In this document: piece after piece, positions 1 through 64,000 of the stretch | Layout: every line of letters starts with the position of its first letter | Numbering within the stretch: the first letter of the stretch is position 1 | DNA from: Paraburkholderia hospita | GTDB taxonomy: Bacteria; Pseudomonadota; Gammaproteobacteria; Burkholderiales; Burkholderiaceae | Reading direction: 5' to 3' | Length of the DNA stretch: 64,000 nt | Assembly (NCBI RefSeq): GCF_002902965.1 | Contig: NZ_CP026106.1 | Coordinates: 1,426,001 to 1,490,000 of the forward strand | Notes under the pieces: model-generated | Databases searched by the model: none | What the model saw: the letters and a program-made list of their open reading frames with translations, nothing else | What the model was told of the DNA's origin: nothing | Made by a program: the position numbers and the translations under genes

Positions 1-125
1 TAGCCGATGGCGAGGTAGAGCATCGCGGCGGATAACGGCAGACGCTTGAACGTCGTGGCGGCGATGCCCATGAAGATCAGCACGCCGCCGACGATCAGAT
101 ACCACCAGACGGTCTCTTCGTGCAT
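1..125 (-). CDS. Sodium:proton antiporter (CPA1-like), N-terminal part only
   Basis: The gene starts at the ATG at 123-125 and runs off the left edge, so only about 41 residues are visible. They form one hydrophobic helix (WWYLIVGGVLIFMGIA) followed by the motif KRLPLSAAMLYLAIG. That motif is the familiar beginning of CPA1-type cation/proton exchangers of the inner membrane, which swap Na+ or K+ for H+. Function is inferred from this short stretch only. It begins 25 bp past the stop of the DUF3175 gene on the same strand, so the two may share a transcript. Confidence 0.6.
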   Translation of the reverse strand, partial: MHEETVWWYLIVGGVLIFMGIAATTFKRLPLSAAMLYLAIG

Positions 126-150
126 CAGCAGGTGGCGCGCGGCGGCGCGT

Positions 151-588
151 TCATGGCGCGCGGCCGAACGCTTCGCGCAGCTTGCGTTTGGCCTGCTCCA
201 GCGTGCTCTTGCGCGATTTCGGCAGATTGCGGCCTGCGCGGTTGATATAGAAATTGAGCATCGACATGGCCGACTGATATGGCGTGCCTTTGCGCCGCTT
301 GCTGTGCGTCGACGAGCGTTTTAGCGATTGCGCGATTTCGTCCGCGGTTCCTGTTCTGAAGATATCCTTCTCGATGTCCACCGCGTCGCTGGTCTCCATC
401 ACGCGATGCGACCAGTACTTCGCGTTCTTCCCCGAGCGGCTCGATGCCGCCGTTCGCGCGTGGTGCGCGGCTCTCGCCTGCGAATGACGCTGGCGCGGCG
501 GACGGCCGCCTCGGGCGCGTGTCGACGCGTGGGCCGTCGTACGCTTTTTCGCGCGCGATGTTCCGCTGCGTTTGCTGGTGCTGGCCAT
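151..588 (-). CDS. DUF3175 family protein
   Basis: 145 residues from the ATG at 588, chosen over ATG 600 because GGGGAA lies just upstream. Residues 1-55 are a Lys/Arg/Ser/Ala-rich low-complexity tail. The folded part begins at KYWSHRVMETSDAVDIEK, the hallmark of DUF3175, and continues with an IA.SLKRSS segment and a basic C-terminal helix. The family is common in proteobacteria and has no assigned activity. The basic tail suggests nucleic acid contact, but that is inference. It lies just upstream of the antiporter gene. Confidence 0.75.
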   Translation of the reverse strand: MASTSKRSGTSRAKKRTTAHASTRARGGRPPRQRHSQARAAHHARTAASSRSGKNAKYWSHRVMETSDAVDIEKDIFRTGTADEIAQSLKRSSTHSKRRKGTPYQSAMSMLNFYINRAGRNLPKSRKSTLEQAKRKLREAFGRAP

Positions 589-666
589 CGTATTCCCCAT
601 CAACGGAAATCCGCCCGCTATGCCGGCGTTGCGTAGCGAGCGGACGGTATTGCGTTCGGCGTGTTC

Positions 667-1161
667 CTACAGCTTCACGCCGCCTGCTTCGGGCGCATTC
701 GACGATCCGGGCGCGACGTCGCCGACGCCGAACTCATCCTCTCGGCCCCAGTATGGCTCGCGTCCGTAGTATTGATGGATCGACGTGGCCCATGTGGAAT
801 CGGCCATCGACGGCCAATGATCCTTGTCGAAGCCAGGCGCGTTCTTCACGCTTTCCGTCGGCATGTCGAGCAGGAAACACTCGCGGTCCGCGTCGAGCGT
901 GAGCGCGCTCCATGGAATAGCGAGCAGCTTGTCGCCGATGCCGAGAAAACCGCCGCTCGACAGCACCGCATACGCGATGCGGCCCGAGCGCACGTCGAGC
1001 ATGATGTCCTTGATCTTGCCGATGTCGTCGCCGTCGGCGCTCAATACCTTGTCGCCGTCCAGCGTATCGGCCGCCATCACTTCCGGGCCCGGTCCGCGGC
1101 TCCTGCCGCGGCTCGTGCCGACTATATCTGCTCCACCGCGTGTCTGGTTCTGCAACGTCAT
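667..1161 (-). CDS. PRC-barrel domain protein
   Basis: 164 residues; the ATG at 1161 is preceded by GGGAGAA. Residues about 29-105 form a PRC-barrel: AADTLDGDKVLSADGDDIGKI, then an IMLDVRSGRIAYAVLSSGGFLGIGDKLLAIPW core. The C-terminal third is aromatic and acidic (SIHQYYGREPYWG) and probably flexible. Stand-alone PRC-barrel proteins of this length are frequent in Burkholderiaceae beside stress genes and are thought to be small ligand- or protein-binding modules. There is no signal peptide, so a cytoplasmic location is expected. Confidence 0.8.
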   Translation of the reverse strand: MTLQNQTRGGADIVGTSRGRSRGPGPEVMAADTLDGDKVLSADGDDIGKIKDIMLDVRSGRIAYAVLSSGGFLGIGDKLLAIPWSALTLDADRECFLLDMPTESVKNAPGFDKDHWPSMADSTWATSIHQYYGREPYWGREDEFGVGDVAPGSSNAPEAGGVKL

Positions 1162-1240
1162 GATGGTTCTCCCTGTGTTGGTCCGGATGGATCATGCGTA
1201 CCGCTGGGTTCAAGCAACCTTCAAGCAACTGCTATTCCTA

Positions 1241-1378
1241 TCAACCGTCTTCGCCTACTTCGACGGGATCGGGCAATTCGGGCAGGTCTTTCGATGTGTC
1301 GGGCGGTTCCGGCTCGCCGCGCGGCGCGTTGTCGGGGCGGGCGGTCGAGTTGTCGTGGGAGGTTGGGTCACGGGCCAT
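1241..1378 (-). CDS. Small acidic Pro-rich protein, 45 aa, unknown function
   Basis: A 45-residue reading frame starting MARDPTSHDN and ending in an acidic proline-rich tail (PPDTSKDLPELPDPVEVGED). The start at 1378 is supported by a good AGGAG seven bases upstream; a longer version from 1438 lacks this. It has no membrane segment and no family I recognise, and looks intrinsically disordered. Its ribosome site sits inside an 8-bp inverted repeat (see the regulatory entry at 1386-1418), so translation may be controlled. Confidence 0.55.
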   Translation of the reverse strand: MARDPTSHDNSTARPDNAPRGEPEPPDTSKDLPELPDPVEVGEDG

Positions 1379-1385
1379 GATGTCG

Positions 1386-1418
1386 CTCCTGTCTGTGTGG
1401 GAATGCTCATGACAGGAG
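1386..1418 (-). promoter_or_regulatory. Hairpin that can mask the ribosome site of the 45-aa gene
   Basis: On the minus strand CTCCTGTC (1418-1411) can pair perfectly with GACAGGAG (1393-1386) across a 17-nt loop. The right arm contains the AGGAG Shine-Dalgarno of the gene starting at 1378. Pairing would hide it, a common form of translational control. This is read from sequence; the effect is inferred. Confidence 0.4.
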
Positions 1419-1428
1419 CGCTGCACGT

Positions 1429-1448
1429 GGCGTGCCACGCGGCACGCC
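1429..1448. other. GC-rich hairpin between two minus-strand genes
   Basis: GGCGTGCC and GGCACGCC pair around a 4-nt loop, downstream of the HAD gene and upstream of the small gene. There is no T-run on either side, so it is only a possible weak terminator or mRNA-stabilising stem. Confidence 0.3.
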
Positions 1449-1484
1449 TTGCAGTGTCGGACGAATACGAAGGGTGTTGAGGAT

Positions 1485-2159
1485 TCAGGGGCGCGCGGCG
1501 ATCTCGTCGAGATGTTCGAGCAGATCAGCAGGGTCTTCGTAGACGCGCAGCGCGCCCGCGCGCTCGAGTTCTTCCTGGCCGTAGCCGCCCGACAGCAGGC
1601 CCACGCCGAGCGCGCGGCAGCGGCGGGCAGCCAGCATGTCCCAGATGCTGTCGCCGACCACGACGGCGTGCTCGATCTGCACCTTCAGCCGATGCGCTGC
1701 GGCGACGAACAGGTCGGGATCGGGCTTCGCGTACTTGACGTCGTCGCGCGTCACGACGACCGTCTTCGACGGATCGACGCCGAGCGCTTCGAGATTGACG
1801 GCCGCCGTCTCCATGCGGCCGCTGGTTGCGATCGCCCACGGCGTACCGCTTTCCGTCAGCGCGGCCAGCAGCGCCTGCGCGCCGGGCAGCGGACGCACTT
1901 GTGCATGCAGTTGCTTGTAAGCGCGAGCATGCGCGCGCCGCAAGCGCTCGACGCGTTCGGCGCTCATGTCGCCGCCCGTCTCGCGCAGCAACTGATGCGT
2001 GAACAACCCGCCGCTCATGCCGATCTTGCGATGGATGCGCCATACCGACAGCTCGATGCCTTCTTCGTCGAGCGCTTCCTTCCATGCGAGCACATGCTGA
2101 TACACGCTATCGACGAGCGTGCCGTCGAGGTCGAACAGAAAAGATGTCGAAATACGCAT
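1485..2159 (-). CDS. HAD-superfamily hydrolase, phosphoglycolate phosphatase-like
   Basis: 224 residues; the ATG at 2159 has AAGGAG upstream. All four HAD motifs are visible: FLFDLDGTLVDS (residues 8-19, nucleophile and acid Asp), AIATSGR (motif II), a Lys in KPDPD (motif III) and VVGDSIWDM (motif IV). The region between motifs I and II is a helical cap of the beta-phosphoglucomutase / phosphoglycolate type. It is a soluble phosphatase of small sugar or glycolate phosphates; the exact substrate cannot be told from sequence. Length is normal and the gene looks intact. Confidence 0.85.
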   Translation of the reverse strand: MRISTSFLFDLDGTLVDSVYQHVLAWKEALDEEGIELSVWRIHRKIGMSGGLFTHQLLRETGGDMSAERVERLRRAHARAYKQLHAQVRPLPGAQALLAALTESGTPWAIATSGRMETAAVNLEALGVDPSKTVVVTRDDVKYAKPDPDLFVAAAHRLKVQIEHAVVVGDSIWDMLAARRCRALGVGLLSGGYGQEELERAGALRVYEDPADLLEHLDEIAARP

Positions 2160-2496
2160 GAAGTGTTCTCCTTGGTCTGAATGGCGTGCAGCGCAACTTC
2201 ATATTGCGCCATTTATCGCACGAAAGATTTACGTCCTCTTTGTAATTATCAGACGCCGCGAGCGCATGCGTGCTGCCCTGCGGCATCTGACCGCGCATGA
2301 AAGCCGCCGGGAAAACAGCGTCTTCCGGCCGCAAAGCGAGAGCGGGCGCGCCTTCGCGGGGCACACCGCTTGATCGATCCGGCGATGACAGCAACAGGAT
2401 TTTCGCGGTCGGGGAGCACACAATGGCGTTCCGTTCGACCGGCGATCCACCGTTGCGGCACGACGATCGGCCGCGGCAACACACACGGCGCGGCAT
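2160..2496. other. Intergenic region without a recognisable gene
   Basis: 337 bp upstream of the HAD gene. The first 100 bp are relatively AT-rich (around 2200-2250, with tttgtaattatc) and probably hold the divergent promoters. Several overlapping frames are open here, but none has a convincing ribosome site or family resemblance. Confidence 0.4.
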
Positions 2497-2799
2497 GTGG
2501 AGATGATGCGATCGGGGATTCAGTATCAGAGCAACATCGGCGGCGGCGATTTTCAGCACGCGAAAGACTGCTTCCATGCGTGGAAGCAGCAGCCGCTCGC
2601 GTACCGGATGAGCCAGCACAGGTTCGAAGGCAAGCGTGAAGTTCGGCTACTTGCGGGCGACTCCGTATTCGAAGATGCGGAAGTCGCGCAGCGTACGCTT
2701 GCGAAGACGTGCGGGCCAAACGAAAACTACGCGCTGGCCGCACAGATTTACAACAGCGAACGCGACATGTGGCTGGTCATGGCGGCGTACGAAGAGTGA
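2497..2799 (+). CDS. Hypothetical protein, 100 aa
   Basis: The frame opens with GTG at 2497, with in-frame ATGs at 2503 and 2506, so the true start may be 6-9 bases later; GTGGAG lies just before them. The protein (IQYQSNIGGGDFQHAKDCFHAWKQQPLAY...) is of mixed charge with no membrane segment, signal peptide or known motif. Codon use resembles neighbouring genes and the frame ends shortly before the convergent topoisomerase gene. It is probably a real lineage-specific gene; function unknown. Confidence 0.5.
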   Translation: MEMMRSGIQYQSNIGGGDFQHAKDCFHAWKQQPLAYRMSQHRFEGKREVRLLAGDSVFEDAEVAQRTLAKTCGPNENYALAAQIYNSERDMWLVMAAYEE

Positions 2800-2814
2800 G
2801 GCGGCGACACAGGG

Positions 2815-4017
2815 TCAGGCGGGATGGGCAGCGCGCTTTCGCGTGCTCGCCTGCTTGCGCAGCGCGCTCGACTTTGTGAGCAGCGTCGCGAGCCGCGCGC
2901 TCTCCACGTCCACCGACGCAGACGGCTTGCCGCCCTTGCGCGCGCTGCGGCCTGCGAGCCGCACGCGCCTTTCCACTTGAACGAGCAGCGCGGCGAATGC
3001 CGCTTCGTCGACCTTCATGTGGCGCTTCGCGCGCTGCGGCAGCAGGCTTTGCAATTCGCCGGCTTCAAAGGCCGCAATCACTTCAGGGTGGATATAACAG
3101 CGCTTGCATACAGCAGGCGTGTTGCGCAATAACGTGGCCACTTCTTTCACGGTCGCAACGACATGACGGCGCGTATCCGCAGCGCTCTCGCACACCAGCT
3201 GACGCAATGCCGCCATCGCATACACGCTGCCCGCCCACGTGCGATAGTCCTTCGCCGAGAAGTCCGCGCTGCTGATGTCGCGTAAATACTCGTTGATATC
3301 GGCGGAGCCGATCGTATGGCGCGCGCCGTCCTCGTCGATGTACTGGAACAGATCGTGGCCCGGCAACTCCGCGCACCTGCGCACGATGCGCTTGACGCGC
3401 GCATTGTCGACGGTCACGTCGTGCTCGATGCCGCTCTTTCCCGCGAACCGGAAACGCACTTCGCCCGCGCGAATCTTCACGTGCTTCTTGCGCAGCGTGG
3501 TGAGGCCATAGGACTGGTTGTCGCGCGCATATTCGACGCTGCCGATCCGGATCAGCGTCGTATCGAGCAGATGCACGACGGCCGCGATCACCTTCTCGCG
3601 CGGCATGCCTTCGCGCGCGAGATCGCGTGCGACTCGCGCGCGTATCTTTGGCAGTGCACGCCCGAACGCGGCCATACGGCCGAACTTGTCGGCGTCGCGC
3701 GTTTCGCGCCATTGCGGGTGGTAACGGTACTGCTTGCGGCCCCGCGCATCGCGGCCCGTCGCCTGAATGTGGCCGCGCGGGTCGGGGCAGATCCAGACAT
3801 CGGTGTAGGCGGGCGGTATCGCCAGTGCGTTGATGCGCGTGATCTGCGTTTCATCGTCAATGCGTCTGCCGTCGAGATCGAAATAAACGAATACGCTTCT
3901 GAGCTTTCTGCGCGTATAGCCCGGCCGTGTGTCGTCGGCATGCCGCAGCCCCGCAGGCATCGCGGTGGACAGTCCTTTGGCGATCGCATCGATCGCGTTG
4001 CGTGTCATCGTTTTCAT
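2815..4017 (-). CDS. DNA topoisomerase IB (poxvirus-like)
   Basis: 400 residues. It relaxes positive and negative supercoils by cutting one strand through a 3'-phosphotyrosine link. The N-terminal beta domain (GYTRRKLRSVFVYFDLDGRR, IPPAYTDVWICPDPRGHIQATG) and the catalytic domain are both complete. Visible active-site regions are LIRIGSVEYARDNQSYGLTTLRKKHV (Arg and Lys), FSAKDYRTWAGS, and KRCYIHPEVI near residue 340, whose Tyr is the expected nucleophile. Bacterial type IB enzymes are accessory, often in stress-gene neighbourhoods like this one, and non-essential beside TopA and gyrase. It converges on the hypothetical gene at 2497. Confidence 0.92.
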   Translation of the reverse strand: MKTMTRNAIDAIAKGLSTAMPAGLRHADDTRPGYTRRKLRSVFVYFDLDGRRIDDETQITRINALAIPPAYTDVWICPDPRGHIQATGRDARGRKQYRYHPQWRETRDADKFGRMAAFGRALPKIRARVARDLAREGMPREKVIAAVVHLLDTTLIRIGSVEYARDNQSYGLTTLRKKHVKIRAGEVRFRFAGKSGIEHDVTVDNARVKRIVRRCAELPGHDLFQYIDEDGARHTIGSADINEYLRDISSADFSAKDYRTWAGSVYAMAALRQLVCESAADTRRHVVATVKEVATLLRNTPAVCKRCYIHPEVIAAFEAGELQSLLPQRAKRHMKVDEAAFAALLVQVERRVRLAGRSARKGGKPSASVDVESARLATLLTKSSALRKQASTRKRAAHPA

Positions 4018-4204
4018 TTCGCGGTTTCCGGTCTTTTGTGACGGACATGCGTTGACGCGCTAACTTTGTGCAATAGCAATGCCTGAACCTGCGTCAGTTG
4101 CAGGCGAACGCGTTGCACGCGTTGGGCATCGAACTTGCTCGCTATATGAACGTGAACGAACGCTGATTGCTCACATACACAAGATGCGAAGGGAGGACAC
4201 GCAC

Positions 4205-4825
4205 ATGACCAGCACTCTGGCGGGATGCAAGGTTGCGGTATTGGCCGTGGACGGATTCGAACAGGCCGAACTGATCGAACCGCGCCGCGCGCTCACGGAA
4301 GCAGGCGCGACCGTACACGTAATTTCTGCCAGGGCCGGAAAGGTCCAGGGATACAGGCATGTGGACAAGGGCGATCGCGTCGACGTCGATGCGGTGTTCG
4401 ACCCGCGCGCACCCGACCATTCGTCACCATCTCGCGATGGCACATCAACTCGCCAATGCGCGCAAGGCTTCGTCATGAACGGGAAGGTGTTCATGCCGCG
4501 TGCGGCGTACGAGGACTCTCTCATGCACATCACATTCACCGATGATGCTCCCGTGTTCGATGGGTCGAGCCTGACTGTGCGCTTCAACGCGTGCGTCGAT
4601 GGTGAGCCTGTCGCCTGCGCGATTTCGGCGGAGGCGCTCGAAGACCATTTCGGCGCGGACTCGCCACTCGAAGACACACTGATCGGCGCGTACGAGCGTG
4701 GCCGCGCGCGTATCCGATCCGTATGCGCGGAAGCGCTCGATCAGAACGCTGGCAAAAGCGTCATTCTGCACAGCGGCCTGTTCCGTGTCGAAGGGATGGA
4801 GTCGGACCGGCGATTGAAGACATAA
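4205..4825 (+). CDS. Truncated PfpI/DJ-1 segment fused in frame to DUF1488
   Basis: The ATG at 4205 has GGGAGG upstream and gives 206 residues. Residues 1-60 (KVAVLAVDGFEQAELIEPRRALTEAGATVHVISA, then VDVDAVFD) match the start of a PfpI/DJ-1 class I amidotransferase-like stress protein, but the nucleophile Cys region and everything after it are missing. After a linker, from about residue 100 (MHITFTDDAPVFDGSSLTVRFNACVDGEPVACAISAEALEDHFG) the protein matches DUF1488, a small family of unknown role. The join looks like a deletion that fused the head of one gene to its neighbour. DUF1488 could also be translated alone from ATG 4475. Confidence 0.65.
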   Translation: MTSTLAGCKVAVLAVDGFEQAELIEPRRALTEAGATVHVISARAGKVQGYRHVDKGDRVDVDAVFDPRAPDHSSPSRDGTSTRQCAQGFVMNGKVFMPRAAYEDSLMHITFTDDAPVFDGSSLTVRFNACVDGEPVACAISAEALEDHFGADSPLEDTLIGAYERGRARIRSVCAEALDQNAGKSVILHSGLFRVEGMESDRRLKT

Positions 4826-4835
4826 CCGGGCGCGC

Positions 4836-4871
4836 AAAAAAAGGCGGCTGCCGTAATGCACCAGGCAGCCG
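4836..4871 (-). terminator. Rho-independent terminator of the 90-aa secreted protein gene
   Basis: On the minus strand, CGGCTGCC (4871-4864) pairs with GGCAGCCG (4852-4845) around an 11-nt loop, followed by seven T at 4842-4836. It lies just past the stop at 4900, in the convergent space with the PfpI/DUF1488 gene. Confidence 0.7.
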
Positions 4872-4899
4872 CGCGCCTAATCTGCGTCAAACCCAACGA

Positions 4900-5172
4900 T
4901 CAAACCCAGAGCTTGCCCGCGTGTGGCGTATCGACGCCGTTGGTCGGGCGATCGTCGCTTTCGATGGGGCGACGCTCGCTCTGCGCTTCGCACGCTGTCC
5001 GCAGTATCCCGTTGTGCGGTTCTTCGCAAGCTTGCATGCGAGTGGTATGTGGGACTGTCTGCGTCGGCACGTTGGTCTGGCTGAATGACAGCGTATGTGC
5101 GCGTACCTGCGCAACGATGGCTGACGTGGCAATAGCGACGAACAGCAGGTATTCGGCGCTCCTGATCCTCAT
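4900..5172 (-). CDS. Small exported protein, 90 aa, unknown function
   Basis: The start is ATG 5172, which has AAGGGAGAA upstream; a longer frame to 5295 lacks this. Residues 1-25 (MRIRSAEYLLFVAIATSAIVAQVRA) are a clear signal peptide with a plausible cleavage after VRA. The mature part is about 65 polar residues with two Cys (MQACEEPHNGILRTACE) that could form one disulfide in the periplasm. No family recognised. It is followed by a strong terminator, so it is probably a single-gene unit. Confidence 0.6.
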   Translation of the reverse strand: MRIRSAEYLLFVAIATSAIVAQVRAHTLSFSQTNVPTQTVPHTTRMQACEEPHNGILRTACEAQSERRPIESDDRPTNGVDTPHAGKLWV

Positions 5173-5457
5173 GGTGAAGTTCTCCCTTGTCGATGGCTGG
5201 CCCGCGTTATGTATCGACCGCGCTTTGTTAAAGCCTTTGCGCGGTGCGCGAGGGTCCAGCATCGTTATCGAGCAATATCCATGCCTTTCTGCCATTTACG
5301 CGCGGGGCCTGCATTCGCGGCCGCAACGGCGTAATTCCAGCATTCGACTGGAAGCAATTACTCGCCCGCAATGGCAAAGACGACACGCACGCCTGGAGAT
5401 CGGGCATGACGAGTGCGTAACAGCTCGCATCCCACGCATAACGGAAAGGGGCAACGT

Positions 5458-5910
5458 ATGACGACGAATGTCATTGCCGTGCTGAACGGTCTGATCGAGA
5501 CGTCGAAGGACGGCGAGCGCGGCTTCATGAAAACCGCCGAGGACGCGAATCACACGAGCGTCAAGGACGCGTTGCTCGAAAGCGCGGACCGTTGCACGCA
5601 AGGCGCGCGTGAACTGCAGGATCTCGTGTTGAAACTGGGCGGCAAACCGGAGGTCGGTGGCAGCGTCGCTGGCGCATTGCATCGCGGATGGCTCGATGTG
5701 AAGTCGGCCGTGGGCAGCCGCGCGGATCACGCGATTCTCGCCGATTGCGAAAAGGGCGAGGACGCCGCGAAGAAGCGCTTTCACGAAGCGCTCGGAAAAG
5801 ACCTGCCAGCAGACGTGCGCGCAGTGGTCGAGCGGTTATATCACGGTGTGCTGCAAAACCATGAACGTATTCGCGCGATGCGGGATCAGTACGCAGCGAT
5901 GAAAGCCTGA
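5458..5910 (+). CDS. DUF2383 / PA2169-type four-helix-bundle protein
   Basis: 150 residues from ATG 5458, preceded by AAAGGGG. The sequence (NVIAVLNGLIETSKDGERGFMKTAEDA, then LESADRCTQGARELQDLVLKLGG, and a C-terminal helix with KRFHEALGKDLPADVRAVVERLYHGVLQNHERIRAMRDQY) is that of the ferritin-like PA2169/DUF2383 family. Members form a four-helix bundle and are often stress-induced and co-located with BON and PRC-barrel genes, as here. Metal binding is not established. It is convergent with the BON gene. Confidence 0.85.
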   Translation: MTTNVIAVLNGLIETSKDGERGFMKTAEDANHTSVKDALLESADRCTQGARELQDLVLKLGGKPEVGGSVAGALHRGWLDVKSAVGSRADHAILADCEKGEDAAKKRFHEALGKDLPADVRAVVERLYHGVLQNHERIRAMRDQYAAMKA

Positions 5911-5920
5911 ACACGGCAGC

Positions 5921-5955
5921 AAAGAAAAAGAGGCCGCCCAATCAAGGGCGGCCTC
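5921..5955 (-). terminator. Terminator of the BON-domain gene
   Basis: A perfect 10-bp stem (GAGGCCGCCC at 5930-5939 with GGGCGGCCTC at 5946-5955) with a 6-nt loop. On the minus strand it is followed by TTTTTCTTT, so it serves the BON gene; there is no T-run on the plus side. Confidence 0.8.
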
Positions 5956-6009
5956 TGGCGCTTTAACGCTTTAACGCGAGCGTGTTAAACACGCGCAAGC
6001 GTCAAACGC

Positions 6010-6348
6010 TTAGTCGGCTGCGATCTTCAGATGGTTCTTCACACCCTTCACGCCGGACACGTTTTGCACGACATCCTGCGCAGCAGTCTTGTCGTCAGCC
6101 GATGGCACCGAGCCCGACAACCAGACGATGCCCTTGCGGGTCTTCACGTGAATGTGCGTGGACTTCACGTTCTTCGCGCCGAGCAGCTCGGCCTTGACCT
6201 TGGTGGTCACCGTGCCGTCGTCGATATGCTGGCCAACGCTCTCGGAAGTGGCGGGCGGCGCGGAGGCCGTCGTTTGCGCCGTAGCGTTCAGTGCGAATGC
6301 AACACATGCGATGCTGCCTGCGGCCTTGAGGAACTGGATGGTTTTCAT
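6010..6348 (-). CDS. BON-domain periplasmic protein
   Basis: 112 residues from ATG 6348, preceded by AAGGAG. Residues 1-25 (MKTIQFLKAAGSIACVAFALNATAQ) are a signal peptide. Residues about 43-112 are a single BON domain: DDGTVTTKVKAELLGAKNVKSTHIHVKTRKGIVWLSGSV, then AAQDVVQNVSGVKGVKNHLKI. BON domains bind phospholipid or peptidoglycan; single-domain secreted forms such as OsmY act in envelope stress. The gene faces the DUF2383 gene and has its own terminator. Confidence 0.85.
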   Translation of the reverse strand: MKTIQFLKAAGSIACVAFALNATAQTTASAPPATSESVGQHIDDGTVTTKVKAELLGAKNVKSTHIHVKTRKGIVWLSGSVPSADDKTAAQDVVQNVSGVKGVKNHLKIAAD

Positions 6349-6772
6349 GGTTTCTCCTTCTCGGTTGATGATCAGGGTTGCGGTCCTGTTGTCCGTGCGA
6401 TCGATCGCGGCTCGATGCCGCCGATGACCCGACCAAAGAACACTGCCGCCGCGGTTCCGTCTGGTCCGTCGCCGACACAGGACGCGCCGCGCTTCGATCC
6501 TGCTCAATGGCGCGTCCCTGTGAGACGGTCAGCAAGCGTCGTACCCGTCACGGTTTGAATGTCGTCGCGTGTCGCGTTGTCCGGACGTTCGCACCGATGC
6601 CACATGATTCGGTTCGAATTTCAGAGCGTTTGTAAAATGCGCGCGGGGAACGGGCACGCGGCGTGCGCCTCGGCAACACAAAGGCGAATCAAAACAGACA
6701 GTTGCGGAAACTGGTACGACAGTTGCGTAGGTAGGGCGCGAAGCTGTTTGAACAATCACAGGAAGAGTCTGT
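6349..6772. other. Divergent promoter region between the BON gene and rpoN
   Basis: 424 bp containing the sigma-54-type site described at 6712-6727 and presumably the BON gene promoter near 6360-6420. No protein frame here looks real. A GATCGATCGCGG segment around 6399-6412 is palindromic but has no assigned role. Confidence 0.4.
6712..6727 (+). promoter_or_regulatory. Sigma-54 (-24/-12) promoter upstream of rpoN
   Basis: TGGTACGACAGTTGCG matches the consensus TGGCACG-N4-TTGC(A/T) with one mismatch in the -24 box. The invariant GG (6713-6714) and GC (6725-6726) are exactly 10 nt apart. The predicted start is near 6738, about 35 nt before the rpoN ATG at 6773. This implies autoregulation of this rpoN copy. 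Confidence 0.65.
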
Positions 6773-8278
6773 ATGCCGCCTACAATCGAACTACGCGCGA
6801 AGCAAACTTTTGCGCTCACACCGCGTCTGCAGCAGTCCGTGCGTCTGCTTCAACTGTCGTCGCTGGAATTCCAGCAGGAACTGCGCAACGCGCTCGACAC
6901 CAATCCCTTCCTCGAATACGACCCGTCTGTTTCGGAAGATCTGTCGGCAGGCAAGACGGCCGAGAGCAACGGCGCCGACGGCGAAACACTGCCTGCCAAC
7001 GAACGCGACAACGCGATGGAAGGCACGTCGGCGGAGCCGGCTACAGAAAGCGTTGCGTCCTCGTCGGATGACGGCGGAGATTATTCAAGCGGCGACTATT
7101 CAAGCGGTGACTATTCAGGCGACGCCTACGGCCGTGGCCCGTCGCGCTACAACGGCGATTCGGATGCCGCCGACCCGACCGAATGGGCGCGCGTGCAACC
7201 GACGCTGCACGAGCAGTTGCACGACACGTTGCGTCTCTATCGGCTCGAGGACCGCGACCGCGAAGTGGCGCGCCTGATCATCGAAGCACTCGATGACGAC
7301 GGCTACCTGCGCCAGGACCTCGCCGATCTCACGGACGTATTCGACATCGAACCCGCGTTGACGGAAGACGATTTGCTGGTCGCGCTGCGGCTCGTGCAAA
7401 CGCTCGACCGTCCGGGACTCGCGGCGCGGTCGCTGTCGGAGTGTCTCGCGCTGCAGATCGATGCGTTGCCCGCCGATACGCCGGGCCGCGACGTGGCGAA
7501 GCAGGTGGTCGAGCATCATCTCGACCGTCTCGCGCGCCGCGAGCACGCCGAGTTGCAAAAGCAGATCGGCTGCGATGCCGAGGAATTGCGCGTGGCGTGC
7601 GCGCTCGTGCGCAAGCTGGATCCGAAGCCGGGCAATTCATATGGCCGCGCCGATGACAATTACATCGTGCCGGATGTGATCGTGCGCAGTGTGCGCAACA
7701 AGTGGGTCGTGACCGTGAATCCCGCCGTGCTGCCGCGCGCGCGCATTCACCGTATGTACGCGGAACTGTTCGCGCAGTCGGCAGGCGCGAGCCGCTCGCC
7801 GCTCGCGCAGCAACTGCAGGAAGCGCGCTGGCTGATCCGCAACGCGCAGCAGCGCTTCGAAACGATTCAGCGCGTAGCCGAGTGCATCGTTGCGCATCAG
7901 AAGCCGTTCTTCCAGTACGGCGAGATTGCATTGAAGCCGCTCGTATTGCGCGACGTGGCCGAAGAACTCGGCCTGCACGAATCGACGATTTCGCGCGCGA
8001 CGGGCAACAAGTACATGGCGACGCCGCGAGGCATCTTCGAGTTCAAGCATTTCTTCCCGCGCGAGCTGGGTACGGAGAGCGGCGGCACGTGTTCGGCAGC
8101 GGCGGTGCGTGCGCTGCTAAAGGAGATGATCGCCGCGGAAAACGCGCGTGATCCGCTGTCCGACGTGGCGCTAGCGAAGATGCTCGCCGATCAGGGCGTG
8201 CTCGTCGCGCGACGTACGGTGGCGAAGTACCGCCATCTGATGAAGGTGCCACCTGCGGAGTTGCGTCGACAGGTTTGA
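6773..8278 (+). CDS. rpoN: RNA polymerase sigma-54 factor
   Basis: 501 residues, full length for the family, with AGGAAGAG before the ATG. Region I (LRAKQTFALTPRLQQSVRLLQLSSLEFQQEL) is the Gln/Leu-rich activator-responsive segment. Region II (about 45-140) is acidic and contains three DYSSG-type repeats. Region III begins with the core-binding part near LHEQLHDTLRLYRL and ends with the helix-turn-helix (LRDVAEELGLHESTISRAT). The RpoN box is ARRTVAKYRHLMKVP near the C-terminus and reads the -24 element. Burkholderiaceae often carry two rpoN genes; without the hpf/ptsN neighbours of the main copy this is probably the secondary one. The nearby activator and tad pilin promoter are likely targets. 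Confidence 0.95.
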   Translation: MPPTIELRAKQTFALTPRLQQSVRLLQLSSLEFQQELRNALDTNPFLEYDPSVSEDLSAGKTAESNGADGETLPANERDNAMEGTSAEPATESVASSSDDGGDYSSGDYSSGDYSGDAYGRGPSRYNGDSDAADPTEWARVQPTLHEQLHDTLRLYRLEDRDREVARLIIEALDDDGYLRQDLADLTDVFDIEPALTEDDLLVALRLVQTLDRPGLAARSLSECLALQIDALPADTPGRDVAKQVVEHHLDRLARREHAELQKQIGCDAEELRVACALVRKLDPKPGNSYGRADDNYIVPDVIVRSVRNKWVVTVNPAVLPRARIHRMYAELFAQSAGASRSPLAQQLQEARWLIRNAQQRFETIQRVAECIVAHQKPFFQYGEIALKPLVLRDVAEELGLHESTISRATGNKYMATPRGIFEFKHFFPRELGTESGGTCSAAAVRALLKEMIAAENARDPLSDVALAKMLADQGVLVARRTVAKYRHLMKVPPAELRRQV

Positions 8279-8320
8279 TGCCCGCGCTGGCTTGCGCGTG
8301 AAGCGCGAGATACGTGAGAT

Positions 8321-8360
8321 ACACAATGGCCGCTCGTTGAAGGAGCGGCCATTGTGTTTT
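8321..8360 (+). terminator. Strong terminator after rpoN
   Basis: A perfect 15-bp stem (8321-8335 with 8343-8357) closes a 7-nt loop and runs into TTTT. It lies between rpoN and the convergent gene ending at 8386, and may slow transcription from both sides. Confidence 0.85.
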
Positions 8361-8385
8361 GCGTGAAGAAAGAAAGGCCAGAGCG

Positions 8386-9564
8386 CTACATGCCGATGCC
8401 CACACCGCCGCTCGAACTTGTGCCCGTGCCGGAGCCCGAACTGTTGCCCGTGCCCGAACTGGAAGCCGGATTCAGATCGATTCTTCCATAGACGCCGTCC
8501 GCTTCGTCATTCGGCCCGGCTGTGAAGAACAGTGTGTTCGAAGGCTGGTTGCTCAGGTTGTTGCCGAATGCAATGCCCCACAAGCCTGGTTCGATGATCG
8601 TTCCGCCATTCGACGACTTCAGCGGTCCCATCGACTTGCCGCTCGACACATCGAACGCGTTGATCGTGCCGTCGCCGAAATTGCCGATCAGAATCGCGCC
8701 GCTGAACGTGCCGAAATTGCTCGGTGCCTGCGCGATACCCCACGGCGCGTTCAACGGTGCGCCCGTCGCGAAGTGCTGCTTGAGATTGCCCGCCGTGTCG
8801 AATACATCGACCATGCCGAGGCCCGCGCCCGCCACGTTGTCATGTTTGGCCGTGTCCTGCATCGCGTAGGTGACGAACAGGTTCGAGCCGATCAACTGGA
8901 TACCGAACGGTGCAAAACCGGCTGGAATGGCGCTGTCCTTGAAGCCGCCGGGCATCGTCACCTTCGTGAAGTTCGTATCGAACACGTCGATCTTGTTGTT
9001 ATGAAAGTCCGTCGCATAGAGGAAGTTGCTGCCATTGTTCGCCGCGAGCGCGAGCCCTTTGTACACGGCGCCGCCTGCGGCATCGTCGTACATCTTGAAG
9101 GCATTGGTCGGGCCGACAGCGGGCGCCCACGCCGTGATCGTGCCGCCTTCGCCCACGAAGATGAAGGCCGCGAGGCCTGATTTGCCGTTCTGCGTGACGG
9201 TGAAGCTCTGTGTGCCGTTGAACACGATGCCCGTGGGTGCTGCGTCGCCGTTGGTGCCGGCCGGTATCGTGACGACGAGCGATTGCGGCACGCCATTGCC
9301 GTCATAGAGCGTTGCGAGGTTGGTGGCGTTGTCGGCGACCCAGACGAAGCCTTTCGGATTGAATGCAACGCCCCAGGGGTTTTTGAGGTTCGGATCGGTG
9401 TGGGGCGCGGACACGGCGCCATCGGAGACGAGAGCCGCCGCGGTGAACGACGACACCGCAGGCGTGCTCATATTGTTCGACCCGGAACCGCCGCCGCATG
9501 AAACGAGCGTCGCTAAAGCCGCGCCACAGGCTGCGATGCCGAACACCTCGAATAGAGACTTCAT
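8386..9564 (-). CDS. TIGR03118 family lipoprotein (NHL/beta-propeller-like)
   Basis: 392 residues; AAGGAG precedes the ATG at 9564. The N-terminus has a lipoprotein signal ending LVSCGGGSG, so the mature protein is probably anchored at Cys 23. The body carries the typical TIGR03118 blocks: HTDPNLKNPWGVAFNPKGFVWVADNATN, GIVFNGTQSFTV, GAVYKGLALA, NFLYATDFHNNKIDVFD, and FVTYAMQDTAKHDNVAGAG. These repeats suggest a six-bladed propeller. The C-terminus is a Gly/Ser tail (SSSGTGNSSGSGTGTSSSGG). The biochemical role of the family is unknown; it may bind carbohydrate or act at the cell surface. Confidence 0.85.
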   Translation of the reverse strand: MKSLFEVFGIAACGAALATLVSCGGGSGSNNMSTPAVSSFTAAALVSDGAVSAPHTDPNLKNPWGVAFNPKGFVWVADNATNLATLYDGNGVPQSLVVTIPAGTNGDAAPTGIVFNGTQSFTVTQNGKSGLAAFIFVGEGGTITAWAPAVGPTNAFKMYDDAAGGAVYKGLALAANNGSNFLYATDFHNNKIDVFDTNFTKVTMPGGFKDSAIPAGFAPFGIQLIGSNLFVTYAMQDTAKHDNVAGAGLGMVDVFDTAGNLKQHFATGAPLNAPWGIAQAPSNFGTFSGAILIGNFGDGTINAFDVSSGKSMGPLKSSNGGTIIEPGLWGIAFGNNLSNQPSNTLFFTAGPNDEADGVYGRIDLNPASSSGTGNSSGSGTGTSSSGGVGIGM

Positions 9565-9926
9565 GACCGCACTCCTTGCTTTGTCGAAAGGTCGTGACGG
9601 TCTTTGAACGGGGTGGGGGTGGGGTTTATTCCGTGTCGTCGAGCCGTTTTCGACATTTCGGCGAGCAACGAGGCAGCCGCGAAAATATTCCGCTGCATCG
9701 AAAAGTTTTTGCGGCGCCGCGTTTCAATGGAAGGCGTGCTAGGTCGACGCAATTCCTTTCGATAGATTAATCATCCTAATCAATTTTTACATAAATCCAT
9801 ACTCAACGGAAATCTACCAGGTTAGTGTTCTGGGCGAGGGAGGCGAGCCCGGTCAGGATCGAGTCTGGCCATGAACGATCGGTGATCCTCTGCCCGGATC
9901 AACAGGCAAGCTATGAGGGCGTTGAG
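9565..9926. other. Intergenic region ahead of the type VI effector genes
   Basis: 362 bp. The stretch 9750-9810 is markedly AT-rich (attaatcatcctaatcaatttttacataaa) compared with the rest of the window and most likely holds the promoter of the PAAR-vgrG-rhs unit. No protein gene seen. Confidence 0.45.
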
Positions 9927-10184
9927 ATGACATCTATTGCTTGCGTCGGCGACGCGAACACGCATGGCGGATTCATTATCACCGGCTCCAGCACGATGCT
10001 CGTGCTGGGGCGTCAGGTGGCACGGCAGTTCGATCTGATTTCGTGTCCCATGCACGGAGTCAACGAGATCATCGAAGGTTCCGACATGGTGCTGGACAAC
10101 GGCAGGATGGTTGCGCTCGATGGACATCGATGTGCCTGCGGTTGTGCGTTGATTGCAGGCGGATCGTTCGCGTCTGTCCGATAG
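9927..10184 (+). CDS. PAAR-domain spike-tip protein of type VI secretion
   Basis: 85 residues from ATG 9927, with GAGGG upstream. The sequence follows the PAAR pattern: ACVGDANTHGGFIITGSSTMLVLGRQVARQFDLISCPMHG, then DMVLDNGRMVALDGHRCACGCALIAGG. The Cys and His residues probably bind the structural zinc at the tip. PAAR proteins sharpen the VgrG trimer and connect it to cargo effectors. It is the first gene of the effector unit, 77 bp before vgrG. Confidence 0.85.
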   Translation: MTSIACVGDANTHGGFIITGSSTMLVLGRQVARQFDLISCPMHGVNEIIEGSDMVLDNGRMVALDGHRCACGCALIAGGSFASVR

Positions 10185-10261
10185 GGCGCCTGCAGTATTC
10201 GTGAGGCGAAGAGGCCGCATCGCCGGGCATCAATACCAGTAGTAACAAAAATAGCGAAGTC

Positions 10262-13156
10262 ATGAAACGTGGAATGATCGAAGCGGGCAGTGGCACGGTT
10301 GGCGAAATGCTGAACCGCAACTCAGAGACGGGACGTCAGACTTACTTTCTCGATGTGCCCGGGACGGCAAGCGCATCGCAACTATCGGTCGTATCGTTCG
10401 AAGCCACGGAAAAGCTTGGCGAACCGTGGCGCGTCACGATCAGGCTCACGCATCCCGAGGGCCTGCCGCGCGCCGACTATCTTGGCAAGGATGCCGTATT
10501 CTCGATCGTTCCCTTGGATGGGGACCGTAGGGCGTTTTCGGGGTGGCTCACGCGTTTCACGAAACTGAAGACGACGCACGATTTCAGCAGCTATGAGATG
10601 GTCGTCGAAGCGCATTTTGCAAAGCTCGCGCGGGTCCGTGCGAGCCGGATCTTCCAGCATCAAAGCGCGCCGGAGATCATTGAATCGATCTTGCGCGAGC
10701 ATGGCTTCAAGGGCCACCAGTTCAGTTTCACCTTGCGCCGGCAATACCCGCAGCACGCATTCCGCTTTGCTTACCAGATAGACGACCTCTCGTACGTCCA
10801 GATGCTGATGCAGAAGGAAGGCATTTTCTGCCAGATCAACGAGGGTGAGCACGGCGACGTGCTGAATTTTTGCGACGACGTCGACCACTATATCTACACG
10901 CCTGCGCTGCACGTGCCATACCGGGAGACATCGGGCCTGGAGGCGGGCATCGAGGCCGTGTTCTCGCTCAGGACGGCGGCCCGCACGATCGCGCAATCGG
11001 TCACGGTAGCTGACTACAATCCCGATCAGGCATTCGAGCGATTCAAGGCCGAAGCCAACGTGTCGCGCGATGACAAGACGACATACGGCCCGCAGTACAT
11101 CTGGGGTACGCATCATCAGAACGGGAACGGCGCGCAGTGGGAAGCGCAACTGCGCCACGAGGTCGAAGTTGCGTGGCAGGTTCTCTATGAAGGCGAGAGC
11201 AACGTCGTCGGACTACGGCCGGCGCGCGTGCTGCACACGGATGAGGTCTTGCCGGATGCGCCTAACGGGCAGGTCATTATCGCCGTTTCACACCGTGGCT
11301 CGCGTGATGAGGCGTACACCAACAGGTATGAGGCGATTCCAGCCGATCGGCGTTTCCGGTTGAAATGCGATGAAGCCGGATGGCCGAAGATCACCGGCAC
11401 GCTGAGCGCGCGCGTGACGTCGCCGGGGCAATACAAATACGCGTATCTCACCCAGCAAGGGTATTACGTCGTCCGTTTCGATCTGGATTTCTCGACCTGG
11501 AGTCCGGGCGGAGAGAGCGTGCCATTGCGCCTTGCCAAACCTTTCGCCGGGGCGCTGCAGACGGGTTTTCACTTTCCGCTCATCGACGGCACCGAGGTAG
11601 CGGTTGCCTTTCATGATGGCAATCCTGATCGGCCCTATATAGCGCACGCGATGCACAACAGCCAGTCGACCGACCACGTGACGAGCGACGACAGATGGCT
11701 CTCGCGCAATGTTATCCGCACACAGAGCAACAACAAGCTGCGCATGGAGGACTGGCAAGGCCAGGAGGGCGTCAAGCTTGCCACCGAGTACGGCAAGACG
11801 CAGTTGAACATGGGGTTTCTCGTCGATCGCAACAGGCAACAGCGCGGCGACGGATATGAATTGCGCACGGACGATTGGGGCGTATTACGCGCCGGTAAAG
11901 GCATCTTCATCAGCGCGGACGCCCAGAGCAAGGCAGAGGGACAGGCGCTCGACATGCAGCAGGCCCAGCAGCAACTGTCGACGGCCCATGCCCGGATGCG
12001 AAGCCTTTCGGAGTCCGTGACCCAGGCAAAGGCGGTCGTTGCGGCATGTGAGGAACAACAGAACTTGCTCGATCGTCAGATCAGGAACCTCCAGCAGGCC
12101 GTCATTCTCGCTTCCGCCCCGCACGGCATGGCGTTCACGAGCGGCGAACACATGCAGATCGCGGCGGGAGGCCATCTGTTCACGACGGCGGGCGGGAATG
12201 CAGATGCGGCTGTTGGCGGCAACTACACGGTCGCGGCCGGCAATGCGGTGTCGCTGTACGCGAACGCGCAGGGAATGAAGCTTTTTTCGGGTAAAGGCAA
12301 GGTCGAGATGCAGTCCCAGTCCGACGCGCTAGAACTCACGGCACTAAAAGGCGTTTCCATATCCAGCACGCAAGATACGGTCACGTTGAACGCGAGCAAG
12401 TCGCTGATATTGATGTGTGGTGGCGCGTATATCAAGCTCGAGGGTTCACAGGTCGAGATTGGCAGTGCGGGAGAGATCGCTTTGAAGGGGCCGTTGCGCA
12501 TCGGCGGCTCGGCCACGCAACACGCTGCATTGCCTGTTTTGCCGACGCAGCAGGACACAGGCATGCAGTTGTGGCACACGTATCCCAATGGCGACCCGGT
12601 AAAGAACGCGAAATACAAGATTGTCTTTCCGGACGGAAGCTCCCGGGCAGGTCGTCTCGATGCCAATGGCAAGGCGACAGTTGCAGACGTCCCGCGAGGT
12701 GGCGGTCGCGTGCAGTACTTCGAAGAGGACGGTTCGTTCGAGTCGCAAAGCCGCAGATTCGCGGACCCCGACGGGCGTCCGCAGACCACGACCAGCGGGG
12801 ACACACCTGCGCTGCCGAGCATGACGTCTCAAGCCCTTTCTGCGGCGCCTGCCCTGGTCGGGGCGGCGGCCGGCGGCGGCATCGATGGTGCGATCAAGCA
12901 CGGTCGAGGCGCTGGCGCCGATGCACTCGCGCAGGTTGCGGGCACGGCGATGCATTCAGCCGGCGTGCCGGCCGATGTCGCGGGCCCAATTGTGTCGGCC
13001 GCCGCGACGGCAGCGATGGGAGGCAGCGCTGCTGCGAGCCAGGCCGCGATCGGCGCGCTTGCTGCTCAAGCGGGCCACGCGGTCGGCCAGCCGTCATCCG
13101 GTTTTGGAGAAATCCATAGCCAATCGCCGGTTTCGCTCGCAAGAACAATGCGCTAG
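10262..13156 (+). CDS. vgrG: Type VI secretion tip protein VgrG
   Basis: 964 residues. The gp27-like base (TYFLDVPGTASASQLSVVSFEATEKLGEPWRV ... FAKLARVRASRIFQHQSAPEIIESILREHGF) spans about 20-390, followed by the gp5-like OB fold and needle (RLAKPFAGALQTGFHFPLIDGTEVAVAFHDGNPDRPYIAHAMHNSQSTDHVT). A DUF2345 beta-helix runs from about 540 to 770. After residue 770 comes a transthyretin-like segment (GMQLWHTYPNGDPVKNAKYKIVFPDG) and an Ala/Gly-rich hydrophobic tail (about 855-960). The tail probably docks the RHS cargo encoded next. No tssA-M structural genes are in the window, so this is an orphan effector cluster. Confidence 0.93.
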   Translation: MKRGMIEAGSGTVGEMLNRNSETGRQTYFLDVPGTASASQLSVVSFEATEKLGEPWRVTIRLTHPEGLPRADYLGKDAVFSIVPLDGDRRAFSGWLTRFTKLKTTHDFSSYEMVVEAHFAKLARVRASRIFQHQSAPEIIESILREHGFKGHQFSFTLRRQYPQHAFRFAYQIDDLSYVQMLMQKEGIFCQINEGEHGDVLNFCDDVDHYIYTPALHVPYRETSGLEAGIEAVFSLRTAARTIAQSVTVADYNPDQAFERFKAEANVSRDDKTTYGPQYIWGTHHQNGNGAQWEAQLRHEVEVAWQVLYEGESNVVGLRPARVLHTDEVLPDAPNGQVIIAVSHRGSRDEAYTNRYEAIPADRRFRLKCDEAGWPKITGTLSARVTSPGQYKYAYLTQQGYYVVRFDLDFSTWSPGGESVPLRLAKPFAGALQTGFHFPLIDGTEVAVAFHDGNPDRPYIAHAMHNSQSTDHVTSDDRWLSRNVIRTQSNNKLRMEDWQGQEGVKLATEYGKTQLNMGFLVDRNRQQRGDGYELRTDDWGVLRAGKGIFISADAQSKAEGQALDMQQAQQQLSTAHARMRSLSESVTQAKAVVAACEEQQNLLDRQIRNLQQAVILASAPHGMAFTSGEHMQIAAGGHLFTTAGGNADAAVGGNYTVAAGNAVSLYANAQGMKLFSGKGKVEMQSQSDALELTALKGVSISSTQDTVTLNASKSLILMCGGAYIKLEGSQVEIGSAGEIALKGPLRIGGSATQHAALPVLPTQQDTGMQLWHTYPNGDPVKNAKYKIVFPDGSSRAGRLDANGKATVADVPRGGGRVQYFEEDGSFESQSRRFADPDGRPQTTTSGDTPALPSMTSQALSAAPALVGAAAGGGIDGAIKHGRGAGADALAQVAGTAMHSAGVPADVAGPIVSAAATAAMGGSAAASQAAIGALAAQAGHAVGQPSSGFGEIHSQSPVSLARTMR

Positions 13157-13210
13157 GCCGTTTGGCGGCATCTCGCGCAATTCGATAAAGAACAACAACG
13201 CACCTTGAAT

Positions 13211-16200
13211 ATGGCATCGCAAGTTCCAGCCAGCACGGTTACCGCGGCCGCCGCGGTTCCGGCCGTCCTCCACAGCAACGCAGAGCAGCGCCGTCTGTTG
13301 ATAAGCCAGGTCCCGGCCGCAGCCGTCGCGGCACAGCCCGAGCTCAAGCGGGTCGCCGTCGAATCGGTGAAGGATCACGCGCAGCAGATTTTTATCCAGT
13401 GTCTGTATATGGTCCCGCTGGTGGGCAACGCGATGTCGCTCGCGGATGTGGGGACGGACCTGTACCGGCTATTCAGGAATGAGCCTGACCCCGCAAGCGG
13501 CAAGAAATACGCGGAGAACGTGCTGCACTGGGGCGTGCTCGCCATCGACGCAATCGGTGTCATTCCCGGCGCGGGCAATGCGAGCCGCCCGGCGCGCGCG
13601 GTGGTCAAGGATGTGCTGCTGGCATTTGCGTCGGGTGGGCTGGGCGTCGCGGTGGACATGCTGTGGGCGGCGGCGGGAGGCGATGCCCAGGATTTCATGT
13701 TGACGCTCGATAAGCATCTGGAGAGCTGGAAGAATGAAATCATCAATGGCCTGCGCACCATCAGCCGCAGCTTCGCGCGGTTCATCGAGGACCCGACCTC
13801 GGTGGAGGATCAGATGGAGCGCGTCGGGAAGAAGGATGGATTCTTCTCGTGGGTGCCCTCGCAGGAACATATCGCGCTGGTGGCGCTCGATCAGTTGCTC
13901 AGTCATACGGGCCTGAAATCGAAGATCCTGGCGTGGCTTGCCGAATTCGACCGCAACACGCCGGCGATGATCGGCCAGGCGATCGGCACGGTCGGGGAGG
14001 CCGGATCGCTGGCGTGCATGGCATGGCAGATCGCTCAGGCAATCGGCCACCGAGGCAAGCTGTCCGAGCCGCAGGCGTCGTTGCCGCATGGTGAAGGCGT
14101 GCACCCTCCCGCCGGGCACAAGGGCGGCGCAAACCCTGAGCCGCATCAGCCCGCGCCGTCGCACGAAGCGCAGGTGTCGACGGGCGCGCGAACGGAACCC
14201 GACCAGAAGCCCGGAACCCACGAGCAGCGCACGCAGCAGGGCGCCGAAGCCAGCCGGACGCCGGCGAAGAACGGCTGCGGCTGCCCGCCCGTGAAAGGCG
14301 GCGGCTCGATCAACTACGCGATGGGCGACGAGAACCTCGAGCAGACCGACTTCGCGCTCGATGGTGTAGTGCCCATTGTGTGGACGCGGCTCTATCGTTC
14401 GAGCCTCGTCGCGTACGACGGCAGCGCGCTGGGCGCGCGCTGGAGCAGCCCATATCACCTGTCGCTGACCGGGCAGGACGACGTACTGACTTATTTCGAC
14501 GCCGATGGCCGCGCGGTCGCACTGCCGCGCGTGGCAATCGGCGAGGCGCTCGACGTGCCGCGCGAGCAGATGACGGTCAGCCGCCCGGATGCGCGGCGCG
14601 TGCAGTTGCGTTTTCTGGATGGCTCGCGTGAAGACTACGAACTGCATGCGACACCCGCCGCGCGCCGCTATGTCCTGACGGCTCGCACGGGACGCGACGG
14701 CCTGGGCGTGACGCTCGCCTATAACGCGGCGGGCGAACTGGCTGGCCTGTCGGATGGGCACGGCCTCGCTGTAGCGCTCGATTACACCGACGGACGGGTG
14801 ACAGCGATCCGGCGTCTGGATGCCGCGGGCGGTACGCTCGATGTGCTCGCGCGCTACGAATACAGTCGCGAAGGCGACCTGATTGCGCACACGGATGTGC
14901 TCGGTCATCGCCGGTCCTATGCGTACGAACAGCACCTGCTCACCCACTACACCGATTTCAACGGCTTTGCGACCTGTCTCGAATGGGACTGGCCCGCCCG
15001 ACGCGCGGGCGCGCCCGCGCCCGCCGATGCGAAGTGCGTTCACGAATGGCGCTGTAACGACCGCTATCCAGACGAGCGCTACGTCGAACTGTTCTTCGAG
15101 TACCACCGCGAGCACTGGTACACGAAGGTCACCGATGCCGATGGTCATGCGACGATTCATCGCTATGACTATCACAACCAGATCGTGCGGGTCGAGCAGC
15201 CCGACGGATCGCGCGACACCTATACCTGGGACGATCGCGGCCAGCTGATTGCGATGCAAAACGGCGCGGGCCAGATCGAGCGGTTTGCATATGACGAAGC
15301 GGGCCGTATCGCCGCCGTCACCGATGCGCTCGGCAATACGACGCGCACGGAATACAACGCGACAGGTCTGCCCGTGCAGGTCACGAACGCGGCAGGCGAC
15401 GTGACGCACACCGCTTACGATGCGCTGGGCCGTCCCGCATCGGTGACGAACGCCGCGGGAGCGACGAGCTACCGCTGGAGCGACAGCGGGCGGCTGATCG
15501 CGCTGACGGACCCGAAGGGCGGCACGCGCGAGTTTGCCTATGACGGCGCAGGGCGTCTCGTGTCGGCGCGGGACTGTTCGGGTTACGAAACGCGCTATCA
15601 ATACGATGCGCGCGGCTATCTGCTCGCGCGTACGGACGCGCTTGGGCAGGTGACGTCGTATCGTCACGATGCCCGCGGCCAGTTGCTGCAGGTGACGCGT
15701 GCGGATGGCATCGGCGAGCGGCTGGCCTACGACGCCGAGGGCAACCTCACGACCTATACGGACGGCGCGGGCCAGGTCACGCGCTATAGCTATAACGGCA
15801 ATCACCAGCCGTATTCGCGTACCGATGCTGCCGGCCGCATGCTTGCGTACAACTACGATCGTCAATGGCGTCTTACGCAACTGCGCAACGAGAACGGCGA
15901 GACGATGCGGTTTCGCTACGATGCGCTCGGGCGGCTGGTCGAGGAGACGGGATTCGACGATAGCGTCACGCAGTACGGGTACGACGCGGCAGGTCGGCTC
16001 GCACAGTCGCGTCAGGGCGACGCGTGGACGGTATACACACGCGATGCGCTGGGCAGGTTGACGCAGCGTGATATGCGCGGGCCGAACGGCGCAGTCAGCG
16101 AGCGCTTTTTCCATGACCTGCGCGGGCGACTCACCACGGCGCAGACGGAAGACAGCACCGTACGCCTTCACTACGACGACGCGGGCCATCTCGTTGCCGA

Positions 16201-16468
16201 GGAGCAGCACGTCAGCCTCGCTCTCGGCGAATCGTACGTCACGGTCTCGCGGCATGAGTACGACGCACTGGGCAACCGCATCCGCACGACACTGCCTAAC
16301 ACCCGCACTGTTGACTGGCTTCGCTATGGGTCGGGGCATGTGCATGGCGTGCTGCTCGATGGGCAGCCGCTGCTGGACTTCGAGCGCGACCGGTTGCATC
16401 GCGAGACGGGTCGCGTACATGCGGGGGCTTCAGCCAGCAGCGCGAATACGATCCCACCGGGCGTCTGA
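13211..16468 (+). CDS. RHS-repeat toxin, 5' part (reading frame broken at 16423-16427)
   Basis: 1085 residues from ATG 13211 to the stop created by the frameshift. Residues 1-330 are an N-terminal region with hydrophobic helices (WGVLAIDAIGVIPGAGNA, LLAFASGGLGVAVDMLWAA) and a Pro/Gly-rich linker. Then CGCPPVKGGGSINYAMGDENLEQTDFAL marks the entry to the DUF6531/RHS barrel. More than a dozen YD repeats follow (RYDYHNQIVRVEQPDG, RYQYDARGYLLARTDALGQ). The product should be secreted with VgrG and hold the toxin inside its barrel. In the present sequence the frame ends at TGA 16466-16468, leaving the barrel unclosed and the toxin untranslated unless a base is gained or ribosomes shift. Confidence 0.85.
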   Translation: MASQVPASTVTAAAAVPAVLHSNAEQRRLLISQVPAAAVAAQPELKRVAVESVKDHAQQIFIQCLYMVPLVGNAMSLADVGTDLYRLFRNEPDPASGKKYAENVLHWGVLAIDAIGVIPGAGNASRPARAVVKDVLLAFASGGLGVAVDMLWAAAGGDAQDFMLTLDKHLESWKNEIINGLRTISRSFARFIEDPTSVEDQMERVGKKDGFFSWVPSQEHIALVALDQLLSHTGLKSKILAWLAEFDRNTPAMIGQAIGTVGEAGSLACMAWQIAQAIGHRGKLSEPQASLPHGEGVHPPAGHKGGANPEPHQPAPSHEAQVSTGARTEPDQKPGTHEQRTQQGAEASRTPAKNGCGCPPVKGGGSINYAMGDENLEQTDFALDGVVPIVWTRLYRSSLVAYDGSALGARWSSPYHLSLTGQDDVLTYFDADGRAVALPRVAIGEALDVPREQMTVSRPDARRVQLRFLDGSREDYELHATPAARRYVLTARTGRDGLGVTLAYNAAGELAGLSDGHGLAVALDYTDGRVTAIRRLDAAGGTLDVLARYEYSREGDLIAHTDVLGHRRSYAYEQHLLTHYTDFNGFATCLEWDWPARRAGAPAPADAKCVHEWRCNDRYPDERYVELFFEYHREHWYTKVTDADGHATIHRYDYHNQIVRVEQPDGSRDTYTWDDRGQLIAMQNGAGQIERFAYDEAGRIAAVTDALGNTTRTEYNATGLPVQVTNAAGDVTHTAYDALGRPASVTNAAGATSYRWSDSGRLIALTDPKGGTREFAYDGAGRLVSARDCSGYETRYQYDARGYLLARTDALGQVTSYRHDARGQLLQVTRADGIGERLAYDAEGNLTTYTDGAGQVTRYSYNGNHQPYSRTDAAGRMLAYNYDRQWRLTQLRNENGETMRFRYDALGRLVEETGFDDSVTQYGYDAAGRLAQSRQGDAWTVYTRDALGRLTQRDMRGPNGAVSERFFHDLRGRLTTAQTEDSTVRLHYDDAGHLVAEEQHVSLALGESYVTVSRHEYDALGNRIRTTLPNTRTVDWLRYGSGHVHGVLLDGQPLLDFERDRLHRETGRVHAGASASSANTIPPGV
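16423..16427 (+). other. G5 tract where the rhs frame shifts
   Basis: The frame before reads ...TGRVHAGASASS, but the RHS frame after reads GGFSQQREYDPTGRLTRF. Adding one G to the run of five restores HAGGFSQQREYDPTGR and one open frame of about 1,646 codons from 13211 to 18150. It may be a real mutation, a slippage switch or a base-call error. Confidence 0.75.
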
Positions 16469-18150
16469 CGCGGTTCTCGGTGATGGCGGCGCACCCGTCT
16501 ACGCAACATGAGCGGCTTGCGGAGCGTCGGCTGCGCTATGACGCGGCGGGGCAACTGGCACGCATCGACGACCGCACGCGTGGCGCGTCGGAATACGGTT
16601 ATGACCCGGTGGGCCGGTTGCTGAAGGCGGTGACGCCTGATCTGACGGAGATTTTTGCGTTCGATCCTGCCGGCAACCCGGTCGATCCGGCGAAGATCCC
16701 GCCGTATCCGGACGGGCTGGAAACGGAGCGCGAGCGCACGGCACGGTACGCACGCGAAGCGGCCGAGGATGCGGAGTGGATGCGTGCACATCCCGGGCAG
16801 AAGCCGTTCTCGCGCCACGATGCGCGCGGCGTGCAGGATCGCGAGAAGGTGGAGGCGTGGCGTAAGTCGCTGCCGAAGTGGCTCGATAACGTGATGGGCG
16901 AGTATCTCGGGGTGACATACGAATACGACGCGCACGGCAAACTTGCGCGGCGCAGGGAGCCGGGCGGGCTGACATGGCTGTATGGGTGGGATGCGGCCGG
17001 TCGTCTGAAGGAGGCTCGACGCTATGCGCGGCCGCCTGCGGCGCATGAGGTCGATCATCAGGTGCGGACCGCCGACAGTGTGCGGTTCGTGCCGGGCAAG
17101 GTGCAGCCCGAGGTGAGCGTGCGGCTGCGCTATGACGCGTTCGGGCGGCGCACGCTCAAGGAAGTGGAGCGCGCGGGCGGCGGTATCGATCGCACGGTGT
17201 TTACGTGGGACGGTGATCTGATGCTGCTCGAGGAGCGGTTTCATGAGGCACCGGCCGGGCGCAGGGATGAGGGGCTGCGTACGTATGGTGGTGTGCGTCT
17301 GGTGCGTGAGGACTCCGATGATGCGTACGCGTTACCCGTGGCGCAGCGCCAGCACACGCTGGGGGTGAGGCGGTATCAGTGGCAGGCGGCGTCGGTGTAT
17401 CTGTACGAGCCGGGCACGTTCGTGCCGCTGGCGCGGCTGGATGAGACGCTGGAGCAGGCGGCGTATCTGGCTACGGGCACGGATGGGCGCTTTGTCGGAT
17501 ATCCCGCGCGGACGCGGCGCGCGACGTACTTTTACCAGAATGATCATCTGGGCACGCCTCAGGAACTGGTGGATGAGTCGGGCAAGGTGGTGTGGCTGGG
17601 GCGGTATCGGGCGTGGGGAGCGCTCAGGGGCGCGAAGCTGGCCAATGGGGAGGCGGCTGAAACTGGGAATCTGATACGGTCGCAGGGGCAGTATCATGAT
17701 GAGGAACTGGGGCTGCACTACAATCGCCATCGGTATTATGAGCCGCACAGTGGGCGGTTTATCAGTAAAGACCTGATTGGGTTGGCGGGTGGGATCAACG
17801 TTTATCAATATGCGCCCAATCCGGTCGCGTGGATTGATCCGCTTGGCATGGCACGTATTTACAAAGACGCGCCGTATCACGGAACTACAGATAACGCCGT
17901 CAAGAGTAAGGCACCAGCTAATGGACAAGCTGCCCTTGATAACTCAGTACAGGTCAAAGACACGTCGCCGAGGCGCGTAGGCGTTGATACCGAAAATGAT
18001 GAGCTTGTTGTGATGGACAAGACAAGAACGCATGCTAACGGGGATGAAGAATTCCACGGACACGTGCGTTGCTGGTGTGATCTGCATAATGATCAACAAT
18101 CTGCGCTGAGAAGGGCCGGGAAGGTCACGAGCAAAGGGAGAATAAAATGA
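16426..18150 (+). CDS. RHS-repeat toxin, 3' part with C-terminal toxin
   Basis: This is the continuation of the rhs gene in the other frame; as a stand-alone frame it could only begin at GTG 16480. It contains the last YD repeats (LRYDAAGQLARIDDRTRGASEYGYDPVGRLLKAVTPD), the conserved core end (YFYQNDHLGTPQELVDESGKVVWLGRYRAWG, HYNRHRYYEPHSGRFISKDLIGLAGGINVYQYAPNPVAWIDPLGMA) and then the variable toxin. The usual DPIGL of the self-cleavage motif is here DLIGL. Its stop overlaps the ATG of the immunity gene (ATGA), as expected for a toxin-immunity pair. Confidence 0.85.
   Translation, partial: GFSQQREYDPTGRLTRFSVMAAHPSTQHERLAERRLRYDAAGQLARIDDRTRGASEYGYDPVGRLLKAVTPDLTEIFAFDPAGNPVDPAKIPPYPDGLETERERTARYAREAAEDAEWMRAHPGQKPFSRHDARGVQDREKVEAWRKSLPKWLDNVMGEYLGVTYEYDAHGKLARRREPGGLTWLYGWDAAGRLKEARRYARPPAAHEVDHQVRTADSVRFVPGKVQPEVSVRLRYDAFGRRTLKEVERAGGGIDRTVFTWDGDLMLLEERFHEAPAGRRDEGLRTYGGVRLVREDSDDAYALPVAQRQHTLGVRRYQWQAASVYLYEPGTFVPLARLDETLEQAAYLATGTDGRFVGYPARTRRATYFYQNDHLGTPQELVDESGKVVWLGRYRAWGALRGAKLANGEAAETGNLIRSQGQYHDEELGLHYNRHRYYEPHSGRFISKDLIGLAGGINVYQYAPNPVAWIDPLGMARIYKDAPYHGTTDNAVKSKAPANGQAALDNSVQVKDTSPRRVGVDTENDELVVMDKTRTHANGDEEFHGHVRCWCDLHNDQQSALRRAGKVTSKGRIK
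17854..18150 (+). other. Variable C-terminal toxin domain of the RHS protein (Ntox17-like?)
   Basis: 98 residues after the DPLGMA boundary. Key features are NGQAALDNSVQVK, TSPRRVGVD, ELVVMDKT and EEFHGHVRCW. I recall a similar pattern (GQxALDxSV ... SPRRVGI ... FHGHVRxW) in polymorphic toxins called type 17, a predicted nuclease family. This assignment is from memory and uncertain. The base composition is clearly lower in G+C than the RHS core, typical of exchangeable toxin tips. Confidence 0.5.
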
Positions 18151-18467
18151 GTCATTACAGCAAGGAAGAGCTTGACAGGCTGTTGAAATCTACTGATAAG
18201 AATATCGTTATCGATGCGCTTATGTATTTGTGCTTCAACATCGACGATCCCGAGTGGATTCAAGACAAGTGCATTGAAGCGATTGAAAGTGGGAAGGATG
18301 AGGATGTTAGGGGCTTGGGTATTACGTGCATTGGGCATGTAGCAAGAATGTACTCGCAGATAAACCGAAAAAAAGTGATGCCGGTCTTGGAACACCAGCT
18401 TAGTAATGAGTCTCTGTCAGGAAGAGCGCAAGATGCTCTTGATGACATTGAATCGTTTGTGAAGTAA
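18147..18467 (+). CDS. Immunity protein for the RHS toxin
   Basis: 106 residues, starting inside the toxin stop codon (ATGA), so the two are translationally coupled. The sequence is all-helical and acidic (SKEELDRLLKSTDKNIVIDALMYLCFNIDDPEWIQDKCIEAIESGKDEDVRGLGITCIGHVARMYSQI), resembling two or three HEAT-like helical pairs seen in several polymorphic toxin immunity proteins. It is noticeably AT-rich like the toxin tip. It presumably binds the toxin in the cytoplasm to protect the producer. I recognise no named family. Confidence 0.75.
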   Translation: MSHYSKEELDRLLKSTDKNIVIDALMYLCFNIDDPEWIQDKCIEAIESGKDEDVRGLGITCIGHVARMYSQINRKKVMPVLEHQLSNESLSGRAQDALDDIESFVK

Positions 18468-18510
18468 ATGCGAGGGCCGTTGACGCAGTTCTTTGTGGGT
18501 CTGCCCTCCG

Positions 18511-18590
18511 GTAATGGTCAACGTCCTTGTTCAACGTTGACCTTTGCGTGTAGCCCTGCTTCAAATCCCGCTTGCTCGACCCATCGCAGG
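18511..18590 (-). pseudogene. Remnant of a symE-like gene
   Basis: On the minus strand one frame reads RWVEQAGFEAGLHAKVNVEQGR, which matches the intact SymE-like protein at 19651-19884 (RWIETAGFAAGQRVRINVEHGR). The rest of the gene is gone and the frame shifts after EQGR. It sits after the first immunity gene exactly as the intact copy sits after the second, showing that the block was duplicated or inserted as a unit. Confidence 0.7.
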
Positions 18591-18596
18591 CGAGCT

Positions 18597-19290
18597 GGAT
18601 CGACAACTCAATGGGCGAGTATTTCGGTGCAACGTACGAGTATGACGCGGACGGGAATCTTGCGCGGCGCAGGGAAGCGGGCGAGCTGACATGGCTGTAT
18701 GGGTGGGATGCGGCCGGTCGCCTGAAGGAGGCACGGCGCTATGCGCGACCGCCCGCGGCGCATGAGGTCGATCATCACGTGCGGACCGCCGACAGTGTAC
18801 GGTTCGTGCCGGGCAACGTGCAGCCCGAGGTGACCGTGCTGCTGCGCTATGACGCGTTCGGGCGACGCACGCTCAAGGCGCGCACGCGGCACGCGACGTA
18901 CTTTTACCAGAACGATCATCTGGGGACGCCGCAGGAAGGTGGTGTGGCTGGGGCGGTACCGGGCGTGGGGCGCGCTCAGGGGTGCGAAGCTGGCCAATGG
19001 GGAGGCGGCGGAAACCGGGAATCTGATACGGGCGCAGGGGCAGTATCATGATGAGGAACTGGGGCTGTGTTACAACCGGTATCGGTACTATGATCCGCAT
19101 GCGGGGCGGTTCATAAGTAGGGATCCGATTGGGCTGCGCGGCGGCATCAATCTGTATGCGTATGCGCCCAACCCGGTGCAATGGATCGATCCGCACGGAT
19201 TAACTGGCACATTCAAAACCGGATGGCTACACGCCAGGAAGCGGTACTGGCTTCACTCCGGGAGAAAACGTTCCGGGAAGTTAAAAAATG
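18597..19290 (+). pseudogene. Displaced RHS C-terminal fragment with decayed toxin
   Basis: The sequence from MGEYFGATYEYDADGNLARRREAGELTWLYGWDAAGR onwards is about 90% or more identical by eye to the main rhs from 16890. Two deletions are visible. One removes the equivalent of about 17161-17508 in frame. The other, after TPQE near 18936, drops about 20 bases and shifts the frame. The core end is intact (GRFISRDPIGLRGGINLYAYAPNPVQWIDPHGLT), but the toxin beyond it is reduced to about 30 codons. The last codons, read in another frame (MATRQEAVLASLREKTFREVKK), stop with TGA overlapping the next ATG. Confidence 0.8.
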
Positions 19291-19617
19291 AAAAGCAGTG
19301 AGGTACTTGTTGCCGATGGTCAGATTGAGACGTTCTCTTACAGAGGAAATTGTCTAACTGTCCTTATACGGACTGATGGAGGAGCATTCGAAGTTATCTT
19401 CCATACGGTTCTTGGCATGAAAGCGACTTCTCCTGAAGGACAGGATTTGTCGCATTTGGCCGAGAGTGCTGAGAGCCCGTATCTCGTTGAGACATGTAGA
19501 GCAGCAGAGGAACCGGCGGATGGGTTCAAGGAGTTTAGTTTTATTTCCGCATGGAACGACGAGCCATTATTAACCGTTGTTGCTATTGACGTTCAGGTTC
19601 CCCAAACGTTGCGTTAG
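19288..19617 (+). CDS. Orphan immunity protein of the second RHS cassette
   Basis: 109 residues (MKSSEVLVADGQIETFSYRGNCLTVLIRTDGGAFEVIFHTV...). The ATG at 19288 overlaps the TGA that ends the toxin remnant, the same ATGA coupling as in the first cassette. The predicted fold is mostly beta strands with an acidic surface and low local G+C. No family recognised. Its toxin is deleted, so it may survive as protection against sister cells that still carry the toxin. A good terminator follows. Confidence 0.65.
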   Translation: MKSSEVLVADGQIETFSYRGNCLTVLIRTDGGAFEVIFHTVLGMKATSPEGQDLSHLAESAESPYLVETCRAAEEPADGFKEFSFISAWNDEPLLTVVAIDVQVPQTLR

Positions 19618-19620
19618 CAC

Positions 19621-19652
19621 GAAGGGCCGCATACGCGGCCCTTCATGCTTTT
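19621..19652 (+). terminator. Terminator after the orphan immunity gene
   Basis: GAAGGGCCGC (19621-19630) and GCGGCCCTTC (19635-19644) pair around ATAC, followed by a T-rich stretch (ATGCTTTTAC). It also separates the convergent symE-like gene. Confidence 0.75.
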
Positions 19653-19884
19653 ACTCGGCGGTAATGTTCAGGCGTCCGTGTTCAACGTTGATCCTGACGC
19701 GCTGCCCTGCTGCAAATCCGGCGGTCTCGATCCACCGTCCGGCGAGCTTCATCCACGGATAAAGCGGCGGCTCGGTTCGCAGATGTAACGGTCGGTTCCA
19801 GTTGCGCTGGAAGTGTCTCGGCTGCTTGATGGTCACGAAATGTTCCGTGACGTGTGAACGTGCTCTCAGATTGGCAATAGCCAT
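19651..19884 (-). CDS. symE: SymE-like toxin (type I addiction family)
   Basis: 77 residues from ATG 19884, with AGGAG upstream. The core (PPLYPWMKLAGRWIETAGFAAGQRVRINVEHGRLNITAE) is the SymE signature, an AbrB-like fold turned RNA-cleaving or nucleoid-condensing toxin in E. coli. SymE genes often sit beside rhs cassettes in Burkholderia. In E. coli an antisense RNA (SymR) and LexA control it; no LexA box is visible here and an antisense RNA cannot be judged. A broken second copy lies at 18511-18590. Confidence 0.75.
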   Translation of the reverse strand: MAIANLRARSHVTEHFVTIKQPRHFQRNWNRPLHLRTEPPLYPWMKLAGRWIETAGFAAGQRVRINVEHGRLNITAE

Positions 19885-19901
19885 AGTTAACTCTCCTAAC
19901 A

Positions 19902-20202
19902 TGAGCGGGTTGCGGAGCGTCGGCTGCGCTATGACGGGGCGGGGCAACTGGCACGCATCGACGACCGCACGCGTGGCGCGTCGGAATACGGTTATGACCC
20001 GGTGGGCCGGTTGCTGAAGGCGGTGACGCCTGACCTGACGGAGATCTTTGCGTTCGATCCTGCCGGCAACCCGATCGATGCGGCGAAGATCCCGCCGTAT
20101 CCGGACGGGCTGGAAACGGAGCACGAGCGCACGGCACGGTACGCGCGCGATGCGGCCGAGGATGCGGAGTGGATGCGTGCGCATCCCGGGCAGAAGCCGT
20201 TC
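19902..20202 (+). pseudogene. Third RHS fragment, cut by IS110
   Basis: The segment corresponds nearly base for base to 16508-16811 of the main rhs (LRYDGAGQLARIDDRTRGASEYGYDPVGRLLKAVTPDLTE, up to RAHPGQKPF). It starts abruptly just upstream of symE and ends at 20202, where similarity stops and IS110 sequence begins. It has no start codon of its own and no toxin, so it is a relic of a further displaced cassette. Confidence 0.8.
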
Positions 20203-20250
20203 CGCCTCAAAGGCGCCCGGAGAGTTTGGGGGGTGCCCCTATGTGATTCG

Positions 20251-21456
20251 TCAAGCGGTAGGGGCGGATTTTGGTTGGTAGAGGGTGCCGTCGCGCAGCA
20301 TGGCGAACAGCACGTCGCAGCGTCGTCGAGCGAGAGCGATGAGCGCCTGATTGTGGCGCTTGCCCTGCTGGACCTTGCGCGTGTAATAGTCCCTTGAGAT
20401 CGGGTCTCGCAGGGCAGCAAAGGCCGAGAGGAAGAGCGCTCTCTTGAGTACCTTGTTGCCCCGTCTGGACGGGTGTTCGCCACGGATGGACGAGCCCGAG
20501 CGTCGGGTCACCGGGGCGAGGCCGGCGTAGGCGGCGAGATGCGCAGCCGATGCGAAGGCTTTGTGAGCGACTTCAGTGAGGAGTCTGGCGGCGGTCCTGA
20601 CGCCGACTCCCGGCATGCTGGTCAGGACCGGCCAAAGAGGGTGTGCGTGCACCAGACGTTCAACTTCGCTGGCAACCTCCTCGCGTTGCTTGCGCAAGGA
20701 TGCGAGTTGCTGGGCAAGACGCGGCATGACGATGGTTGCGGCCTGAGTACCGGGCACGATCACAGCCTGTTCGCTGAGCGCCTGGACGATGTCGGAAGCC
20801 AGGCTCTTGCCCATGCGAGGTGCGAGTTTGGTGAGGCGGTTGGCGAGTGTTTTCTCGCTGGCTGAGGCGAGCTCGGCGGGTGACGGGTATCGCTCAAGCA
20901 GATCGAGCACGGCCGGATGGTCGAGCCGCGGCCCCACGACCCTTTCCAGCGCCGGATGGATCTGGGTGAGCAGACCTCGAATGCGGTTGCTGGTCTGCGT
21001 GATCTGGGCCGCCAGATCGTCGTCGAAGCCGCACAGCATGGTGAGTTCGGCGAGTGGTTCGTCAGCCAGCCGAAGTGAGCGCAGCGTATGCGGCATTGAG
21101 CGCGCGGCTTCAGCAATGATGGCGGCATCGCGAGCATCAGTCTTGGCTTCACCGGCGTGCAGGTCGGCGATGCGGCGCATAGCCAGACCCGGTAGATATG
21201 CGACCAGAACATCTTCATCACGGGCGACTGCCACGGGCAACGCGCCGATGGTGGCGGGTTGATCGACGACGAACAGGAGCTGGCCGTGCGTCTTGAGTTC
21301 GGTAATGAGGGCGCGCAGCTTGGCCTCATCGTTGGGCAGCGCCTTGTTGTAAAGGCGCTTTCCGCGCCGATCGAGGGCGACGGCGTGATGGTGGCCTTTG
21401 CCGACATCGACGCCGACGAATACATCGACAGAGCTATGTTGTTGGTTTTCTTGCAT
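20251..21456 (-). CDS. IS110 transposase (RuvC-like DEDD plus serine domain)
   Basis: 401 residues from ATG 21454-21456; a longer frame to 21534 has no better start. The N-terminal DEDD domain shows FVGVDVGKGHHHAVALD, LLFVVDQPATIG and KTDARDAAIIAEAAR. The C-terminal Transposase_20 domain shows LTSMPGVGVRTAARLLTEV and YAGLAPVTRRSGSSIRGEHPSRRGNKVLKRALFLSA, with the likely catalytic Ser in the SGSS stretch. The gene is uninterrupted, so the element may be active. Confidence 0.92.
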   Translation of the reverse strand: MQENQQHSSVDVFVGVDVGKGHHHAVALDRRGKRLYNKALPNDEAKLRALITELKTHGQLLFVVDQPATIGALPVAVARDEDVLVAYLPGLAMRRIADLHAGEAKTDARDAAIIAEAARSMPHTLRSLRLADEPLAELTMLCGFDDDLAAQITQTSNRIRGLLTQIHPALERVVGPRLDHPAVLDLLERYPSPAELASASEKTLANRLTKLAPRMGKSLASDIVQALSEQAVIVPGTQAATIVMPRLAQQLASLRKQREEVASEVERLVHAHPLWPVLTSMPGVGVRTAARLLTEVAHKAFASAAHLAAYAGLAPVTRRSGSSIRGEHPSRRGNKVLKRALFLSAFAALRDPISRDYYTRKVQQGKRHNQALIALARRRCDVLFAMLRDGTLYQPKSAPTA

Positions 21457-21770
21457 CGAAGGCTTTGCAGGTTGAACGGTTTGGCCTGCAACATCGGTGG
21501 CAAGTCTCGGCATCCACGTTACGGACGGCCTCAAGATATCCTGGCCGAGCCCCTATTAGCGATCACCAGCCACCCACCAGGCCCGGTGACAACACCCCCC
21601 GGATCATGACTGCGACTGGGGGCGAGAATCATGCCGGGCCTAGCTGGCCAAATCCTCGATTGTCGAGGAATGAAGATAGTAACGGGGCACAGGAAAGGAT
21701 TGCGCATGTATGTTGAACACAGCGAATCTTCCGAAGACGGCACAAACGACGATGCTTGAACAGCCAGCCC
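21457..21770. other. Non-coding stretch between IS110 transposase and FUSC gene
   Basis: 314 bp that hold the non-coding end of IS110 and the junction with ordinary chromosome. No RHS sequence resumes here, so the insertion is not a simple interruption of the third RHS fragment. Confidence 0.5.
21580..21668 (-). ncRNA. Candidate IS110 bridge RNA region
   Basis: Upstream of the transposase, on its strand, GGCCCGG (21640-21634) can pair with CCGGGCC (21586-21580), enclosing a roughly 47-base segment with further pairing potential. An adjacent CCTCGA-TTG-TCGAGG hairpin lies at 21654-21668. In IS110 elements this non-coding end gives a structured RNA that matches target and donor DNA. The assignment rests on position and these stems only. 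Confidence 0.35.
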
Positions 21771-22895
21771 CTATTTCTCCCTCAACCTCAACGGAAAAAT
21801 AACCATCGCCGCCAGCAACCCCAGCACCCCACCAATCAACGTCTCCCACGCCCGCGCCGTGAGAAATGGAATCGAGTGGATGCCGTTCACCGCGAGCGTG
21901 ACGATCAGCGTGAACGCAAACGCGCCGCACGCGATGTCGTATCGCTCGGGCAGCGCCATCGAATAAACGATCATCGCCAGCGCCGCAGCGAGCCAGATCA
22001 GCAACGGCGCATGCTCCGCAATCGGCAAACAGATGAGTCCTAGCGGCACCCCAACGAGCGTGCCGATGATCCGCCGCCGCACGCGCTGCACGGTGCCCGT
22101 CGCGGACCCCGCGACCACGTACGTGCAGGCCGTGATCGCCCACACCGATTCCGCGAGGTTCAGCCACGCGTTCAACGCGACGATCACGAGCGCGCCGCTC
22201 GCGGCCTGCAGTCCCATCACGAACTCGGGTGAAGGCCGTCCGGCCACAGGCTCGGGTCCGGGCGACAGCGCGGCGACGACGGCTGGCCGTTCGGCGGGCC
22301 CGCTCAGCAGCCGCGGCACGATCGACGCCAGCATCGCGATCAACCCGGCAATTGCAATGCCGGGCAGATCGGCGGGAACGAGTTTCGCGCCGTAGGCCAG
22401 CAGTTGCCCGATGTAGATCTGCGAGCCGAGTCCCCCGCCGGTCACGCCGAATCGCTTCAGATAGCCGACGAGGAACGCACCCGTGACCAGTACGAGCTCG
22501 GGACCCGCATGCCCGAAGAAGAGCAATGGCTGTGCAAGACATACGTACAACGCCGCGCCGAGCGCGGCCGCCGCGCATAGCAGCGCGAGATCGCGGCTCG
22601 ATTCGGGCCGTGTCGTGCGCGCCTCCGACACGCTTGCCCACAGCGCGAAGTTGGCCGCGAGCAGGCCGACTGACGCATCGCGTGGCAATCCATGCGTGAC
22701 GTCCTGCAATGTGCCGAGCGCCGAGGCGAGGCCGTATGCCGTCACGAGGCGCAGCCCCTTGATGCGTCGGTGCGTGCCGGGATCGACGCGCGCGAGCCAG
22801 TTGCCGAGCGCGGCAAATGGGTGCCTCGCGGGTATCTCGCGGCGCGCCGTGTCGGCGGAAGGTTCGCGATCGGCGGGATCAGTGGACGGTTCCAT
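21771..22895 (-). CDS. FUSC family inner membrane protein
   Basis: 374 residues if started at ATG 22895 (MEPSTDPADRE); a longer frame to 23069 is basic and unlikely. There are about ten hydrophobic helices in two sets, for example LVTAYGLASALGTL, ALLCAAAALGAALYVCLA, GIAIAGLIAMLASIV, LIWLAAALAMIVYSMALP and LIGGVLGLLAAMVIFPLRLREK. The GTVQRVRRRIIGTLVGVPLGL motif is typical of fusaric-acid-resistance (FUSC/YccS) proteins, which act in efflux of aromatic acids or membrane stress. No adjacent membrane-fusion partner gene is present. Confidence 0.75.
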   Translation of the reverse strand: MEPSTDPADREPSADTARREIPARHPFAALGNWLARVDPGTHRRIKGLRLVTAYGLASALGTLQDVTHGLPRDASVGLLAANFALWASVSEARTTRPESSRDLALLCAAAALGAALYVCLAQPLLFFGHAGPELVLVTGAFLVGYLKRFGVTGGGLGSQIYIGQLLAYGAKLVPADLPGIAIAGLIAMLASIVPRLLSGPAERPAVVAALSPGPEPVAGRPSPEFVMGLQAASGALVIVALNAWLNLAESVWAITACTYVVAGSATGTVQRVRRRIIGTLVGVPLGLICLPIAEHAPLLIWLAAALAMIVYSMALPERYDIACGAFAFTLIVTLAVNGIHSIPFLTARAWETLIGGVLGLLAAMVIFPLRLREK

Positions 22896-23013
22896 GGTGC
22901 GAGTCGTCACAATTGGGCAAAGGTTCGCATGAGGGAAAGCGGCGTCTCGTCGAGTACGCGCAAGGCGAGACGCGATCGGCGGATCGTGGCGCGGCAATCG
23001 CGCAATGCCCGTT

Positions 23014-24159
23014 TCACTGGCTTGCCGCCGAGGCCGGGTTCGCGCTGCTGGCAGGCGAACCGCCCACATTGGCGGCCGGACCTGCAGCGGACGCGGCTTC
23101 GGACGACGCCACCGCCTCCGACGCCGCCGCCGTTCCCGACCCCCCCGAATCGGCTGCCGTCTGTGCCGCAGGCGGCACGGATGCGCCGGACACGGGCGCC
23201 GGCGTGGACAACGTACCCGATGCCGTGCTGCTGGTGAGCTGCGGAGCCCCTTCGTCCGCGGCCGTTCGTTGCCGGTAGCCGTACAGGATGATACCGATCA
23301 GCAGCACGATGACGACGAGTATGCCCCAAGCCCAGACGGGAACGCGGCGCGGGCGGGGCGCGACGGGTTCGACTGTCGTCAGCAACTGCTTGGGCGCACC
23401 GGGCGCGGCAGCAGCAGAAGCGCCGGCAGCGCCACCCGCCAGTCCGTAAAGATCGCCGCCAGAATATCCGCCGGACGGCGCTGTATCCGCGGATGGCGGC
23501 GCCCCGTTCGTCGCCCAACCAGGTGGCCCGTTCCCAGCGACGGCGTGCGCGCGCGGCATGCCCGCCGCGAGTTCGACGAGCCGTTGCGGGACGCTGTCCG
23601 CGAACGCAGCGGAACTCGCGAATCCGAGCGCCGTCGCAAATCCCTCTGCAAGCCACGGCGCAGTGATCGGCCATTGATAGGCGAGCAAGCCCGGCAGGTC
23701 GCCGGCGCTGCCCTGTTCGAGCAGCATATGGTGCTTGGCGGCACCGAACACCACGGCCGATGCGACATCCGTCAGCGCATGCGCGGCTTGCGGCGGCACG
23801 GTCGTCAGGGCGGCGATGTGGTCGCTGATCAACGCGATCTCGCGGCTGTCGGCGATGCGCGTCGCCAGCGCATGACCTGAGCGCTCGACGGCCTTCAGCC
23901 CGTGCGAACTCGCGGTCAGGCCGGCGAGCTGCGCCGCGATGCGCGGATTGGATTCGGTGGACATGATCACGACGAACAGGCGCTGCGCGCTTTCCGCGCT
24001 GCCTCCTCTCGCCATCATCGTCAGCACGATGCCGGGCGCCGCGCGTTCCACGACCTGCCGGATCGCGTCGGGTGGCAAGCCGATGCGGCTGCTCAACTGC
24101 TCGAGGACGTAGGGATTGAAGGCGGCGTTGGCCGCGGCGACCAGATCGGCGTCGTTCAC
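23014..24159 (-). CDS. DUF937-like protein with one membrane helix
   Basis: 381 residues from the GTG at 24159, which has AAGGAGA upstream. Residues 1-110 (AANAAFNPYVLEQLSSRIGLPPDAIRQVVERAAPGIVLTMMARGGS) resemble DUF937. A middle helical part with an AAKHHMLLEQGSAGD segment runs to about 200. After a Gly/Ala linker comes a single membrane helix (VWAWGILVVIVLLIGIILYGY, about 285-305) and an 80-residue Ala/Ser/Pro-rich tail, probably in the periplasm. There is no known function; it may belong with the FUSC gene downstream on the same strand. Confidence 0.6.
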   Translation of the reverse strand: MNDADLVAAANAAFNPYVLEQLSSRIGLPPDAIRQVVERAAPGIVLTMMARGGSAESAQRLFVVIMSTESNPRIAAQLAGLTASSHGLKAVERSGHALATRIADSREIALISDHIAALTTVPPQAAHALTDVASAVVFGAAKHHMLLEQGSAGDLPGLLAYQWPITAPWLAEGFATALGFASSAAFADSVPQRLVELAAGMPRAHAVAGNGPPGWATNGAPPSADTAPSGGYSGGDLYGLAGGAAGASAAAAPGAPKQLLTTVEPVAPRPRRVPVWAWGILVVIVLLIGIILYGYRQRTAADEGAPQLTSSTASGTLSTPAPVSGASVPPAAQTAADSGGSGTAAASEAVASSEAASAAGPAANVGGSPASSANPASAASQ

Positions 24160-24463
24160 CAGAGGTCTCCTTCGTGTTAGCAAACGGATGAGAGAGTCAC
24201 CTGAGTCACCTGTTGCGCGGCGGCTGGCCGCTTACCTTTGTCCGAAACGGCCAGGTAAGTATAGGCAGGAATTCCGGCGGCCGGGCTGCGTCGGATGTCG
24301 CGGGAAGCCGGGCGGCAAAGCCGGCAGCGATGACGGGCGCCCGCCAGGGAAATGCCCTTGCTATTTTTAAACGCGAGTATCACTCTCGATAGAGCCGCAT
24401 GCCGGGTCAAAGACCGGCAGCCTGTCCGCTGCGCACGCGGACGTCTTTACGGTGGAGCACGCC
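24160..24463. other. Divergent promoter region
   Basis: About 300 bp between the DUF937-like gene and the transporter gene. An AT-rich stretch (24357-24372, ttgctatttttaaacg) could hold the transporter promoter. No gene or strong repeat seen. Confidence 0.35.
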
Positions 24464-26056
24464 ATGAGGTCCGCCAGTGCCGTTCACGATCCCAGCCGTC
24501 AACTGCTGCCGTTTCGCGAGTCGCTGCTCGCGATGCTCGGCATCGCCTTCGTCACCATGCTGGTCGCGCTCGACCAGACCATCGTCGGCACCGCGTTGCC
24601 GCGCATCGTCGCCGATCTGAAGGGCTTCGACTTCTACGCGTGGGTCGCGACCTCGTACATGCTCGCGTCCGTCATCACCATTCCGATCTTCGGGCGGCTC
24701 GGCGATCTGTACGGCCGCAAGCCGTTCCTGATCGCCGCGATCCTGCTGTTCACGCTGGCGTCGGTACTGTGCGGGCTCGCGAACAGCATGCTGTTCCTGA
24801 TCGCCGCGCGCGGCCTGCAGGGCATCGGCGGCGGCATTCTGATCGGCACCGTGTTCGCCACCGTCGCCGATCTGTTCCCCGATCCCAAACTCAGGCTGCG
24901 CTGGCTCGTGTTCGTCACGTCGTCGTTCGGCATTGCGAACATCGTCGGGCCGACGCTCGGCGGCATGCTCACGCAGATGCAGGGCTGGCGGCTCGTGTTC
25001 TTCGTCAACGTGCCCATCGGCGTCGTGTCGCTGATCTTTGTTCAGATGTTTGTGCCGAAACTGCGCCATCTGAAAGCGAGCGGTCCGATCCAGCTCGACT
25101 GGCTCGGTGCATTCGTCGTCGCCGTGACGTTCGGCGCGCTGCAACTGCTGATCGAACTGCTTCCGCGCGAGGGCATCAGCGGCACGACGGGGCTGCTCTT
25201 CGCGATCACGGCCGTGTGCAGCCTGACGCTGTACTTCTGGGAAAAGCGCATGGGTTATCCCGTCGTGCCCGTCGACGTGCTGCTCGACCGCAAGCTCGCG
25301 CCGCTCTTCGCGATGTCGGTGCTCGGCGGCTTTGCGCTGTTTTCGATGGTGTTCTACGTGCCGCTGCTGTTCCAGGGCGGCTACGCGATGTCGCCGCACG
25401 ATTCCGGCATGCTGATCACGCCGCTGCTGCTCGGTACGACAGTCGGCAGCGTGCTGAACAATCGCATCGTCACGCGTATCCGGCGCGCGAACGGGGTGAT
25501 GTATGCCGGCTTCGCGTTCTTCGTGATCGGCTGCGTTGCGCTCGTCTCGTTCAAGGGCCACGAGCCGCATATCGTGTGGATGGCGTGCATGGGCGTGAGC
25601 GGACTGGGGCTTGGCCTCGTCGCGACCAATCTGACGATCTGCTCGCAGCAGATCGTCGCGCGCGATCACCTCGGCGCGGTGACGGCGTTGATGCAATCGC
25701 TGCGGATTTTTGGCGGCATGCTCGGCACCGCGATCACGGGCGCGCTGCTCGGGCATATGTACACGCAGGGCGTGACCCGCTCGCTCGATTCGTATCAGGC
25801 GACGCAATGGCTCAAGTCGTTCGCGAGTCCCGATCTGCTGGTTGACCGCAACGAGCAGTCCGCGCTGATCGAACATCTGGTGGCGGCGGGGCATTCCAGC
25901 GATCCGATGATGCACATGGCGCGCGAAGCGCTCATCGCGTCGATTCACATCGGCTTGTCCGTCGCGGCGCTCGCCGCGTTGATCGGGCTATGCCTCGCGT
26001 GGTTCGTGCCCGCCGTGCAGGTGACCTATGCCGAGACGGAAGTGCGCGGCGCTTGA
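24464..26056 (+). CDS. MFS multidrug efflux transporter, DHA2 (EmrB/QacA) type
   Basis: 530 residues from ATG 24464, with GGTGGAG upstream; GTG 24452 is a weaker alternative. About 14 membrane helices are visible. The family motifs are ALDQTIVGTALPRIVADL (helix 1, motif D1), GRLGDLYGRKP (motif A) and GIANIVGPTLGG (motif C, antiporter). It would export hydrophobic compounds in exchange for protons across the inner membrane. No membrane-fusion (EmrA) or outer-membrane partner is nearby, so it probably works alone. Confidence 0.9.
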   Translation: MRSASAVHDPSRQLLPFRESLLAMLGIAFVTMLVALDQTIVGTALPRIVADLKGFDFYAWVATSYMLASVITIPIFGRLGDLYGRKPFLIAAILLFTLASVLCGLANSMLFLIAARGLQGIGGGILIGTVFATVADLFPDPKLRLRWLVFVTSSFGIANIVGPTLGGMLTQMQGWRLVFFVNVPIGVVSLIFVQMFVPKLRHLKASGPIQLDWLGAFVVAVTFGALQLLIELLPREGISGTTGLLFAITAVCSLTLYFWEKRMGYPVVPVDVLLDRKLAPLFAMSVLGGFALFSMVFYVPLLFQGGYAMSPHDSGMLITPLLLGTTVGSVLNNRIVTRIRRANGVMYAGFAFFVIGCVALVSFKGHEPHIVWMACMGVSGLGLGLVATNLTICSQQIVARDHLGAVTALMQSLRIFGGMLGTAITGALLGHMYTQGVTRSLDSYQATQWLKSFASPDLLVDRNEQSALIEHLVAAGHSSDPMMHMAREALIASIHIGLSVAALAALIGLCLAWFVPAVQVTYAETEVRGA

Positions 26057-26126
26057 GGAGCGCTTGAGGAGCATGAGGGGCGTGCGCGCTTTCTGGCTCG
26101 GCAGGCTGCCGCGTTTGCTATCATGG

Positions 26127-26142
26127 CTGTATAAATATACAG
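26127..26142. promoter_or_regulatory. LexA (SOS) box
   Basis: CTGTATAAATATACAG fits the LexA consensus CTGT-N8-ACAG with the typical AT core, and symmetry extends outward by GG/CC to 20 bp. It ends 19 bases before the GTG start of the VRR-NUC gene at 26162 and would overlap its promoter, so the nuclease-helicase operon should be induced by DNA damage. Confidence 0.75.
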
Positions 26143-26161
26143 CCTTCCGTGTCCGATAGCC

Positions 26162-27877
26162 GTGCCGACCGACGCTCCCGATCCGTTCTATTACTTGTCG
26201 AATTTCGAGCGCGCGCTCGCGTGGATCGCCGGCCGTTACGACGATCTGCTCGACGACAGCGAGCGCGCCTTTCTCGACGCATTCCTGCGCGACGGCGCGC
26301 GCCTGCCGAAAGCATCGCGCGCGCTCCTCGTGCGCATGCTGATGCGCAAAGGCACGCTGTTTCGCACGGGGCGGCTCGCGTATGCGGAGATCGGTTGTCC
26401 CGTGCAGGCGGCCGTGCCGCTGGCCGCACTCGGCTGGATCGATGCGGACGCAGGCGTGTCACTCGACGAACTGTTCGCGTGCGCGACGCGCCCCGAACTT
26501 CAACGCATGTTCGCCGCGTCTCCCGCGCTCAAGGGCCTGCGCAAGGCCGAATGGCTCGAAGCGCTGCGCGTCGCTGACCCCGCGCACGCGCTGCCACGGC
26601 GTTATCGCGAGTGGGACGCAGCCGCTGACGAAGCCGCGCTGCGCGTGCTCGTCGCGCCGCTCTGCGAGCGTTTCCGGTTGATGTTCTTCGGCAATCTGCA
26701 TCAGGACTGGTCCGAGTTCGTGCTCGCCGATCTCGGCGTGTATCAGTACGAGCGCGTGGCGTTCGGGCCGTCGTCGCGGGCGTTCCAGCAGCGGGGCGAC
26801 GTCGACTGCTATCTGGCGCTGCAAGCGTGCCGCGACGCGCTGGAACTCACGGACGACGAAGCGTTCGACCCGCTGCTCGAAGCCGTCGATGCAATCGATA
26901 CCCAGCACAACCCCTGGCTCGCGTTGCGCCGCGCGAAGCTGCTGTACGCGATCGGCTATCAGGCCGAACGCCGACGCGACTGGGATGCTGCCTTGCGCAT
27001 CTACGAGCGCTGCGCGTGGCCGGGTGCGCGACACAGGCGCATGCGCGTGCTGGAGCGCGACGGCCGCGACGAAGCGGCGCTTGCGCTGGCGCTGCAGGCG
27101 GCCGCCGTTCCCGAGAGCGAAGAGGAGCAGCAGCGCGTTGCGCGCATGCTGCCGCGCCTGCAACGGCGGCTCGGCGTCGCGGCGCAGAAACCCGCTGGCG
27201 TGCGCGCGGCGCAGCGCGGCATGCTCGAATTGCCGCGTCCATTTGAGCCCGTTGCCGTCGAATACGCGGTGCGCGATCATCTGTCGACGGAAGATGCGCC
27301 TGTGCATTACGTCGAAAACGCGCTGATCAATTCGCTGTTCGGTCTGCTGTGCTGGGAGCCCGTTTTCGAGGCCGTGCCGGGCGCGTTCTTTCACCCGTTC
27401 CAGCGCGGCCCCGCCGATCTGCTCGCGCCCGACTTCCGCGCGCGGCGTGCCGCGCAGTTCGACGTCTGCTTCGCGCAACTGGAAAGCGGCGCGTATCGCG
27501 AGACGATCCTGCGTCACTTCGAAACCAAAGCCGGGGTTCAATCGCCGTTCGTGTTCTGGGGCATGCTCACGCCCGAGCTGCTGACGCTCGCGCTCGATTG
27601 CCTGCCCGCCGCGCATCTGAAGCTGTGGTTCGAGCGGCTGTTGCTGGATATTCGCGCGAACCGTTCGGGCCTGCCCGACCTGATCCGCTTCTGGCCGCGC
27701 GAGCGGCGCTATGAACTGATCGAAGTGAAAGGGCCGGGCGACCGTCTGCAGGACAACCAGATCCGCTGGCTCGCGTACTGCGTGCAGCACGACATGCCCG
27801 TGCGCGTGCTGGATATCCGCTGGACCGAAAGCGCCGACGATGCGCTGGTCGGTGCAACGGACGCGGAGGCGGCATGA
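26162..27877 (+). CDS. VRR-NUC domain nuclease (FAN1-like)
   Basis: 571 residues from GTG 26162. The first 480 residues form the helical SAP/TPR-like body of bacterial FAN1 proteins (YYLSNFERALAWIAGRYDDLLDDSERAFLDAFLRD, MLMRKGTLFRTGRLAYAEIG). The C-terminal VRR-NUC domain has the complete PD-(D/E)xK set: GLPDLIRF (Asp 506), ELIEVKGPGDRLQDNQ (Glu 521, Lys 523, Gln 530). FAN1 enzymes are structure-specific 5'-flap nucleases that unhook interstrand crosslinks. The stop overlaps the start of the helicase gene (ATGA), so both are made together, and a LexA box lies in front. Confidence 0.9.
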   Translation: MPTDAPDPFYYLSNFERALAWIAGRYDDLLDDSERAFLDAFLRDGARLPKASRALLVRMLMRKGTLFRTGRLAYAEIGCPVQAAVPLAALGWIDADAGVSLDELFACATRPELQRMFAASPALKGLRKAEWLEALRVADPAHALPRRYREWDAAADEAALRVLVAPLCERFRLMFFGNLHQDWSEFVLADLGVYQYERVAFGPSSRAFQQRGDVDCYLALQACRDALELTDDEAFDPLLEAVDAIDTQHNPWLALRRAKLLYAIGYQAERRRDWDAALRIYERCAWPGARHRRMRVLERDGRDEAALALALQAAAVPESEEEQQRVARMLPRLQRRLGVAAQKPAGVRAAQRGMLELPRPFEPVAVEYAVRDHLSTEDAPVHYVENALINSLFGLLCWEPVFEAVPGAFFHPFQRGPADLLAPDFRARRAAQFDVCFAQLESGAYRETILRHFETKAGVQSPFVFWGMLTPELLTLALDCLPAAHLKLWFERLLLDIRANRSGLPDLIRFWPRERRYELIEVKGPGDRLQDNQIRWLAYCVQHDMPVRVLDIRWTESADDALVGATDAEAA

Positions 27878-30141
27878 CCTACGTCGTCGCCGTGCGCACG
27901 CTCTGCGAATTCACCGCGCGGCGCGGCGATCTCGATCTGCGCTTCACGCCCGCGCCGTCGGCGCTCGAAGGCATCGCCGGACATCAGGCCGTGACGGCGC
28001 GCCGCGCATCCGGCTATGAAGCGGAGATCACGCTGACGGGTACGCATCGTGGCCTCACGGTGCGTGGCCGCGCCGACGGCTACGACCGGGCGCTGAACCG
28101 GCTTGAAGAGATCAAGACACATCGCGGCGATCTCGAACGAATGCCCGCGAATCATCGCGCGCTGCATTGGGCGCAGGCGCTGGTGTATGGGCATCTACTG
28201 TGCGAGGCGCGCGCGCTCGAAGAGTTGACGGTCGCCCTCGTGTACTTCGATATCGCCGACCAGAAGGAAACCGTGCTGACGGAGCAGCACTCGGCCGCTT
28301 CGCTGCGCGCGTTTTTCGAGGTTCAGTGCGAGCGCTTCGTCGCGTGGGCCGCGCGCGAAGAAGCGCATCGCGATGCGCGCAACGCCGCGTTGAACGCGCT
28401 GCGCTTTCCATACCGCGAGTTTCGCAGCGGTCAGCGCGAACTGTCCGTGGCCGTGTTTCGCGCGGCGCGCGACGGGCGCTGTCTGATGGCGCAGGCGCCG
28501 ACGGGCATCGGCAAGACGCTCGGCACGATCTTTCCGCTACTGAAGGCGTGCGGCGCTGATCATCTCGACCGGGTGTTCTTCCTGACGGCAAAAACGCCGG
28601 GCCGCGCGCTCGCGCTCGAAGCCGTCGAATCCCTGCATCGCAGCGAAGCCGCGCTGCCGTTGCGCACGCTCGAACTCGTCGCGCGCGACAAGGCCTGCGA
28701 GCATCCCGACAAATCGTGCGACGGTGATTCCTGTCCGCTCGCGCGCGGCTTCTACGACCGGCTGCCCGCCGCGCGCGACACGGCGTTGCAGGCGCGCACG
28801 CTCGACCGCGCAGCCGTGCGCGAAGCGGCGCTTGCGCACGGCATCTGTCCGTACTATCTCGCGCAGGAAATGGCGCGCTGGTGCGACGTGGTGATCGGCG
28901 ACTACAACTACTACTTCGACAGTAGCGCGATGCTGTACGCGCTGACGCAACTGAACGGCTGGCGCGTCGCGGTGCTCGCCGACGAAGCGCACAATCTGCC
29001 CGACCGCGCGCGCCGCATGTACAGCGCGACGCTCGATCAACATGCGTTTCGCGGCGCGCGCCATGCCGCGCCTGTAGCACTGAAAAAGCCGTTCGATCGA
29101 TTGAACCGCGAATGGAATGCGTTGAACCGCGAGCGCAATGCCGCGTACGAGGTGCTGCCCGGCGTGCCGCCAAAGCTGCAGTCGGCACTGCAAAATCTGA
29201 TCGCATCGATTGGCGATCAGCTTGCGGAAACCTCGCAATCCGTCGATGAAAACGCGCTGCGTTTCTATTTCGACGCGCTGCATTTCATGTCGCTCGTCGA
29301 GCAGTTCGGCCATCATTCGATCGTCGATGTGACGCTCGATGCGCATCGCGGCCAGGCCCACGCGAAGTCATCGACAGAGATTTGCGTGCGCAACGTGATT
29401 CCCGCGCCGTTTCTCAAGCCACGCTACGCCGCCGCGCGCGCGACGATCGTGTTCTCCGGCACGCTCAGCCCGCAGCACTTCTATCGCGACATGCTCGGTC
29501 TGCCTGACGATACAGGCTGGCTCGACGTCGGAGGGCCGTTCAGGGCCGAGCAGCTGGATGTGCATGTCGCGCATCATGTGTCGACGCGCTGGCGCGACCG
29601 CGAGCGCTCGCTCGAACCGATCGTCGATCTGATCGCGCAGCAGTACGCCGCGCGTCCGGGCAACTACCTCGGCTTTCTGAGCAGCTTCGATTATCTGCAG
29701 CGCGTCGCCGGATCGATGCGCGAGCGGCATCCGCAGGTGCCCATCTGGACGCAGGAGCCGCGCATGGACGAGACCGCGCGCGACGCGTTCCTCGCGCGCT
29801 TCACGACGAGCGGCGCGGGCGTCGGCTTCGCGGTGCTGGGCGGCGCGTTTTCGGAGGGCATCGATCTGGTCGGCGAGCGGCTCATCGGCGCGTTCATCGC
29901 GACGCTCGGCTTGCCGCAGATGAACGACGTCAACGAACAGATGCGTCGCACCTTCGATGCGCAGTTCGGCAACGGCTACGACTATGCGTATCTGTATCCG
30001 GGTATGCAGAAGGTCGTGCAGGCGGCGGGGCGCGTGATTCGCACCGAGCAGGACGCGGGCGTCGTGCATCTGATCGACGACCGGTATCGGCACGCGGATG
30101 TGAAGCGGCTGTTGCCGCGCTGGTGGAAGGTCGCTATATAG
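27874..30141 (+). CDS. XPD/DinG-type helicase with an N-terminal RecB/Cas4-like nuclease domain
   Basis: 755 residues. Residues 1-165 carry the RecB-family nuclease signature: GRAD (Asp 68), EEIKT (Glu 79, Lys 81) and QALVY (Gln 101, Tyr 105). The helicase core follows: APTGIGKT (208-215, Walker A), four Cys at 275, 282, 287 and 325 that should hold a 4Fe-4S cluster, and ADEAHNL (DEAH, 370-373). Motifs near the end include FSGTL, GAFSEGIDLVGERL and QAAGRVIRTEQD (motif VI). This is a 5'-3' iron-sulfur helicase, as in XPD/DinG, fused to a nuclease. It is translationally coupled to the VRR-NUC gene. Confidence 0.88.
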   Translation: MTYVVAVRTLCEFTARRGDLDLRFTPAPSALEGIAGHQAVTARRASGYEAEITLTGTHRGLTVRGRADGYDRALNRLEEIKTHRGDLERMPANHRALHWAQALVYGHLLCEARALEELTVALVYFDIADQKETVLTEQHSAASLRAFFEVQCERFVAWAAREEAHRDARNAALNALRFPYREFRSGQRELSVAVFRAARDGRCLMAQAPTGIGKTLGTIFPLLKACGADHLDRVFFLTAKTPGRALALEAVESLHRSEAALPLRTLELVARDKACEHPDKSCDGDSCPLARGFYDRLPAARDTALQARTLDRAAVREAALAHGICPYYLAQEMARWCDVVIGDYNYYFDSSAMLYALTQLNGWRVAVLADEAHNLPDRARRMYSATLDQHAFRGARHAAPVALKKPFDRLNREWNALNRERNAAYEVLPGVPPKLQSALQNLIASIGDQLAETSQSVDENALRFYFDALHFMSLVEQFGHHSIVDVTLDAHRGQAHAKSSTEICVRNVIPAPFLKPRYAAARATIVFSGTLSPQHFYRDMLGLPDDTGWLDVGGPFRAEQLDVHVAHHVSTRWRDRERSLEPIVDLIAQQYAARPGNYLGFLSSFDYLQRVAGSMRERHPQVPIWTQEPRMDETARDAFLARFTTSGAGVGFAVLGGAFSEGIDLVGERLIGAFIATLGLPQMNDVNEQMRRTFDAQFGNGYDYAYLYPGMQKVVQAAGRVIRTEQDAGVVHLIDDRYRHADVKRLLPRWWKVAI

Positions 30142-30173
30142 CAACAAGAAGCAACAAGAACAGGAGACAACCC

Positions 30174-30662
30174 GTGCGCGCAGGCGAATACCGCTTCACG
30201 ACGATCTGGCGCGTCGGCGCGCCGTTACCGGCCGTATGGGATGCCATCCACGATCCGGCGCGCTGGCCGCAATGGTGGACCTGCGTCGAGCGCGTGATCG
30301 AAGTGGAGCCGGGCGCGAGCGACGGCGTCGGCGCATTGCATCGCTACACGTGGAAAGGGCGCTTGCCGTATCGCGTCGCGTTCGACATGCGCGTGACCCG
30401 CGTCGAGCCGCTCGCTGTGCTCGAAGGCGAAGCGTGCGGCGACGTCGAAGGAACGGGGCGCTGGCACTTCTCGACGCACGGCGAAGCGACGGTGGTGTGC
30501 TACGAATGGCGCGTGCGCACGAAGCGCGGCTGGATGAACCTGCTTGCGCCGCTCGCGCGTCCGTTCTTCAAATGGAATCACGATTATGTGATGCAGCGGG
30601 GCGGCGAAGCGCTCGCCGATCTGCTCGACGCGCGGCTGCTTGGCGTCGAGCATTCGTCATGA
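30174..30662 (+). CDS. SRPBCC (START-like) family protein
   Basis: 162 residues from GTG 30174, which has AGGAGA six bases upstream. The sequence shows the polyketide cyclase/START pattern: YRFTTIWRVGAPLPAVWDAIHDPARWPQWWTCVERVIEVEPG at the start, a beta sheet in the middle, and a long C-terminal helix (FKWNHDYVMQRGGEALADLLDARL). Such proteins bind hydrophobic ligands in a deep cavity; the ligand cannot be told. It begins 32 bases after the helicase stop and may belong to the same transcript, though a role in repair is not evident. Confidence 0.75.
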   Translation: MRAGEYRFTTIWRVGAPLPAVWDAIHDPARWPQWWTCVERVIEVEPGASDGVGALHRYTWKGRLPYRVAFDMRVTRVEPLAVLEGEACGDVEGTGRWHFSTHGEATVVCYEWRVRTKRGWMNLLAPLARPFFKWNHDYVMQRGGEALADLLDARLLGVEHSS

Positions 30663-30694
30663 GACGGGCAGCCGCGCAGCCGAGTTGTCGAAGC

Positions 30695-33304
30695 TCAGTG
30701 CCGCGCCACCTTCGATGTCGGCTTTTGCACTTGTTGCGGTCCATCCGGCACATTCGACGGACGCGGTGGGCCTTCGAGCTCGTCATTAGCGGAATCAGAA
30801 CCGCCTTGCGCGGGATTGGCCGCGACCAGCATGCTGCGCTGTGGATTTGAGATCTCGATGCCCTTCGCGCGGAACGCGTCGAAGATGCGCCGGTTGAATT
30901 CGCGCTGCACCGGCCAGCGTGCCGAGTCGCGGCATTGAATCTGGCCGGCGAGCGTGACGGACGCGCCATCGACGGCATCGACGCCCCAGAAGCTGAAGTC
31001 CGACAGGATGCCGTCCTTGAACTGCTCGTCTTCGCGCAACGCGGCGCCGATTTCCTTGAGCGTCGCGATCGCGAGGTCGACGTCCTGGCCGTACGCGATG
31101 CTGACCCGAACGGCCGCGTTGCCGAGCCCGCGATTCGTATTGTTCACCGTCGACACCGAACTGAACGGCACCGTGTATAGCGAGCCGTCGCCGCCGCGTA
31201 GGCGCACCGTGCGGATCGACAGATACTCGACCGTGCCGGACACGCCCGCGAGCGTTACCCAGTCGCCGACCTGCATCGCGTTTTCCATCAGCAGGAAAAT
31301 TCCCGTGATGAAATCCTGCACCAGCTTTTGCGAGCCGAAGCCGAGCGCAACGCCGAAGATGCTCGCGCTCGCGAGCAGCGGCGCCGTGTTCACGCCAAGC
31401 TCGCTCAGGCACGTCATCACGACGACCAGCGCGATCACGACGAACAGCGCCGAGCGCAGCATCGGCACCAGCGTGCGCAGCCGCGCGGCGCGCATCAGGT
31501 CGCCGCTTTTGGTCCACTGCGCGAGGCGCTTTTCGACGGATACATTCGCGATCTCCCATACGACCAGCGCAATCACGGCGGCCACGCAGATCGTCACGAT
31601 GGCCGACGTCAGCCGGTGGCCGATCGCGCCGGGCCGGAAGAACTGCCACACGTCGAGGCCCCACAACTGCAGCAGCACGAGCGCGGTGACGACGATCACG
31701 AGCGCTGAGATGGCGCGCCGGATCAACGGGTAGTAGCGGTACGCGTGCTCATGAATCAGCGAACGGTGCTCGCCGTCTTCGACATGAAAGAGCCGCCCGA
31801 GCGCGCCGAACAGCACGATCGCCACCACGCGCGCGGCCACCAGCACGGCGAGCGACACACCACCCAGATGCAGCAGCGTGCGGTAGCCGTTGTGCACGTC
31901 GAGCGCCCACACGAACCACAGCGCCATCACGATGAACACGGCAACCCACGCCCACATGTCGATCAGGCCGTGCGCCAGCATCGTCACGGTGCGCTGGCTG
32001 TCGGCGTCGGTCTCGCCGGTGCGCTCACGCAGCAGTGCGGAAATCGGCGCGCGGCATTGCAGGATCATGATCGACACCATCACGTGCCCGACCAGCGCCA
32101 GCAGCTTGACGAGGGGCAAATGCGCCGCGTCGCTCAGGCCGAGCGCGGTGGCGATCTGGATCAGCGCGCCGCCCGCGCCGATCACGCTGACCACGCGAAT
32201 CACCCAGCGCTGCATGAACAGCGCCCAGCCATCGGGCACCCGCAACAGACGCAGCCGCGGCGCATCCGGCTGCAGGAAAAAGCCTGCGGCGATCACGATC
32301 GCGCGGCAGATCACGTACAGGTCGATCAGGCCGTTGAGCGCCGCGTCCTGAACCGTGCCGTCGTCGGTGAAGATCGACATCAGCGCGCTCGCGGCCGCGA
32401 CGAACACGACGAGCGGCAGCATCCGCAATAGCAGTTGCAGCGCCGCGCTCGGCAGACGCTGCAGCGTGGTCCAGTGATGTTCCGCCTGGCGCTTGCTGCG
32501 CGCTTCCTTTTGCTGATTGTTGGGTTTCGGCAAGGACGCGTCGGACGCGGACGATGCAGCCGATGACCTGGGCGGCGTCGACATCGACGGCGCGGCCGGG
32601 CTCGCCGCGAAGCCGGCTGCCGCCTGGGCTGCTGCGGCTTCGGCGGCTTCGGCGGTATCGGCGGCCTCGGCGCTCGCAACGGCATCCGAAGCCGCGGCTT
32701 CGCGTGCATGCTCGTGCGCTTCGCGGGCCTCACGTGCCTCGCGCCGCAAGATGATCGCGGCGCGCGCCCGGCGCAGCAGCCGGCGCGCGAGCCATTCGAG
32801 CCCGATCGCGGGCAGCAGCGTGCCGATCAGCGCGAGCAGCACGCCGAACACTCTTGCACGCTCGTGCGGATCGGAAAGCTGCACGTTCCACCAGTAACGG
32901 GCCGACGACGTATCGAGCAGCACCGTGGCCGAGCGCTTGAGCGTCATGCCGCCTTGCGTGATCCAGTGCGCGCCCTGGCGCACCAGCTGCGACGCGAGGC
33001 CGTTCGACTTGAACGCGGCGGGCACGCTCGCGCCCGACGCGGCGTCCGCCGCCGTCGCCGATGCGCCCGAGGCCGGTGCGGCGGGTGTCGCGAGCACGCC
33101 TGCGGCGGCGATGGCCGTTAGCGTGTCTTCGATCTGCGCGCGCTTTGTGGGGTCGTTCAGCACCTGCAACGCCTGGCGGGCCTGGTCGGGCGTCAGCGTG
33201 ACAGTGGTGGAGGACGCGCCGGACGCGCTCGTCGTAGCCGTCACGGCGGAGAAGGCGGGCGCGCAGAACAGCGCGAGCAGACAGATCAGGAGAAATTTGC
33301 GCAT
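30695..33304 (-). CDS. Large MscS-type mechanosensitive channel
   Basis: 869 residues from ATG 33302-33304, which opens a signal peptide (MRKFLLICLLALFCAPAFSAV). A periplasmic part follows, then an Ala/Glu-rich cytoplasmic linker (about residues 190-260), and about eight further membrane helices. The MscS core is near residues 620-760: VVVMTCLSELGVNTAPLLASASIFGVALGFGSQKLVQDFITGIFLLMENAMQVGDWV, then SLYTVPFSSVSTVNNTNRG in the beta domain. Such channels open under membrane tension to release solutes during osmotic downshock. It converges on the SRPBCC gene. Confidence 0.88.
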   Translation of the reverse strand: MRKFLLICLLALFCAPAFSAVTATTSASGASSTTVTLTPDQARQALQVLNDPTKRAQIEDTLTAIAAAGVLATPAAPASGASATAADAASGASVPAAFKSNGLASQLVRQGAHWITQGGMTLKRSATVLLDTSSARYWWNVQLSDPHERARVFGVLLALIGTLLPAIGLEWLARRLLRRARAAIILRREAREAREAHEHAREAAASDAVASAEAADTAEAAEAAAAQAAAGFAASPAAPSMSTPPRSSAASSASDASLPKPNNQQKEARSKRQAEHHWTTLQRLPSAALQLLLRMLPLVVFVAAASALMSIFTDDGTVQDAALNGLIDLYVICRAIVIAAGFFLQPDAPRLRLLRVPDGWALFMQRWVIRVVSVIGAGGALIQIATALGLSDAAHLPLVKLLALVGHVMVSIMILQCRAPISALLRERTGETDADSQRTVTMLAHGLIDMWAWVAVFIVMALWFVWALDVHNGYRTLLHLGGVSLAVLVAARVVAIVLFGALGRLFHVEDGEHRSLIHEHAYRYYPLIRRAISALVIVVTALVLLQLWGLDVWQFFRPGAIGHRLTSAIVTICVAAVIALVVWEIANVSVEKRLAQWTKSGDLMRAARLRTLVPMLRSALFVVIALVVVMTCLSELGVNTAPLLASASIFGVALGFGSQKLVQDFITGIFLLMENAMQVGDWVTLAGVSGTVEYLSIRTVRLRGGDGSLYTVPFSSVSTVNNTNRGLGNAAVRVSIAYGQDVDLAIATLKEIGAALREDEQFKDGILSDFSFWGVDAVDGASVTLAGQIQCRDSARWPVQREFNRRIFDAFRAKGIEISNPQRSMLVAANPAQGGSDSANDELEGPPRPSNVPDGPQQVQKPTSKVARH

Positions 33305-33530
33305 GTAGGGCCGGTGGTCGGCGGCGATGCGCGCACGGCTGGACGCGATGCGGCGCCGGGAGCCACCACGATTCGACTGGAAAATAAAACGACCCCGGCG
33401 GCGCACGATAAGTTCCGCAAAGCAGCGAATCCCGTGACCCAACGGGCATGAATGCGTGCGATGCGGGCATTTTCCGTGCGTTTTTGTGCTGACGCACGGC
33501 GCGACGACGCCGCTGGCGCGTTATGCGCGT

Positions 33531-33872
33531 TTACGCGTGAGCGGGGTGGGCGGGCTTGCCGAGCGTCCCGTCGACGACTTCCGTGAACGTCCGTTCTTCG
33601 CGCAGGATGAAGCGCTTGGCCTGTGCCATGCCGAAGTTCTCAAGCGCTGCGGGATCGGTGCGCAGCCGCGTGCGATACGCTTCGTAAGCGGCGAGGCTGT
33701 CGAACGCAATCAGGCCCCACGCGATGTCGTTGGTCCCTTCGTGCGGCAGAAAATAGCCGAGCAGATGACCGCCGCAGCGCGGAATGATTTCTCCCCAGTT
33801 CTCCGCGTACTGTCTGAACGCGTCGCGCTGGAACGGATCGATCTGATAGCGGATGAAACAGGTGATCGTCAT
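33531..33872 (-). CDS. NIPSNAP family protein
   Basis: 113 residues; GGGAG precedes the ATG at 33872. The sequence ([74 protein letters not shown]) is a typical dimeric alpha-beta barrel of the NIPSNAP type. These small cytosolic proteins may be monooxygenases or binding proteins; the substrate is unknown. It starts 101 bases after the MFS transporter gene on the same strand, so they may be co-transcribed. Confidence 0.85.
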
Positions 33873-33973
33873 GGAGACTCCCGTCGTGGTTGCCGTTAAG
33901 TGGATGAGGTCAGTATCCGCGACGCGTCGCGCGCGATGTTTCAGGCTGGATGGAAGTGTCGATGTGCGTTGCG

Positions 33974-35596
33974 CTATTGTTCACTCTGCGGCTTCTGCTG
34001 CCCGCGAATCGTCACCGCCGCGCACGCCGCGCCCAGCAGCGCGCACAGCGCCGACACCAGCGCGACGGCGCGCAGCCCCGCGTCGATGGCATCGGACTGC
34101 GCGGCGACAATTTCAGCCGGCACAGCATGCGCGCCCGTCATCATGTCTGGCGCAAGCTGACCCTCGCGATGCAAATCGGCGGGAATGTTCAATTGTTCGA
34201 GCCGCTCCGACAGCGCCGCGTTGTGCGACCAGACGAACACGATGCCGAGCACCGCGATCGCCAGCAGGCTCGCGATCCGAGCGACGGCATTGTTGATACC
34301 GGACGCGACACCCGTACGCGCGGTGGCAACGGACGTCATCACGGCCGTCGTGAGCGGCGCCACCGTGATCGTCATCCCGAGGCCGAGCACGGCGAGGGCA
34401 GGGAAGAAGCTCGTCCAGTAGCGCGCACGGTCGATGTCGAGCCAGCCGGGCAGCGCGAGCAGCGCAAAGCCGGCTGCCGCGATCACAGGGCCGACCGTCA
34501 GCAGCCGGCGCGTTCCGTAACGCACGGCCAGCCCGCCCGTGAAGCGCGACAGTACGCCGATCACCACTGGCACGGGCAGCAGCGCGGCGCCCGCTTGCGT
34601 CGCCGTGTAGCCGTGCGCGCGAATCAGCGTGAACGGCAGAAAGAACAGCGCGCCGCCCAGACCGAAATACAGCAGCAGCGTGACGAGGTTCGCGCCGCTG
34701 AAATCTCGCGAATGAAACACATCGAGCGGCATCATCGGGTCCTGGCTGCGCGCCTCGATGGCGACGAACGCGGCGCACAGAGCCAGTCCGCCGGCGATCA
34801 TGCCGATCACGATCTCATCGGTGAAACCATGCGACGAAGCGAGCGTGAGACCGTACGTCAACAGGCCGAGTCCTAGTGCCGCCGTCAGTGCGCCCGGCCA
34901 GTCGAGGCGCTGCGCAGCGCTTGAGCCGCGGCTAACAGGTATCGACGACAGCGCGAGCGCAACCGTGACGACCGCAATCGGCACGTTCAGATAGAAGATG
35001 GCGCGCCACGAGAACGCGTCGACGAGCCAGCCGCCCGCGACGGGCCCGAGTGCCGATGTGATCGCGCCGAAGCCGGCCCATGTGCCGATAGCGCGGCCGC
35101 GCTCGCGTTCGTCGAACACGGCGCCGATGATCGCGAGACTGCTCGGCACCAGCAGCGCCGCGCCCGCGCCTTGCACGGCGCGCGCCGCGATCAGCGCGGC
35201 GGGTTCGGGCGCGAGGCCGCACGCCGCGGATGCGGCCGTGAACAGCACGATGCCCGCGACGAATACGGTCCGCCGCCCGAGCTTGTCGCCCAGCGCGCCG
35301 CCGACGAGCACCAGCGACCCGAGCAGCAACAGATACGCGTTGACGACCCATTGCATCGCCGCGACGCTCGCGCCGAGTTCGGTCTGAATGGCGGGCAGCG
35401 CGACGTTGACGACGGAGCCGTCGATGAACGCCATGCTGGAGCCGAGTATCGTCGCGCCGAGCGCGAGGCGCTTGCGCCGGCAGGGAATCCCGGCGGCGGG
35501 TTGCGCGCGGATCGCGAGATCGTCGCAGGGGCTGGCCTGGGCAGGGAAGGCGTGCGGCTGGTCGCGCGCGTGGTTCAGAGAAGCGCGGTCGGACAT
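33974..35596 (-). CDS. MFS efflux transporter, DHA2 type
   Basis: 540 residues from ATG 35594-35596 ([10 protein letters not shown]), with GGAGTGG upstream; a start at 35614 is possible. About 14 membrane helices. Motifs: [22 protein letters not shown] (helix 1), [13 protein letters not shown] (motif A) and [14 protein letters not shown] (motif C). It belongs to the same broad family as the transporter at 24464 but is clearly a different subgroup. Paired inverted repeats at the start of the gene (35602-35643) could be the operator of an unlinked repressor. Confidence 0.9.
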
Positions 35597-35601
35597 GACG
35601 G

Positions 35602-35643
35602 GTGTCCACTCCATTGCGGTGCGATCGACAATGCAATGGACAC
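35602..35643. promoter_or_regulatory. Nested inverted repeats upstream of the MFS gene
   Basis: GTGTCCA (35602-35608) mirrors TGGACAC (35637-35643) and TCCATTGC (35610-35617) mirrors GCAATGGA (35633-35640). They lie directly upstream of the start at 35596, suggesting a repressor-binding site of TetR or MarR type. Function is inferred. Confidence 0.45.
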
Positions 35644-35733
35644 ATTTAGCGCCACGCCGTTCAGCATCAACTGAACGACGTGAAGGCCGCCGCGTGACTC
35701 AAGGGAAGAAACTCAAAGAAAGAAAAGACGAAC

Positions 35734-37242
35734 TCAGCCCACCGACACCGCTGCGACAGCGCGCGGCCGGTGCGAGCCCGCATCGCTGTCGTCGCCGTCG
35801 TCCGCGCCGCCCGGATCGGATGAGCCGTCCGTGCCACCATCGGTGCGGCCTTCTCCGCCGGCACGGCGCATCGAGCGCATCGCGTTCGCGTCCGGGTTCA
35901 TGCGGTTCGCGTTCATCAGCCGGTAGAGCGTCGCGCGCGACACGCCGAGATCGGCCGCCGCGCCCGACAGGTTGTGGCCGTGCCGCTTCAACGCTTCTTC
36001 GATTGCCTCGATTTCCGCCCGCGTGCGGATTTCGGCGAGCGTCTTCGCGCGCACGCCCGATATTTCCGGCAAGCCGAGATCGGTTTCCGTGATGAAGCGT
36101 CCTTCCGTCATCACGACGGCGCGCCGCACGCAGTTGATCAGCTCGCGCACGTTGCCAGGCCAGTCGTAGTTCGACATCGAGACCACCGCGCTGCTGGAAA
36201 AACCGCGAATCTTGTGCGTGCCGTCCTGCCGATACATGCTGAGCGCATAGTCGGCGAGCAGGCGAATGTCGCTGCCGCGTTCGCGCAGCGGCGGCTCATC
36301 GAGCCGAAGCACGCACAGCCGGTGATACAGGTCGGCGCGGAAGCGTCCGTCCTTCACGGCGGCTTCGAGATTCACGTGCGTCGCCGAGATCACCCGCACG
36401 TCGACCTTGACGGAGGCGTTGCCGCCCAGGCGCTCGATCGTGCCTTCCTGCAGGAAGCGCAGCAGCACGGCCTGGCATTCGTGCGGCATGTCGCCGATTT
36501 CGTCGAGGAACAGCGTGCCGCCGTGCGCATGCTCGATGCGGCCGATCTTGCGTTGCAGCGCGCCCGTGAACGCGCCGCGCTCATGGCCGAACAGTTCAGC
36601 CTGCAAAAGGGTAGGCGGAATCGCCGCGCAATTGATCGCGACGAAGGCCTGCTGCGCGCGCGTCGAGCCGTCGTGCACCGCGCGCGCGGTCAGTTCCTTG
36701 CCCGTGCCCGATTCGCCCGCGATGAACACGGGCGCGTCCGTCTGCGCGCACTTGTCGATCCGGCGATACAGCTTTTGCATCGGCTCGCAATGGCCGACCA
36801 TGCCGTGCGCGCCGAGCGACGGCTGCGGCCGGAAGCTCGCGCGGCGCAGATTCGACAGGCCGTGCGCGTGACCGAGCGCGAAGATCAGCCGGTCGTTCAT
36901 GCACGGCGCGGTGACGAAGTCGAAGCAGTAGTCGAGGATGAAGCGGCTGGTGAGGTCGTCGGTGGCGTGGCCGGGCGCGATCTGCGCGATCCAGTTTGCC
37001 TCGCCGTGACGCATGCAGGCCTCGAGCGCCGAGAGCTGCTGCTGCGTGACGTCGTCGGGCAGCGTGACGAGGCCGACCTTGATGTCGCCCCGATCGAGCA
37101 GTTTTTCCGCAGCGGCCGTGGTCCTGGCGTGTACGACCTGCCATCCGGCCGCGCCCAGAAAGGCTGCGAGCGCTTCGTCGGGCGTCGAGGCCACACAAAG
37201 CACGGTGCGGTCGGAAGCGCCCGTTGTGGAAGTGGAATTCAT
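35734..37242 (-). CDS. Sigma-54-dependent activator, VpsR-like
   Basis: 502 residues from ATG 37240-37242, with GGGGG upstream. Residues 15-130 are a receiver-like domain without the usual phosphorylated Asp pocket (TVLCVASTPDEALAAFLGAAGWQVVHAR), as in VpsR. The AAA+ domain is complete: GESGTGKE (176-183), GAFTGA (223-228, contacts sigma-54) and GGTLFLDEIGD (241-251). The Fis-type helix-turn-helix is NLSGAAADLGVSRATLYRLMNANR near residue 440. A Gly/Asp-rich tail follows. It is transcribed away from the tad genes, whose promoter has a sigma-54 site, so it very likely controls the pilus. VpsR homologs bind c-di-GMP; whether this one does is unknown. Confidence 0.9.
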   Translation of the reverse strand: MNSTSTTGASDRTVLCVASTPDEALAAFLGAAGWQVVHARTTAAAEKLLDRGDIKVGLVTLPDDVTQQQLSALEACMRHGEANWIAQIAPGHATDDLTSRFILDYCFDFVTAPCMNDRLIFALGHAHGLSNLRRASFRPQPSLGAHGMVGHCEPMQKLYRRIDKCAQTDAPVFIAGESGTGKELTARAVHDGSTRAQQAFVAINCAAIPPTLLQAELFGHERGAFTGALQRKIGRIEHAHGGTLFLDEIGDMPHECQAVLLRFLQEGTIERLGGNASVKVDVRVISATHVNLEAAVKDGRFRADLYHRLCVLRLDEPPLRERGSDIRLLADYALSMYRQDGTHKIRGFSSSAVVSMSNYDWPGNVRELINCVRRAVVMTEGRFITETDLGLPEISGVRAKTLAEIRTRAEIEAIEEALKRHGHNLSGAAADLGVSRATLYRLMNANRMNPDANAMRSMRRAGGEGRTDGGTDGSSDPGGADDGDDSDAGSHRPRAVAAVSVG

Positions 37243-38252
37243 GTTACCCCCGGTAGTGGACGTCGCCCTTGCGCATCGTGCAGCAAGGTCAGTGATCCTT
37301 GTACTACGGCAAAACGGTGTGGTCTTTTGAGGGTCCGCATGCGCGAACCCGAGCATTTTTCATTTTCTTCTATATGCGGGTCATGAATGCCGCAATGTCG
37401 CCATGCCTTTGCGCTGCGTACATGCTTCGCAACACGAAGTTATCGTCGCATGAAATGCACGGTGAAAACAAAGATAAATGAAAGGGTAGGGGCTTTATAT
37501 AAGCGTAAATCTGGATGCAGATACACCCTTCTGCAATTTCTACCGGCGCTTAAATCGTTTGCGGATCGCGGCACCTGACAGGCACGTGCAAGTGGGTGTC
37601 GCACGCGTCGCCTTGCTGCACAAGGCCGCGCCTCCTTTGCCGCCGGCCTTTTCCCGCCGTCTCAACTCTGCGACACATTTGACAATCGGTTCTTCAGACC
37701 GAACGGCAGCTGCCGGCGAACGGTAGATCTGACCGGAAGCCATTGGCACCGGGCTTCGCGGCCCGATTCATCGCATCTTTGAGCGCGCGCCGACGGCTAT
37801 GTGGCCTGGCGAACGCGCGCCCCGCGCTTCGAAATCACGTTACGGGTTCGCAACATCGCGAACCGCGGGCCTCTGAAAAACTGCGTGGCGCGCAAGCCCG
37901 ATCACGGCGCGACAAGGGTTTGCGGGTACATGGCACACCCGTTGCGATATGGCTGTCACGACGAAAACGTTGCTGCCGGAAAGCAGGGCCAAAGGAAGTC
38001 TCCGGCAGCAGCACAGAACTTCGCAGTCGCGGCCGGGGTTTGCCACATGCGACTGTGGGGGCGGCGGAGCCAATGGGGGGCGGACGTCGGCAGAAAGTGG
38101 CGCGAATGGTTCGTACGACGTACGGCCATTCGCGACCATGACGACACCTTCGGCGGCACTTGCCGGTTGTACCCGTCCGAAAGGGCGGTTTTATTGGTCA
38201 ATGCGCATGGGGCGCGGCGGCCATGTGACATCTTATTTCCTACGGGGGACAT
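37243..38252. other. 1-kb regulatory region between the activator gene and the tad locus
   Basis: Long non-coding gap. The part near 37380-37520 is AT-rich (tataagcg, aaagataaatgaaagg) and may hold the activator gene promoter. The sigma-54 site at 37931-37946 lies in the second half, leaving about 300 bp of possible 5' leader before the first flp gene. Several frames are open on both strands, but none has convincing start signals or known protein features. Activator-binding sites would be expected upstream of 37931. Confidence 0.5.
37931..37946 (+). promoter_or_regulatory. Sigma-54 (-24/-12) promoter of the tad/flp operon
   Basis: TGGCACACCCGTTGCG matches TGGCAC-N5-TTGC exactly, with GG (37932-37933) and GC (37944-37945) 10 nt apart. 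It points towards flp and is flanked by a divergent sigma-54 activator gene. The predicted start is near 37957, leaving about 295 nt before the ATG at 38253. Confidence 0.75.
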
Positions 38253-38435
38253 ATGAAGAACGCAATCCAACAATTTCTGCGCGAAGAAGACGGCGTATCG
38301 GCAATCGAATACGGCCTGCTGGCTGGGCTGATTGCGGTGGCGATCGTTACGACGGTGGGCTTGATCGGCACCAATCTCAACCGCGTCTTTGGTTACGTCA
38401 AAGACAAGCTGGTTGGCATCACGCAACCGACCTGA
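38253..38435 (+). CDS. flp: Flp-type pilin, first copy
   Basis: 60 residues, with CGGGGGA before the ATG. A short basic leader (MKNAIQQFLREEDG) ends in Gly 14, followed by VSAIEYGLLAGLIAVAIVTTVGL. The Glu at +5 and Tyr at +6 after the predicted cut are the Flp signature. TadV (38778) should remove the leader so that the hydrophobic segment can pack into the pilus fibre. The C-terminus is GTNLNRVFGYVKDKLVGI. First gene of the tad locus, behind the sigma-54 promoter. Confidence 0.95.
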   Translation: MKNAIQQFLREEDGVSAIEYGLLAGLIAVAIVTTVGLIGTNLNRVFGYVKDKLVGITQPT

Positions 38436-38484
38436 GCTTGGCGAGATCCAGTCCGCACCAGTCCAAATCTCTACGGGGAAGACC

Positions 38485-38667
38485 ATGAAAAATGCAGTTC
38501 AGAACTTTCTGCGCGAAGAAGACGGCGTATCGGCCATCGAATACGGGTTGCTTGCAGGCCTGATCGCAGTGGCGATCGTCACGACGGTCGGGCTGATAGG
38601 CACCAATCTCGATCGCGTCTTCGGCTACGTCAAGGACAAGCTGGTTGGCATCACCCAACCGACCTGA
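38485..38667 (+). CDS. flp: Flp-type pilin, second copy
   Basis: 60 residues, differing from the first copy in only a few positions (MKNAVQNF and NLDRVF against MKNAIQQF and NLNRVF). It starts 49 bp after the first pilin and has the same ACGGGGAA leader motif. The tandem arrangement suggests a recent duplication, perhaps for dosage or for a minor subunit. Confidence 0.93.
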   Translation: MKNAVQNFLREEDGVSAIEYGLLAGLIAVAIVTTVGLIGTNLDRVFGYVKDKLVGITQPT

Positions 38668-38777
38668 TCCAGGCTGTTTCGCGTTCGCGTCACCTGACCG
38701 CCGCCTGGCCTCGAAATACGGTCGTTCGAGGCAGGCAGCGGCAAACAGAAAAGTCCATTCAACCAGCGGAGCTTTCG

Positions 38778-39329
38778 ATGAACGGTGTGCCTTTTCCGGT
38801 GGGTCCCTGCGTGTTGGCGCTGGTCGTGATTGCCGCGATCTACGACATCCACGCGCGGCGCATTCCGAACTGGCTGGTCGTCATTGGTCTGGGCGCGGGA
38901 CTCGTCGTGCAGTGCGCGCTGCATGGCGCGATCGACGGGATGCAGTTGTGGGGTGGCGGCCTGCTCGTCGGCGGCGCGGTGCTTTTGCCCGGTTATCTGT
39001 TACGGATGATGGGCGCGGGCGACGTGAAGCTGATGGCGGCTGTCGGTTGTTTCTGCGGGGCGAGCGGTGCATTCGAAGCCGCGTTGATGGTGTGCATGGC
39101 CGGTGGCGTCTGGGCGCTGGTGGAGATGCTGCGGCACCGGCAGATGCGCGCCGGACTGCACAACATGGCTGCCGTGCTGATCGACGTGTCGATGCCTTCG
39201 GGCGGCGCGCCGGGCGGCAGCGAGCAGGGTACGAGCAACACGAGAACAAGACGGCCGACAACAGGCACGCTGCCATACGGCGTGGCCATCGCGATCGGCA
39301 CGATGCTGTCGCTGTTCGTGAACGTGTGA
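38778..39329 (+). CDS. tadV: Prepilin peptidase of the Tad system (A24 family)
   Basis: 183 residues; GGAG precedes the ATG. The two catalytic Asp of the family are visible: AAIYDIHARRIPNWLVV (Asp 23) and the GxGD motif in RMMGAGDVKLMAAVG. Six hydrophobic helices. It lacks the N-terminal methylase half of PilD, as usual for TadV/CpaA. A hydrophilic stretch near 145-165 (PGGSEQGTSNTRTRRPTTG) precedes the last helix. It should process the Flp pilins and TadE-like proteins. Confidence 0.9.
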   Translation: MNGVPFPVGPCVLALVVIAAIYDIHARRIPNWLVVIGLGAGLVVQCALHGAIDGMQLWGGGLLVGGAVLLPGYLLRMMGAGDVKLMAAVGCFCGASGAFEAALMVCMAGGVWALVEMLRHRQMRAGLHNMAAVLIDVSMPSGGAPGGSEQGTSNTRTRRPTTGTLPYGVAIAIGTMLSLFVNV

Positions 39330-39672
39330 CGAAGCGGCAAGCAAAAAGAACAACGAATAACGCAGCACGGGGCAAGAAGCGAATAAACGGATTTCTACGG
39401 GGAAGCAGCGACGGGGCCAGCAGGTGAATCAGGGCAGGACGGCAGTTCATAACGACAAACAGCGTTAGCGACCGACAACAAGAGGCGAACGGCGGACAAC
39501 AGCCGAAGCCCACCAGAACGCAGCAAAAAAACACAGCGGCAGTGACAAGAGAAACAGCAGCACTGAGCCTTCGCAGAGAGGCTTGAAGCAAATCCAGGAA
39601 CGGGGTGTGGACGCGGGGTCGTCCACCTGGAAAGAGCCTTCGCAGGAAGGCCGGCCAGATACGGGGGAAGTG
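39330..39672. other. Purine-rich leader within the tad locus
   Basis: 343 bp without a clear gene. The plus strand is very rich in A and G. The 12-mer GAGCCTTCGCAG occurs twice (39565-39576 and 39634-39645), each followed by a complementary AGGCT/AAGGC arm, so two small hairpins can form. A TACGGGGAA motif at 39396-39404 resembles the leader motif before other tad genes but has only a 14-codon frame (GTG 39424) behind it. Confidence 0.4.
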
Positions 39673-40122
39673 ATGAAGACGAACGATTCAGGCCGCAAGA
39701 CGGCCAATGCCAATACATCGGCAACACGGGGGAGCCGTTCCGCATCGGCGGACAACGGCAGCGGCATCGAGGCCGGCACTATGAACCGGCCACACCGCAC
39801 GGAGGCCGCGTCCACGGCGTACGCAATGTACTACGTGGACGCGGCGCCGGAACTGCTCTACACGACCGATCCCGCCATCTATCTGCGCCAGCGCGCGCTG
39901 CTCACGCCGGCGGGCCGGCTGGAGCGCGAATACGCGCTGCAAGCGCTGCTCGAGGAGCTCGTCGTCGCGCGGTGGGTGGCGAAGCGCGAAGCGGAACGCC
40001 GCGCGCAGCAAGCCGCGCCGTTGCGCGCCGCGTTGCAGCTGCCCGCACATCAGCCAGTCGCAAGCGCAGACGATGACGACGCGCACAGCCCGCCGGACCG
40101 CGACCGCGATCTGATGGACTGA
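39673..40122 (+). CDS. Tad-locus hypothetical protein
   Basis: 149 residues if started at ATG 39673, with GGGGGAAG upstream; a frame to 39583 is less likely. The first 45 residues are polar and disordered; the middle part (AYAMYYVDAAPELLYTTDPAIYLRQRALLTPAGRLEREYALQALLEELVVARWVAKREAERRAQQ) is helical. No signal peptide. Genes at this position in other Burkholderia tad loci are also unassigned. Its place between tadV and cpaB suggests a role in pilus biogenesis or its control. Confidence 0.6.
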   Translation: MKTNDSGRKTANANTSATRGSRSASADNGSGIEAGTMNRPHRTEAASTAYAMYYVDAAPELLYTTDPAIYLRQRALLTPAGRLEREYALQALLEELVVARWVAKREAERRAQQAAPLRAALQLPAHQPVASADDDDAHSPPDRDRDLMD

Positions 40123-40199
40123 CGGACAGACTCACTGCCCAATCCCTGCAACACGATCCCTAGAGCGCCGTCGCCGACGGCGAGAGTCAGGAGAACGAC

Positions 40200-41039
40200 A
40201 TGAAGAACGCTCGCGCGTTGGTGATGTTGGTCGTCGCGACGGCGGCCGGTCTTGCGGCCGTGGTGTTCGCGTCGCGCTGGATGATCCAGCAGTCGTCGAC
40301 GACGACAACCAAGGTGGTGATCGCATCGGCCGATATGAGTCTCGGTCAGCGCGTTTCGCCCGACATGCTGAAGGTATCCGACTGGCCCGCCGGCAGCGTG
40401 CCGACGGGCACCTTCAACGACGTGAAAAAGCTCGAAGGACGCGTGCTGAAGACGAGCCTGGCGCGCGGCGAGCCCGTGCTCGAGGCGAAGCTCTCGCCCG
40501 TCGGCACGGTCGGCGGGCTGTCGGCCGTCATCAACGAAGGCAAGCGCGCGATCACCGTGCGCGTGAACGACGTGATCGGCGTCGCGGGCTTCGCGCTGCC
40601 GGGCAATTACGTCGACATCCTCGTCAACACCGAGAAGGACAACAAGGACGGCGGCGTAACGGGACGCGACCAGAACATCTCGAAGATCGTGCTCGAAAAG
40701 ATCCTCGTGCTCGCCGTCGCGCAGGAAGTGGGCCGCGACGAAACCAAACCGAAGGTCGTCGATGCCGTGACGCTCGAAGTCACGCCCGAGCAGGCCGAGA
40801 AGATCGACCTCGCGCGCAGCATCGGTTCGCTATCGCTCGTGCTGCGCAACCAGATCGATCCGCAGGACACGACGACGGCGGGCGCGACCAAGGCGTCGCT
40901 GCTGAAGATTCCCGTCGCCGTGCCGCCCGCGCCAGCCGCGCCCGCGCCGAAGCCCGTGGTGCGCAAGATCGTTGCGCGGGCGCCGGCGAACTGCGTGAGC
41001 GTGATCGACGGATCGCAGGCCAGACAGGAATGCTTTTGA
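40200..41039 (+). CDS. cpaB: Flp pilus assembly protein CpaB/RcpC
   Basis: 279 residues; AGGAG before the ATG. A single N-terminal membrane helix (ALVMLVVATAAGLAAVVFASRWM) is followed by a SAF domain (TTKVVIASADMSLGQRVSPDMLKVSDWPAG) and the RcpC core (AITVRVNDVIGVAGFALPGNYVDILVNTEKDN). The C-terminus has a Pro/Ala spacer and two Cys (APANCVSVIDGSQARQECF). The protein stabilises the secretin in the periplasm. Length is normal. Confidence 0.9.
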   Translation: MKNARALVMLVVATAAGLAAVVFASRWMIQQSSTTTTKVVIASADMSLGQRVSPDMLKVSDWPAGSVPTGTFNDVKKLEGRVLKTSLARGEPVLEAKLSPVGTVGGLSAVINEGKRAITVRVNDVIGVAGFALPGNYVDILVNTEKDNKDGGVTGRDQNISKIVLEKILVLAVAQEVGRDETKPKVVDAVTLEVTPEQAEKIDLARSIGSLSLVLRNQIDPQDTTTAGATKASLLKIPVAVPPAPAAPAPKPVVRKIVARAPANCVSVIDGSQARQECF

Positions 41040-41186
41040 GCGGCACGTAATTCTTGAGAACAACGAGTGAGCACTGCGCGCGAGACCGGCGCGTGAGACC
41101 AGCGTGAAAACCGCGCGGGCACAGAACCTGGCGCGAACCGCAAGCCGTGACGAGACCAGACAACGGCGCCAATACGGGGGAAGGAC

Positions 41187-43229
41187 ATGAATGCCACAGA
41201 GAACCAGCGCGCGCATGCAAGGCGTGAGCGCGATACGACGCAAGCCGCAACGTTTCCGCGCCGCTCGCGTCTCGCGCAGGCCAGCGCCTGCGGTCTGATC
41301 GGCGCCGCATTGTGGGCGCTGCCCGCCGCGCAGGCCGTGAGCCAGGAAGCCGGTTTGCCGGGCCAGGCGCCGCTGCCGATGAGCATGGCGTCGAACGGCG
41401 GCGCCGTGCATCTGACGATCGGCATGAGCGGCGCCGCGCAAGCGGCCGCGGCAGGCGTGACGCAAGGCGGCCGCGGCCCGAACTGTACGGGCACGATCGC
41501 CGATCACCAGAGCGTGACGATTCCCGTCGGCAAGTCGCTCATGGTCAACATCCGCGAGTCGGTGAAGACGCGCACGGTCGGCAATCCGTCGATCGTGCAG
41601 GCGATGCTCGTGTCGCCGCAAACGCTCTATCTGCTCGGCACCGATGTCGGCACGACCAATATGATCGTGCAGGGCAGAAGCGGCTCGTGCACGATCATCG
41701 ACGTCGCCGTCGGCGCCGATCCGGGCGGCCTGCAGCAGACGCTCGCCGTATTGATGCCCGAAGAAACAGGCGTGCAGGTCAAGGCCGCCGCCGACACGCT
41801 CGTGCTGACGGGCACCGTGTCCGACTCGGTGAAAGCCGAGCGCATCGTCGAACTGGCCCACGCTTATGTGTCGCGCCAGACTGCGCCCGTGCCCGTCGCC
41901 GCGCCCGCCAACGGGGCAGGCGCCCAGGGTGGCGCGATGATTCCCGCCGTGATGAAGACGGCGGGCGCATCGGGTAACGGCAACAACGAACGCATCGTCA
42001 ACATGATGCATGTCGCCGCGCCGCAGCAAGTGATGCTCGAAGTGAAGGTGGCCGAAGTGTCGAAGACGCTGATCGACCAGCTCGGCATGGCCGCCAACAT
42101 CCAGGGCGGCACGGGCAGCTGGAGCTTCGGCCTGCTCGCCGATTTCCTGTCGGGCGGCATGGGTGCGCTGATCGGCTCGAAGGCGAACAACAAGCCGCTG
42201 AACTTCGCGTTCGACGCACAGAAGACCGACCAGCTCGTCAAGGTGCTCGCCGAGCCTAACCTGATGGCGATCAGCGGCCAGGAAGCGAGCTTCCTCGCGG
42301 GCGGCAAGGTCTTTATCCCTGTGCCGCAAAGCAACGGCACAGGGGGCTCGACGATCATCCTGCAGGAAGAAACGTTCGGCGTCGGTTTGACCTTCACGCC
42401 GACCGTGCTCGATAACGGCCGCATCAATCTCAAGGTCTCGCCGGAAGTGTCGGAGCTGTCGCCGACGGGCGTCGCCGTGACGGCGGGCACCGTCAGCACA
42501 ACGGCCGTGCTGCCCCTCATCACGACACGCCGCGCGTCGACCACGCTGCAGGTCTACGACGGCCAGAGCTTCGCGATCGGCGGCCTGATGAAGAGCAACG
42601 TGACGGGCACGCTCAAGGGCCTTCCGGGCCTCGGCGAAGTGCCCGTGCTCGGCGCGCTGTTCCGCAGCACGAACTTCCAGGAGGACAAGACGGAACTCGT
42701 GTTCGTCGTGACGCCGCGTCTCGCGAAACCGCTGCCGCAGAACTATCCGCTGCCCACCGATCACTTCGGCAAGGTCACGGAAGCAGGCGTGCTCTTCACG
42801 GGCAACATGGAAGGCAAGAAGCCGCAGCCTGCCGCCGAGCCGGCGACGCCGTCGACGGGTGCCGCGATCCCGTCGCCGATCCCCGTCAAGGGTGGCTCGA
42901 TTGCAGCGGCTGGCGGCACGGCCGCGCCCGTGGTGCTGACGCCCATCATCACGTCGCAAGGCACGACGGCGCCGTCGCCCGTGCCGGCGCCCGAGCGCAC
43001 CCAGCCCGCGTCCGACGCGATCCGTGCGCCCGCCACGCCGCGCTCGACCGGGAGCGGCAGCGACGGCGACGGAACGGCGCCCGTCACACGCACCGAACCT
43101 ACCGACGGCAACGTGCATACGGCCGCAGTGCAGACGGTGAGCGTGAGCGCGCAGCCGCTCGCGGCGCAAGCCGTGCCGTCCGGCACGCAGGAAGCACGCG
43201 AAAGCAACGACGACCGCCGCACGCAGTGA
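41187..43229 (+). CDS. cpaC: Outer membrane secretin CpaC/RcpA
   Basis: 680 residues, a little longer than usual because of a roughly 130-residue Pro/Thr/Ala C-terminal tail. The N-terminus has a long basic region before the signal helix (GLIGAALWALPAAQAVSQ). N0 and BON-like domains follow (VTIPVGKSLMVNIRESVKTRTVGNPSIVQAMLVSPQTLYLLG). The secretin domain is at about 285-515: PQQVMLEVKVAEVSKTLIDQLG, VKVLAEPNLMAISGQEASFLAGG, TPTVLDNGRINLKVSPEVSEL, QSFAIGGLMKSN and ELVFVVTPRLAKPL. It forms the pilus exit pore. The tail beyond 540 has no known role. Confidence 0.92.
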   Translation: MNATENQRAHARRERDTTQAATFPRRSRLAQASACGLIGAALWALPAAQAVSQEAGLPGQAPLPMSMASNGGAVHLTIGMSGAAQAAAAGVTQGGRGPNCTGTIADHQSVTIPVGKSLMVNIRESVKTRTVGNPSIVQAMLVSPQTLYLLGTDVGTTNMIVQGRSGSCTIIDVAVGADPGGLQQTLAVLMPEETGVQVKAAADTLVLTGTVSDSVKAERIVELAHAYVSRQTAPVPVAAPANGAGAQGGAMIPAVMKTAGASGNGNNERIVNMMHVAAPQQVMLEVKVAEVSKTLIDQLGMAANIQGGTGSWSFGLLADFLSGGMGALIGSKANNKPLNFAFDAQKTDQLVKVLAEPNLMAISGQEASFLAGGKVFIPVPQSNGTGGSTIILQEETFGVGLTFTPTVLDNGRINLKVSPEVSELSPTGVAVTAGTVSTTAVLPLITTRRASTTLQVYDGQSFAIGGLMKSNVTGTLKGLPGLGEVPVLGALFRSTNFQEDKTELVFVVTPRLAKPLPQNYPLPTDHFGKVTEAGVLFTGNMEGKKPQPAAEPATPSTGAAIPSPIPVKGGSIAAAGGTAAPVVLTPIITSQGTTAPSPVPAPERTQPASDAIRAPATPRSTGSGSDGDGTAPVTRTEPTDGNVHTAAVQTVSVSAQPLAAQAVPSGTQEARESNDDRRTQ

Positions 43230-43265
43230 ACGCGACGCGCATCTGACGAACTCCGGGAGACCGAT

Positions 43266-43553
43266 ATGAAAACCATCCAGACATTGATCCGCGCGTCGCT
43301 GTGCGCAGCGGCGAGCCTGACGCTCGCCGGCTGCCTGACCTCGACGCCGCACTGGGACGAGACGTTCGGCAGTTCCGTCTCGCAGTTGAAGGAAATGCAG
43401 ACGCTGAACCCGAACGCGGGCATGAACACCGACCCGGTGGCGGGCGTCGACGGCCCGACGGCCCACGCGATCCAGAAGAGCTACGCGAAGTCGTTCACGA
43501 CGCCGCCGCCGCCCATCAACGTGTTCGCGGTCGGCCTGCCCGGCTCGAACTGA
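43266..43553 (+). CDS. Small Tad lipoprotein
   Basis: 95 residues with GGGAGA before the ATG. Signal peptide with lipobox LTLAGC (Cys 22), then a short mature part (PHWDETFGSSVSQLKEMQTLNPNAG ... AHAIQKSYAKSFTTPPPP). Many Burkholderia tad loci have such a short lipoprotein right after the secretin; it probably acts as a pilotin or secretin partner in place of CpaD. The assignment is by position and lipobox. Confidence 0.75.
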   Translation: MKTIQTLIRASLCAAASLTLAGCLTSTPHWDETFGSSVSQLKEMQTLNPNAGMNTDPVAGVDGPTAHAIQKSYAKSFTTPPPPINVFAVGLPGSN

Positions 43554-43637
43554 TCGGGCGCGCCGCACGCGCGGCGCGCTCGTAACCGCAACAGAAACGA
43601 CGCACGACACCCCACTCCCCGCACGCGGAGACTGAAC

Positions 43638-44840
43638 ATGATCGACATCCTCCTCATCTCATCGGGCCCAGACCGCTCGCACCATATCGAGCAACTGCTG
43701 GAAGGATGCGGCGTCGCGCATCGCGTGCGGTCCGTGCACGGCTCGGTGCGGCACCTGCGCACGCATGCGGCATCGATCAAGTCGGCGGACCTGCTGATCG
43801 TCGACGATGTCGGTCTTGAACCACAAGACATGGCGTCGATCGAAGAAGCCGTCTCGCACGTGCCGCAACTGAACTGCATGCTGGTGACGCCCGCGCCTTC
43901 GACCGCGCTGCTGATGGCCGCGATGCGCGCAGGCGTGCGCCATGTGCTGCCGTGGCCGCTCGACGCGCAGGCGTTCGCCGCCGAGCTTTCGCATGTGTGG
44001 GGCAAGAAGACGGCGGGCGCGCGCCGCGAGGGACGCGTCGTGGCGCTGACGTCGTGCAAAGGCGGCACGGGCACGAGCTTCATCGCGATGAACCTCGCGC
44101 ATGCGCTCGCGACGCAGCGCGGCAAGCGCGTACTGCTCGTCGATGCGAACCAGCAGTTCGCCGACGCGAGCCTGCTGATGTCCGATCAGACGCCCGCCGC
44201 GACGCTCGCCGATCTGTGCGGGCAGATCGACCGGCTCGACAACGCGTTTTTCGATTCCTGCGTGATGCATGTGAACGACAACCTCGACGTGCTCGCGGGC
44301 GCGGGCGATCCGATCCGCGCAGGCGAGTTGCGCCCCGCGCAGCTCGAACGCGTGCTGACGCTCGCGCGCTCGCAATACGACGCGGTGATCGTCGACCTTG
44401 GCCTCGGCATCAATCCGCTCGCGATCCACGTGCTCGACCAGAGCGACCGCATCTGCATGCTGGTGCGCCAGAGCGTGCTGTATCTGCGCACGGGCCGCCG
44501 CATGCTCGACATTTTTCACGAACTCGGCTACGCGACGGGCAAGGTCAGCGTGCTCGTGAACCAGTACGACAAGCACGCGCCCGTCAACCTGCAGGCGTTC
44601 GAGCAGAGCTTCGGCATGGGCGTCGCGCATCGCTTCGCGCGCGACGACAAACATGCAGGTGCGGCGCTCGACCAGGGGCTGCCCATCATGAGCGTCGCAA
44701 AGGGCAGCGCGCTCGCGCAGGACATCGTCGCGTTCGCGCACACGTTGTGGCCCGCGCCGCAGAAAGAGAAGAAGAGCGGCCTCGCGCGCCTCTTTGCGCA
44801 GAAGCCGCGCGACGTGCCGCAACTGAAGACGAATCATTGA
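43638..44840 (+). CDS. tadZ: Tad localisation ATPase TadZ/CpaE
   Basis: 400 residues. Residues 1-125 form a receiver-like domain (MIDILLISSGPDRSHHIEQLLEG, SADLLIVDDVGLEPQDMASIEEAV). The MinD/ParA-like ATPase domain begins with the deviant Walker A SCKGGTGTSFIAMNLAH (residues 138-154), then VLLVDANQQFADASLLM and DAVIVDLGLGINPLAIHVLDQSD. TadZ proteins mark the pole where the pilus machine assembles. Intact and in the usual order before tadA. Confidence 0.9.
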   Translation: MIDILLISSGPDRSHHIEQLLEGCGVAHRVRSVHGSVRHLRTHAASIKSADLLIVDDVGLEPQDMASIEEAVSHVPQLNCMLVTPAPSTALLMAAMRAGVRHVLPWPLDAQAFAAELSHVWGKKTAGARREGRVVALTSCKGGTGTSFIAMNLAHALATQRGKRVLLVDANQQFADASLLMSDQTPAATLADLCGQIDRLDNAFFDSCVMHVNDNLDVLAGAGDPIRAGELRPAQLERVLTLARSQYDAVIVDLGLGINPLAIHVLDQSDRICMLVRQSVLYLRTGRRMLDIFHELGYATGKVSVLVNQYDKHAPVNLQAFEQSFGMGVAHRFARDDKHAGAALDQGLPIMSVAKGSALAQDIVAFAHTLWPAPQKEKKSGLARLFAQKPRDVPQLKTNH

Positions 44841-44906
44841 CGCCGAACTATTGACGCCGGGTCATTGACGAGAGGCGCCACACAACAGGAACCGGGGAGC
44901 GACACC

Positions 44907-46283
44907 ATGTCATTGCGCGATCAACTGAAACTGCAGAGCGGATCGATGCCGTCCGACGCGGCGACTGCGGCCGCAGCCGGCAACAGCGCCGAAAGCATCG
45001 CCGCGCGCCGCGCGTATCAGCAACTGAAGATGACCGTGCATGAGAAGATCATCGACCGTGTCGAACTCGACAAGCTGCAACGCCTCACGCCCGAGCAGAT
45101 CAAACGCGAGCTCGCGCAACTGGTCGAGCGCATCGTCGACGAAGACAAGATTCCGATGAACGAGCTCGAACGCCGCCGTCTCGCGCAGGACGTGCACGAC
45201 GAAATGTTCGGCCTCGGCCCGCTCGAACCGCTGCTCGCCGACCCGACCGTGTCGGACATACTCGTCAACACGCCGCGCCACGTGTACGTGGAGCGGCGCG
45301 GCAAGCTCGAACACACCGACATCACGTTCTTCGACGACGCGCATCTGATGAAGATCATCGAGCGCATCGTGTCGCGCGTCGGGCGGCGGATCGACGAATC
45401 GACGCCGATGGTCGACGCGCGCCTGCCCGACGGATCGCGTGTGAACGCGATCATTCCGCCTTCCGCGATCGACGGGCCGCTCGTATCGATCCGGCGCTTC
45501 GCCGTGAATCCGCTGACAGTGGACGACATGGTGAAGAACCAGAGCTTCACGCCCGCCATGGCGCAACTGCTCGAGGCGCTCATCAAGGCCAAGCTCAACG
45601 TGCTGATCTCAGGCGGCACGGGCAGCGGCAAGACGACCATGCTGAACCTGCTGTCGGGCTTCATTCCCAACGACGAACGCATCGTCACGATCGAGGACGC
45701 CGCCGAACTGCAACTGCGCCAGGAGCACGTGCTGCGGCTGGAAACGAGGCCGCCCAATATCGAAGGCAAGGGCGAAATCTCGCAGCGCTCGCTGGTGCGC
45801 AACGCACTGCGGATGCGCCCCGACCGCATCGTGCTCGGCGAAGTGCGCGGCGCGGAAGCGCTTGACATGCTGCACGCGATGAACACGGGCCACGAAGGAT
45901 CGATGGCGACGCTGCACGCGAACACGCCGCGCGATGCGTTGACGCGCCTCGAAAACATGGTCGGCATGGCGGGCCTGACGATGCCGATCAAGGCGATGCG
46001 TCAGCAGATCGCCTCGGCAATTACGGTGGTCGTGCAGGCGTCGCGTCTGACGGATGGACGCCGCAAGCTGATGAGCATCTCCGAAATCACCGGGATGGAA
46101 GGCGAGATCATCAACATGCAGGAAATCTTCACGTTCAAACGCACGGGTGTGGCAGAAGACGGCACGGTCAAGGGCTACTTCTGCGCGACGGGCGTGCGGC
46201 CCAAGTTCGCCGACCGCCTCGCTTCGTTCGGTCTCGCATTGCCGGATCAAGTGTTCGATCCGTCGCGGCGTTTCGAAGTCTGA
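44907..46283 (+). CDS. tadA: Pilus assembly ATPase TadA/CpaF
   Basis: 458 residues from ATG 44907, with CGGGGAG upstream. The N-terminal domain has [37 protein letters not shown]. The secretion ATPase core has [18 protein letters not shown] (Walker A), the Asp box [27 protein letters not shown] (Walker B) and the His box [17 protein letters not shown]. This hexameric ATPase drives pilus extension and retraction in Tad systems. It sits between tadZ and tadB, as expected. Confidence 0.95.
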
Positions 46284-46311
46284 CGCCGGGTCTGATACCA
46301 AGGAGGCGGAA

Positions 46312-47292
46312 ATGGATACGACACTGCTGGCTTTTGCTGTTCTCGGCTTCGTCGCGATCGTGCTGCTGATCGAGAGCGTGTACCTGTACTGGAACAGCCG
46401 GCATGGCCCGGTCGTCAAGCGCACGGACGCGCGGATTCGCGCGATGTCGGCGGGCGGCCACGTCAGCGGCGAACAGATGTCGATTCTCAAGCAGCGCATG
46501 CTGAGCGAATCGCCCACGCTCACGCGCATGCTGATGCGCATGCCGCGCGTGCATCGGCTCGATCTGTATCTGCAGCAGTCGGGGTTGACGTGGTCGGTCG
46601 GGCGCTTCGTCGGCTACACGGTCGCCTTCGGGGGCGCGGGGCTCGTGTTCGGCGTGGGCGCGATGCATCTGCCGTTCGCCATCGCGCTCGTGGTAGCGGG
46701 CGCGGCTGCGCTGCTGCCGCTCGTGTATCTGCGCGGCAAGCGCGCAAAGCGCATCGTCAAGCTTGAACGTCAGCTGCCCGATGCCGCAGATCTGATCGCC
46801 CGCGCGCTGCGCGCCGGCCATTCGTTTCCCGCCGCGCTCGGCATGGTGGGCGACGAGCTGCCGAATCCGCTCGGCGGCGAGTTCCGCATCGCCTTCGACG
46901 AAATCAACTACGGCGTCTCGATGAACGACGCGCTGTTGAATCTCGTGAACCGCGTGCCCGTCGACGACGTGCGCTACTTCGTGATTGCCGTGCTGATCCA
47001 GCGCGAGGCGGGCGGCAATCTCGCGGAGATTCTCGGCAACATCGCCGGCATCATCCGCGAACGGCTCAAGCTGCTCGCCAAGGTGCGCGTGCTGTCGGCG
47101 GAAGGGCGGCTGTCCGCGTGGATTCTGGGGCTGCTGCCGTTCATTGTGATCGCCGCGTTGTCGGTGCTGAACCCCAGCTACTGCAAGGTGTTCTGGGAAG
47201 ACCCCACCGGCCAGCAGATTGCGGGCCTCGGGCTGGGGATGATGTTCTTCGGCATTCTGTGGCTGCGCAAAACGGTGCGCATCCACGTCTAG
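46312..47292 (+). CDS. tadB: Tad inner membrane platform protein TadB
   Basis: 326 residues from ATG 46312, with a perfect AAGGAGG upstream; longer open frames are not needed. Helices at the N-terminus (LAFAVLGFVAIVLLIESVYLYW), the middle and the C-terminus (FIVIAALSVLNPSY, GLGLGMMFFGILWLRK) flank the T2SSF domain (LERQLPDAADLIARALRAGHSFPAALGMVGDEL, FVIAVLIQREAGGNLAEILGNIAGIIRERLKL). It forms the platform with TadC on which TadA acts. Confidence 0.93.
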   Translation: MDTTLLAFAVLGFVAIVLLIESVYLYWNSRHGPVVKRTDARIRAMSAGGHVSGEQMSILKQRMLSESPTLTRMLMRMPRVHRLDLYLQQSGLTWSVGRFVGYTVAFGGAGLVFGVGAMHLPFAIALVVAGAAALLPLVYLRGKRAKRIVKLERQLPDAADLIARALRAGHSFPAALGMVGDELPNPLGGEFRIAFDEINYGVSMNDALLNLVNRVPVDDVRYFVIAVLIQREAGGNLAEILGNIAGIIRERLKLLAKVRVLSAEGRLSAWILGLLPFIVIAALSVLNPSYCKVFWEDPTGQQIAGLGLGMMFFGILWLRKTVRIHV

Positions 47293-47343
47293 CAGCCGAC
47301 CAACGACGCGAACAAATAACGAACGCAACACAACGGGGAAATC

Positions 47344-48321
47344 ATGGAAACCGAACAGCTTGCCGTGCTGGCCGCGATGTTTGCGATCGTGTTCGGCGCA
47401 GCGTGGAAGGCCATGTCGCTGCTGCGTCCCGATCCGCTGAAGCGCCGTATCGACGGCATTGCGGCGTCGTCGGCGGCGGGTGCGATGGGGGCTGCAGCAG
47501 GCACGCCGGGTGCGGACGCCGACGACAGCCCGGCGTGGATGGAAACAGTCACGAAGGTCTCGCAACACGTCGCAAAGTTGTCGCTGCCGAAGGACGATTG
47601 GGACAAGTCCGCGTTGCGGCGGCGCTTCGCGAATGCGGGCATGCGCAGCGAAGTCGCGCCCGCGATCTACTTCGCCGCGAAGACGCTGCTCGCGCTCGTG
47701 CTGCCCGCGCTCGCGCTGCTCGGCGTCACGCTGTTCGCGGGCCCCGACGCGCAGAAATTCCTGCTGATGGCGACGCTCTTGATGGCGGCGCTCGGCTTCT
47801 ATCTGCCGAACGTGGTGTTGAGCCGTCTCGTCGAGAAGCGCCAGCGCAGCCTCTTCGAAGACCTGCCCGATGCGCTCGATCTGATGACCGTCTGCGTCGA
47901 AGCAGGACTCGGGCTGGACGCGGCGATGCAGCGCGTCGCCGAGGAAATCGGCGTGAAGAGCCACGCGTTGAAGGAAGAGCTGGAGCTGGTGCTGCTCGAA
48001 CTGCGCGCCGGCGCGGGGCGCGACAAGGCGCTGCGCAATCTCGCGCTGCGCACGGGCATCGAGGACATCGACACGCTCACGTCGATGCTGATTCAGGCGG
48101 ACCGCTTCGGCACGAGCGTGGGCGATTCGCTGCGTGTGTTCATCGACACGCTGCGCACCAAACGCCGGATGCGCGCCGAAGAACAGGCGGCGAAGATCGC
48201 GCTCAAGCTGCTCTTTCCGCTGATGTTCTGCATCTTTCCGACGCTGATCATGGTGCTGATCGGGCCCGCTGCGATGCAGGTCGCGCGGCAACTGCTGCCG
48301 ACGATGGGCGGCATGCACTGA
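47344..48321 (+). CDS. tadC: Tad inner membrane platform protein TadC
   Basis: 325 residues; ACGGGGAA upstream of the ATG. Helix at the N-terminus, then a Gly/Ala linker, two central helices (LLALVLPALALLGVTLFAG, LLMATLLMAALGFYLPN) and the T2SSF domain (FEDLPDALDLMTVCVEAGLGLDAAMQRVAEEIGV, SLRVFIDTLRTKRRMRAEEQAAKIALKLLFPLMFCIFPTLIMVLIGPAAMQV). Paralogue of TadB and its partner. Confidence 0.93.
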   Translation: METEQLAVLAAMFAIVFGAAWKAMSLLRPDPLKRRIDGIAASSAAGAMGAAAGTPGADADDSPAWMETVTKVSQHVAKLSLPKDDWDKSALRRRFANAGMRSEVAPAIYFAAKTLLALVLPALALLGVTLFAGPDAQKFLLMATLLMAALGFYLPNVVLSRLVEKRQRSLFEDLPDALDLMTVCVEAGLGLDAAMQRVAEEIGVKSHALKEELELVLLELRAGAGRDKALRNLALRTGIEDIDTLTSMLIQADRFGTSVGDSLRVFIDTLRTKRRMRAEEQAAKIALKLLFPLMFCIFPTLIMVLIGPAAMQVARQLLPTMGGMH

Positions 48322-48342
48322 ACCCATTGCGGGAGAGACACG

Positions 48343-48870
48343 ATGAAAACCACGCGTCCTCATCTGCGAGTGCCATGCGCGAGCCGTTCTCAAGGCCGCC
48401 GCCGCAGGCAACTTGGCGTCGCGACGCTCGAATTCGCGTTTATCGCGCCCATACTGTTCTTTCTGCTGTGCATGGTGATGGATCTCGGCGTCGCACTGTG
48501 GGTGAACCTGACCATGCAATACGCGGTGCGCGAGGGTGCGCGCTACGCGGTGACGGGACAGACGGGGCTCGACCCGAACCAGAAGAGTCCGCAGCGCTAT
48601 CTCGCCGTGATTCAGGAGATCAGGGAGCAGTCGATGGGCCTGTATCCCCTCGTCAATCCGAGCTACGCGATCACGGTCAACAGCGGCAAGGCGCAAAGCT
48701 ATGCGAGCGACGCGAGCTACACGTCGAGCATGTTCGGCAATCCCGGCGACATCGTCGTGCTGCAGGTCAACTGTGCGTGGCCGATGATCACGCCGATGAT
48801 CCGCTCGTTCTTTCCCGGCGGCTTCTTCAACTTCAGCGTCGCCGCGACCATGCGTAACGAGGGCTTCTGA
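48343..48870 (+). CDS. tadE: TadE-like pseudopilin, first
   Basis: 175 residues; GGGAGA before the ATG. A basic leader ends RRRQLG, followed by VATLEFAFIAPILFFLLCMVMDLGVALW with Glu at +5, a prepilin-type site for TadV. The signature NLTMQYAVREGARYAVTG is typical of TadE. The C-terminal part is exported. Pseudopilins of this type prime or anchor the pilus. The stop is one base before the next ATG. Confidence 0.88.
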   Translation: MKTTRPHLRVPCASRSQGRRRRQLGVATLEFAFIAPILFFLLCMVMDLGVALWVNLTMQYAVREGARYAVTGQTGLDPNQKSPQRYLAVIQEIREQSMGLYPLVNPSYAITVNSGKAQSYASDASYTSSMFGNPGDIVVLQVNCAWPMITPMIRSFFPGGFFNFSVAATMRNEGF

Positions 48871-48871
48871 C

Positions 48872-49516
48872 ATGAAGACGAGACCACGGCTCGAGGGGCG
48901 CCGTTACGCACGAGGCAATGCCAAAGGGATCGTCAGTGTCGAGTTTGCGTTGCTGCTGCCGCTGCTGCTGGGCATCGCTCTGCCGCTCTACGACATCGCG
49001 CGCAACATTCAGGCGCAGATGATCCTCATCAACGTGAGCCGCGAAGGCGCGAACCTGTCGTCGCGCGCGGCGGCCACGTATCCGATGCAGACCATCATGT
49101 CGTCGCTCGCGTCCACGACGCCGCCGCTCAACATGAGCGCGAACGGCATGATCTACATCACGCAGATCATGGGCTCGCAAGGCTGCGACGCGAAAGGCAA
49201 CGGCTGCACGGGGACGGTCGTCGCGCAATGGAAATGGACGGGCGGCAGCGACGGCAGCGCGGCCAGCAAGATCTGGAACTGCTCGTCAGCGGGCACCTCG
49301 TGGGCCACGGACGGCAGCGGCGCGTGCAACGGCCTCGGCGGCAAGACGCCGGCGCAAGCGGTCGATCTGCTCAAGGGCAAGCTGTCCGACGGACAGATCG
49401 CGTATGCCGTCGAAAGCTTCTATGTGCAGCAGCCGCTGATCGGCGCGATCAACCTGGGCGGCGGCATCACGACGCCCGCGCTGTCGCCGAACCTGTATTC
49501 GATGAGCGTGTTCTGA
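48872..49516 (+). CDS. tadF: TadE/TadF-like pseudopilin, second
   Basis: 214 residues. Leader ending ARGNAKG, then IVSVEFALLLPLLLGIALPLYDIARNIQ with Glu at +5 and the family motif MILINVSREGANLSSRAA. The C-terminal domain has four Cys (SQGCDAKGNGCTG, WNCSSAG, GACNGLGG) that may form disulfides outside the cell. It is longer than a usual TadE, and the name tadF is by position. Directly follows the first pseudopilin with no gap. Confidence 0.8.
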   Translation: MKTRPRLEGRRYARGNAKGIVSVEFALLLPLLLGIALPLYDIARNIQAQMILINVSREGANLSSRAAATYPMQTIMSSLASTTPPLNMSANGMIYITQIMGSQGCDAKGNGCTGTVVAQWKWTGGSDGSAASKIWNCSSAGTSWATDGSGACNGLGGKTPAQAVDLLKGKLSDGQIAYAVESFYVQQPLIGAINLGGGITTPALSPNLYSMSVF

Positions 49517-49548
49517 AGGTCAAGCAGTTCGAAGCACCGGGGGAAGCA

Positions 49549-51012
49549 ATGAAAACATTCAAAAGAAACACACACGCGCTCAGGCGGCAGCAAGGTTCGG
49601 TGAGCATACTCGTCGCGGTGTCGCTGATCGCGCTGCTGGGCATCGCGGGGCTCGCGATCGACTCGGGTCTCGGCTACATGGTCAAGGCGCGGCTGGATTC
49701 GGCGGTGGACGGCGCGCTGGTCGCGGCGGGCCAGGCTGTCACGCGCGGCTCGACCCAGGACGAGCAGATCAGCAACGCGACCACGGCCGCGAATGCGTTC
49801 TTTGCCGCGAACTATCCGCAGGGCTTTCTCGGTTCGACGGCAACGCTCAGTGCGCCGTCGGTCAACATCAACAAGGGCACGGTGACCATCGATCTCGCCG
49901 CGCAGGCGAGCGTACCGCTCACGCTGATGCAGGTTCAGGGTTTCAAGCTGCTCAATGTGGCGACTACAGGCGAGGCGATCCGGCGCGATCTGGATATGTC
50001 GTTCGTGGTCGATGTGACGGGCTCGATGAGCGACACGAAGACGCAGGCGGCCGTGCGCTCCGGGTCGACGGCGTTTCTCAACAACTTCAATACGTCGACC
50101 GACCGCGTCTCGCTGATGCACTTCGCGGCGGGCACGGTCGTCGACGTGCCGTTCAAGAGCGACCAGAGCCGCGGCTTCGACCGCACGACGATGACGAACA
50201 AGATCACGAATTACAGCTTCGGTGGCAATACGGCATCCGTGGATGCGATCTGGAATGCGAAGTACCAGCTCGACCACGTCATCACGCAGCCGTCCAGCCT
50301 GCGCGTGATCGTGTTCTTTTCGGACGGCGCGCCGAACAGCTTCGCGGCTTCGTTCGCGGCAGCAAACACGACGTGCGCAGCGGGCAAATACACGATCATC
50401 ACGAGCGACGGTCCGCCGTCCACGACGGGCAAGGATACGAACAGCTGGAATGGCAACCCTGGCGCATTCGACAGCATGACGGCGCAAAACCAGCAGAGCA
50501 GCTGCTACGACAAGTATGCGGACAACGTGAAGAGCCTGCCCGCCACCTACGACGTGCACGCTGCATCGGATGCTTCAGCCACCTTGCCCATTACATCGGC
50601 GTCGCCCGCCGCGGGCACGCTGACGCGGCCGGTCGACGGCCAGATGCCCATTGTCGGCACGGTGAATAATGGCAAGCCGACCCCCGCGCAAGTCACCGCC
50701 ATGACGACGAAGTTCAACAACGTGAACAACGCGGCGCGCAATCTGATGGAAATGATGGCGGCGAAAGCGCGCGCGGAAGGCATCTTTGTATTTGCGCTCG
50801 GCTACGGCCCGTCGCTGTTGACCAAGACGGGCGCGGGCAGCGGCGAGCTTGGCCAGGACATTCTCAAATGCATCGCCAACGTGGCGGATGGCCCGAGCCG
50901 CTGCTACGACGCGAAGCAGCCCGTGGGCGTGTACTGCTACGCGGCGACAACCGACGACATCAAGCCGTGCTACGCGCAACTGGCCTCGGCCATCCTGCGC
51001 ATCGCGAAGTAG
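49549..51012 (+). CDS. tadG: TadG-like protein with von Willebrand factor A domain
   Basis: 487 residues from ATG 49549, with CGGGGGAA upstream. N-terminal TadG-like helix (QGSVSILVAVSLIALLGIAGLAIDSGLGYMVKARLDSAVDGALVAAG). The VWA domain begins DLDMSFVVDVTGSMSDTKTQ, a MIDAS motif (DxTxS) for a metal ion. A DGAPNSF loop and several Cys follow. VWA-containing TadG proteins are thought to sit at the pilus base or surface and mediate adhesion. Last gene of the tad locus. Confidence 0.88.
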   Translation: MKTFKRNTHALRRQQGSVSILVAVSLIALLGIAGLAIDSGLGYMVKARLDSAVDGALVAAGQAVTRGSTQDEQISNATTAANAFFAANYPQGFLGSTATLSAPSVNINKGTVTIDLAAQASVPLTLMQVQGFKLLNVATTGEAIRRDLDMSFVVDVTGSMSDTKTQAAVRSGSTAFLNNFNTSTDRVSLMHFAAGTVVDVPFKSDQSRGFDRTTMTNKITNYSFGGNTASVDAIWNAKYQLDHVITQPSSLRVIVFFSDGAPNSFAASFAAANTTCAAGKYTIITSDGPPSTTGKDTNSWNGNPGAFDSMTAQNQQSSCYDKYADNVKSLPATYDVHAASDASATLPITSASPAAGTLTRPVDGQMPIVGTVNNGKPTPAQVTAMTTKFNNVNNAARNLMEMMAAKARAEGIFVFALGYGPSLLTKTGAGSGELGQDILKCIANVADGPSRCYDAKQPVGVYCYAATTDDIKPCYAQLASAILRIAK

Positions 51013-51154
51013 CGGCGGGAGCGGGGACATGTGGCGTTGCCGTGACAGGCGCGCCTTGAAGTGCGCGCGCAATAAAGGTGCGCTATCGTGTGATTGCCTG
51101 CGGCGCGGCCGCAGGTCTCCAGATGAACGCTTCGTTTCTCGACGGAGAAGCACG

Positions 51155-52432
51155 ATGGTCAAGAAAACCGCGGCGCACGCGGCGGCGCAGCCTTCTGCAC
51201 AGGCCTCGCGCGCCGCCACGGGGGTACGCAAGAGCGAGGAAACGCGCGGCGCGTCCGCGCGTCCCGGGATCGACGCCCAGGTCGTGCTTGTGCTGCAAGG
51301 CGGCGGCGCGCTGGGCGCCTATCAGGCGGGCGTATTTGAAGCGCTGCACGACGCCGGGATCGAACCCGACTGGGTGATCGGCACGTCGATCGGCGCGATC
51401 AACGGCGCGATCATCGCGGGCAACCGTCCCGAAGACCGGATGAGCCGCCTGCGCACATTCTGGGACCGTGTCACGTGGACGGGCCAGCATGCGCCGGACT
51501 GGCTTTCTGCCTGCGCGCCCGGCTGCGCTGCGCTCGGTCTGCCCGCGTATCTGACCACTGCGTGGGCCGCATGGATTCCCGGCTACGAGCAGTGGCTGCG
51601 CAACCTGTCGATCATGGCGCAAGGCTTGCCCGCCTTCTTCACGCCGCGCGCCGACGCATGGCTCGCGCTGCATGCGCCCGTCGGCATCGAGCAGGCGGCG
51701 TTCTATCACACGGAGCCGCTGCGCGAGACGCTCGCGTCGCTGATCGATTTCGATTATCTGAACCGCAAGCAGACGCGGCTGACGGTCGGCACGGTCAGCG
51801 TGGGCAGTGGCCATATGCGCTATTTCACCAATCGCGACGCACCACTCGATGTCGAGCATGTGATGGCGTCGGCGGCGTTTCCGCCGGGCTTTCCTTCCGT
51901 GCGCATCGACGGCGAGGCGTACTGGGACGGCGGCATCTACTCGAACACGCCGCTCGAAGCCGTGCTCGACGACCGGCCGCGGAACAGTTCCGTGATCTTC
52001 ACCGTGCAACTGTGGCCCGCGCATGGCGACGAACCCGCGTCGATCCAGCAAGCGATGAGCCGACAGCGCGACATCCAGTATTCGAGCCGCGCCGAGAGCC
52101 ATCTCGAACGGCAGCGGCAGATTCACCGGCTGCGGCACGTGATCCGCGAACTCGGCAAGCATCTGCCCGAAGACCAGCGCGACACGGCTGCCGTCAAGGA
52201 ACTGCTGAACTGGGGTTGCGGCACCACGATGCAGGTGATCGAGCTCGATGCGCCGAACTTCGGGCGCGACGATATGCACAAGGACATCGACTTTTCGAAG
52301 GACGGCATCCGGCGGCGCTGGGAAGCGGGCTATGCCGACGCGCAACGGATGATCGAACGCGCGCCGTGGCGCGAGGAGCCGGACCCGATGGAAGGCATCG
52401 CGATTCATCGCTCGGACCCGGAAGCGGCGTAA
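51155..52432 (+). CDS. Patatin-like phospholipase with DUF3734 C-terminal part
   Basis: 425 residues from ATG 51155, with GGAG upstream. An alanine-rich basic head (about 45 residues) precedes the patatin domain: VLQGGGALGAYQAGVFEAL (oxyanion hole), GTSIGAINGAIIAGN (GxSxG, catalytic Ser) and YWDGGIYSNTP (DGG, catalytic Asp). The C-terminal third (QQAMSRQRDIQYSSRAESHLERQRQIHRLRHVI ... DIDFSKDGIRRRWEAGYADAQRMI) is DUF3734. The family is often called PHB-granule associated or cytoplasmic acyl hydrolase in Burkholderia. No signal peptide. Confidence 0.9.
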   Translation: MVKKTAAHAAAQPSAQASRAATGVRKSEETRGASARPGIDAQVVLVLQGGGALGAYQAGVFEALHDAGIEPDWVIGTSIGAINGAIIAGNRPEDRMSRLRTFWDRVTWTGQHAPDWLSACAPGCAALGLPAYLTTAWAAWIPGYEQWLRNLSIMAQGLPAFFTPRADAWLALHAPVGIEQAAFYHTEPLRETLASLIDFDYLNRKQTRLTVGTVSVGSGHMRYFTNRDAPLDVEHVMASAAFPPGFPSVRIDGEAYWDGGIYSNTPLEAVLDDRPRNSSVIFTVQLWPAHGDEPASIQQAMSRQRDIQYSSRAESHLERQRQIHRLRHVIRELGKHLPEDQRDTAAVKELLNWGCGTTMQVIELDAPNFGRDDMHKDIDFSKDGIRRRWEAGYADAQRMIERAPWREEPDPMEGIAIHRSDPEAA

Positions 52433-52564
52433 GACGGCGACATATCTGAACGATTGCGCAATCGCGTGAGCGTGTTGTACCTTGGGTGAATGGCACTGAC
52501 GTCCGGAACGACGCGCCGCGATGCGGCGCTGTCGGAGCGGCAGGTGCCGGAAGACACAGGCTCT

Positions 52565-52594
52565 TATAGCCTGGTATAGCCTGATATAGGCTGG
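52565..52594. repeat. Three tandem 10-bp repeats before the NTF2-like gene
   Basis: TATAGCCTGG, TATAGCCTGA and TATAGGCTGG follow each other directly, one per helical turn, 31 bp before the ATG at 52626. They could be a protein-binding array or a simple slippage product; the first T-A-T-A steps may also serve as promoter elements. Confidence 0.5.
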
Positions 52595-52625
52595 CAAAAA
52601 CGAAAACGGCGAGCACAAGACCGAG

Positions 52626-53099
52626 ATGACTCATCCGAATGCGGCATTGATCGAGAGATTCTACGAAGCATTCCAGCGGCGCGATGTCGACGCGATGGCA
52701 GCGTGCTACGCGCCCGACGTGACCTTCAGCGACCCCGTGTTCGTCGAGCTGCACGGCGGCGAAGTGACCGACATGTGGCGCATGCTGGTGTCGCGTGCGC
52801 AGAAGTTCACGCTGGCCTTCAGCCATGTCGTTGCCGATGGCGACAGCGGCAGCGCGCATTGGGTCGCGAGCTATGTGTTCAGCCAGACAGGCAGGACGGT
52901 GGTCAACCAGATCGACGCGCGTTTCGTGTTTCGCGACGGACTGATCGTCGAGCATCACGACCGTTTCGATCTGTGGCGCTGGGCCAGTCAGGCGTTGGGC
53001 GCGAAGGGCGCGCTGCTCGGCTGGACGCCTTTCGTGCAGAACGCGATCCGCGCGCAGGCAAAACGCGGGCTGGCCGCGTTTCGCGCGAAAGCGGCATGA
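52626..53099 (+). CDS. NTF2-like (SnoaL-type) protein
   Basis: 157 residues. The N-terminal helix and first strands (ALIERFYEAFQRRDVDAMAACYAPDVTFSDPVFVELHGGEVTDMWRML) and the later strands (WVASYVFSQTGRTVVNQIDARFVFRDGLIVEHHDRFDLWRWASQALG) are typical of the SnoaL/NTF2 cone fold. The C-terminal tail is basic. Such proteins are ligand-binding or isomerase-like; no active-site motif is decisive here. It is 76 bp upstream of the hydroxylase gene and may be co-expressed with it. Confidence 0.8.
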   Translation: MTHPNAALIERFYEAFQRRDVDAMAACYAPDVTFSDPVFVELHGGEVTDMWRMLVSRAQKFTLAFSHVVADGDSGSAHWVASYVFSQTGRTVVNQIDARFVFRDGLIVEHHDRFDLWRWASQALGAKGALLGWTPFVQNAIRAQAKRGLAAFRAKAA

Positions 53100-53174
53100 A
53101 CGGAGCATGAACGCGCGTTGAGCCGGTCCTGACCGGGCCCCGGCGAGCGCGACAACGAAGCAGCGGGGGATGGG

Positions 53175-54032
53175 ATGCGCGAGATGGATGCTGCATGGCG
53201 GGAATGGCTCGCGACCAACGTGAGCCGCGGGTGTACGCAGGAATCGATGATCGAGGCGATGGTGCAGGGCGGCTTCGAGATCGACGCAGCGCGTGAAATC
53301 GTGCGCCGCGCGACATCGGAGACGGGCGCGGTGGCGGCCGTCATTGCTTCGCCGGAAGACGAAGCGCGCGCCTATCACTACGATGCCTGTCCCGTCGCGG
53401 CGGGCAACACGGTGCACGCGCACGACCGCGACGTGACGGTGCGCATACGCTTCGAGCGCCCGCAGGTGATCGCATTCGACGACGTGTTGTCGGGCGAAGA
53501 ATGCGCAGAGTTGATCGAACGCGCACGGCACCGGCTGAAGCGTTCGACCACCGTCAATCCCGAGAATGGCAGCGAAGACGTGATCCAGCTGCGCACCAGC
53601 GAAGGCTTCTGGTTCCAGCGCTGCGAGGACGCGTTCATCGAACGGCTGGACCACCGCATCTCCGCGTTGATGAACTGGCCGCTCGAACACGGCGAAGGCC
53701 TGCAGATTTTGCACTACAGGCAAGGCGGCGAGTACCGTCCGCACTTCGACTATTTCCCGCCAGGCCAGAACGGCAGCGTGCTGCACACGGCGCGCGGCGG
53801 CCAGCGTGTCGCGACGCTGATCGTCTACCTAAGCGACGTCGAGGGCGGCGGTGAAACGGTGTTTCCGGACGCGGGGCTCGCGGTGATGGCGCGGCAAGGC
53901 GGCGCGATCTACTTCCGCTACATGAACGGGCGCCGCCAGCTCGATCCGCTGACGCTGCACGGCGGCGCGCCCGTCACGAGCGGCGACAAGTGGATCATGA
54001 CGAAATGGATGCGTGAGCGCCCGTACGTCTAG
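53175..54032 (+). CDS. Prolyl 4-hydroxylase-like 2-oxoglutarate/Fe(II) oxygenase
   Basis: 285 residues; GGGGGATGGG before the ATG. The first 90 residues form a small helical domain (MDAAWREWLATNVSRGCTQESMIEAMVQGGFEIDAAREIV). The catalytic domain (about 95-285) has the iron site HFDYFPPG (His, Asp) and the distal His plus Lys in LTLHGGAPVTSGDKWIMTKWMRER. ETVFPDAGLAVMARQGGAIYFRY is typical of P4Hc. It probably hydroxylates proline in a bacterial target such as EF-Tu; the target is inference. Confidence 0.9.
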   Translation: MREMDAAWREWLATNVSRGCTQESMIEAMVQGGFEIDAAREIVRRATSETGAVAAVIASPEDEARAYHYDACPVAAGNTVHAHDRDVTVRIRFERPQVIAFDDVLSGEECAELIERARHRLKRSTTVNPENGSEDVIQLRTSEGFWFQRCEDAFIERLDHRISALMNWPLEHGEGLQILHYRQGGEYRPHFDYFPPGQNGSVLHTARGGQRVATLIVYLSDVEGGGETVFPDAGLAVMARQGGAIYFRYMNGRRQLDPLTLHGGAPVTSGDKWIMTKWMRERPYV

Positions 54033-54173
54033 CGCGCCCGCGATGCGCAGTGCATCCGGGTATGGCGGGTGCTGTATAAGGGCCAGCGCATGCGTGGCTC
54101 GTTTCAGGCGCGATCGACATGACGAACGCCACGCCTATGCCCCTCGGGCTGAAACAATATCAGGGGACCGACA

Positions 54174-54386
54174 ATGGACAACTATCAACTGGAAAGCGAG
54201 TTGCAACATCTCGAGCGGGTACTCGCCCGTATGGCCGCCGAACATCGTTTCCCGCTTTCATACTGGCGCACCCGGCTCAACGCCGTGCTGGCGGCACGGC
54301 TGGTGCCGTCGCAACGCTCGCGTGCCAGCAGGCTCGACGAATTGCTGCGGGCGCTCGAAACGCGCGCACCCACCGTCGGTTGTTAA
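54174..54386 (+). CDS. Small hypothetical protein, 70 aa
   Basis: 70 residues with CAGGGGA before the ATG. Helical and amphipathic (NYQLESELQHLERVLARMAAEHRFPLSYWRTRLNAVLAARLVPSQRSRASRLDELLRALE). No signal peptide or membrane helix. It resembles short conserved Burkholderia proteins of unknown function. It is alone between the hydroxylase and CsbD genes. Confidence 0.6.
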   Translation: MDNYQLESELQHLERVLARMAAEHRFPLSYWRTRLNAVLAARLVPSQRSRASRLDELLRALETRAPTVGC

Positions 54387-54486
54387 TGCTGTACGGCGGC
54401 TGTGCGGTGCGGGTCAGGCACAGCGAATGCTCGATTCCCGATGACTGGCGCAACCGTTGCGTCGGCGTAACCAGACGGAGTCAGCC

Positions 54487-54696
54487 ATGAACAAGGATCA
54501 AGTGAAGGGTACGGTCGAAAAGGTGAAGGGCAAGGTCAACGAGGCTGTCGGCAAGGCCACTGGCAACCGTAGCCAGGAACTGAAGGGCGACCTGCAGCAA
54601 GGCGCCGGCGAAATACAGAAGTCGTATGGCGATGCGAAGGAAGACGCAAAGGAAAACGCAAAGGACATCGCACGCGAAAACCGCAAGCATCACTGA
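54487..54696 (+). CDS. CsbD family stress protein
   Basis: 69 residues (MNKDQVKGTVEKVKGKVNEAVGKATG, then LKGDLQQGAGEIQKSYGDAKEDAKENAKD). This is the typical CsbD/YjbJ pattern, small and highly charged with an extended structure. Such proteins are strongly induced in general stress and stationary phase; molecular function is unknown. An inverted repeat and a terminator follow. Confidence 0.92.
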   Translation: MNKDQVKGTVEKVKGKVNEAVGKATGNRSQELKGDLQQGAGEIQKSYGDAKEDAKENAKDIARENRKHH

Positions 54697-54706
54697 TCGC
54701 GGCGTT

Positions 54707-54744
54707 GCCGGGCGGCGCTTCTGTTGTGTTAATGGCCGCCCGGC
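54707..54744. other. Hairpin after csbD-like gene
   Basis: GCCGGGCGGC (54707-54716) pairs with GCCGCCCGGC (54735-54744) around an 18-nt loop, 11 bp after the stop. It lacks a T-run and may protect the mRNA 3' end; the classical terminator is at 54789. Confidence 0.5.
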
Positions 54745-54788
54745 CGTTCGATCACAGGGAGCGAACAAGCAGACGGGCGAAGCCCGCT

Positions 54789-54815
54789 GGGCCGCGTGAA
54801 AGCGCGGCCCGTTTT
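54789..54815 (+). terminator. Terminator after the CsbD gene
   Basis: GGGCCGCG (54789-54796) and CGCGGCCC (54803-54810) with loop TGAAAG, followed by GTTTTGT. Separates the CsbD gene from the heme oxygenase gene. Confidence 0.7.
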
Positions 54816-54908
54816 GTGTCGAGTTAATGCCGGATCGCGCGGGTGCGTGCGGTTCATCGCCATTAAAATGAAAATGAACGGTCCATTCAACCCATTCCGG
54901 AACCCCGC

Positions 54909-55517
54909 GTGAGTCTGCCGCCTGCAACGCTTTCTACCGATACGCCCGATGTGCTCGCCGCGCTGCGCGAAGCGACGGGCAGCCGCCATGCACTGATCGA
55001 TTCGGCGATGCCGCTCTCAGCCGACGCACCGACGCTACGCGACTATCGCTTGCACGTGCAACTAGTTGCTGCATGGCTCGCGCCGCTGGAGCAATGGCTG
55101 GCGAACTTCGACGATGGACCGCAACGCGCATTGCCCTTCGTTGCGCGGATGCCGTTGATCGTGCGCGATCTCGCTGAGTCTTCATTGCGTACCGAACAGA
55201 TCGCGGATGAGCCTCTCGAACAGGCAATGCCGCCGGATGTCGACGATGCCGCTTTCCGCTGGGGCGTGTGCTATGTGATCGAAGGGTCGCAACTGGGCGG
55301 CACCGTGCTGTACCGGCGTTTGAGCGAGACGCTCGCACCGCATCCGTTGCGCTATCTGAGCGGCGACGGCGTGCCGCCGGGGCCGCGCTGGAAAAGTTTC
55401 ATCGACGCCATGCGCGCGCAGGTCGTCACGCCGCACGAGATCGCGCGTGCATGTGAAGGCGCGAAGGTGGCGTTCGATCGGTTGCTGGGATTGCTTCCGG
55501 AGACGCGTGCGGCCTGA
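54909..55517 (+). CDS. bphO: Biliverdin-producing heme oxygenase (BphO type)
   Basis: 202 residues from GTG 54909. The proximal heme ligand is expected in ATGSRHALIDSAMPL (His 27). The distal helix and C-terminal part show WGVCYVIEGSQLGGTVLYRRL, a hallmark of BphO-type enzymes. It opens heme to biliverdin IX-alpha, CO and iron. Biliverdin is the chromophore of the bacteriophytochrome encoded at 58471-60915, so the gene supplies its pigment, though the two are not in one operon. It converges on a response regulator gene. Confidence 0.88.
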   Translation: MSLPPATLSTDTPDVLAALREATGSRHALIDSAMPLSADAPTLRDYRLHVQLVAAWLAPLEQWLANFDDGPQRALPFVARMPLIVRDLAESSLRTEQIADEPLEQAMPPDVDDAAFRWGVCYVIEGSQLGGTVLYRRLSETLAPHPLRYLSGDGVPPGPRWKSFIDAMRAQVVTPHEIARACEGAKVAFDRLLGLLPETRAA

Positions 55518-55545
55518 TCAGGGAGGATTGAAACGGCGCGTGGCG

Positions 55546-55977
55546 CTAGTTCAACGACGCATCGCCCCCGCCGCGTACGGGCCTGGCGCCGTCGTGCAGA
55601 CGGCCCAGCAGCAGATCGACCTGATCCAGCAAGGTCTCGCGCGCAACGGGCTTGTGCAGCGTGCATTCGCAATCCAGGTCGGTTGGAATGTCGGTCGATG
55701 CGCTCCACAGGATCACGGGCATGCCGTCGAGAGCGGGGTCGTTCTTGAGCGTGCGGCATACCTCGGCGCCATCCATGCCGGGCATCATCAGATCCGTGAT
55801 GACACGGGCGGGGTGCACGCGCTGCGCAAGCTCGACGCCCTTGCGCGGCTCGAAGGCCGTGAGTACGTGGAAACCCTCCAGTTCGAGCAGAAGCGCCCAC
55901 GCGATTAACAGGTCCGGCTCGTCGTCGATGAGCAGGATGGTAGGAAGGCGGCTGTCCGATAGTGCGTTCGAATCCAT
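55546..55977 (-). CDS. Single-domain response regulator
   Basis: 143 residues from ATG 55977. Receiver features: ILLIDDEPDLL (acidic pair Asp 18, Asp 19), VITDLMMPGMDG (phospho-acceptor Asp 62), VILWSAST (Ser/Thr) and LHKPVARETL (Lys). There is no output domain, so it acts as a phosphorelay partner or through protein contact. It is divergent from the histidine kinase at 56378 and probably its partner. Confidence 0.85.
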   Translation of the reverse strand: MDSNALSDSRLPTILLIDDEPDLLIAWALLLELEGFHVLTAFEPRKGVELAQRVHPARVITDLMMPGMDGAEVCRTLKNDPALDGMPVILWSASTDIPTDLDCECTLHKPVARETLLDQVDLLLGRLHDGARPVRGGGDASLN

Positions 55978-56377
55978 ATGTACAGGCAAACTTCTGATCG
56001 CGCAGCCGGGCTCGGGTGCGCGCGAAACGTCATCGTCAACTGGTTTGCACGCACGCATGACCCGTGCCAATCCAATCAGCGTCACGTTTGACGCCGCTGC
56101 GCGGACGGTTTGCCGCGCTGCCGAACATAGCCCGCTGCCAAGCGCAGCGGGACTTCCAGCCAGCCGTCGCTCACCGTGCGAGCACGAATGGCGCGCCCGA
56201 CGCGGCTGTCTTGCAAGTAAGAGCGTTTAGCAAAAAATATCCGCGTCGTTGTAAGTTCTGACGCGCTGCGGTGTCGATTATTCCTGCTCCGACGTAGCGG
56301 GAAACGCGCACAAAACGCGCCGCGAGCTTGCCGTTGGTCGGCATGTGTCCGGTTTCTTTCAGGTAGACTGCGAATCT
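55978..56377. other. Divergent region between response regulator and histidine kinase genes
   Basis: 400 bp. The part 56220-56270 is AT-rich relative to the surroundings (agcaaaaaatatccg) and is the likeliest promoter site for the kinase gene. No protein gene or clear repeat recognised. Confidence 0.4.
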
Positions 56378-58012
56378 ATGGAGAGACTAACCAGCCAACA
56401 GCGCGCCGCGTTGCCGGTGAACACCACGCAGGTGTTCGAACTGTTGCCGGATGCATGGCTGATCCTCGACGGGCAGTTCGAAGTTGTGATGGCGAACGCG
56501 CGTTATCGCCAGATGCATGGCGTCACGCTGTCCGATATCCGGGGCCGTTCCGTCTACGACATCAACCAGTTCGGCTCGCAATCGCAACGCGATTTGCGAC
56601 GCAACTGGCTCGATTCGATGCTGCCCGGTCTCGCGCCAGGCGAAACCCGCCTCTCACCGCAGCTGCGCTACGACACACCCGCCCCGGACCATCGCGACGA
56701 CACGCTCACGCCACGTTACTGGCAGGTGCGCACATCGATGATCGATGCCGGCGACGGCAGTGCGCCGATGATCGGCCTGTGCGTGATGGATGTCAGCGAT
56801 TCGATTGCCGTCACCGAGCGCGATCAGCGCGAGCGCGCCAAGCTTCGTTCACAGGCACGCTTGCGTCAGGTGCTGGTCGACGAGGCGAATGCGGAATTGC
56901 GCGCGCATCGCGAGCAGTTGCGTCAGGCGCTCGCGTTCGCGCATGTCGGCGCGTGGGAGTTGGATCAGGCCACAGGCATGATCGAAGGCACCGATCAATG
57001 CAAGGTGAACCTCGGTCTTGCACCGTCAGACACGTTGACGCAGACGCTGCTGTTCGATGAACTCGTCGATGAAGCCGACCGTGCACGCGTGAAAGAGGCG
57101 ATGGATCGCGCGCTCGCGCAGCGCGAGCACTTCGAAGTGGAGTTCCGCGTCACATGGCCCGACCGCTCGGTGCACTGGATTTTGCTGCGCGGCCTCGGCC
57201 GTTACCAGGCAGACGAAACCCTGAAGGCGATCGTCGGCTTCACGCTCGATATCACGTCGCGCAAGGAGGCCGAACTCGAACAGCGCGCGATCGCCGAATC
57301 CGAGAAGCGCGCGAGAGAGCATAGCGACGAAGTGGCGCGCGCCATGGATCACTTCGTCACGGCCGTGAGTCACGAACTGCGTTCACCGCTCGGGGCGATC
57401 TTGTCGTGGACGCTGCTGCTGCAGCGCGCGGCCGATCTGTCACATGTTACACGCGCGGCGGGCGTGATCGAACGCAATGCGCATCAGCTGTCGCACATGG
57501 TCGACGATCTTCTCGACAGCGGCGCGATCGCGACGGGCAAGCTGTCGGTGAGCCTGCAACCTGTCGACCTCGGCGCGCTCGCGGGCAACGTCGTCGAAGA
57601 CATTCGCATGACGGCGGAAACGAAAGGGCTGCGGCTGCGGGTAGGCGAACTCGCGCCGTGCGTCGTGATGGCCGACGAAAGCCGGATGAAGCAGGTCGCG
57701 TGGAATCTGCTGTCGAACGCCGTGAAGTTCTGCGCGCAGGGCGAAGTCGAACTCAGCGTGACGGTGAACGGCCAGCAGGCGGAACTGAGCGTGCGCGATA
57801 CGGGCTGCGGCATCGAGCCCGATGCGCTGGCGCGCATTTTCGAGCGCTTCGAGCAGATCAACCCCGAAAGCGGCGGACGCGTCGCGGGCCTCGGGCTTGG
57901 GCTGTGGCTCGTCAAGCATCTCGTCGATCTGCATCAAGGCAGCGTGACGGCCGAAAGCGCGGGGCACGGGCAGGGCGCCACATTCAAGGTGACGCTGCCG
58001 CTTTATCGTTAG
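56378..58012 (+). CDS. PAS-domain sensor histidine kinase
   Basis: 544 residues from ATG 56378 (MERLTSQQRA). Two PAS domains: about 16-140 (FELLPDAWLILDGQFEVVMANARYRQMHGV) and 180-300 (ALAFAHVGAWELDQATGMIEGTDQC, FTLDITSRKEAELEQ). The HisKA box is VSHELRSPLGAIL (His 332). The ATPase has NLLSNAVKFC (N box), DTGCGIEPDALARIFERF (G1/F) and GLGLGLWLVKHLVDLHQG (G2). There is no membrane helix, so it senses a cytoplasmic signal. It converges on the second response regulator and is divergent from the first. Confidence 0.9.
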   Translation: MERLTSQQRAALPVNTTQVFELLPDAWLILDGQFEVVMANARYRQMHGVTLSDIRGRSVYDINQFGSQSQRDLRRNWLDSMLPGLAPGETRLSPQLRYDTPAPDHRDDTLTPRYWQVRTSMIDAGDGSAPMIGLCVMDVSDSIAVTERDQRERAKLRSQARLRQVLVDEANAELRAHREQLRQALAFAHVGAWELDQATGMIEGTDQCKVNLGLAPSDTLTQTLLFDELVDEADRARVKEAMDRALAQREHFEVEFRVTWPDRSVHWILLRGLGRYQADETLKAIVGFTLDITSRKEAELEQRAIAESEKRAREHSDEVARAMDHFVTAVSHELRSPLGAILSWTLLLQRAADLSHVTRAAGVIERNAHQLSHMVDDLLDSGAIATGKLSVSLQPVDLGALAGNVVEDIRMTAETKGLRLRVGELAPCVVMADESRMKQVAWNLLSNAVKFCAQGEVELSVTVNGQQAELSVRDTGCGIEPDALARIFERFEQINPESGGRVAGLGLGLWLVKHLVDLHQGSVTAESAGHGQGATFKVTLPLYR

Positions 58013-58443
58013 CGATAGGGCGGCGGCTCGTTGAGCACGGCCCAGAACATGCCCAGATCATTGATCGCACCCATGAAGTCGTCGAATTCGACGGGCTTCA
58101 CCACGTAGGCATTTACACCGAGATCGTAGCTGCGCAGTAAATCCTTCTCTTCGCGCGACGACGTGAGCATCACGACGGGAATGCGCTTGAGCTTGTCGTC
58201 GGCGCGCACGTGTTTCAGCACTTCATGACCGTCGATTTTCGGCAGCTTCTTGTCGAGCAGAATGACGGCGGGATTCTCGTCCTTGCGGTCAGCGTACTGA
58301 CCTTCGCGCCGCAGATAATCGAGCGCTTCCGCGCCGTCGCGAATCGATACGACGGGGTTCGCCAGGCGCGTCTTTTCGAGCGCGATGAGCGTCAGCTCGA
58401 TGTCGTTGACGTTGTCTTCCACCAGCAGGATGGGTCTTAGCAC
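58009..58443 (-). CDS. Phytochrome-linked response regulator (Rcp1-like)
   Basis: 144 residues from GTG 58443, with GAGGAA upstream. The protein is a lone receiver with Asp 10 (ILLVEDNVND), phospho-acceptor Asp 64 (AVILLDKKLPKIDG), Thr in VVMLTSS and Lys in VVKPVEF. The long form with EDNVNDIELTLIAL and the C-terminal helix (FDDFMGAINDLGMFWAVLN) is typical of regulators paired with phytochromes (Rcp1, BphR). It starts 27 bases after the phytochrome stop in the same direction, so they form an operon. The 3' ends of this gene and of the kinase gene overlap by 4 bases. Confidence 0.88.
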   Translation of the reverse strand: MLRPILLVEDNVNDIELTLIALEKTRLANPVVSIRDGAEALDYLRREGQYADRKDENPAVILLDKKLPKIDGHEVLKHVRADDKLKRIPVVMLTSSREEKDLLRSYDLGVNAYVVKPVEFDDFMGAINDLGMFWAVLNEPPPYR

Positions 58444-58470
58444 GCGTAGTTCCTCGTTAGCATGAGCGCG

Positions 58471-60915
58471 TCATTCGCGCCTGGTGTCGTTCGCGCCATC
58501 TGGAGCCGGTTCCGTGTTGAACTCGGCGTTGAGTTCCTTTGGCACCGGCCTGAACGGTTGTCCCGGCGAAAGCGCCGCGAGCCGTGCCACGGCCGCTGTC
58601 GCGCTCTCGTCGCGCGGATACATGTCGGGCGTAAACGTCAGCGGCAACGAGAAATAGATGGTCGCGCCTTCGTTCAATTTCCCTTCGGCCCATGTCTTGC
58701 CGCCATGACGTTCGACAATACGTCGCACGCTTGCAAGCCCGATGCCCGTCCCCTCGAATTCTTCCGCGCGATGCAGCCGCTGGAACACGCCGAACAGCTT
58801 GTCGACATAGCGCATGTCGAAGCCGACGCCGTTGTCGCGCACGAACACGACGCGCTGGCCCGCAAGCTCGCCAACGCCCGCCTTGCTCGAAATCTCGATG
58901 ATGGCAGGGGCTTTGGGATCGTCGCGAAGGCGGCTGAATTTTACTGCATTCTCGATCAGGTTCCGCAGCACGACATGGAGCAGCACGGGGTCCGCCGTGA
59001 CTTCCGGCAGATCGCCGATGCGCCATTCGATAGGGCGCTCGCCCGTGTTGCGTTGCTCGTCGGCGGCCAGCGTTTGCGCGAGCGTGCGCAGATCGATGCT
59101 TTGCGGGCGCAGCGCGGCGCGGCCCATTTGCGAGAACGCGAGCAGATCGTCGACCAGCTTGCCGCCGAAGCGCGCGGCCCCGATGATCCGCTCAACGAAA
59201 TGCCGTCCGCGTTCTGAGAGCTTCGCGCTGTCCATCTCGCGCAGCAGATCGGCGAAGCCGACGATATGCCGCAGCGGCGCACGCAGATCGTGCGACACAG
59301 TGTACGAAAAGCCTTCGAGCTCCTGGTTCGCGCGACCGAGTTCCAGCGCGAGCTGCGCCAGTTCTTCGGCGCGCCCGAGCACGATGCCGAGCAGCGCGGT
59401 GCGAAACTCGCCGGCGATTTCGAGCTCGGCCTGCCGCCACGGCGAAGAGCGGCCGCGCACGGTTTCTGTCCATGTTTCGAAGCTCTCGCGCGGCGATAGC
59501 GACGCCGACAGCGACGACAGTTTTGTGCGCGGATCGCCTGCCCATTTGAGCGTGCGCACGACCTCCGCGCGAAACCAGATCACGTAGTTGCGAAACAGCT
59601 TCGAGATGGACAGCGCGAGCATGCCCGCGTACTCGGCGTTCGCCGGGCGTCCCCATGCATGCGCGAGATCGTCGGTCGACCAGATGTCGTCGCTTTGCGT
59701 GTCGAGCCACGCGACGAGCTGTTCGATGGTCGCTCCGTCGGGTGCGTTGCCGATGGGCACGATGCGTCCGTCGAACACGATCGCCGCGCCCGTCGAATTG
59801 GTCAGCGCGAGCAGTTCGCGTGGATCGTTCGTGAGCGCGTCGATGAAGTGATCGGTGTTCGCCATCGTCGCGAGCAGGCGCGACTGGCGGCGGCGCAGTT
59901 CGAGCCGGTGCTCGGCTTCCGCGTAATCTTCCTTCGCTTCAACTTGCAGCGACAGCACCTGCGCGATGTGCTCGCATGCGGTGCGCACTTCGAAAGGCGG
60001 CACGCGCGCGCTCGCGTGGTGGCATGAGATTAGCCCCCACAGCTTGCCGCGCACGACGATCGACATCGACATCGACGACCAGGTGCCCATGTTCTTCATG
60101 TATTGCACGTGCACAGGCGACACGCTGCGCAGCGACGCGTAAGTGAGATCGGTCGGCGCGTGCGTGACGGGATTCAGTGCCGGCACGAGCGGGGCGGGCG
60201 CGTAATCCGCATCGGCGATCAGGCGGATGCGGTTGCGCACGTAGAGCGCGCGCGCTTGCGGCGGAATATCGGAGCCGGGAAAGCGCTGGTCCATGTACGA
60301 CGGGTAGCCTCCTTCAAGCGCCTCGGCGATCACGTGGCCGTTGCCTTCGTCGTCGAAGTCGTAGACGAGCGTGCGCCCGTAGCCCGTGATGCGCTGCACT
60401 TCCTGCGCGGCGAGCGCGGCCAGATCGGCGACGCCGTGTACTTCCTGCAAGCGGTTGATGAAGGTGCGCACCAGCGGATACATCGACCAGAACACATCGG
60501 CCGTGCCGCGCGCCGGTTCCAGTTCGACGAAGGCGATGCCCTGATAGCGATGCACGACGATGGCGAGCGGCGAGTGATGTGCGTCGTGCTGCGCGGCGCG
60601 GCGCGGGTCGTCGATCGAGCCGACATAGAGCGGCACGCCTTCCGTATCGAGCGATGCGAGCGCGGTGATGGCGAGTGACGCTGCTTCGCCGAGCACGCCT
60701 GACAAGGGCTTGCCGAGCACACCGTCGAGCGGCGTTTGCACGAGCGACGCAACGTTCGCGCTGACCTGTATGACGATGCCGTCGTCCGTCACGCAGAAGA
60801 GAAAACCATGCGGCTGGATGCCGCCCGGAATATGGATCGGTTCGCGGGCGCAATCGACCATCGCGCGTTCCATGTCTGCGGTGGGCTCTTCGTTGACGCG
60901 CGATACGTTCGACAT
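58471..60915 (-). CDS. bphP: Bacteriophytochrome histidine kinase
   Basis: 814 residues from ATG 60915, with GGAGAAA upstream. PAS domain with the biliverdin-binding Cys 22 (VDCAREPIHIPGGIQPHGF). GAF domain with RFPGSDIPPQARALYVRNRIRLIADADY, then VHVQYMKNMGTWSSMSMSI and the PHY domain. HisKA with VSHDLRAPLRHI (His about 545), NLIENAVKFSR, DNGVGFDMRYVDKLFGVFQRLH and GTGIGLASVRRIVERHGG. A 60-residue C-terminal extension of unknown role follows. It senses red/far-red light and passes phosphate to the regulator just downstream. Confidence 0.93.
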   Translation of the reverse strand: MSNVSRVNEEPTADMERAMVDCAREPIHIPGGIQPHGFLFCVTDDGIVIQVSANVASLVQTPLDGVLGKPLSGVLGEAASLAITALASLDTEGVPLYVGSIDDPRRAAQHDAHHSPLAIVVHRYQGIAFVELEPARGTADVFWSMYPLVRTFINRLQEVHGVADLAALAAQEVQRITGYGRTLVYDFDDEGNGHVIAEALEGGYPSYMDQRFPGSDIPPQARALYVRNRIRLIADADYAPAPLVPALNPVTHAPTDLTYASLRSVSPVHVQYMKNMGTWSSMSMSIVVRGKLWGLISCHHASARVPPFEVRTACEHIAQVLSLQVEAKEDYAEAEHRLELRRRQSRLLATMANTDHFIDALTNDPRELLALTNSTGAAIVFDGRIVPIGNAPDGATIEQLVAWLDTQSDDIWSTDDLAHAWGRPANAEYAGMLALSISKLFRNYVIWFRAEVVRTLKWAGDPRTKLSSLSASLSPRESFETWTETVRGRSSPWRQAELEIAGEFRTALLGIVLGRAEELAQLALELGRANQELEGFSYTVSHDLRAPLRHIVGFADLLREMDSAKLSERGRHFVERIIGAARFGGKLVDDLLAFSQMGRAALRPQSIDLRTLAQTLAADEQRNTGERPIEWRIGDLPEVTADPVLLHVVLRNLIENAVKFSRLRDDPKAPAIIEISSKAGVGELAGQRVVFVRDNGVGFDMRYVDKLFGVFQRLHRAEEFEGTGIGLASVRRIVERHGGKTWAEGKLNEGATIYFSLPLTFTPDMYPRDESATAAVARLAALSPGQPFRPVPKELNAEFNTEPAPDGANDTRRE

Positions 60916-61001
60916 GCTTTCTCCATGTGACGGTCGCGCCATTCTCGCATACGCGTTGCGGGTTCTGCGCGCAGGCGCTTGCTGGATTTCGTTGACCTGT
61001 C

Positions 61002-61017
61002 AGGCACAACGATTGCT
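61002..61017 (+). promoter_or_regulatory. Possible sigma-54 site, overlapped by a sigma-70-like promoter, before glgX
   Basis: AGGCACAACGATTGCT matches TGGCAC-N5-TTGC except for the first base, with GG and GC 10 nt apart. A sigma-70-like pair TTGACC (60992) and GCTAAA (61015) overlaps it, so the real factor cannot be chosen from sequence. The start of glgX is 75 bp downstream. Confidence 0.4.
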
Positions 61018-61090
61018 AAAGGTATATGGTTGTTGTGTGCACGCAGACATCACGCGCCACGCCCGTCCAATTCGCCTGAGGAACACAACC

Positions 61091-63262
61091 ATGCCAACCG
61101 ATTCCCGCATTTCCGAGGGCTTGCCGTTTCCACTCGGCGCGACCTGGGATGGCAGAGGGGTCAATTTCGCGCTCTTTTCCGCGCATGCGACGAAGGTCGA
61201 GTTGTGCCTGTTCGACGACGAAGGGAAGAAGGAACTCGAGCGCATCGAATTACCCGAATACACCGACGAAGTGTGGCATGTGCACATGGCAGGCCTGAAG
61301 CCGGGCACGGTATATGGCTATCGCGTGCATGGTCCGTATGAGCCCGAGGCCGGTCATCGCTTCAATCCGAACAAGCTGCTGCTCGATCCGTATGCGAAGG
61401 CGCATGTCGGGTCGTTGCACTGGGACCCGTCGCTGTTCGGCTATACGCTCGAAACGGAAGACGATCTCACGTTCGACGAGCGCGACAGCGCGTCGTTCAT
61501 GCCGAAGTGCCAGGTGGTCGACCAGACGTTCAACTGGACACATCCGACGCGCGTGCGCGTACCGTGGGATCGCACGATCGTCTACGAGACGCATGTGCGC
61601 GGCTATACGAAGATGCATCCCGGTGTGCCAGAAAAGATGCGTGGCACCTTCGACGGCCTGGCGCAGAAAGCCGTGATCGACCATATCAAACGCGTGGGCG
61701 TGACGACGCTCGAACTGTTGCCCATTCATTCGTTCGTCAACGATTCATACCTGCTCGACAAAGGGCTGACGAACTACTGGGGGTACAACACGATCGGCTT
61801 TTTCGCGGCCGATCCGCGTTACTTCGCGCGCGGCCCCGGCGTGATCGAAGAGTTCAAGGAGATGATCGACCGGTTGCACGACGCCGGTCTCGAACTGATA
61901 CTCGACGTCGTGTACAACCACACGGCCGAAGGCAACGAACGTGGGCCGACGCTGTCGTTTCGCGGTATCGACAACGCGTCCTACTACCGGCTGATGCCTG
62001 AAGAAAGCCGCTATTACATCAACGACACGGGCACGGGCAACACGCTGAACCTCTCACACCCGCGCGTGCTGCAGATGGTCACGGACAGTCTGCGCTACTG
62101 GGTGACGGAGATGAACGTCGACGGCTTCCGCTTCGATCTCGCGACCATCCTCGGGCGCGAGCCGTATGGCTTCGACGAAGGCGGCGGCTTTCTGGACAGT
62201 TGCCGGCAGGACCCGATCATCTCCAGTGTGAAGCTGATCGCCGAACCTTGGGACTGCGGGCCGGGCGGCTATCAGGTGGGTGGCTTCCCGCCTGGCTGGG
62301 CCGAATGGAACGATCGCTTTCGCGACACGGTGCGCTCGTTCTGGAAGGGCGACGAAGCGTCCGCCGCCGATCTCGCCAAACGCCTCACCGCTTCAGGCGA
62401 TTTCTTCAACCGGCGGGGCAGACGCCCCTGGGCGAGCGTGAACTTCATCACTGCGCACGACGGCTTCACACTGAACGATCTCGTCTCGTACAACGAGCGC
62501 CATAACGAGGCGAACGGCGAAGACAACAACGACGGCCATAGCGACAACCGCTCATGGAATTGCGGCGAGGAAGGGCCATCCGACGACGCCGAAATCATCG
62601 CATTGCGCGAGCGCCAGAAACGCAATCTGCTCGCGACGCTGCTGTTTTCGCAAGGCACGCCGATGGTGCTTGCAGGCGATGAATTCGGCCGCACGCAGAA
62701 GGGCAATAACAACGCGTACTGCCAGGACAACGAGGTCAGCTGGATCGATTGGGCGGGTATCGACGACAACGGCCGCGCGCTCACGGAGTTCGTGCGCAAG
62801 CTGACGACGCTGCGCCACGCGTTACCCGTGCTGAGGCGCAATCGCTTTCTCACGGGCGAGATGCGCGAAGACATCGGCGTGATGGATGTGAAATGGCTGA
62901 GTCCCGTCGGCGTCGTGCTGACGGACGAGCAATGGGACGATTCGGCGATGCGCTGCTTCGGCCTCGTGATCGACGGGCGTGCGCAGGCGAGCGGTATCCG
63001 GCGTCCGGCCTCCGACGCGACGCTGTTGCTCGTCATCAACGCGTATCACGACGTCGTCGACTTCATGTTGCCGGAGATACCGGGCAGCGATCAGTGGAGC
63101 TGCATGATCGACACGAACGCGCCTGAGCGCGACGAATTGCCTGATTTCGGATCGGGCGACGTGTATCAGGTGACGGGCCGTTCGCTGTTGCTGTTCTCGT
63201 TGCATGCAAAGGGCGAGACGAAGCGGATCTTCCAGCGGCTCGAAGAGCGTTTGACGGCGTGA
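61091..63262 (+). CDS. glgX: Glycogen debranching enzyme GlgX
   Basis: 723 residues from ATG 61091, with GAGGAA upstream. N-terminal CBM48 (SEGLPFPLGATWDGRGVNFALFSAHATKVELCLFDDEGKKE). GH13 catalytic core: DVVYNHTAEG (region I), DGFRFDLATILGRE (nucleophile Asp), LIAEPWDCGPGGYQVG (general acid Glu) and NFITAHDGFTLNDLVSY (His-Asp). It removes the short branches left by glycogen phosphorylase. It converges on the glycogen synthase gene. Confidence 0.95.
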   Translation: MPTDSRISEGLPFPLGATWDGRGVNFALFSAHATKVELCLFDDEGKKELERIELPEYTDEVWHVHMAGLKPGTVYGYRVHGPYEPEAGHRFNPNKLLLDPYAKAHVGSLHWDPSLFGYTLETEDDLTFDERDSASFMPKCQVVDQTFNWTHPTRVRVPWDRTIVYETHVRGYTKMHPGVPEKMRGTFDGLAQKAVIDHIKRVGVTTLELLPIHSFVNDSYLLDKGLTNYWGYNTIGFFAADPRYFARGPGVIEEFKEMIDRLHDAGLELILDVVYNHTAEGNERGPTLSFRGIDNASYYRLMPEESRYYINDTGTGNTLNLSHPRVLQMVTDSLRYWVTEMNVDGFRFDLATILGREPYGFDEGGGFLDSCRQDPIISSVKLIAEPWDCGPGGYQVGGFPPGWAEWNDRFRDTVRSFWKGDEASAADLAKRLTASGDFFNRRGRRPWASVNFITAHDGFTLNDLVSYNERHNEANGEDNNDGHSDNRSWNCGEEGPSDDAEIIALRERQKRNLLATLLFSQGTPMVLAGDEFGRTQKGNNNAYCQDNEVSWIDWAGIDDNGRALTEFVRKLTTLRHALPVLRRNRFLTGEMREDIGVMDVKWLSPVGVVLTDEQWDDSAMRCFGLVIDGRAQASGIRRPASDATLLLVINAYHDVVDFMLPEIPGSDQWSCMIDTNAPERDELPDFGSGDVYQVTGRSLLLFSLHAKGETKRIFQRLEERLTA

Positions 63263-63334
63263 GCTTTCTTGAAGGCGCGATTTTGTCGGCGTAGTGGCGG
63301 ACCTGAGAGGAAGTGGCAGTGAAAAAAGAAAAAC

Positions 63335-63360
63335 CGGACCTCTTCGCGAGAAGAGGTCCG
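63335..63360. terminator. Bidirectional terminator between glgX and glgA
   Basis: CGGACCTCTTC (63335-63345) and GAAGAGGTCCG (63350-63360) pair perfectly around GCGA. An A-rich run precedes it (63321-63333), giving a T-run for transcripts from the right, and TTGCTATTTG follows for those from the left. Confidence 0.8.
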
Positions 63361-63415
63361 TTGCTATTTGCTATTCATTATTTGCACAGCCCGCATGCGG
63401 GCTGTCGCGTCACAC

Positions 63416-64000
63416 TCACGCGCTTCGCGCCACCGTCTCCTGCGACGCCGCGCCATTGCTCCACGCAGTCTGCGCGCTCGCTGCGCCGCTCGCATTCGCG
63501 CGACGTTGCGCCGACGCCGCTGCAACGCGTTCGACATCGACACGCGGTTGCGCCGGGCGTGCATCCGTCAACAGGCCATAGAGTTTCAGATATGCCTGCA
63601 CCGGCTTGCGCCAGCTGAAATCGCACCGCATCGCATTGCGCTGCAGTGCATGCCATGACGAAGGCCGCATGAACGCGTCGAGCGCGCGCTGCAATGCCGC
63701 CGCGACGTCCTCGGGTGTCTCGCCGTCGAACAGAAAGCCCGTTGCGCCTTCTTCGGGCAAGCCGAGTTCGGGCGAACGCTCGGGCGTGTAATCGACGATC
63801 GTGTCGCGCAGCCCGCCGACTCGCGATGCGACGGGGATCGTGCCGTAGCGCAGCGCATAGAGCTGCGTGAGGCCGCACGGCTCGAAACGGCTGCCGTGCA
63901 GCAACAGGTCGGCGCCCGCGTGCAGCATGTGCGCGCGCCGTTCGTCATAGCCGATATACGCGCCGACGCGCTGCGGCCATGCGGCGGCGAGATCGCGCAC
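63416..64000 (-). CDS. glgA: Glycogen synthase, C-terminal part
   Basis: 194 residues up to the right edge; the start lies outside. The visible part is the GT5 C-terminal domain: YIGYDERRAHMLHAGADLLLHGSRFEPCGLTQLYALRYGTIPVASRVGGLRDTIVDY. Glu in FEPCG and the GGL motif are the conserved ADP-glucose-binding features. A 45-residue Ala/Ser-rich tail beyond KLYGLLTDAR is unusual but not disruptive. It adds glucose from ADP-glucose to glycogen. Convergent with glgX. Confidence 0.9.
   Translation of the reverse strand: MRDLAAAWPQRVGAYIGYDERRAHMLHAGADLLLHGSRFEPCGLTQLYALRYGTIPVASRVGGLRDTIVDYTPERSPELGLPEEGATGFLFDGETPEDVAAALQRALDAFMRPSSWHALQRNAMRCDFSWRKPVQAYLKLYGLLTDARPAQPRVDVERVAAASAQRRANASGAASAQTAWSNGAASQETVARSA

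What the first reader, a model, noticed from the sequence alone, without database searches (positions are those of the whole stretch)
26127..30141. SOS-controlled nuclease / nuclease-helicase pair
A near-perfect LexA box (CTGT-N8-ACAG, symmetric over 20 bp) ends 19 bases before a VRR-NUC (FAN1-like) gene. That gene overlaps, by ATGA, an iron-sulfur XPD/DinG-like helicase whose N-terminus has its own RecB/Cas4-like nuclease motifs (Asp 68, Glu 79/Lys 81, Gln 101/Tyr 105). Two distinct nucleases and a 5'-3' helicase under damage control would make a compact interstrand-crosslink repair machine. Family roles are established; the joint function is inference.
Basis: partly seen in the sequence, partly recalled or inferred. 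Interest (0 to 1): 0.75.

Follow-up and report, generated by a model that had tools for sequence, protein, structure and literature searches.

The report
DNA-damage-switched FAN1 and nuclease-helicase operon
Soil bacteria of the Paraburkholderia group and many relatives carry a two-gene DNA-repair unit, a relative of the human FAN1 nuclease plus a helicase with its own nuclease domain, behind a conserved operator of the kind used by the bacterial DNA-damage alarm; its exact repair job is still inferred.

Summary
CTGTATAAATATACAG (26127-26142) is the window's only CTGT-N8-ACAG and one of 12 CTGTAYN4RTACAG sites in 11.5 Mb; others lie beside lexA and uvrA. It precedes a full FAN1 homologue (26162-27877) that overlaps by ATGA a helicase (27874-30141) of the EndoDinG class. 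A matrix built without FAN1 sites finds the box in 57 of 60 Burkholderiaceae loci, 74 of 79 named loci (partly overlapping) and 49 of 50 Pseudomonadaceae loci, but only 18 of 39 more distant ones. Helicase residues H37, E51, D68, E79, K81, Q101 and Y105 are invariant in 165 of 165 distinct helicases; the N-terminal model (pLDDT 91.6) matches Cas4, MGME1, EXO5 and RecE. Of 369 class genomes, 13 have this domain and 12 of these also FAN1, beside it in 11. So it is a conserved, very probably LexA-repressed, FAN1 plus nuclease-helicase operon. Crosslink repair is plausible, not tested. The components, and LexA sites before beta-proteobacterial 'Helicase c2' genes, were in print; the pairing and its breadth I did not find. 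The box may explain damage induction of P. aeruginosa PA1865-PA1866, so far outside its LexA regulon.

The parts
26115..26123 (+). Putative extended -10 element TGCTATCAT just upstream of the operator
   Evidence: Read; TGNTATNAT lies just before the box in 122 of 150 relatives with a box (TATNAT in 81 of 106 distinct upstream sequences); control for TATNAT 20 of 7,500 random places. The sigma-70 consensus scan found no promoter.
26127..26142 (+). LexA box (SOS operator) CTGTATAAATATACAG
   Evidence: conserved upstream of orthologues
26162..27877 (+). FAN1 homologue (571 aa; FAN1_HTH, SAP, VRR-NUC), GTG start, catalytic D506/E521/K523
27874..27877 (+). ATGA overlap of the FAN1 stop and the helicase start
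27874..30141 (+). EndoDinG-type helicase (755 aa): RecB/Cas4-like nuclease domain + XPD/DinG core with four putative FeS cysteines C275, C282, C287, C325
27874..28374 (+). N-terminal PD-(D/E)XK nuclease domain, residues 1-167 (H37, E51, D68, E79, K81, Q101, Y105)

Best explanation
This is a two-gene SOS operon. In undamaged cells LexA sits on the box, which lies just behind an extended -10 and so covers the presumed transcription start, and blocks transcription. When RecA on single-stranded DNA triggers LexA self-cleavage, FAN1 and EndoDinG are made together (overlapping ATGA, coupled translation). EndoDinG, a 5'-3' XPD-family translocase with a Cas4/EXO5-like nuclease at its N-terminus (a layout like Dna2), opens the duplex at blocked forks or gaps and lengthens or trims 5' tails; FAN1, a 5'-flap nuclease, cuts the flaps and can cut past or unhook lesions such as interstrand crosslinks, leaving intermediates for RecA and for UvrA-dependent repair. 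Shown here: gene pair, overlap, conserved box and promoter position, intact active-site residues, nuclease fold of the model, strong association of the helicase with FAN1. Recalled or taken from literature: LexA/RecA logic, flap cutting by FAN1, 5'-3' polarity of XPD-type helicases. Inferred: LexA binding, co-translation, handover between the two enzymes, crosslinks as the main lesion.
For: Matrix from 7 other SOS-type sites of the same genome (not the FAN1 site): the best score within -150..+10 of the FAN1 start reaches the top 0.1% of 8,501 control windows in 57 of 60 evaluable Burkholderiaceae loci, 74 of 79 evaluable named loci and 18 of 39 wider loci (24 of the 80 named loci repeat a FAN1 of the first set). 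Pseudomonadaceae: 30 of 30 best-matching loci beat all 780 control windows; 19 of 20 others from lower in the listing beat at least 319 of 320. Extended -10 before the box in 122 of 150. Other own-genome boxes lie beside lexA, uvrA and radical-SAM genes. Helicase follows FAN1 in 58 of 61, 80 of 80 (L155-L234), 30 of 30 and 18 of 20 loci; the window's own flanking genes are mostly not kept (MFS close match in 7 of 80, SRPBCC match in 5 of 80). Nuclease residues invariant in 165 of 165 distinct helicases and in all 65 of an alignment down to 31% identity. FAN1 D506 183, E521 182, K523 183 of 184. Fold. Published: PA1865 (PaFAN1) and PA1866 respond to UV-C, PA1865 also to ciprofloxacin (PMC12796719, passages).
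Against: No box in L039, L042, L043 (named copies of the last two: L210, L211), although a TATCAT is kept there. Box below the 0.1% line in 21 of 39 wider loci, among them the four f189, three f190 and four f209 loci; the f189 and f209 loci also lack the helicase. FAN1 also occurs with a box but without an adjacent helicase (L045-L047; L315; five of five f141 loci), so the two proteins need not act together. One genome has the helicase without FAN1 and without a box (L278). The extended -10 is missing from the pseudomonad examples I looked at (L123, L138). PA1865 is repressed by hydrogen peroxide (PMC12796719), unlike a simple SOS gene. No lesion-specific evidence was found.
Confidence: 0.72

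Rival explanations
1. The operon is SOS-controlled, but its main job is general fork rescue (R-loops, G-quadruplexes, 5' tails at gaps, flap processing), not crosslinks; FAN1 serves as a flap nuclease.
For: DinG and YoaA, the best-known relatives of the helicase, are discussed as replication-stress proteins (titles and abstract starts; PMC11981726 section 3.7). PA1865 responds to UV-C and ciprofloxacin, which are not classical crosslinkers. Presence is patchy (63 of 200 family genomes), so it is not a core pathway.
Against: FAN1 work in P. aeruginosa and man points to crosslink unhooking (passages).
Confidence: 0.25
2. The helicase belongs to a CRISPR type IV (CasDinG) or another anti-phage system.
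For: PADLOC model PDLC01439 (typeIV_DinG) matches residues 177-751 with 405 bits.
Against: The Csf4 equivalog scores 17.6 bits against a cut-off of 400; the other three PADLOC typeIV_DinG models listed score 33 bits or less; no array-like repeats at 16000-42000; the neighbour is FAN1 behind an SOS box in most relatives examined.
Confidence: 0.03
3. The N-terminal domain is an inactive, structural remnant.
For: Pfam finds no nuclease domain in the window protein, and profile comparison with Cas4 and DUF3799 gave nothing.
Against: The whole RecB-type residue set is invariant, PDDEXK_1 passes its cut-off in 2 of 10 Firmicutes relatives, the model has the fold of active nucleases, and the B. bacteriovorus member is reported as an endonuclease (unpublished data cited in PMC11981726).
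Confidence: 0.04
4. The LexA box is a chance palindrome or the operator of another repressor.
For: The loose pattern is expected 0.48 times per window.
Against: Conservation at the promoter and likeness to the box beside the genome's own lexA.
Confidence: 0.01

Closest known systems
Bacterial FAN1 (PaFAN1, PA1865; PDB 4r89, 5y7g)
   Same: Aligned over residues 5-555, E 7e-178; FAN1 domains present; catalytic D, E and K kept.
   Different: The papers seen here treat the nuclease alone (passages); here it is the first gene of an SOS-type operon with a nuclease-helicase.
EndoDinG (Cheng 2025, PMC11981726; PDB 9kqh, Finegoldia magna DinG)
   Same: N-terminal PD-(D/E)XK with H, E, D, E, K; four-Cys FeS motif; XPD core; full-length match E 5e-109.
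   Different: That review has no hit for VRR or FAN1, and its EndoDinG section gives no FAN1 partner or LexA control. Three NTD cysteines (C11, C110, C152) are shared by 161 of 165 helicases of this clade but not by two distant relatives.
[quoted passage not shown]
   Same: Reports LexA sites before 'Helicase c2' genes of beta-proteobacteria (two sections read); probably this operon.
   Different: The main text has no word beginning with 'nuclease'; the figure could not be read; pseudomonads are not in its beta-proteobacterial list.
Mycobacterial lhr-nei2 operon (PMC11323726, abstract)
   Same: Damage-inducible operon of a helicase and a repair enzyme, implicated in crosslink survival.
   Different: Unrelated proteins (3'-5' helicase, glycosylase); there the role was tested by deletion.
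Eukaryotic Dna2, and FANCJ with FAN1 (recalled, except for the matches cited)
   Same: Works like: RecB-type nuclease joined to a 5'-3' helicase; XPD-family helicase beside FAN1 (FANCJ sequence match over residues 324-396).

Membership tests
FAN1 (KIAA1018-type VRR-NUC) | FAN1 N-terminal HTH, SAP and C-terminal VRR-NUC domains in one chain | tested here: met
   All three Pfam models above cut-off
FAN1 (KIAA1018-type VRR-NUC) | PD-(D/E)XK catalytic D, E, K | tested here: met
   D506, E521, K523 kept in 183, 182, 183 of 184 distinct sequences
FAN1 (KIAA1018-type VRR-NUC) | 5'-flap cleavage / crosslink unhooking | not testable with these tools
   Needs biochemistry
EndoDinG | N-terminal PD-(D/E)XK domain with H, E, D, E and K | tested here: met
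   H37, E51, D68, E79, K81 in 165 of 165; fold
EndoDinG | Four-cysteine FeS motif and XPD/DinG core | tested here: met
   C275, C287, C325 in 165 of 165, C282 in 164 of 165; Helicase_C_2 and DEAD_2
EndoDinG | Endonuclease activity | not testable with these tools
   Reported as unpublished data for B. bacteriovorus
EndoDinG | Truncated Arch domain, no beta7 in MD2 | not tested
   Full-length model could not be run
DinG or YoaA (equivalogs) | Score above the NCBIfam equivalog cut-off | tested here: not met
   DinG 71.4 against 598 and 67.9 against 789; YoaA 83.5 against 680
Type IV CasDinG (Csf4) | Csf4 equivalog score | tested here: not met
   17.6 against 400; but one PADLOC typeIV_DinG model gives 405 bits
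Type IV CasDinG (Csf4) | Next to a CRISPR array | tested here: not met
   No array-like direct repeats at 16000-42000 of the window
LexA (SOS) regulon | Conserved LexA box at the promoter | tested here: met
LexA (SOS) regulon | LexA binding and LexA-dependent induction | not testable with these tools
   Only the P. aeruginosa homologues are reported as damage-responsive

The most novel reading that the evidence does not exclude
A compact bacterial counterpart of the Fanconi/Dna2 toolkit: an SOS-induced FAN1 and a FANCJ-family helicase with a Dna2-like nuclease domain form a physical complex that unhooks crosslinks or processes blocked forks, spread through beta- and gamma-proteobacteria as one operon whose LexA box goes with FAN1. 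In P. aeruginosa this same operon (PA1865-PA1866) would be an overlooked, weak-box member of the LexA regulon.
Probability: 0.4. Interest if true: 0.75.

Novelty: new variant of a known kind. Interest (0 to 1): 0.56.

Why it matters
How bacteria deal with interstrand crosslinks beyond UvrABC is poorly mapped (recalled; the abstract of PMC11323726 says the roster is incomplete). A conserved FAN1 plus nuclease-helicase operon with a LexA box gives a defined candidate pathway with ready tests, links an enzyme studied mainly in vitro (PaFAN1) and a newly named helicase class (EndoDinG, function open) to each other and to the SOS response, and offers a concrete explanation for damage-induced P. aeruginosa genes that a 2026 paper lists as outside the known regulons.

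Tried and rejected
Loose pattern statistics: CTGT-N8-ACAG alone is no evidence (0.48 expected), and a scan with the strict E. coli-type 20-mer at 3 mismatches found nothing in the window. Profile comparison (hhalign) of the N-terminal domain with Cas4 and DUF3799 profiles was not significant (the first attempt failed for file format), and Pfam gives no nuclease hit on the window protein (in 2 of 46 N-terminal domains DUF3799 appears at E 0.067 or worse); the nuclease assignment rests on residues, relatives and the model. CRISPR type IV membership was considered and rejected. A third operon gene (SRPBCC, 32 bases after the helicase stop) was considered and dropped: a match lies near the pair in only 5 of 80 relatives. 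Plasmid carriage: 12 plasmid records hold a FAN1 relative, 10 of them predicted non-mobilizable and 2 conjugative; the best four are Burkholderia replicons of 2.4 to 3.5 Mb, so no sign of a mobile element for this type. Distance correlation of FAN1 and helicase (r 0.91 over 3,916 pairs; same nearest neighbour in 45 of 90) was not used, because shared species history alone can give it. The sigma-70 consensus scan found no promoter. A second model (full-length helicase) and a plain Foldseek search could not be run. Recount: an earlier figure of 183 'distinct' helicases held truncated duplicates; the right number is 165, the window's own included, and the invariance is unchanged.
Full report
What is there. 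The window lies in an 11.5 Mb genome; its FAN1 is 98% identical to a Paraburkholderia hospita record. A LexA-like box CTGTATAAATATACAG lies at 26127-26142. Nineteen bases on, a GTG opens a 571-residue FAN1 homologue (26162-27877) with FAN1_HTH, FANC_SAP and VRR_NUC domains, all above their cut-offs; PaFAN1 (4r89) aligns over residues 5-555 at E 7e-178. Its TGA overlaps the ATG of a 755-residue helicase (27874-30141) with DEAD_2 and Helicase_C_2 that matches Finegoldia magna DinG (9kqh) over residues 5-752 at E 5e-109 (title).

Is the box real? The loose pattern is not significant on its own (1 seen, 0.48 expected). CTGTAYN4RTACAG occurs at 12 places in the genome, against 1 for the reversed pattern. 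Pfam on 8 neighbouring reading frames identifies lexA itself (L238), uvrA (L236), two radical-SAM genes (L235, L237; L235 looks like splB, my reading), a DUF2471 gene (L243) and an IS605 OrfB (L241); the frames at L239 and L244 had no Pfam hit and look like imuA to me (recalled). So the genome's own lexA has a box of this kind.

Conservation. FAN1 occurs in 63 of 200 genomes of the family, the own genome included. I built a matrix from 7 own-genome sites, leaving out the FAN1 site, the two OrfB-related sites (L240, L241) and two unassigned ones (L242, L245), and compared the best score within -150..+10 of each FAN1 start with 8,501 control windows of 160 bases in the same loci, most of them coding. 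The top 0.1% was reached in 57 of 60 evaluable Burkholderiaceae loci (L003-L063; L063 lies at a contig edge), 74 of 79 evaluable named loci (L155-L234; L226 at a contig edge) and 18 of 39 evaluable wider loci (L115-L154; L154 at a contig edge). Of the 80 named loci, 24 repeat a FAN1 of the first set. Misses: L039, L042, L043 in the first set; L206, L210, L211, L217, L223 in the named set. Outside the FAN1 upstream region, a CTGT-N8-ACAG or a 16-mer with at most 3 mismatches to the consensus was found once in 326,923 bases of L002-L063.

Elsewhere. All 13 Achromobacter loci keep the position (-26) with symmetric or nearly symmetric variants, 6 of them CTGGATAAATATCCAG, and pseudomonads have CTGTATGCATAACCAG or similar. 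Such variants stand before E. coli ruvA (CTGGATATCTATCCAG) and dinI (CTGTATAAATAACCAG); that these two are LexA sites is recalled. In family f162 (taken as Pseudomonadaceae from its match to PaFAN1), FAN1 is in 210 of 248 genomes. In the 30 best-matching loci the box, 34 to 77 bases before the start, beats all 780 control windows. Because those were the best matches, I took 20 more from lower in the listing: 19 beat at least 319 of 320 control windows; the exception, L324, also lacks the adjacent helicase. The locus nearest to PaFAN1 (93% identical, L248) has CTGTATGCATGAACAG 37 bases before the start. P. aeruginosa PAO1 itself was not read.

Promoter. TGNTATNAT, an extended -10, lies just before the box in 122 of 150 loci with a box (TATNAT, ending 1-6 nt before it, in 124; in 81 of 106 when identical upstream sequences are counted once); TATNAT at random places 20 of 7,500. 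In the window it is TGCTATCAT at 26115-26123. LexA there would cover the start site. Two pseudomonad examples lack it (L123, L138), and the consensus scan, which needs a -35 hexamer, saw no sigma-70 promoter.

The pair. The helicase follows FAN1 in 58 of 61 (not L045-L047), 80 of 80 (L155-L234), 25 of 39 (L115-L154 without L145), 30 of 30 and 18 of 20 loci. Searching 369 class genomes with the N-terminal domain alone found it in 13, the own genome included; 12 of these 13 are among the 20 with FAN1. By the coordinates of the two calls it starts within 160 bases behind FAN1, on the same strand, in 11 of the 12; in G464 it lies 1.1 kb behind the main FAN1 match, at a second FAN1 fragment. The exception has a solo helicase with no box (L278). 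The reverse does not hold: the FAN1s of f141, f189 and f209 have no such helicase next door, yet all five f141 loci have a box. So LexA control goes with FAN1, and the helicase with FAN1. The window's own flanking genes are mostly not kept.

How it works. LexA repression at the start site and co-expression are the best supported parts. FAN1 family enzymes cut 5' flaps and take part in crosslink repair (PMC4103454 and PMC9635880, passages). A 5'-3' helicase loading on a 5' tail would extend the flap that FAN1 cuts, and a Dna2-like nuclease could trim it; this handover is inference. Crosslinks are the best single guess because of FAN1, but fork rescue in general fits too.

What is known. EndoDinG was named in 2025 with an unpublished endonuclease result (PMC11981726; section 3.7 read, passages); the crystal structure entry 9kqh was released in December 2025. 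A 2012 study predicted LexA sites before 'Helicase c2' genes in beta-proteobacteria (PMC3323433, two sections read); it probably saw this operon through its helicase, but I could not read the figure. A 2026 study lists PA1865 and PA1866 among damage-responsive genes outside the known regulons, PA1865 rising with UV-C and ciprofloxacin but falling with peroxide (PMC12796719, passages); that PA1866 is the helicase I infer from the neighbouring number and from L248. Searches with FAN1, VRR-NUC, Fanconi, DinG, EndoDinG, PA1865/PA1866, LexA and SOS in various combinations listed no paper on the pairing; several listings were cut short, and no paper held both FAN1 and 'DinG helicase' by the ranking. 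The library lacks most subscription papers, among them the B. thailandensis SOS transcriptome, and Iyer et al. 2006, recalled as a discussion of VRR-NUC neighbourhoods, was not seen.

Verdict. Observation confirmed; regulatory reading strongly supported; crosslink machine plausible and untested. A new arrangement of known parts, conserved widely enough to matter.

Noticed in passing
L241:374-1522 and L240 (own genome G000:C1): An IS605 OrfB / TnpB-like gene has a LexA-like palindrome (CTGTATATTCATACAG; variant in a related, broken-off copy) about 20 bases before its likely ATG (MAR...), which suggests an SOS-controlled TnpB element.
   Followed up: partly
L242, L245 (own genome C2 and C4): The same 16-mer CTGTATATTCATACAG stands in places that are not copies of the OrfB element (no blastn match).
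   Followed up: partly
L124, L133: In two pseudomonad loci a strong SOS box downstream of the FAN1-helicase pair precedes an imuA-like gene, so the pair neighbours the SOS mutagenesis cassette (imuA by eye).
   Followed up: partly
window 27874-28374: Cysteines C11, C110 and C152 of the nuclease domain occur together in 161 of 165 distinct helicases of this clade but not in two distant relatives; a second metal site or a structural role is open.
   Followed up: partly
L118, L130, L142, L143, L145: Distant FAN1 genes (family f141) without the helicase next door carry LexA-like boxes, five of five.
   Followed up: partly
L035, and G464:C521: FAN1 homologues with an in-frame TGA inside the match, perhaps decaying copies or sequencing errors.
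   Followed up: no
L237 and L243 (own genome): LexA-like boxes before a radical-SAM protein with a weak HHH motif and before a DUF2471 gene: candidate further SOS genes of unknown role.
   Followed up: no
window 20251-21534 (-): A 427-aa reading frame that looks like an IS110-type transposase (by eye).
   Followed up: no
L278: A solo EndoDinG (54% identical) without FAN1 and without a LexA box.
   Followed up: partly
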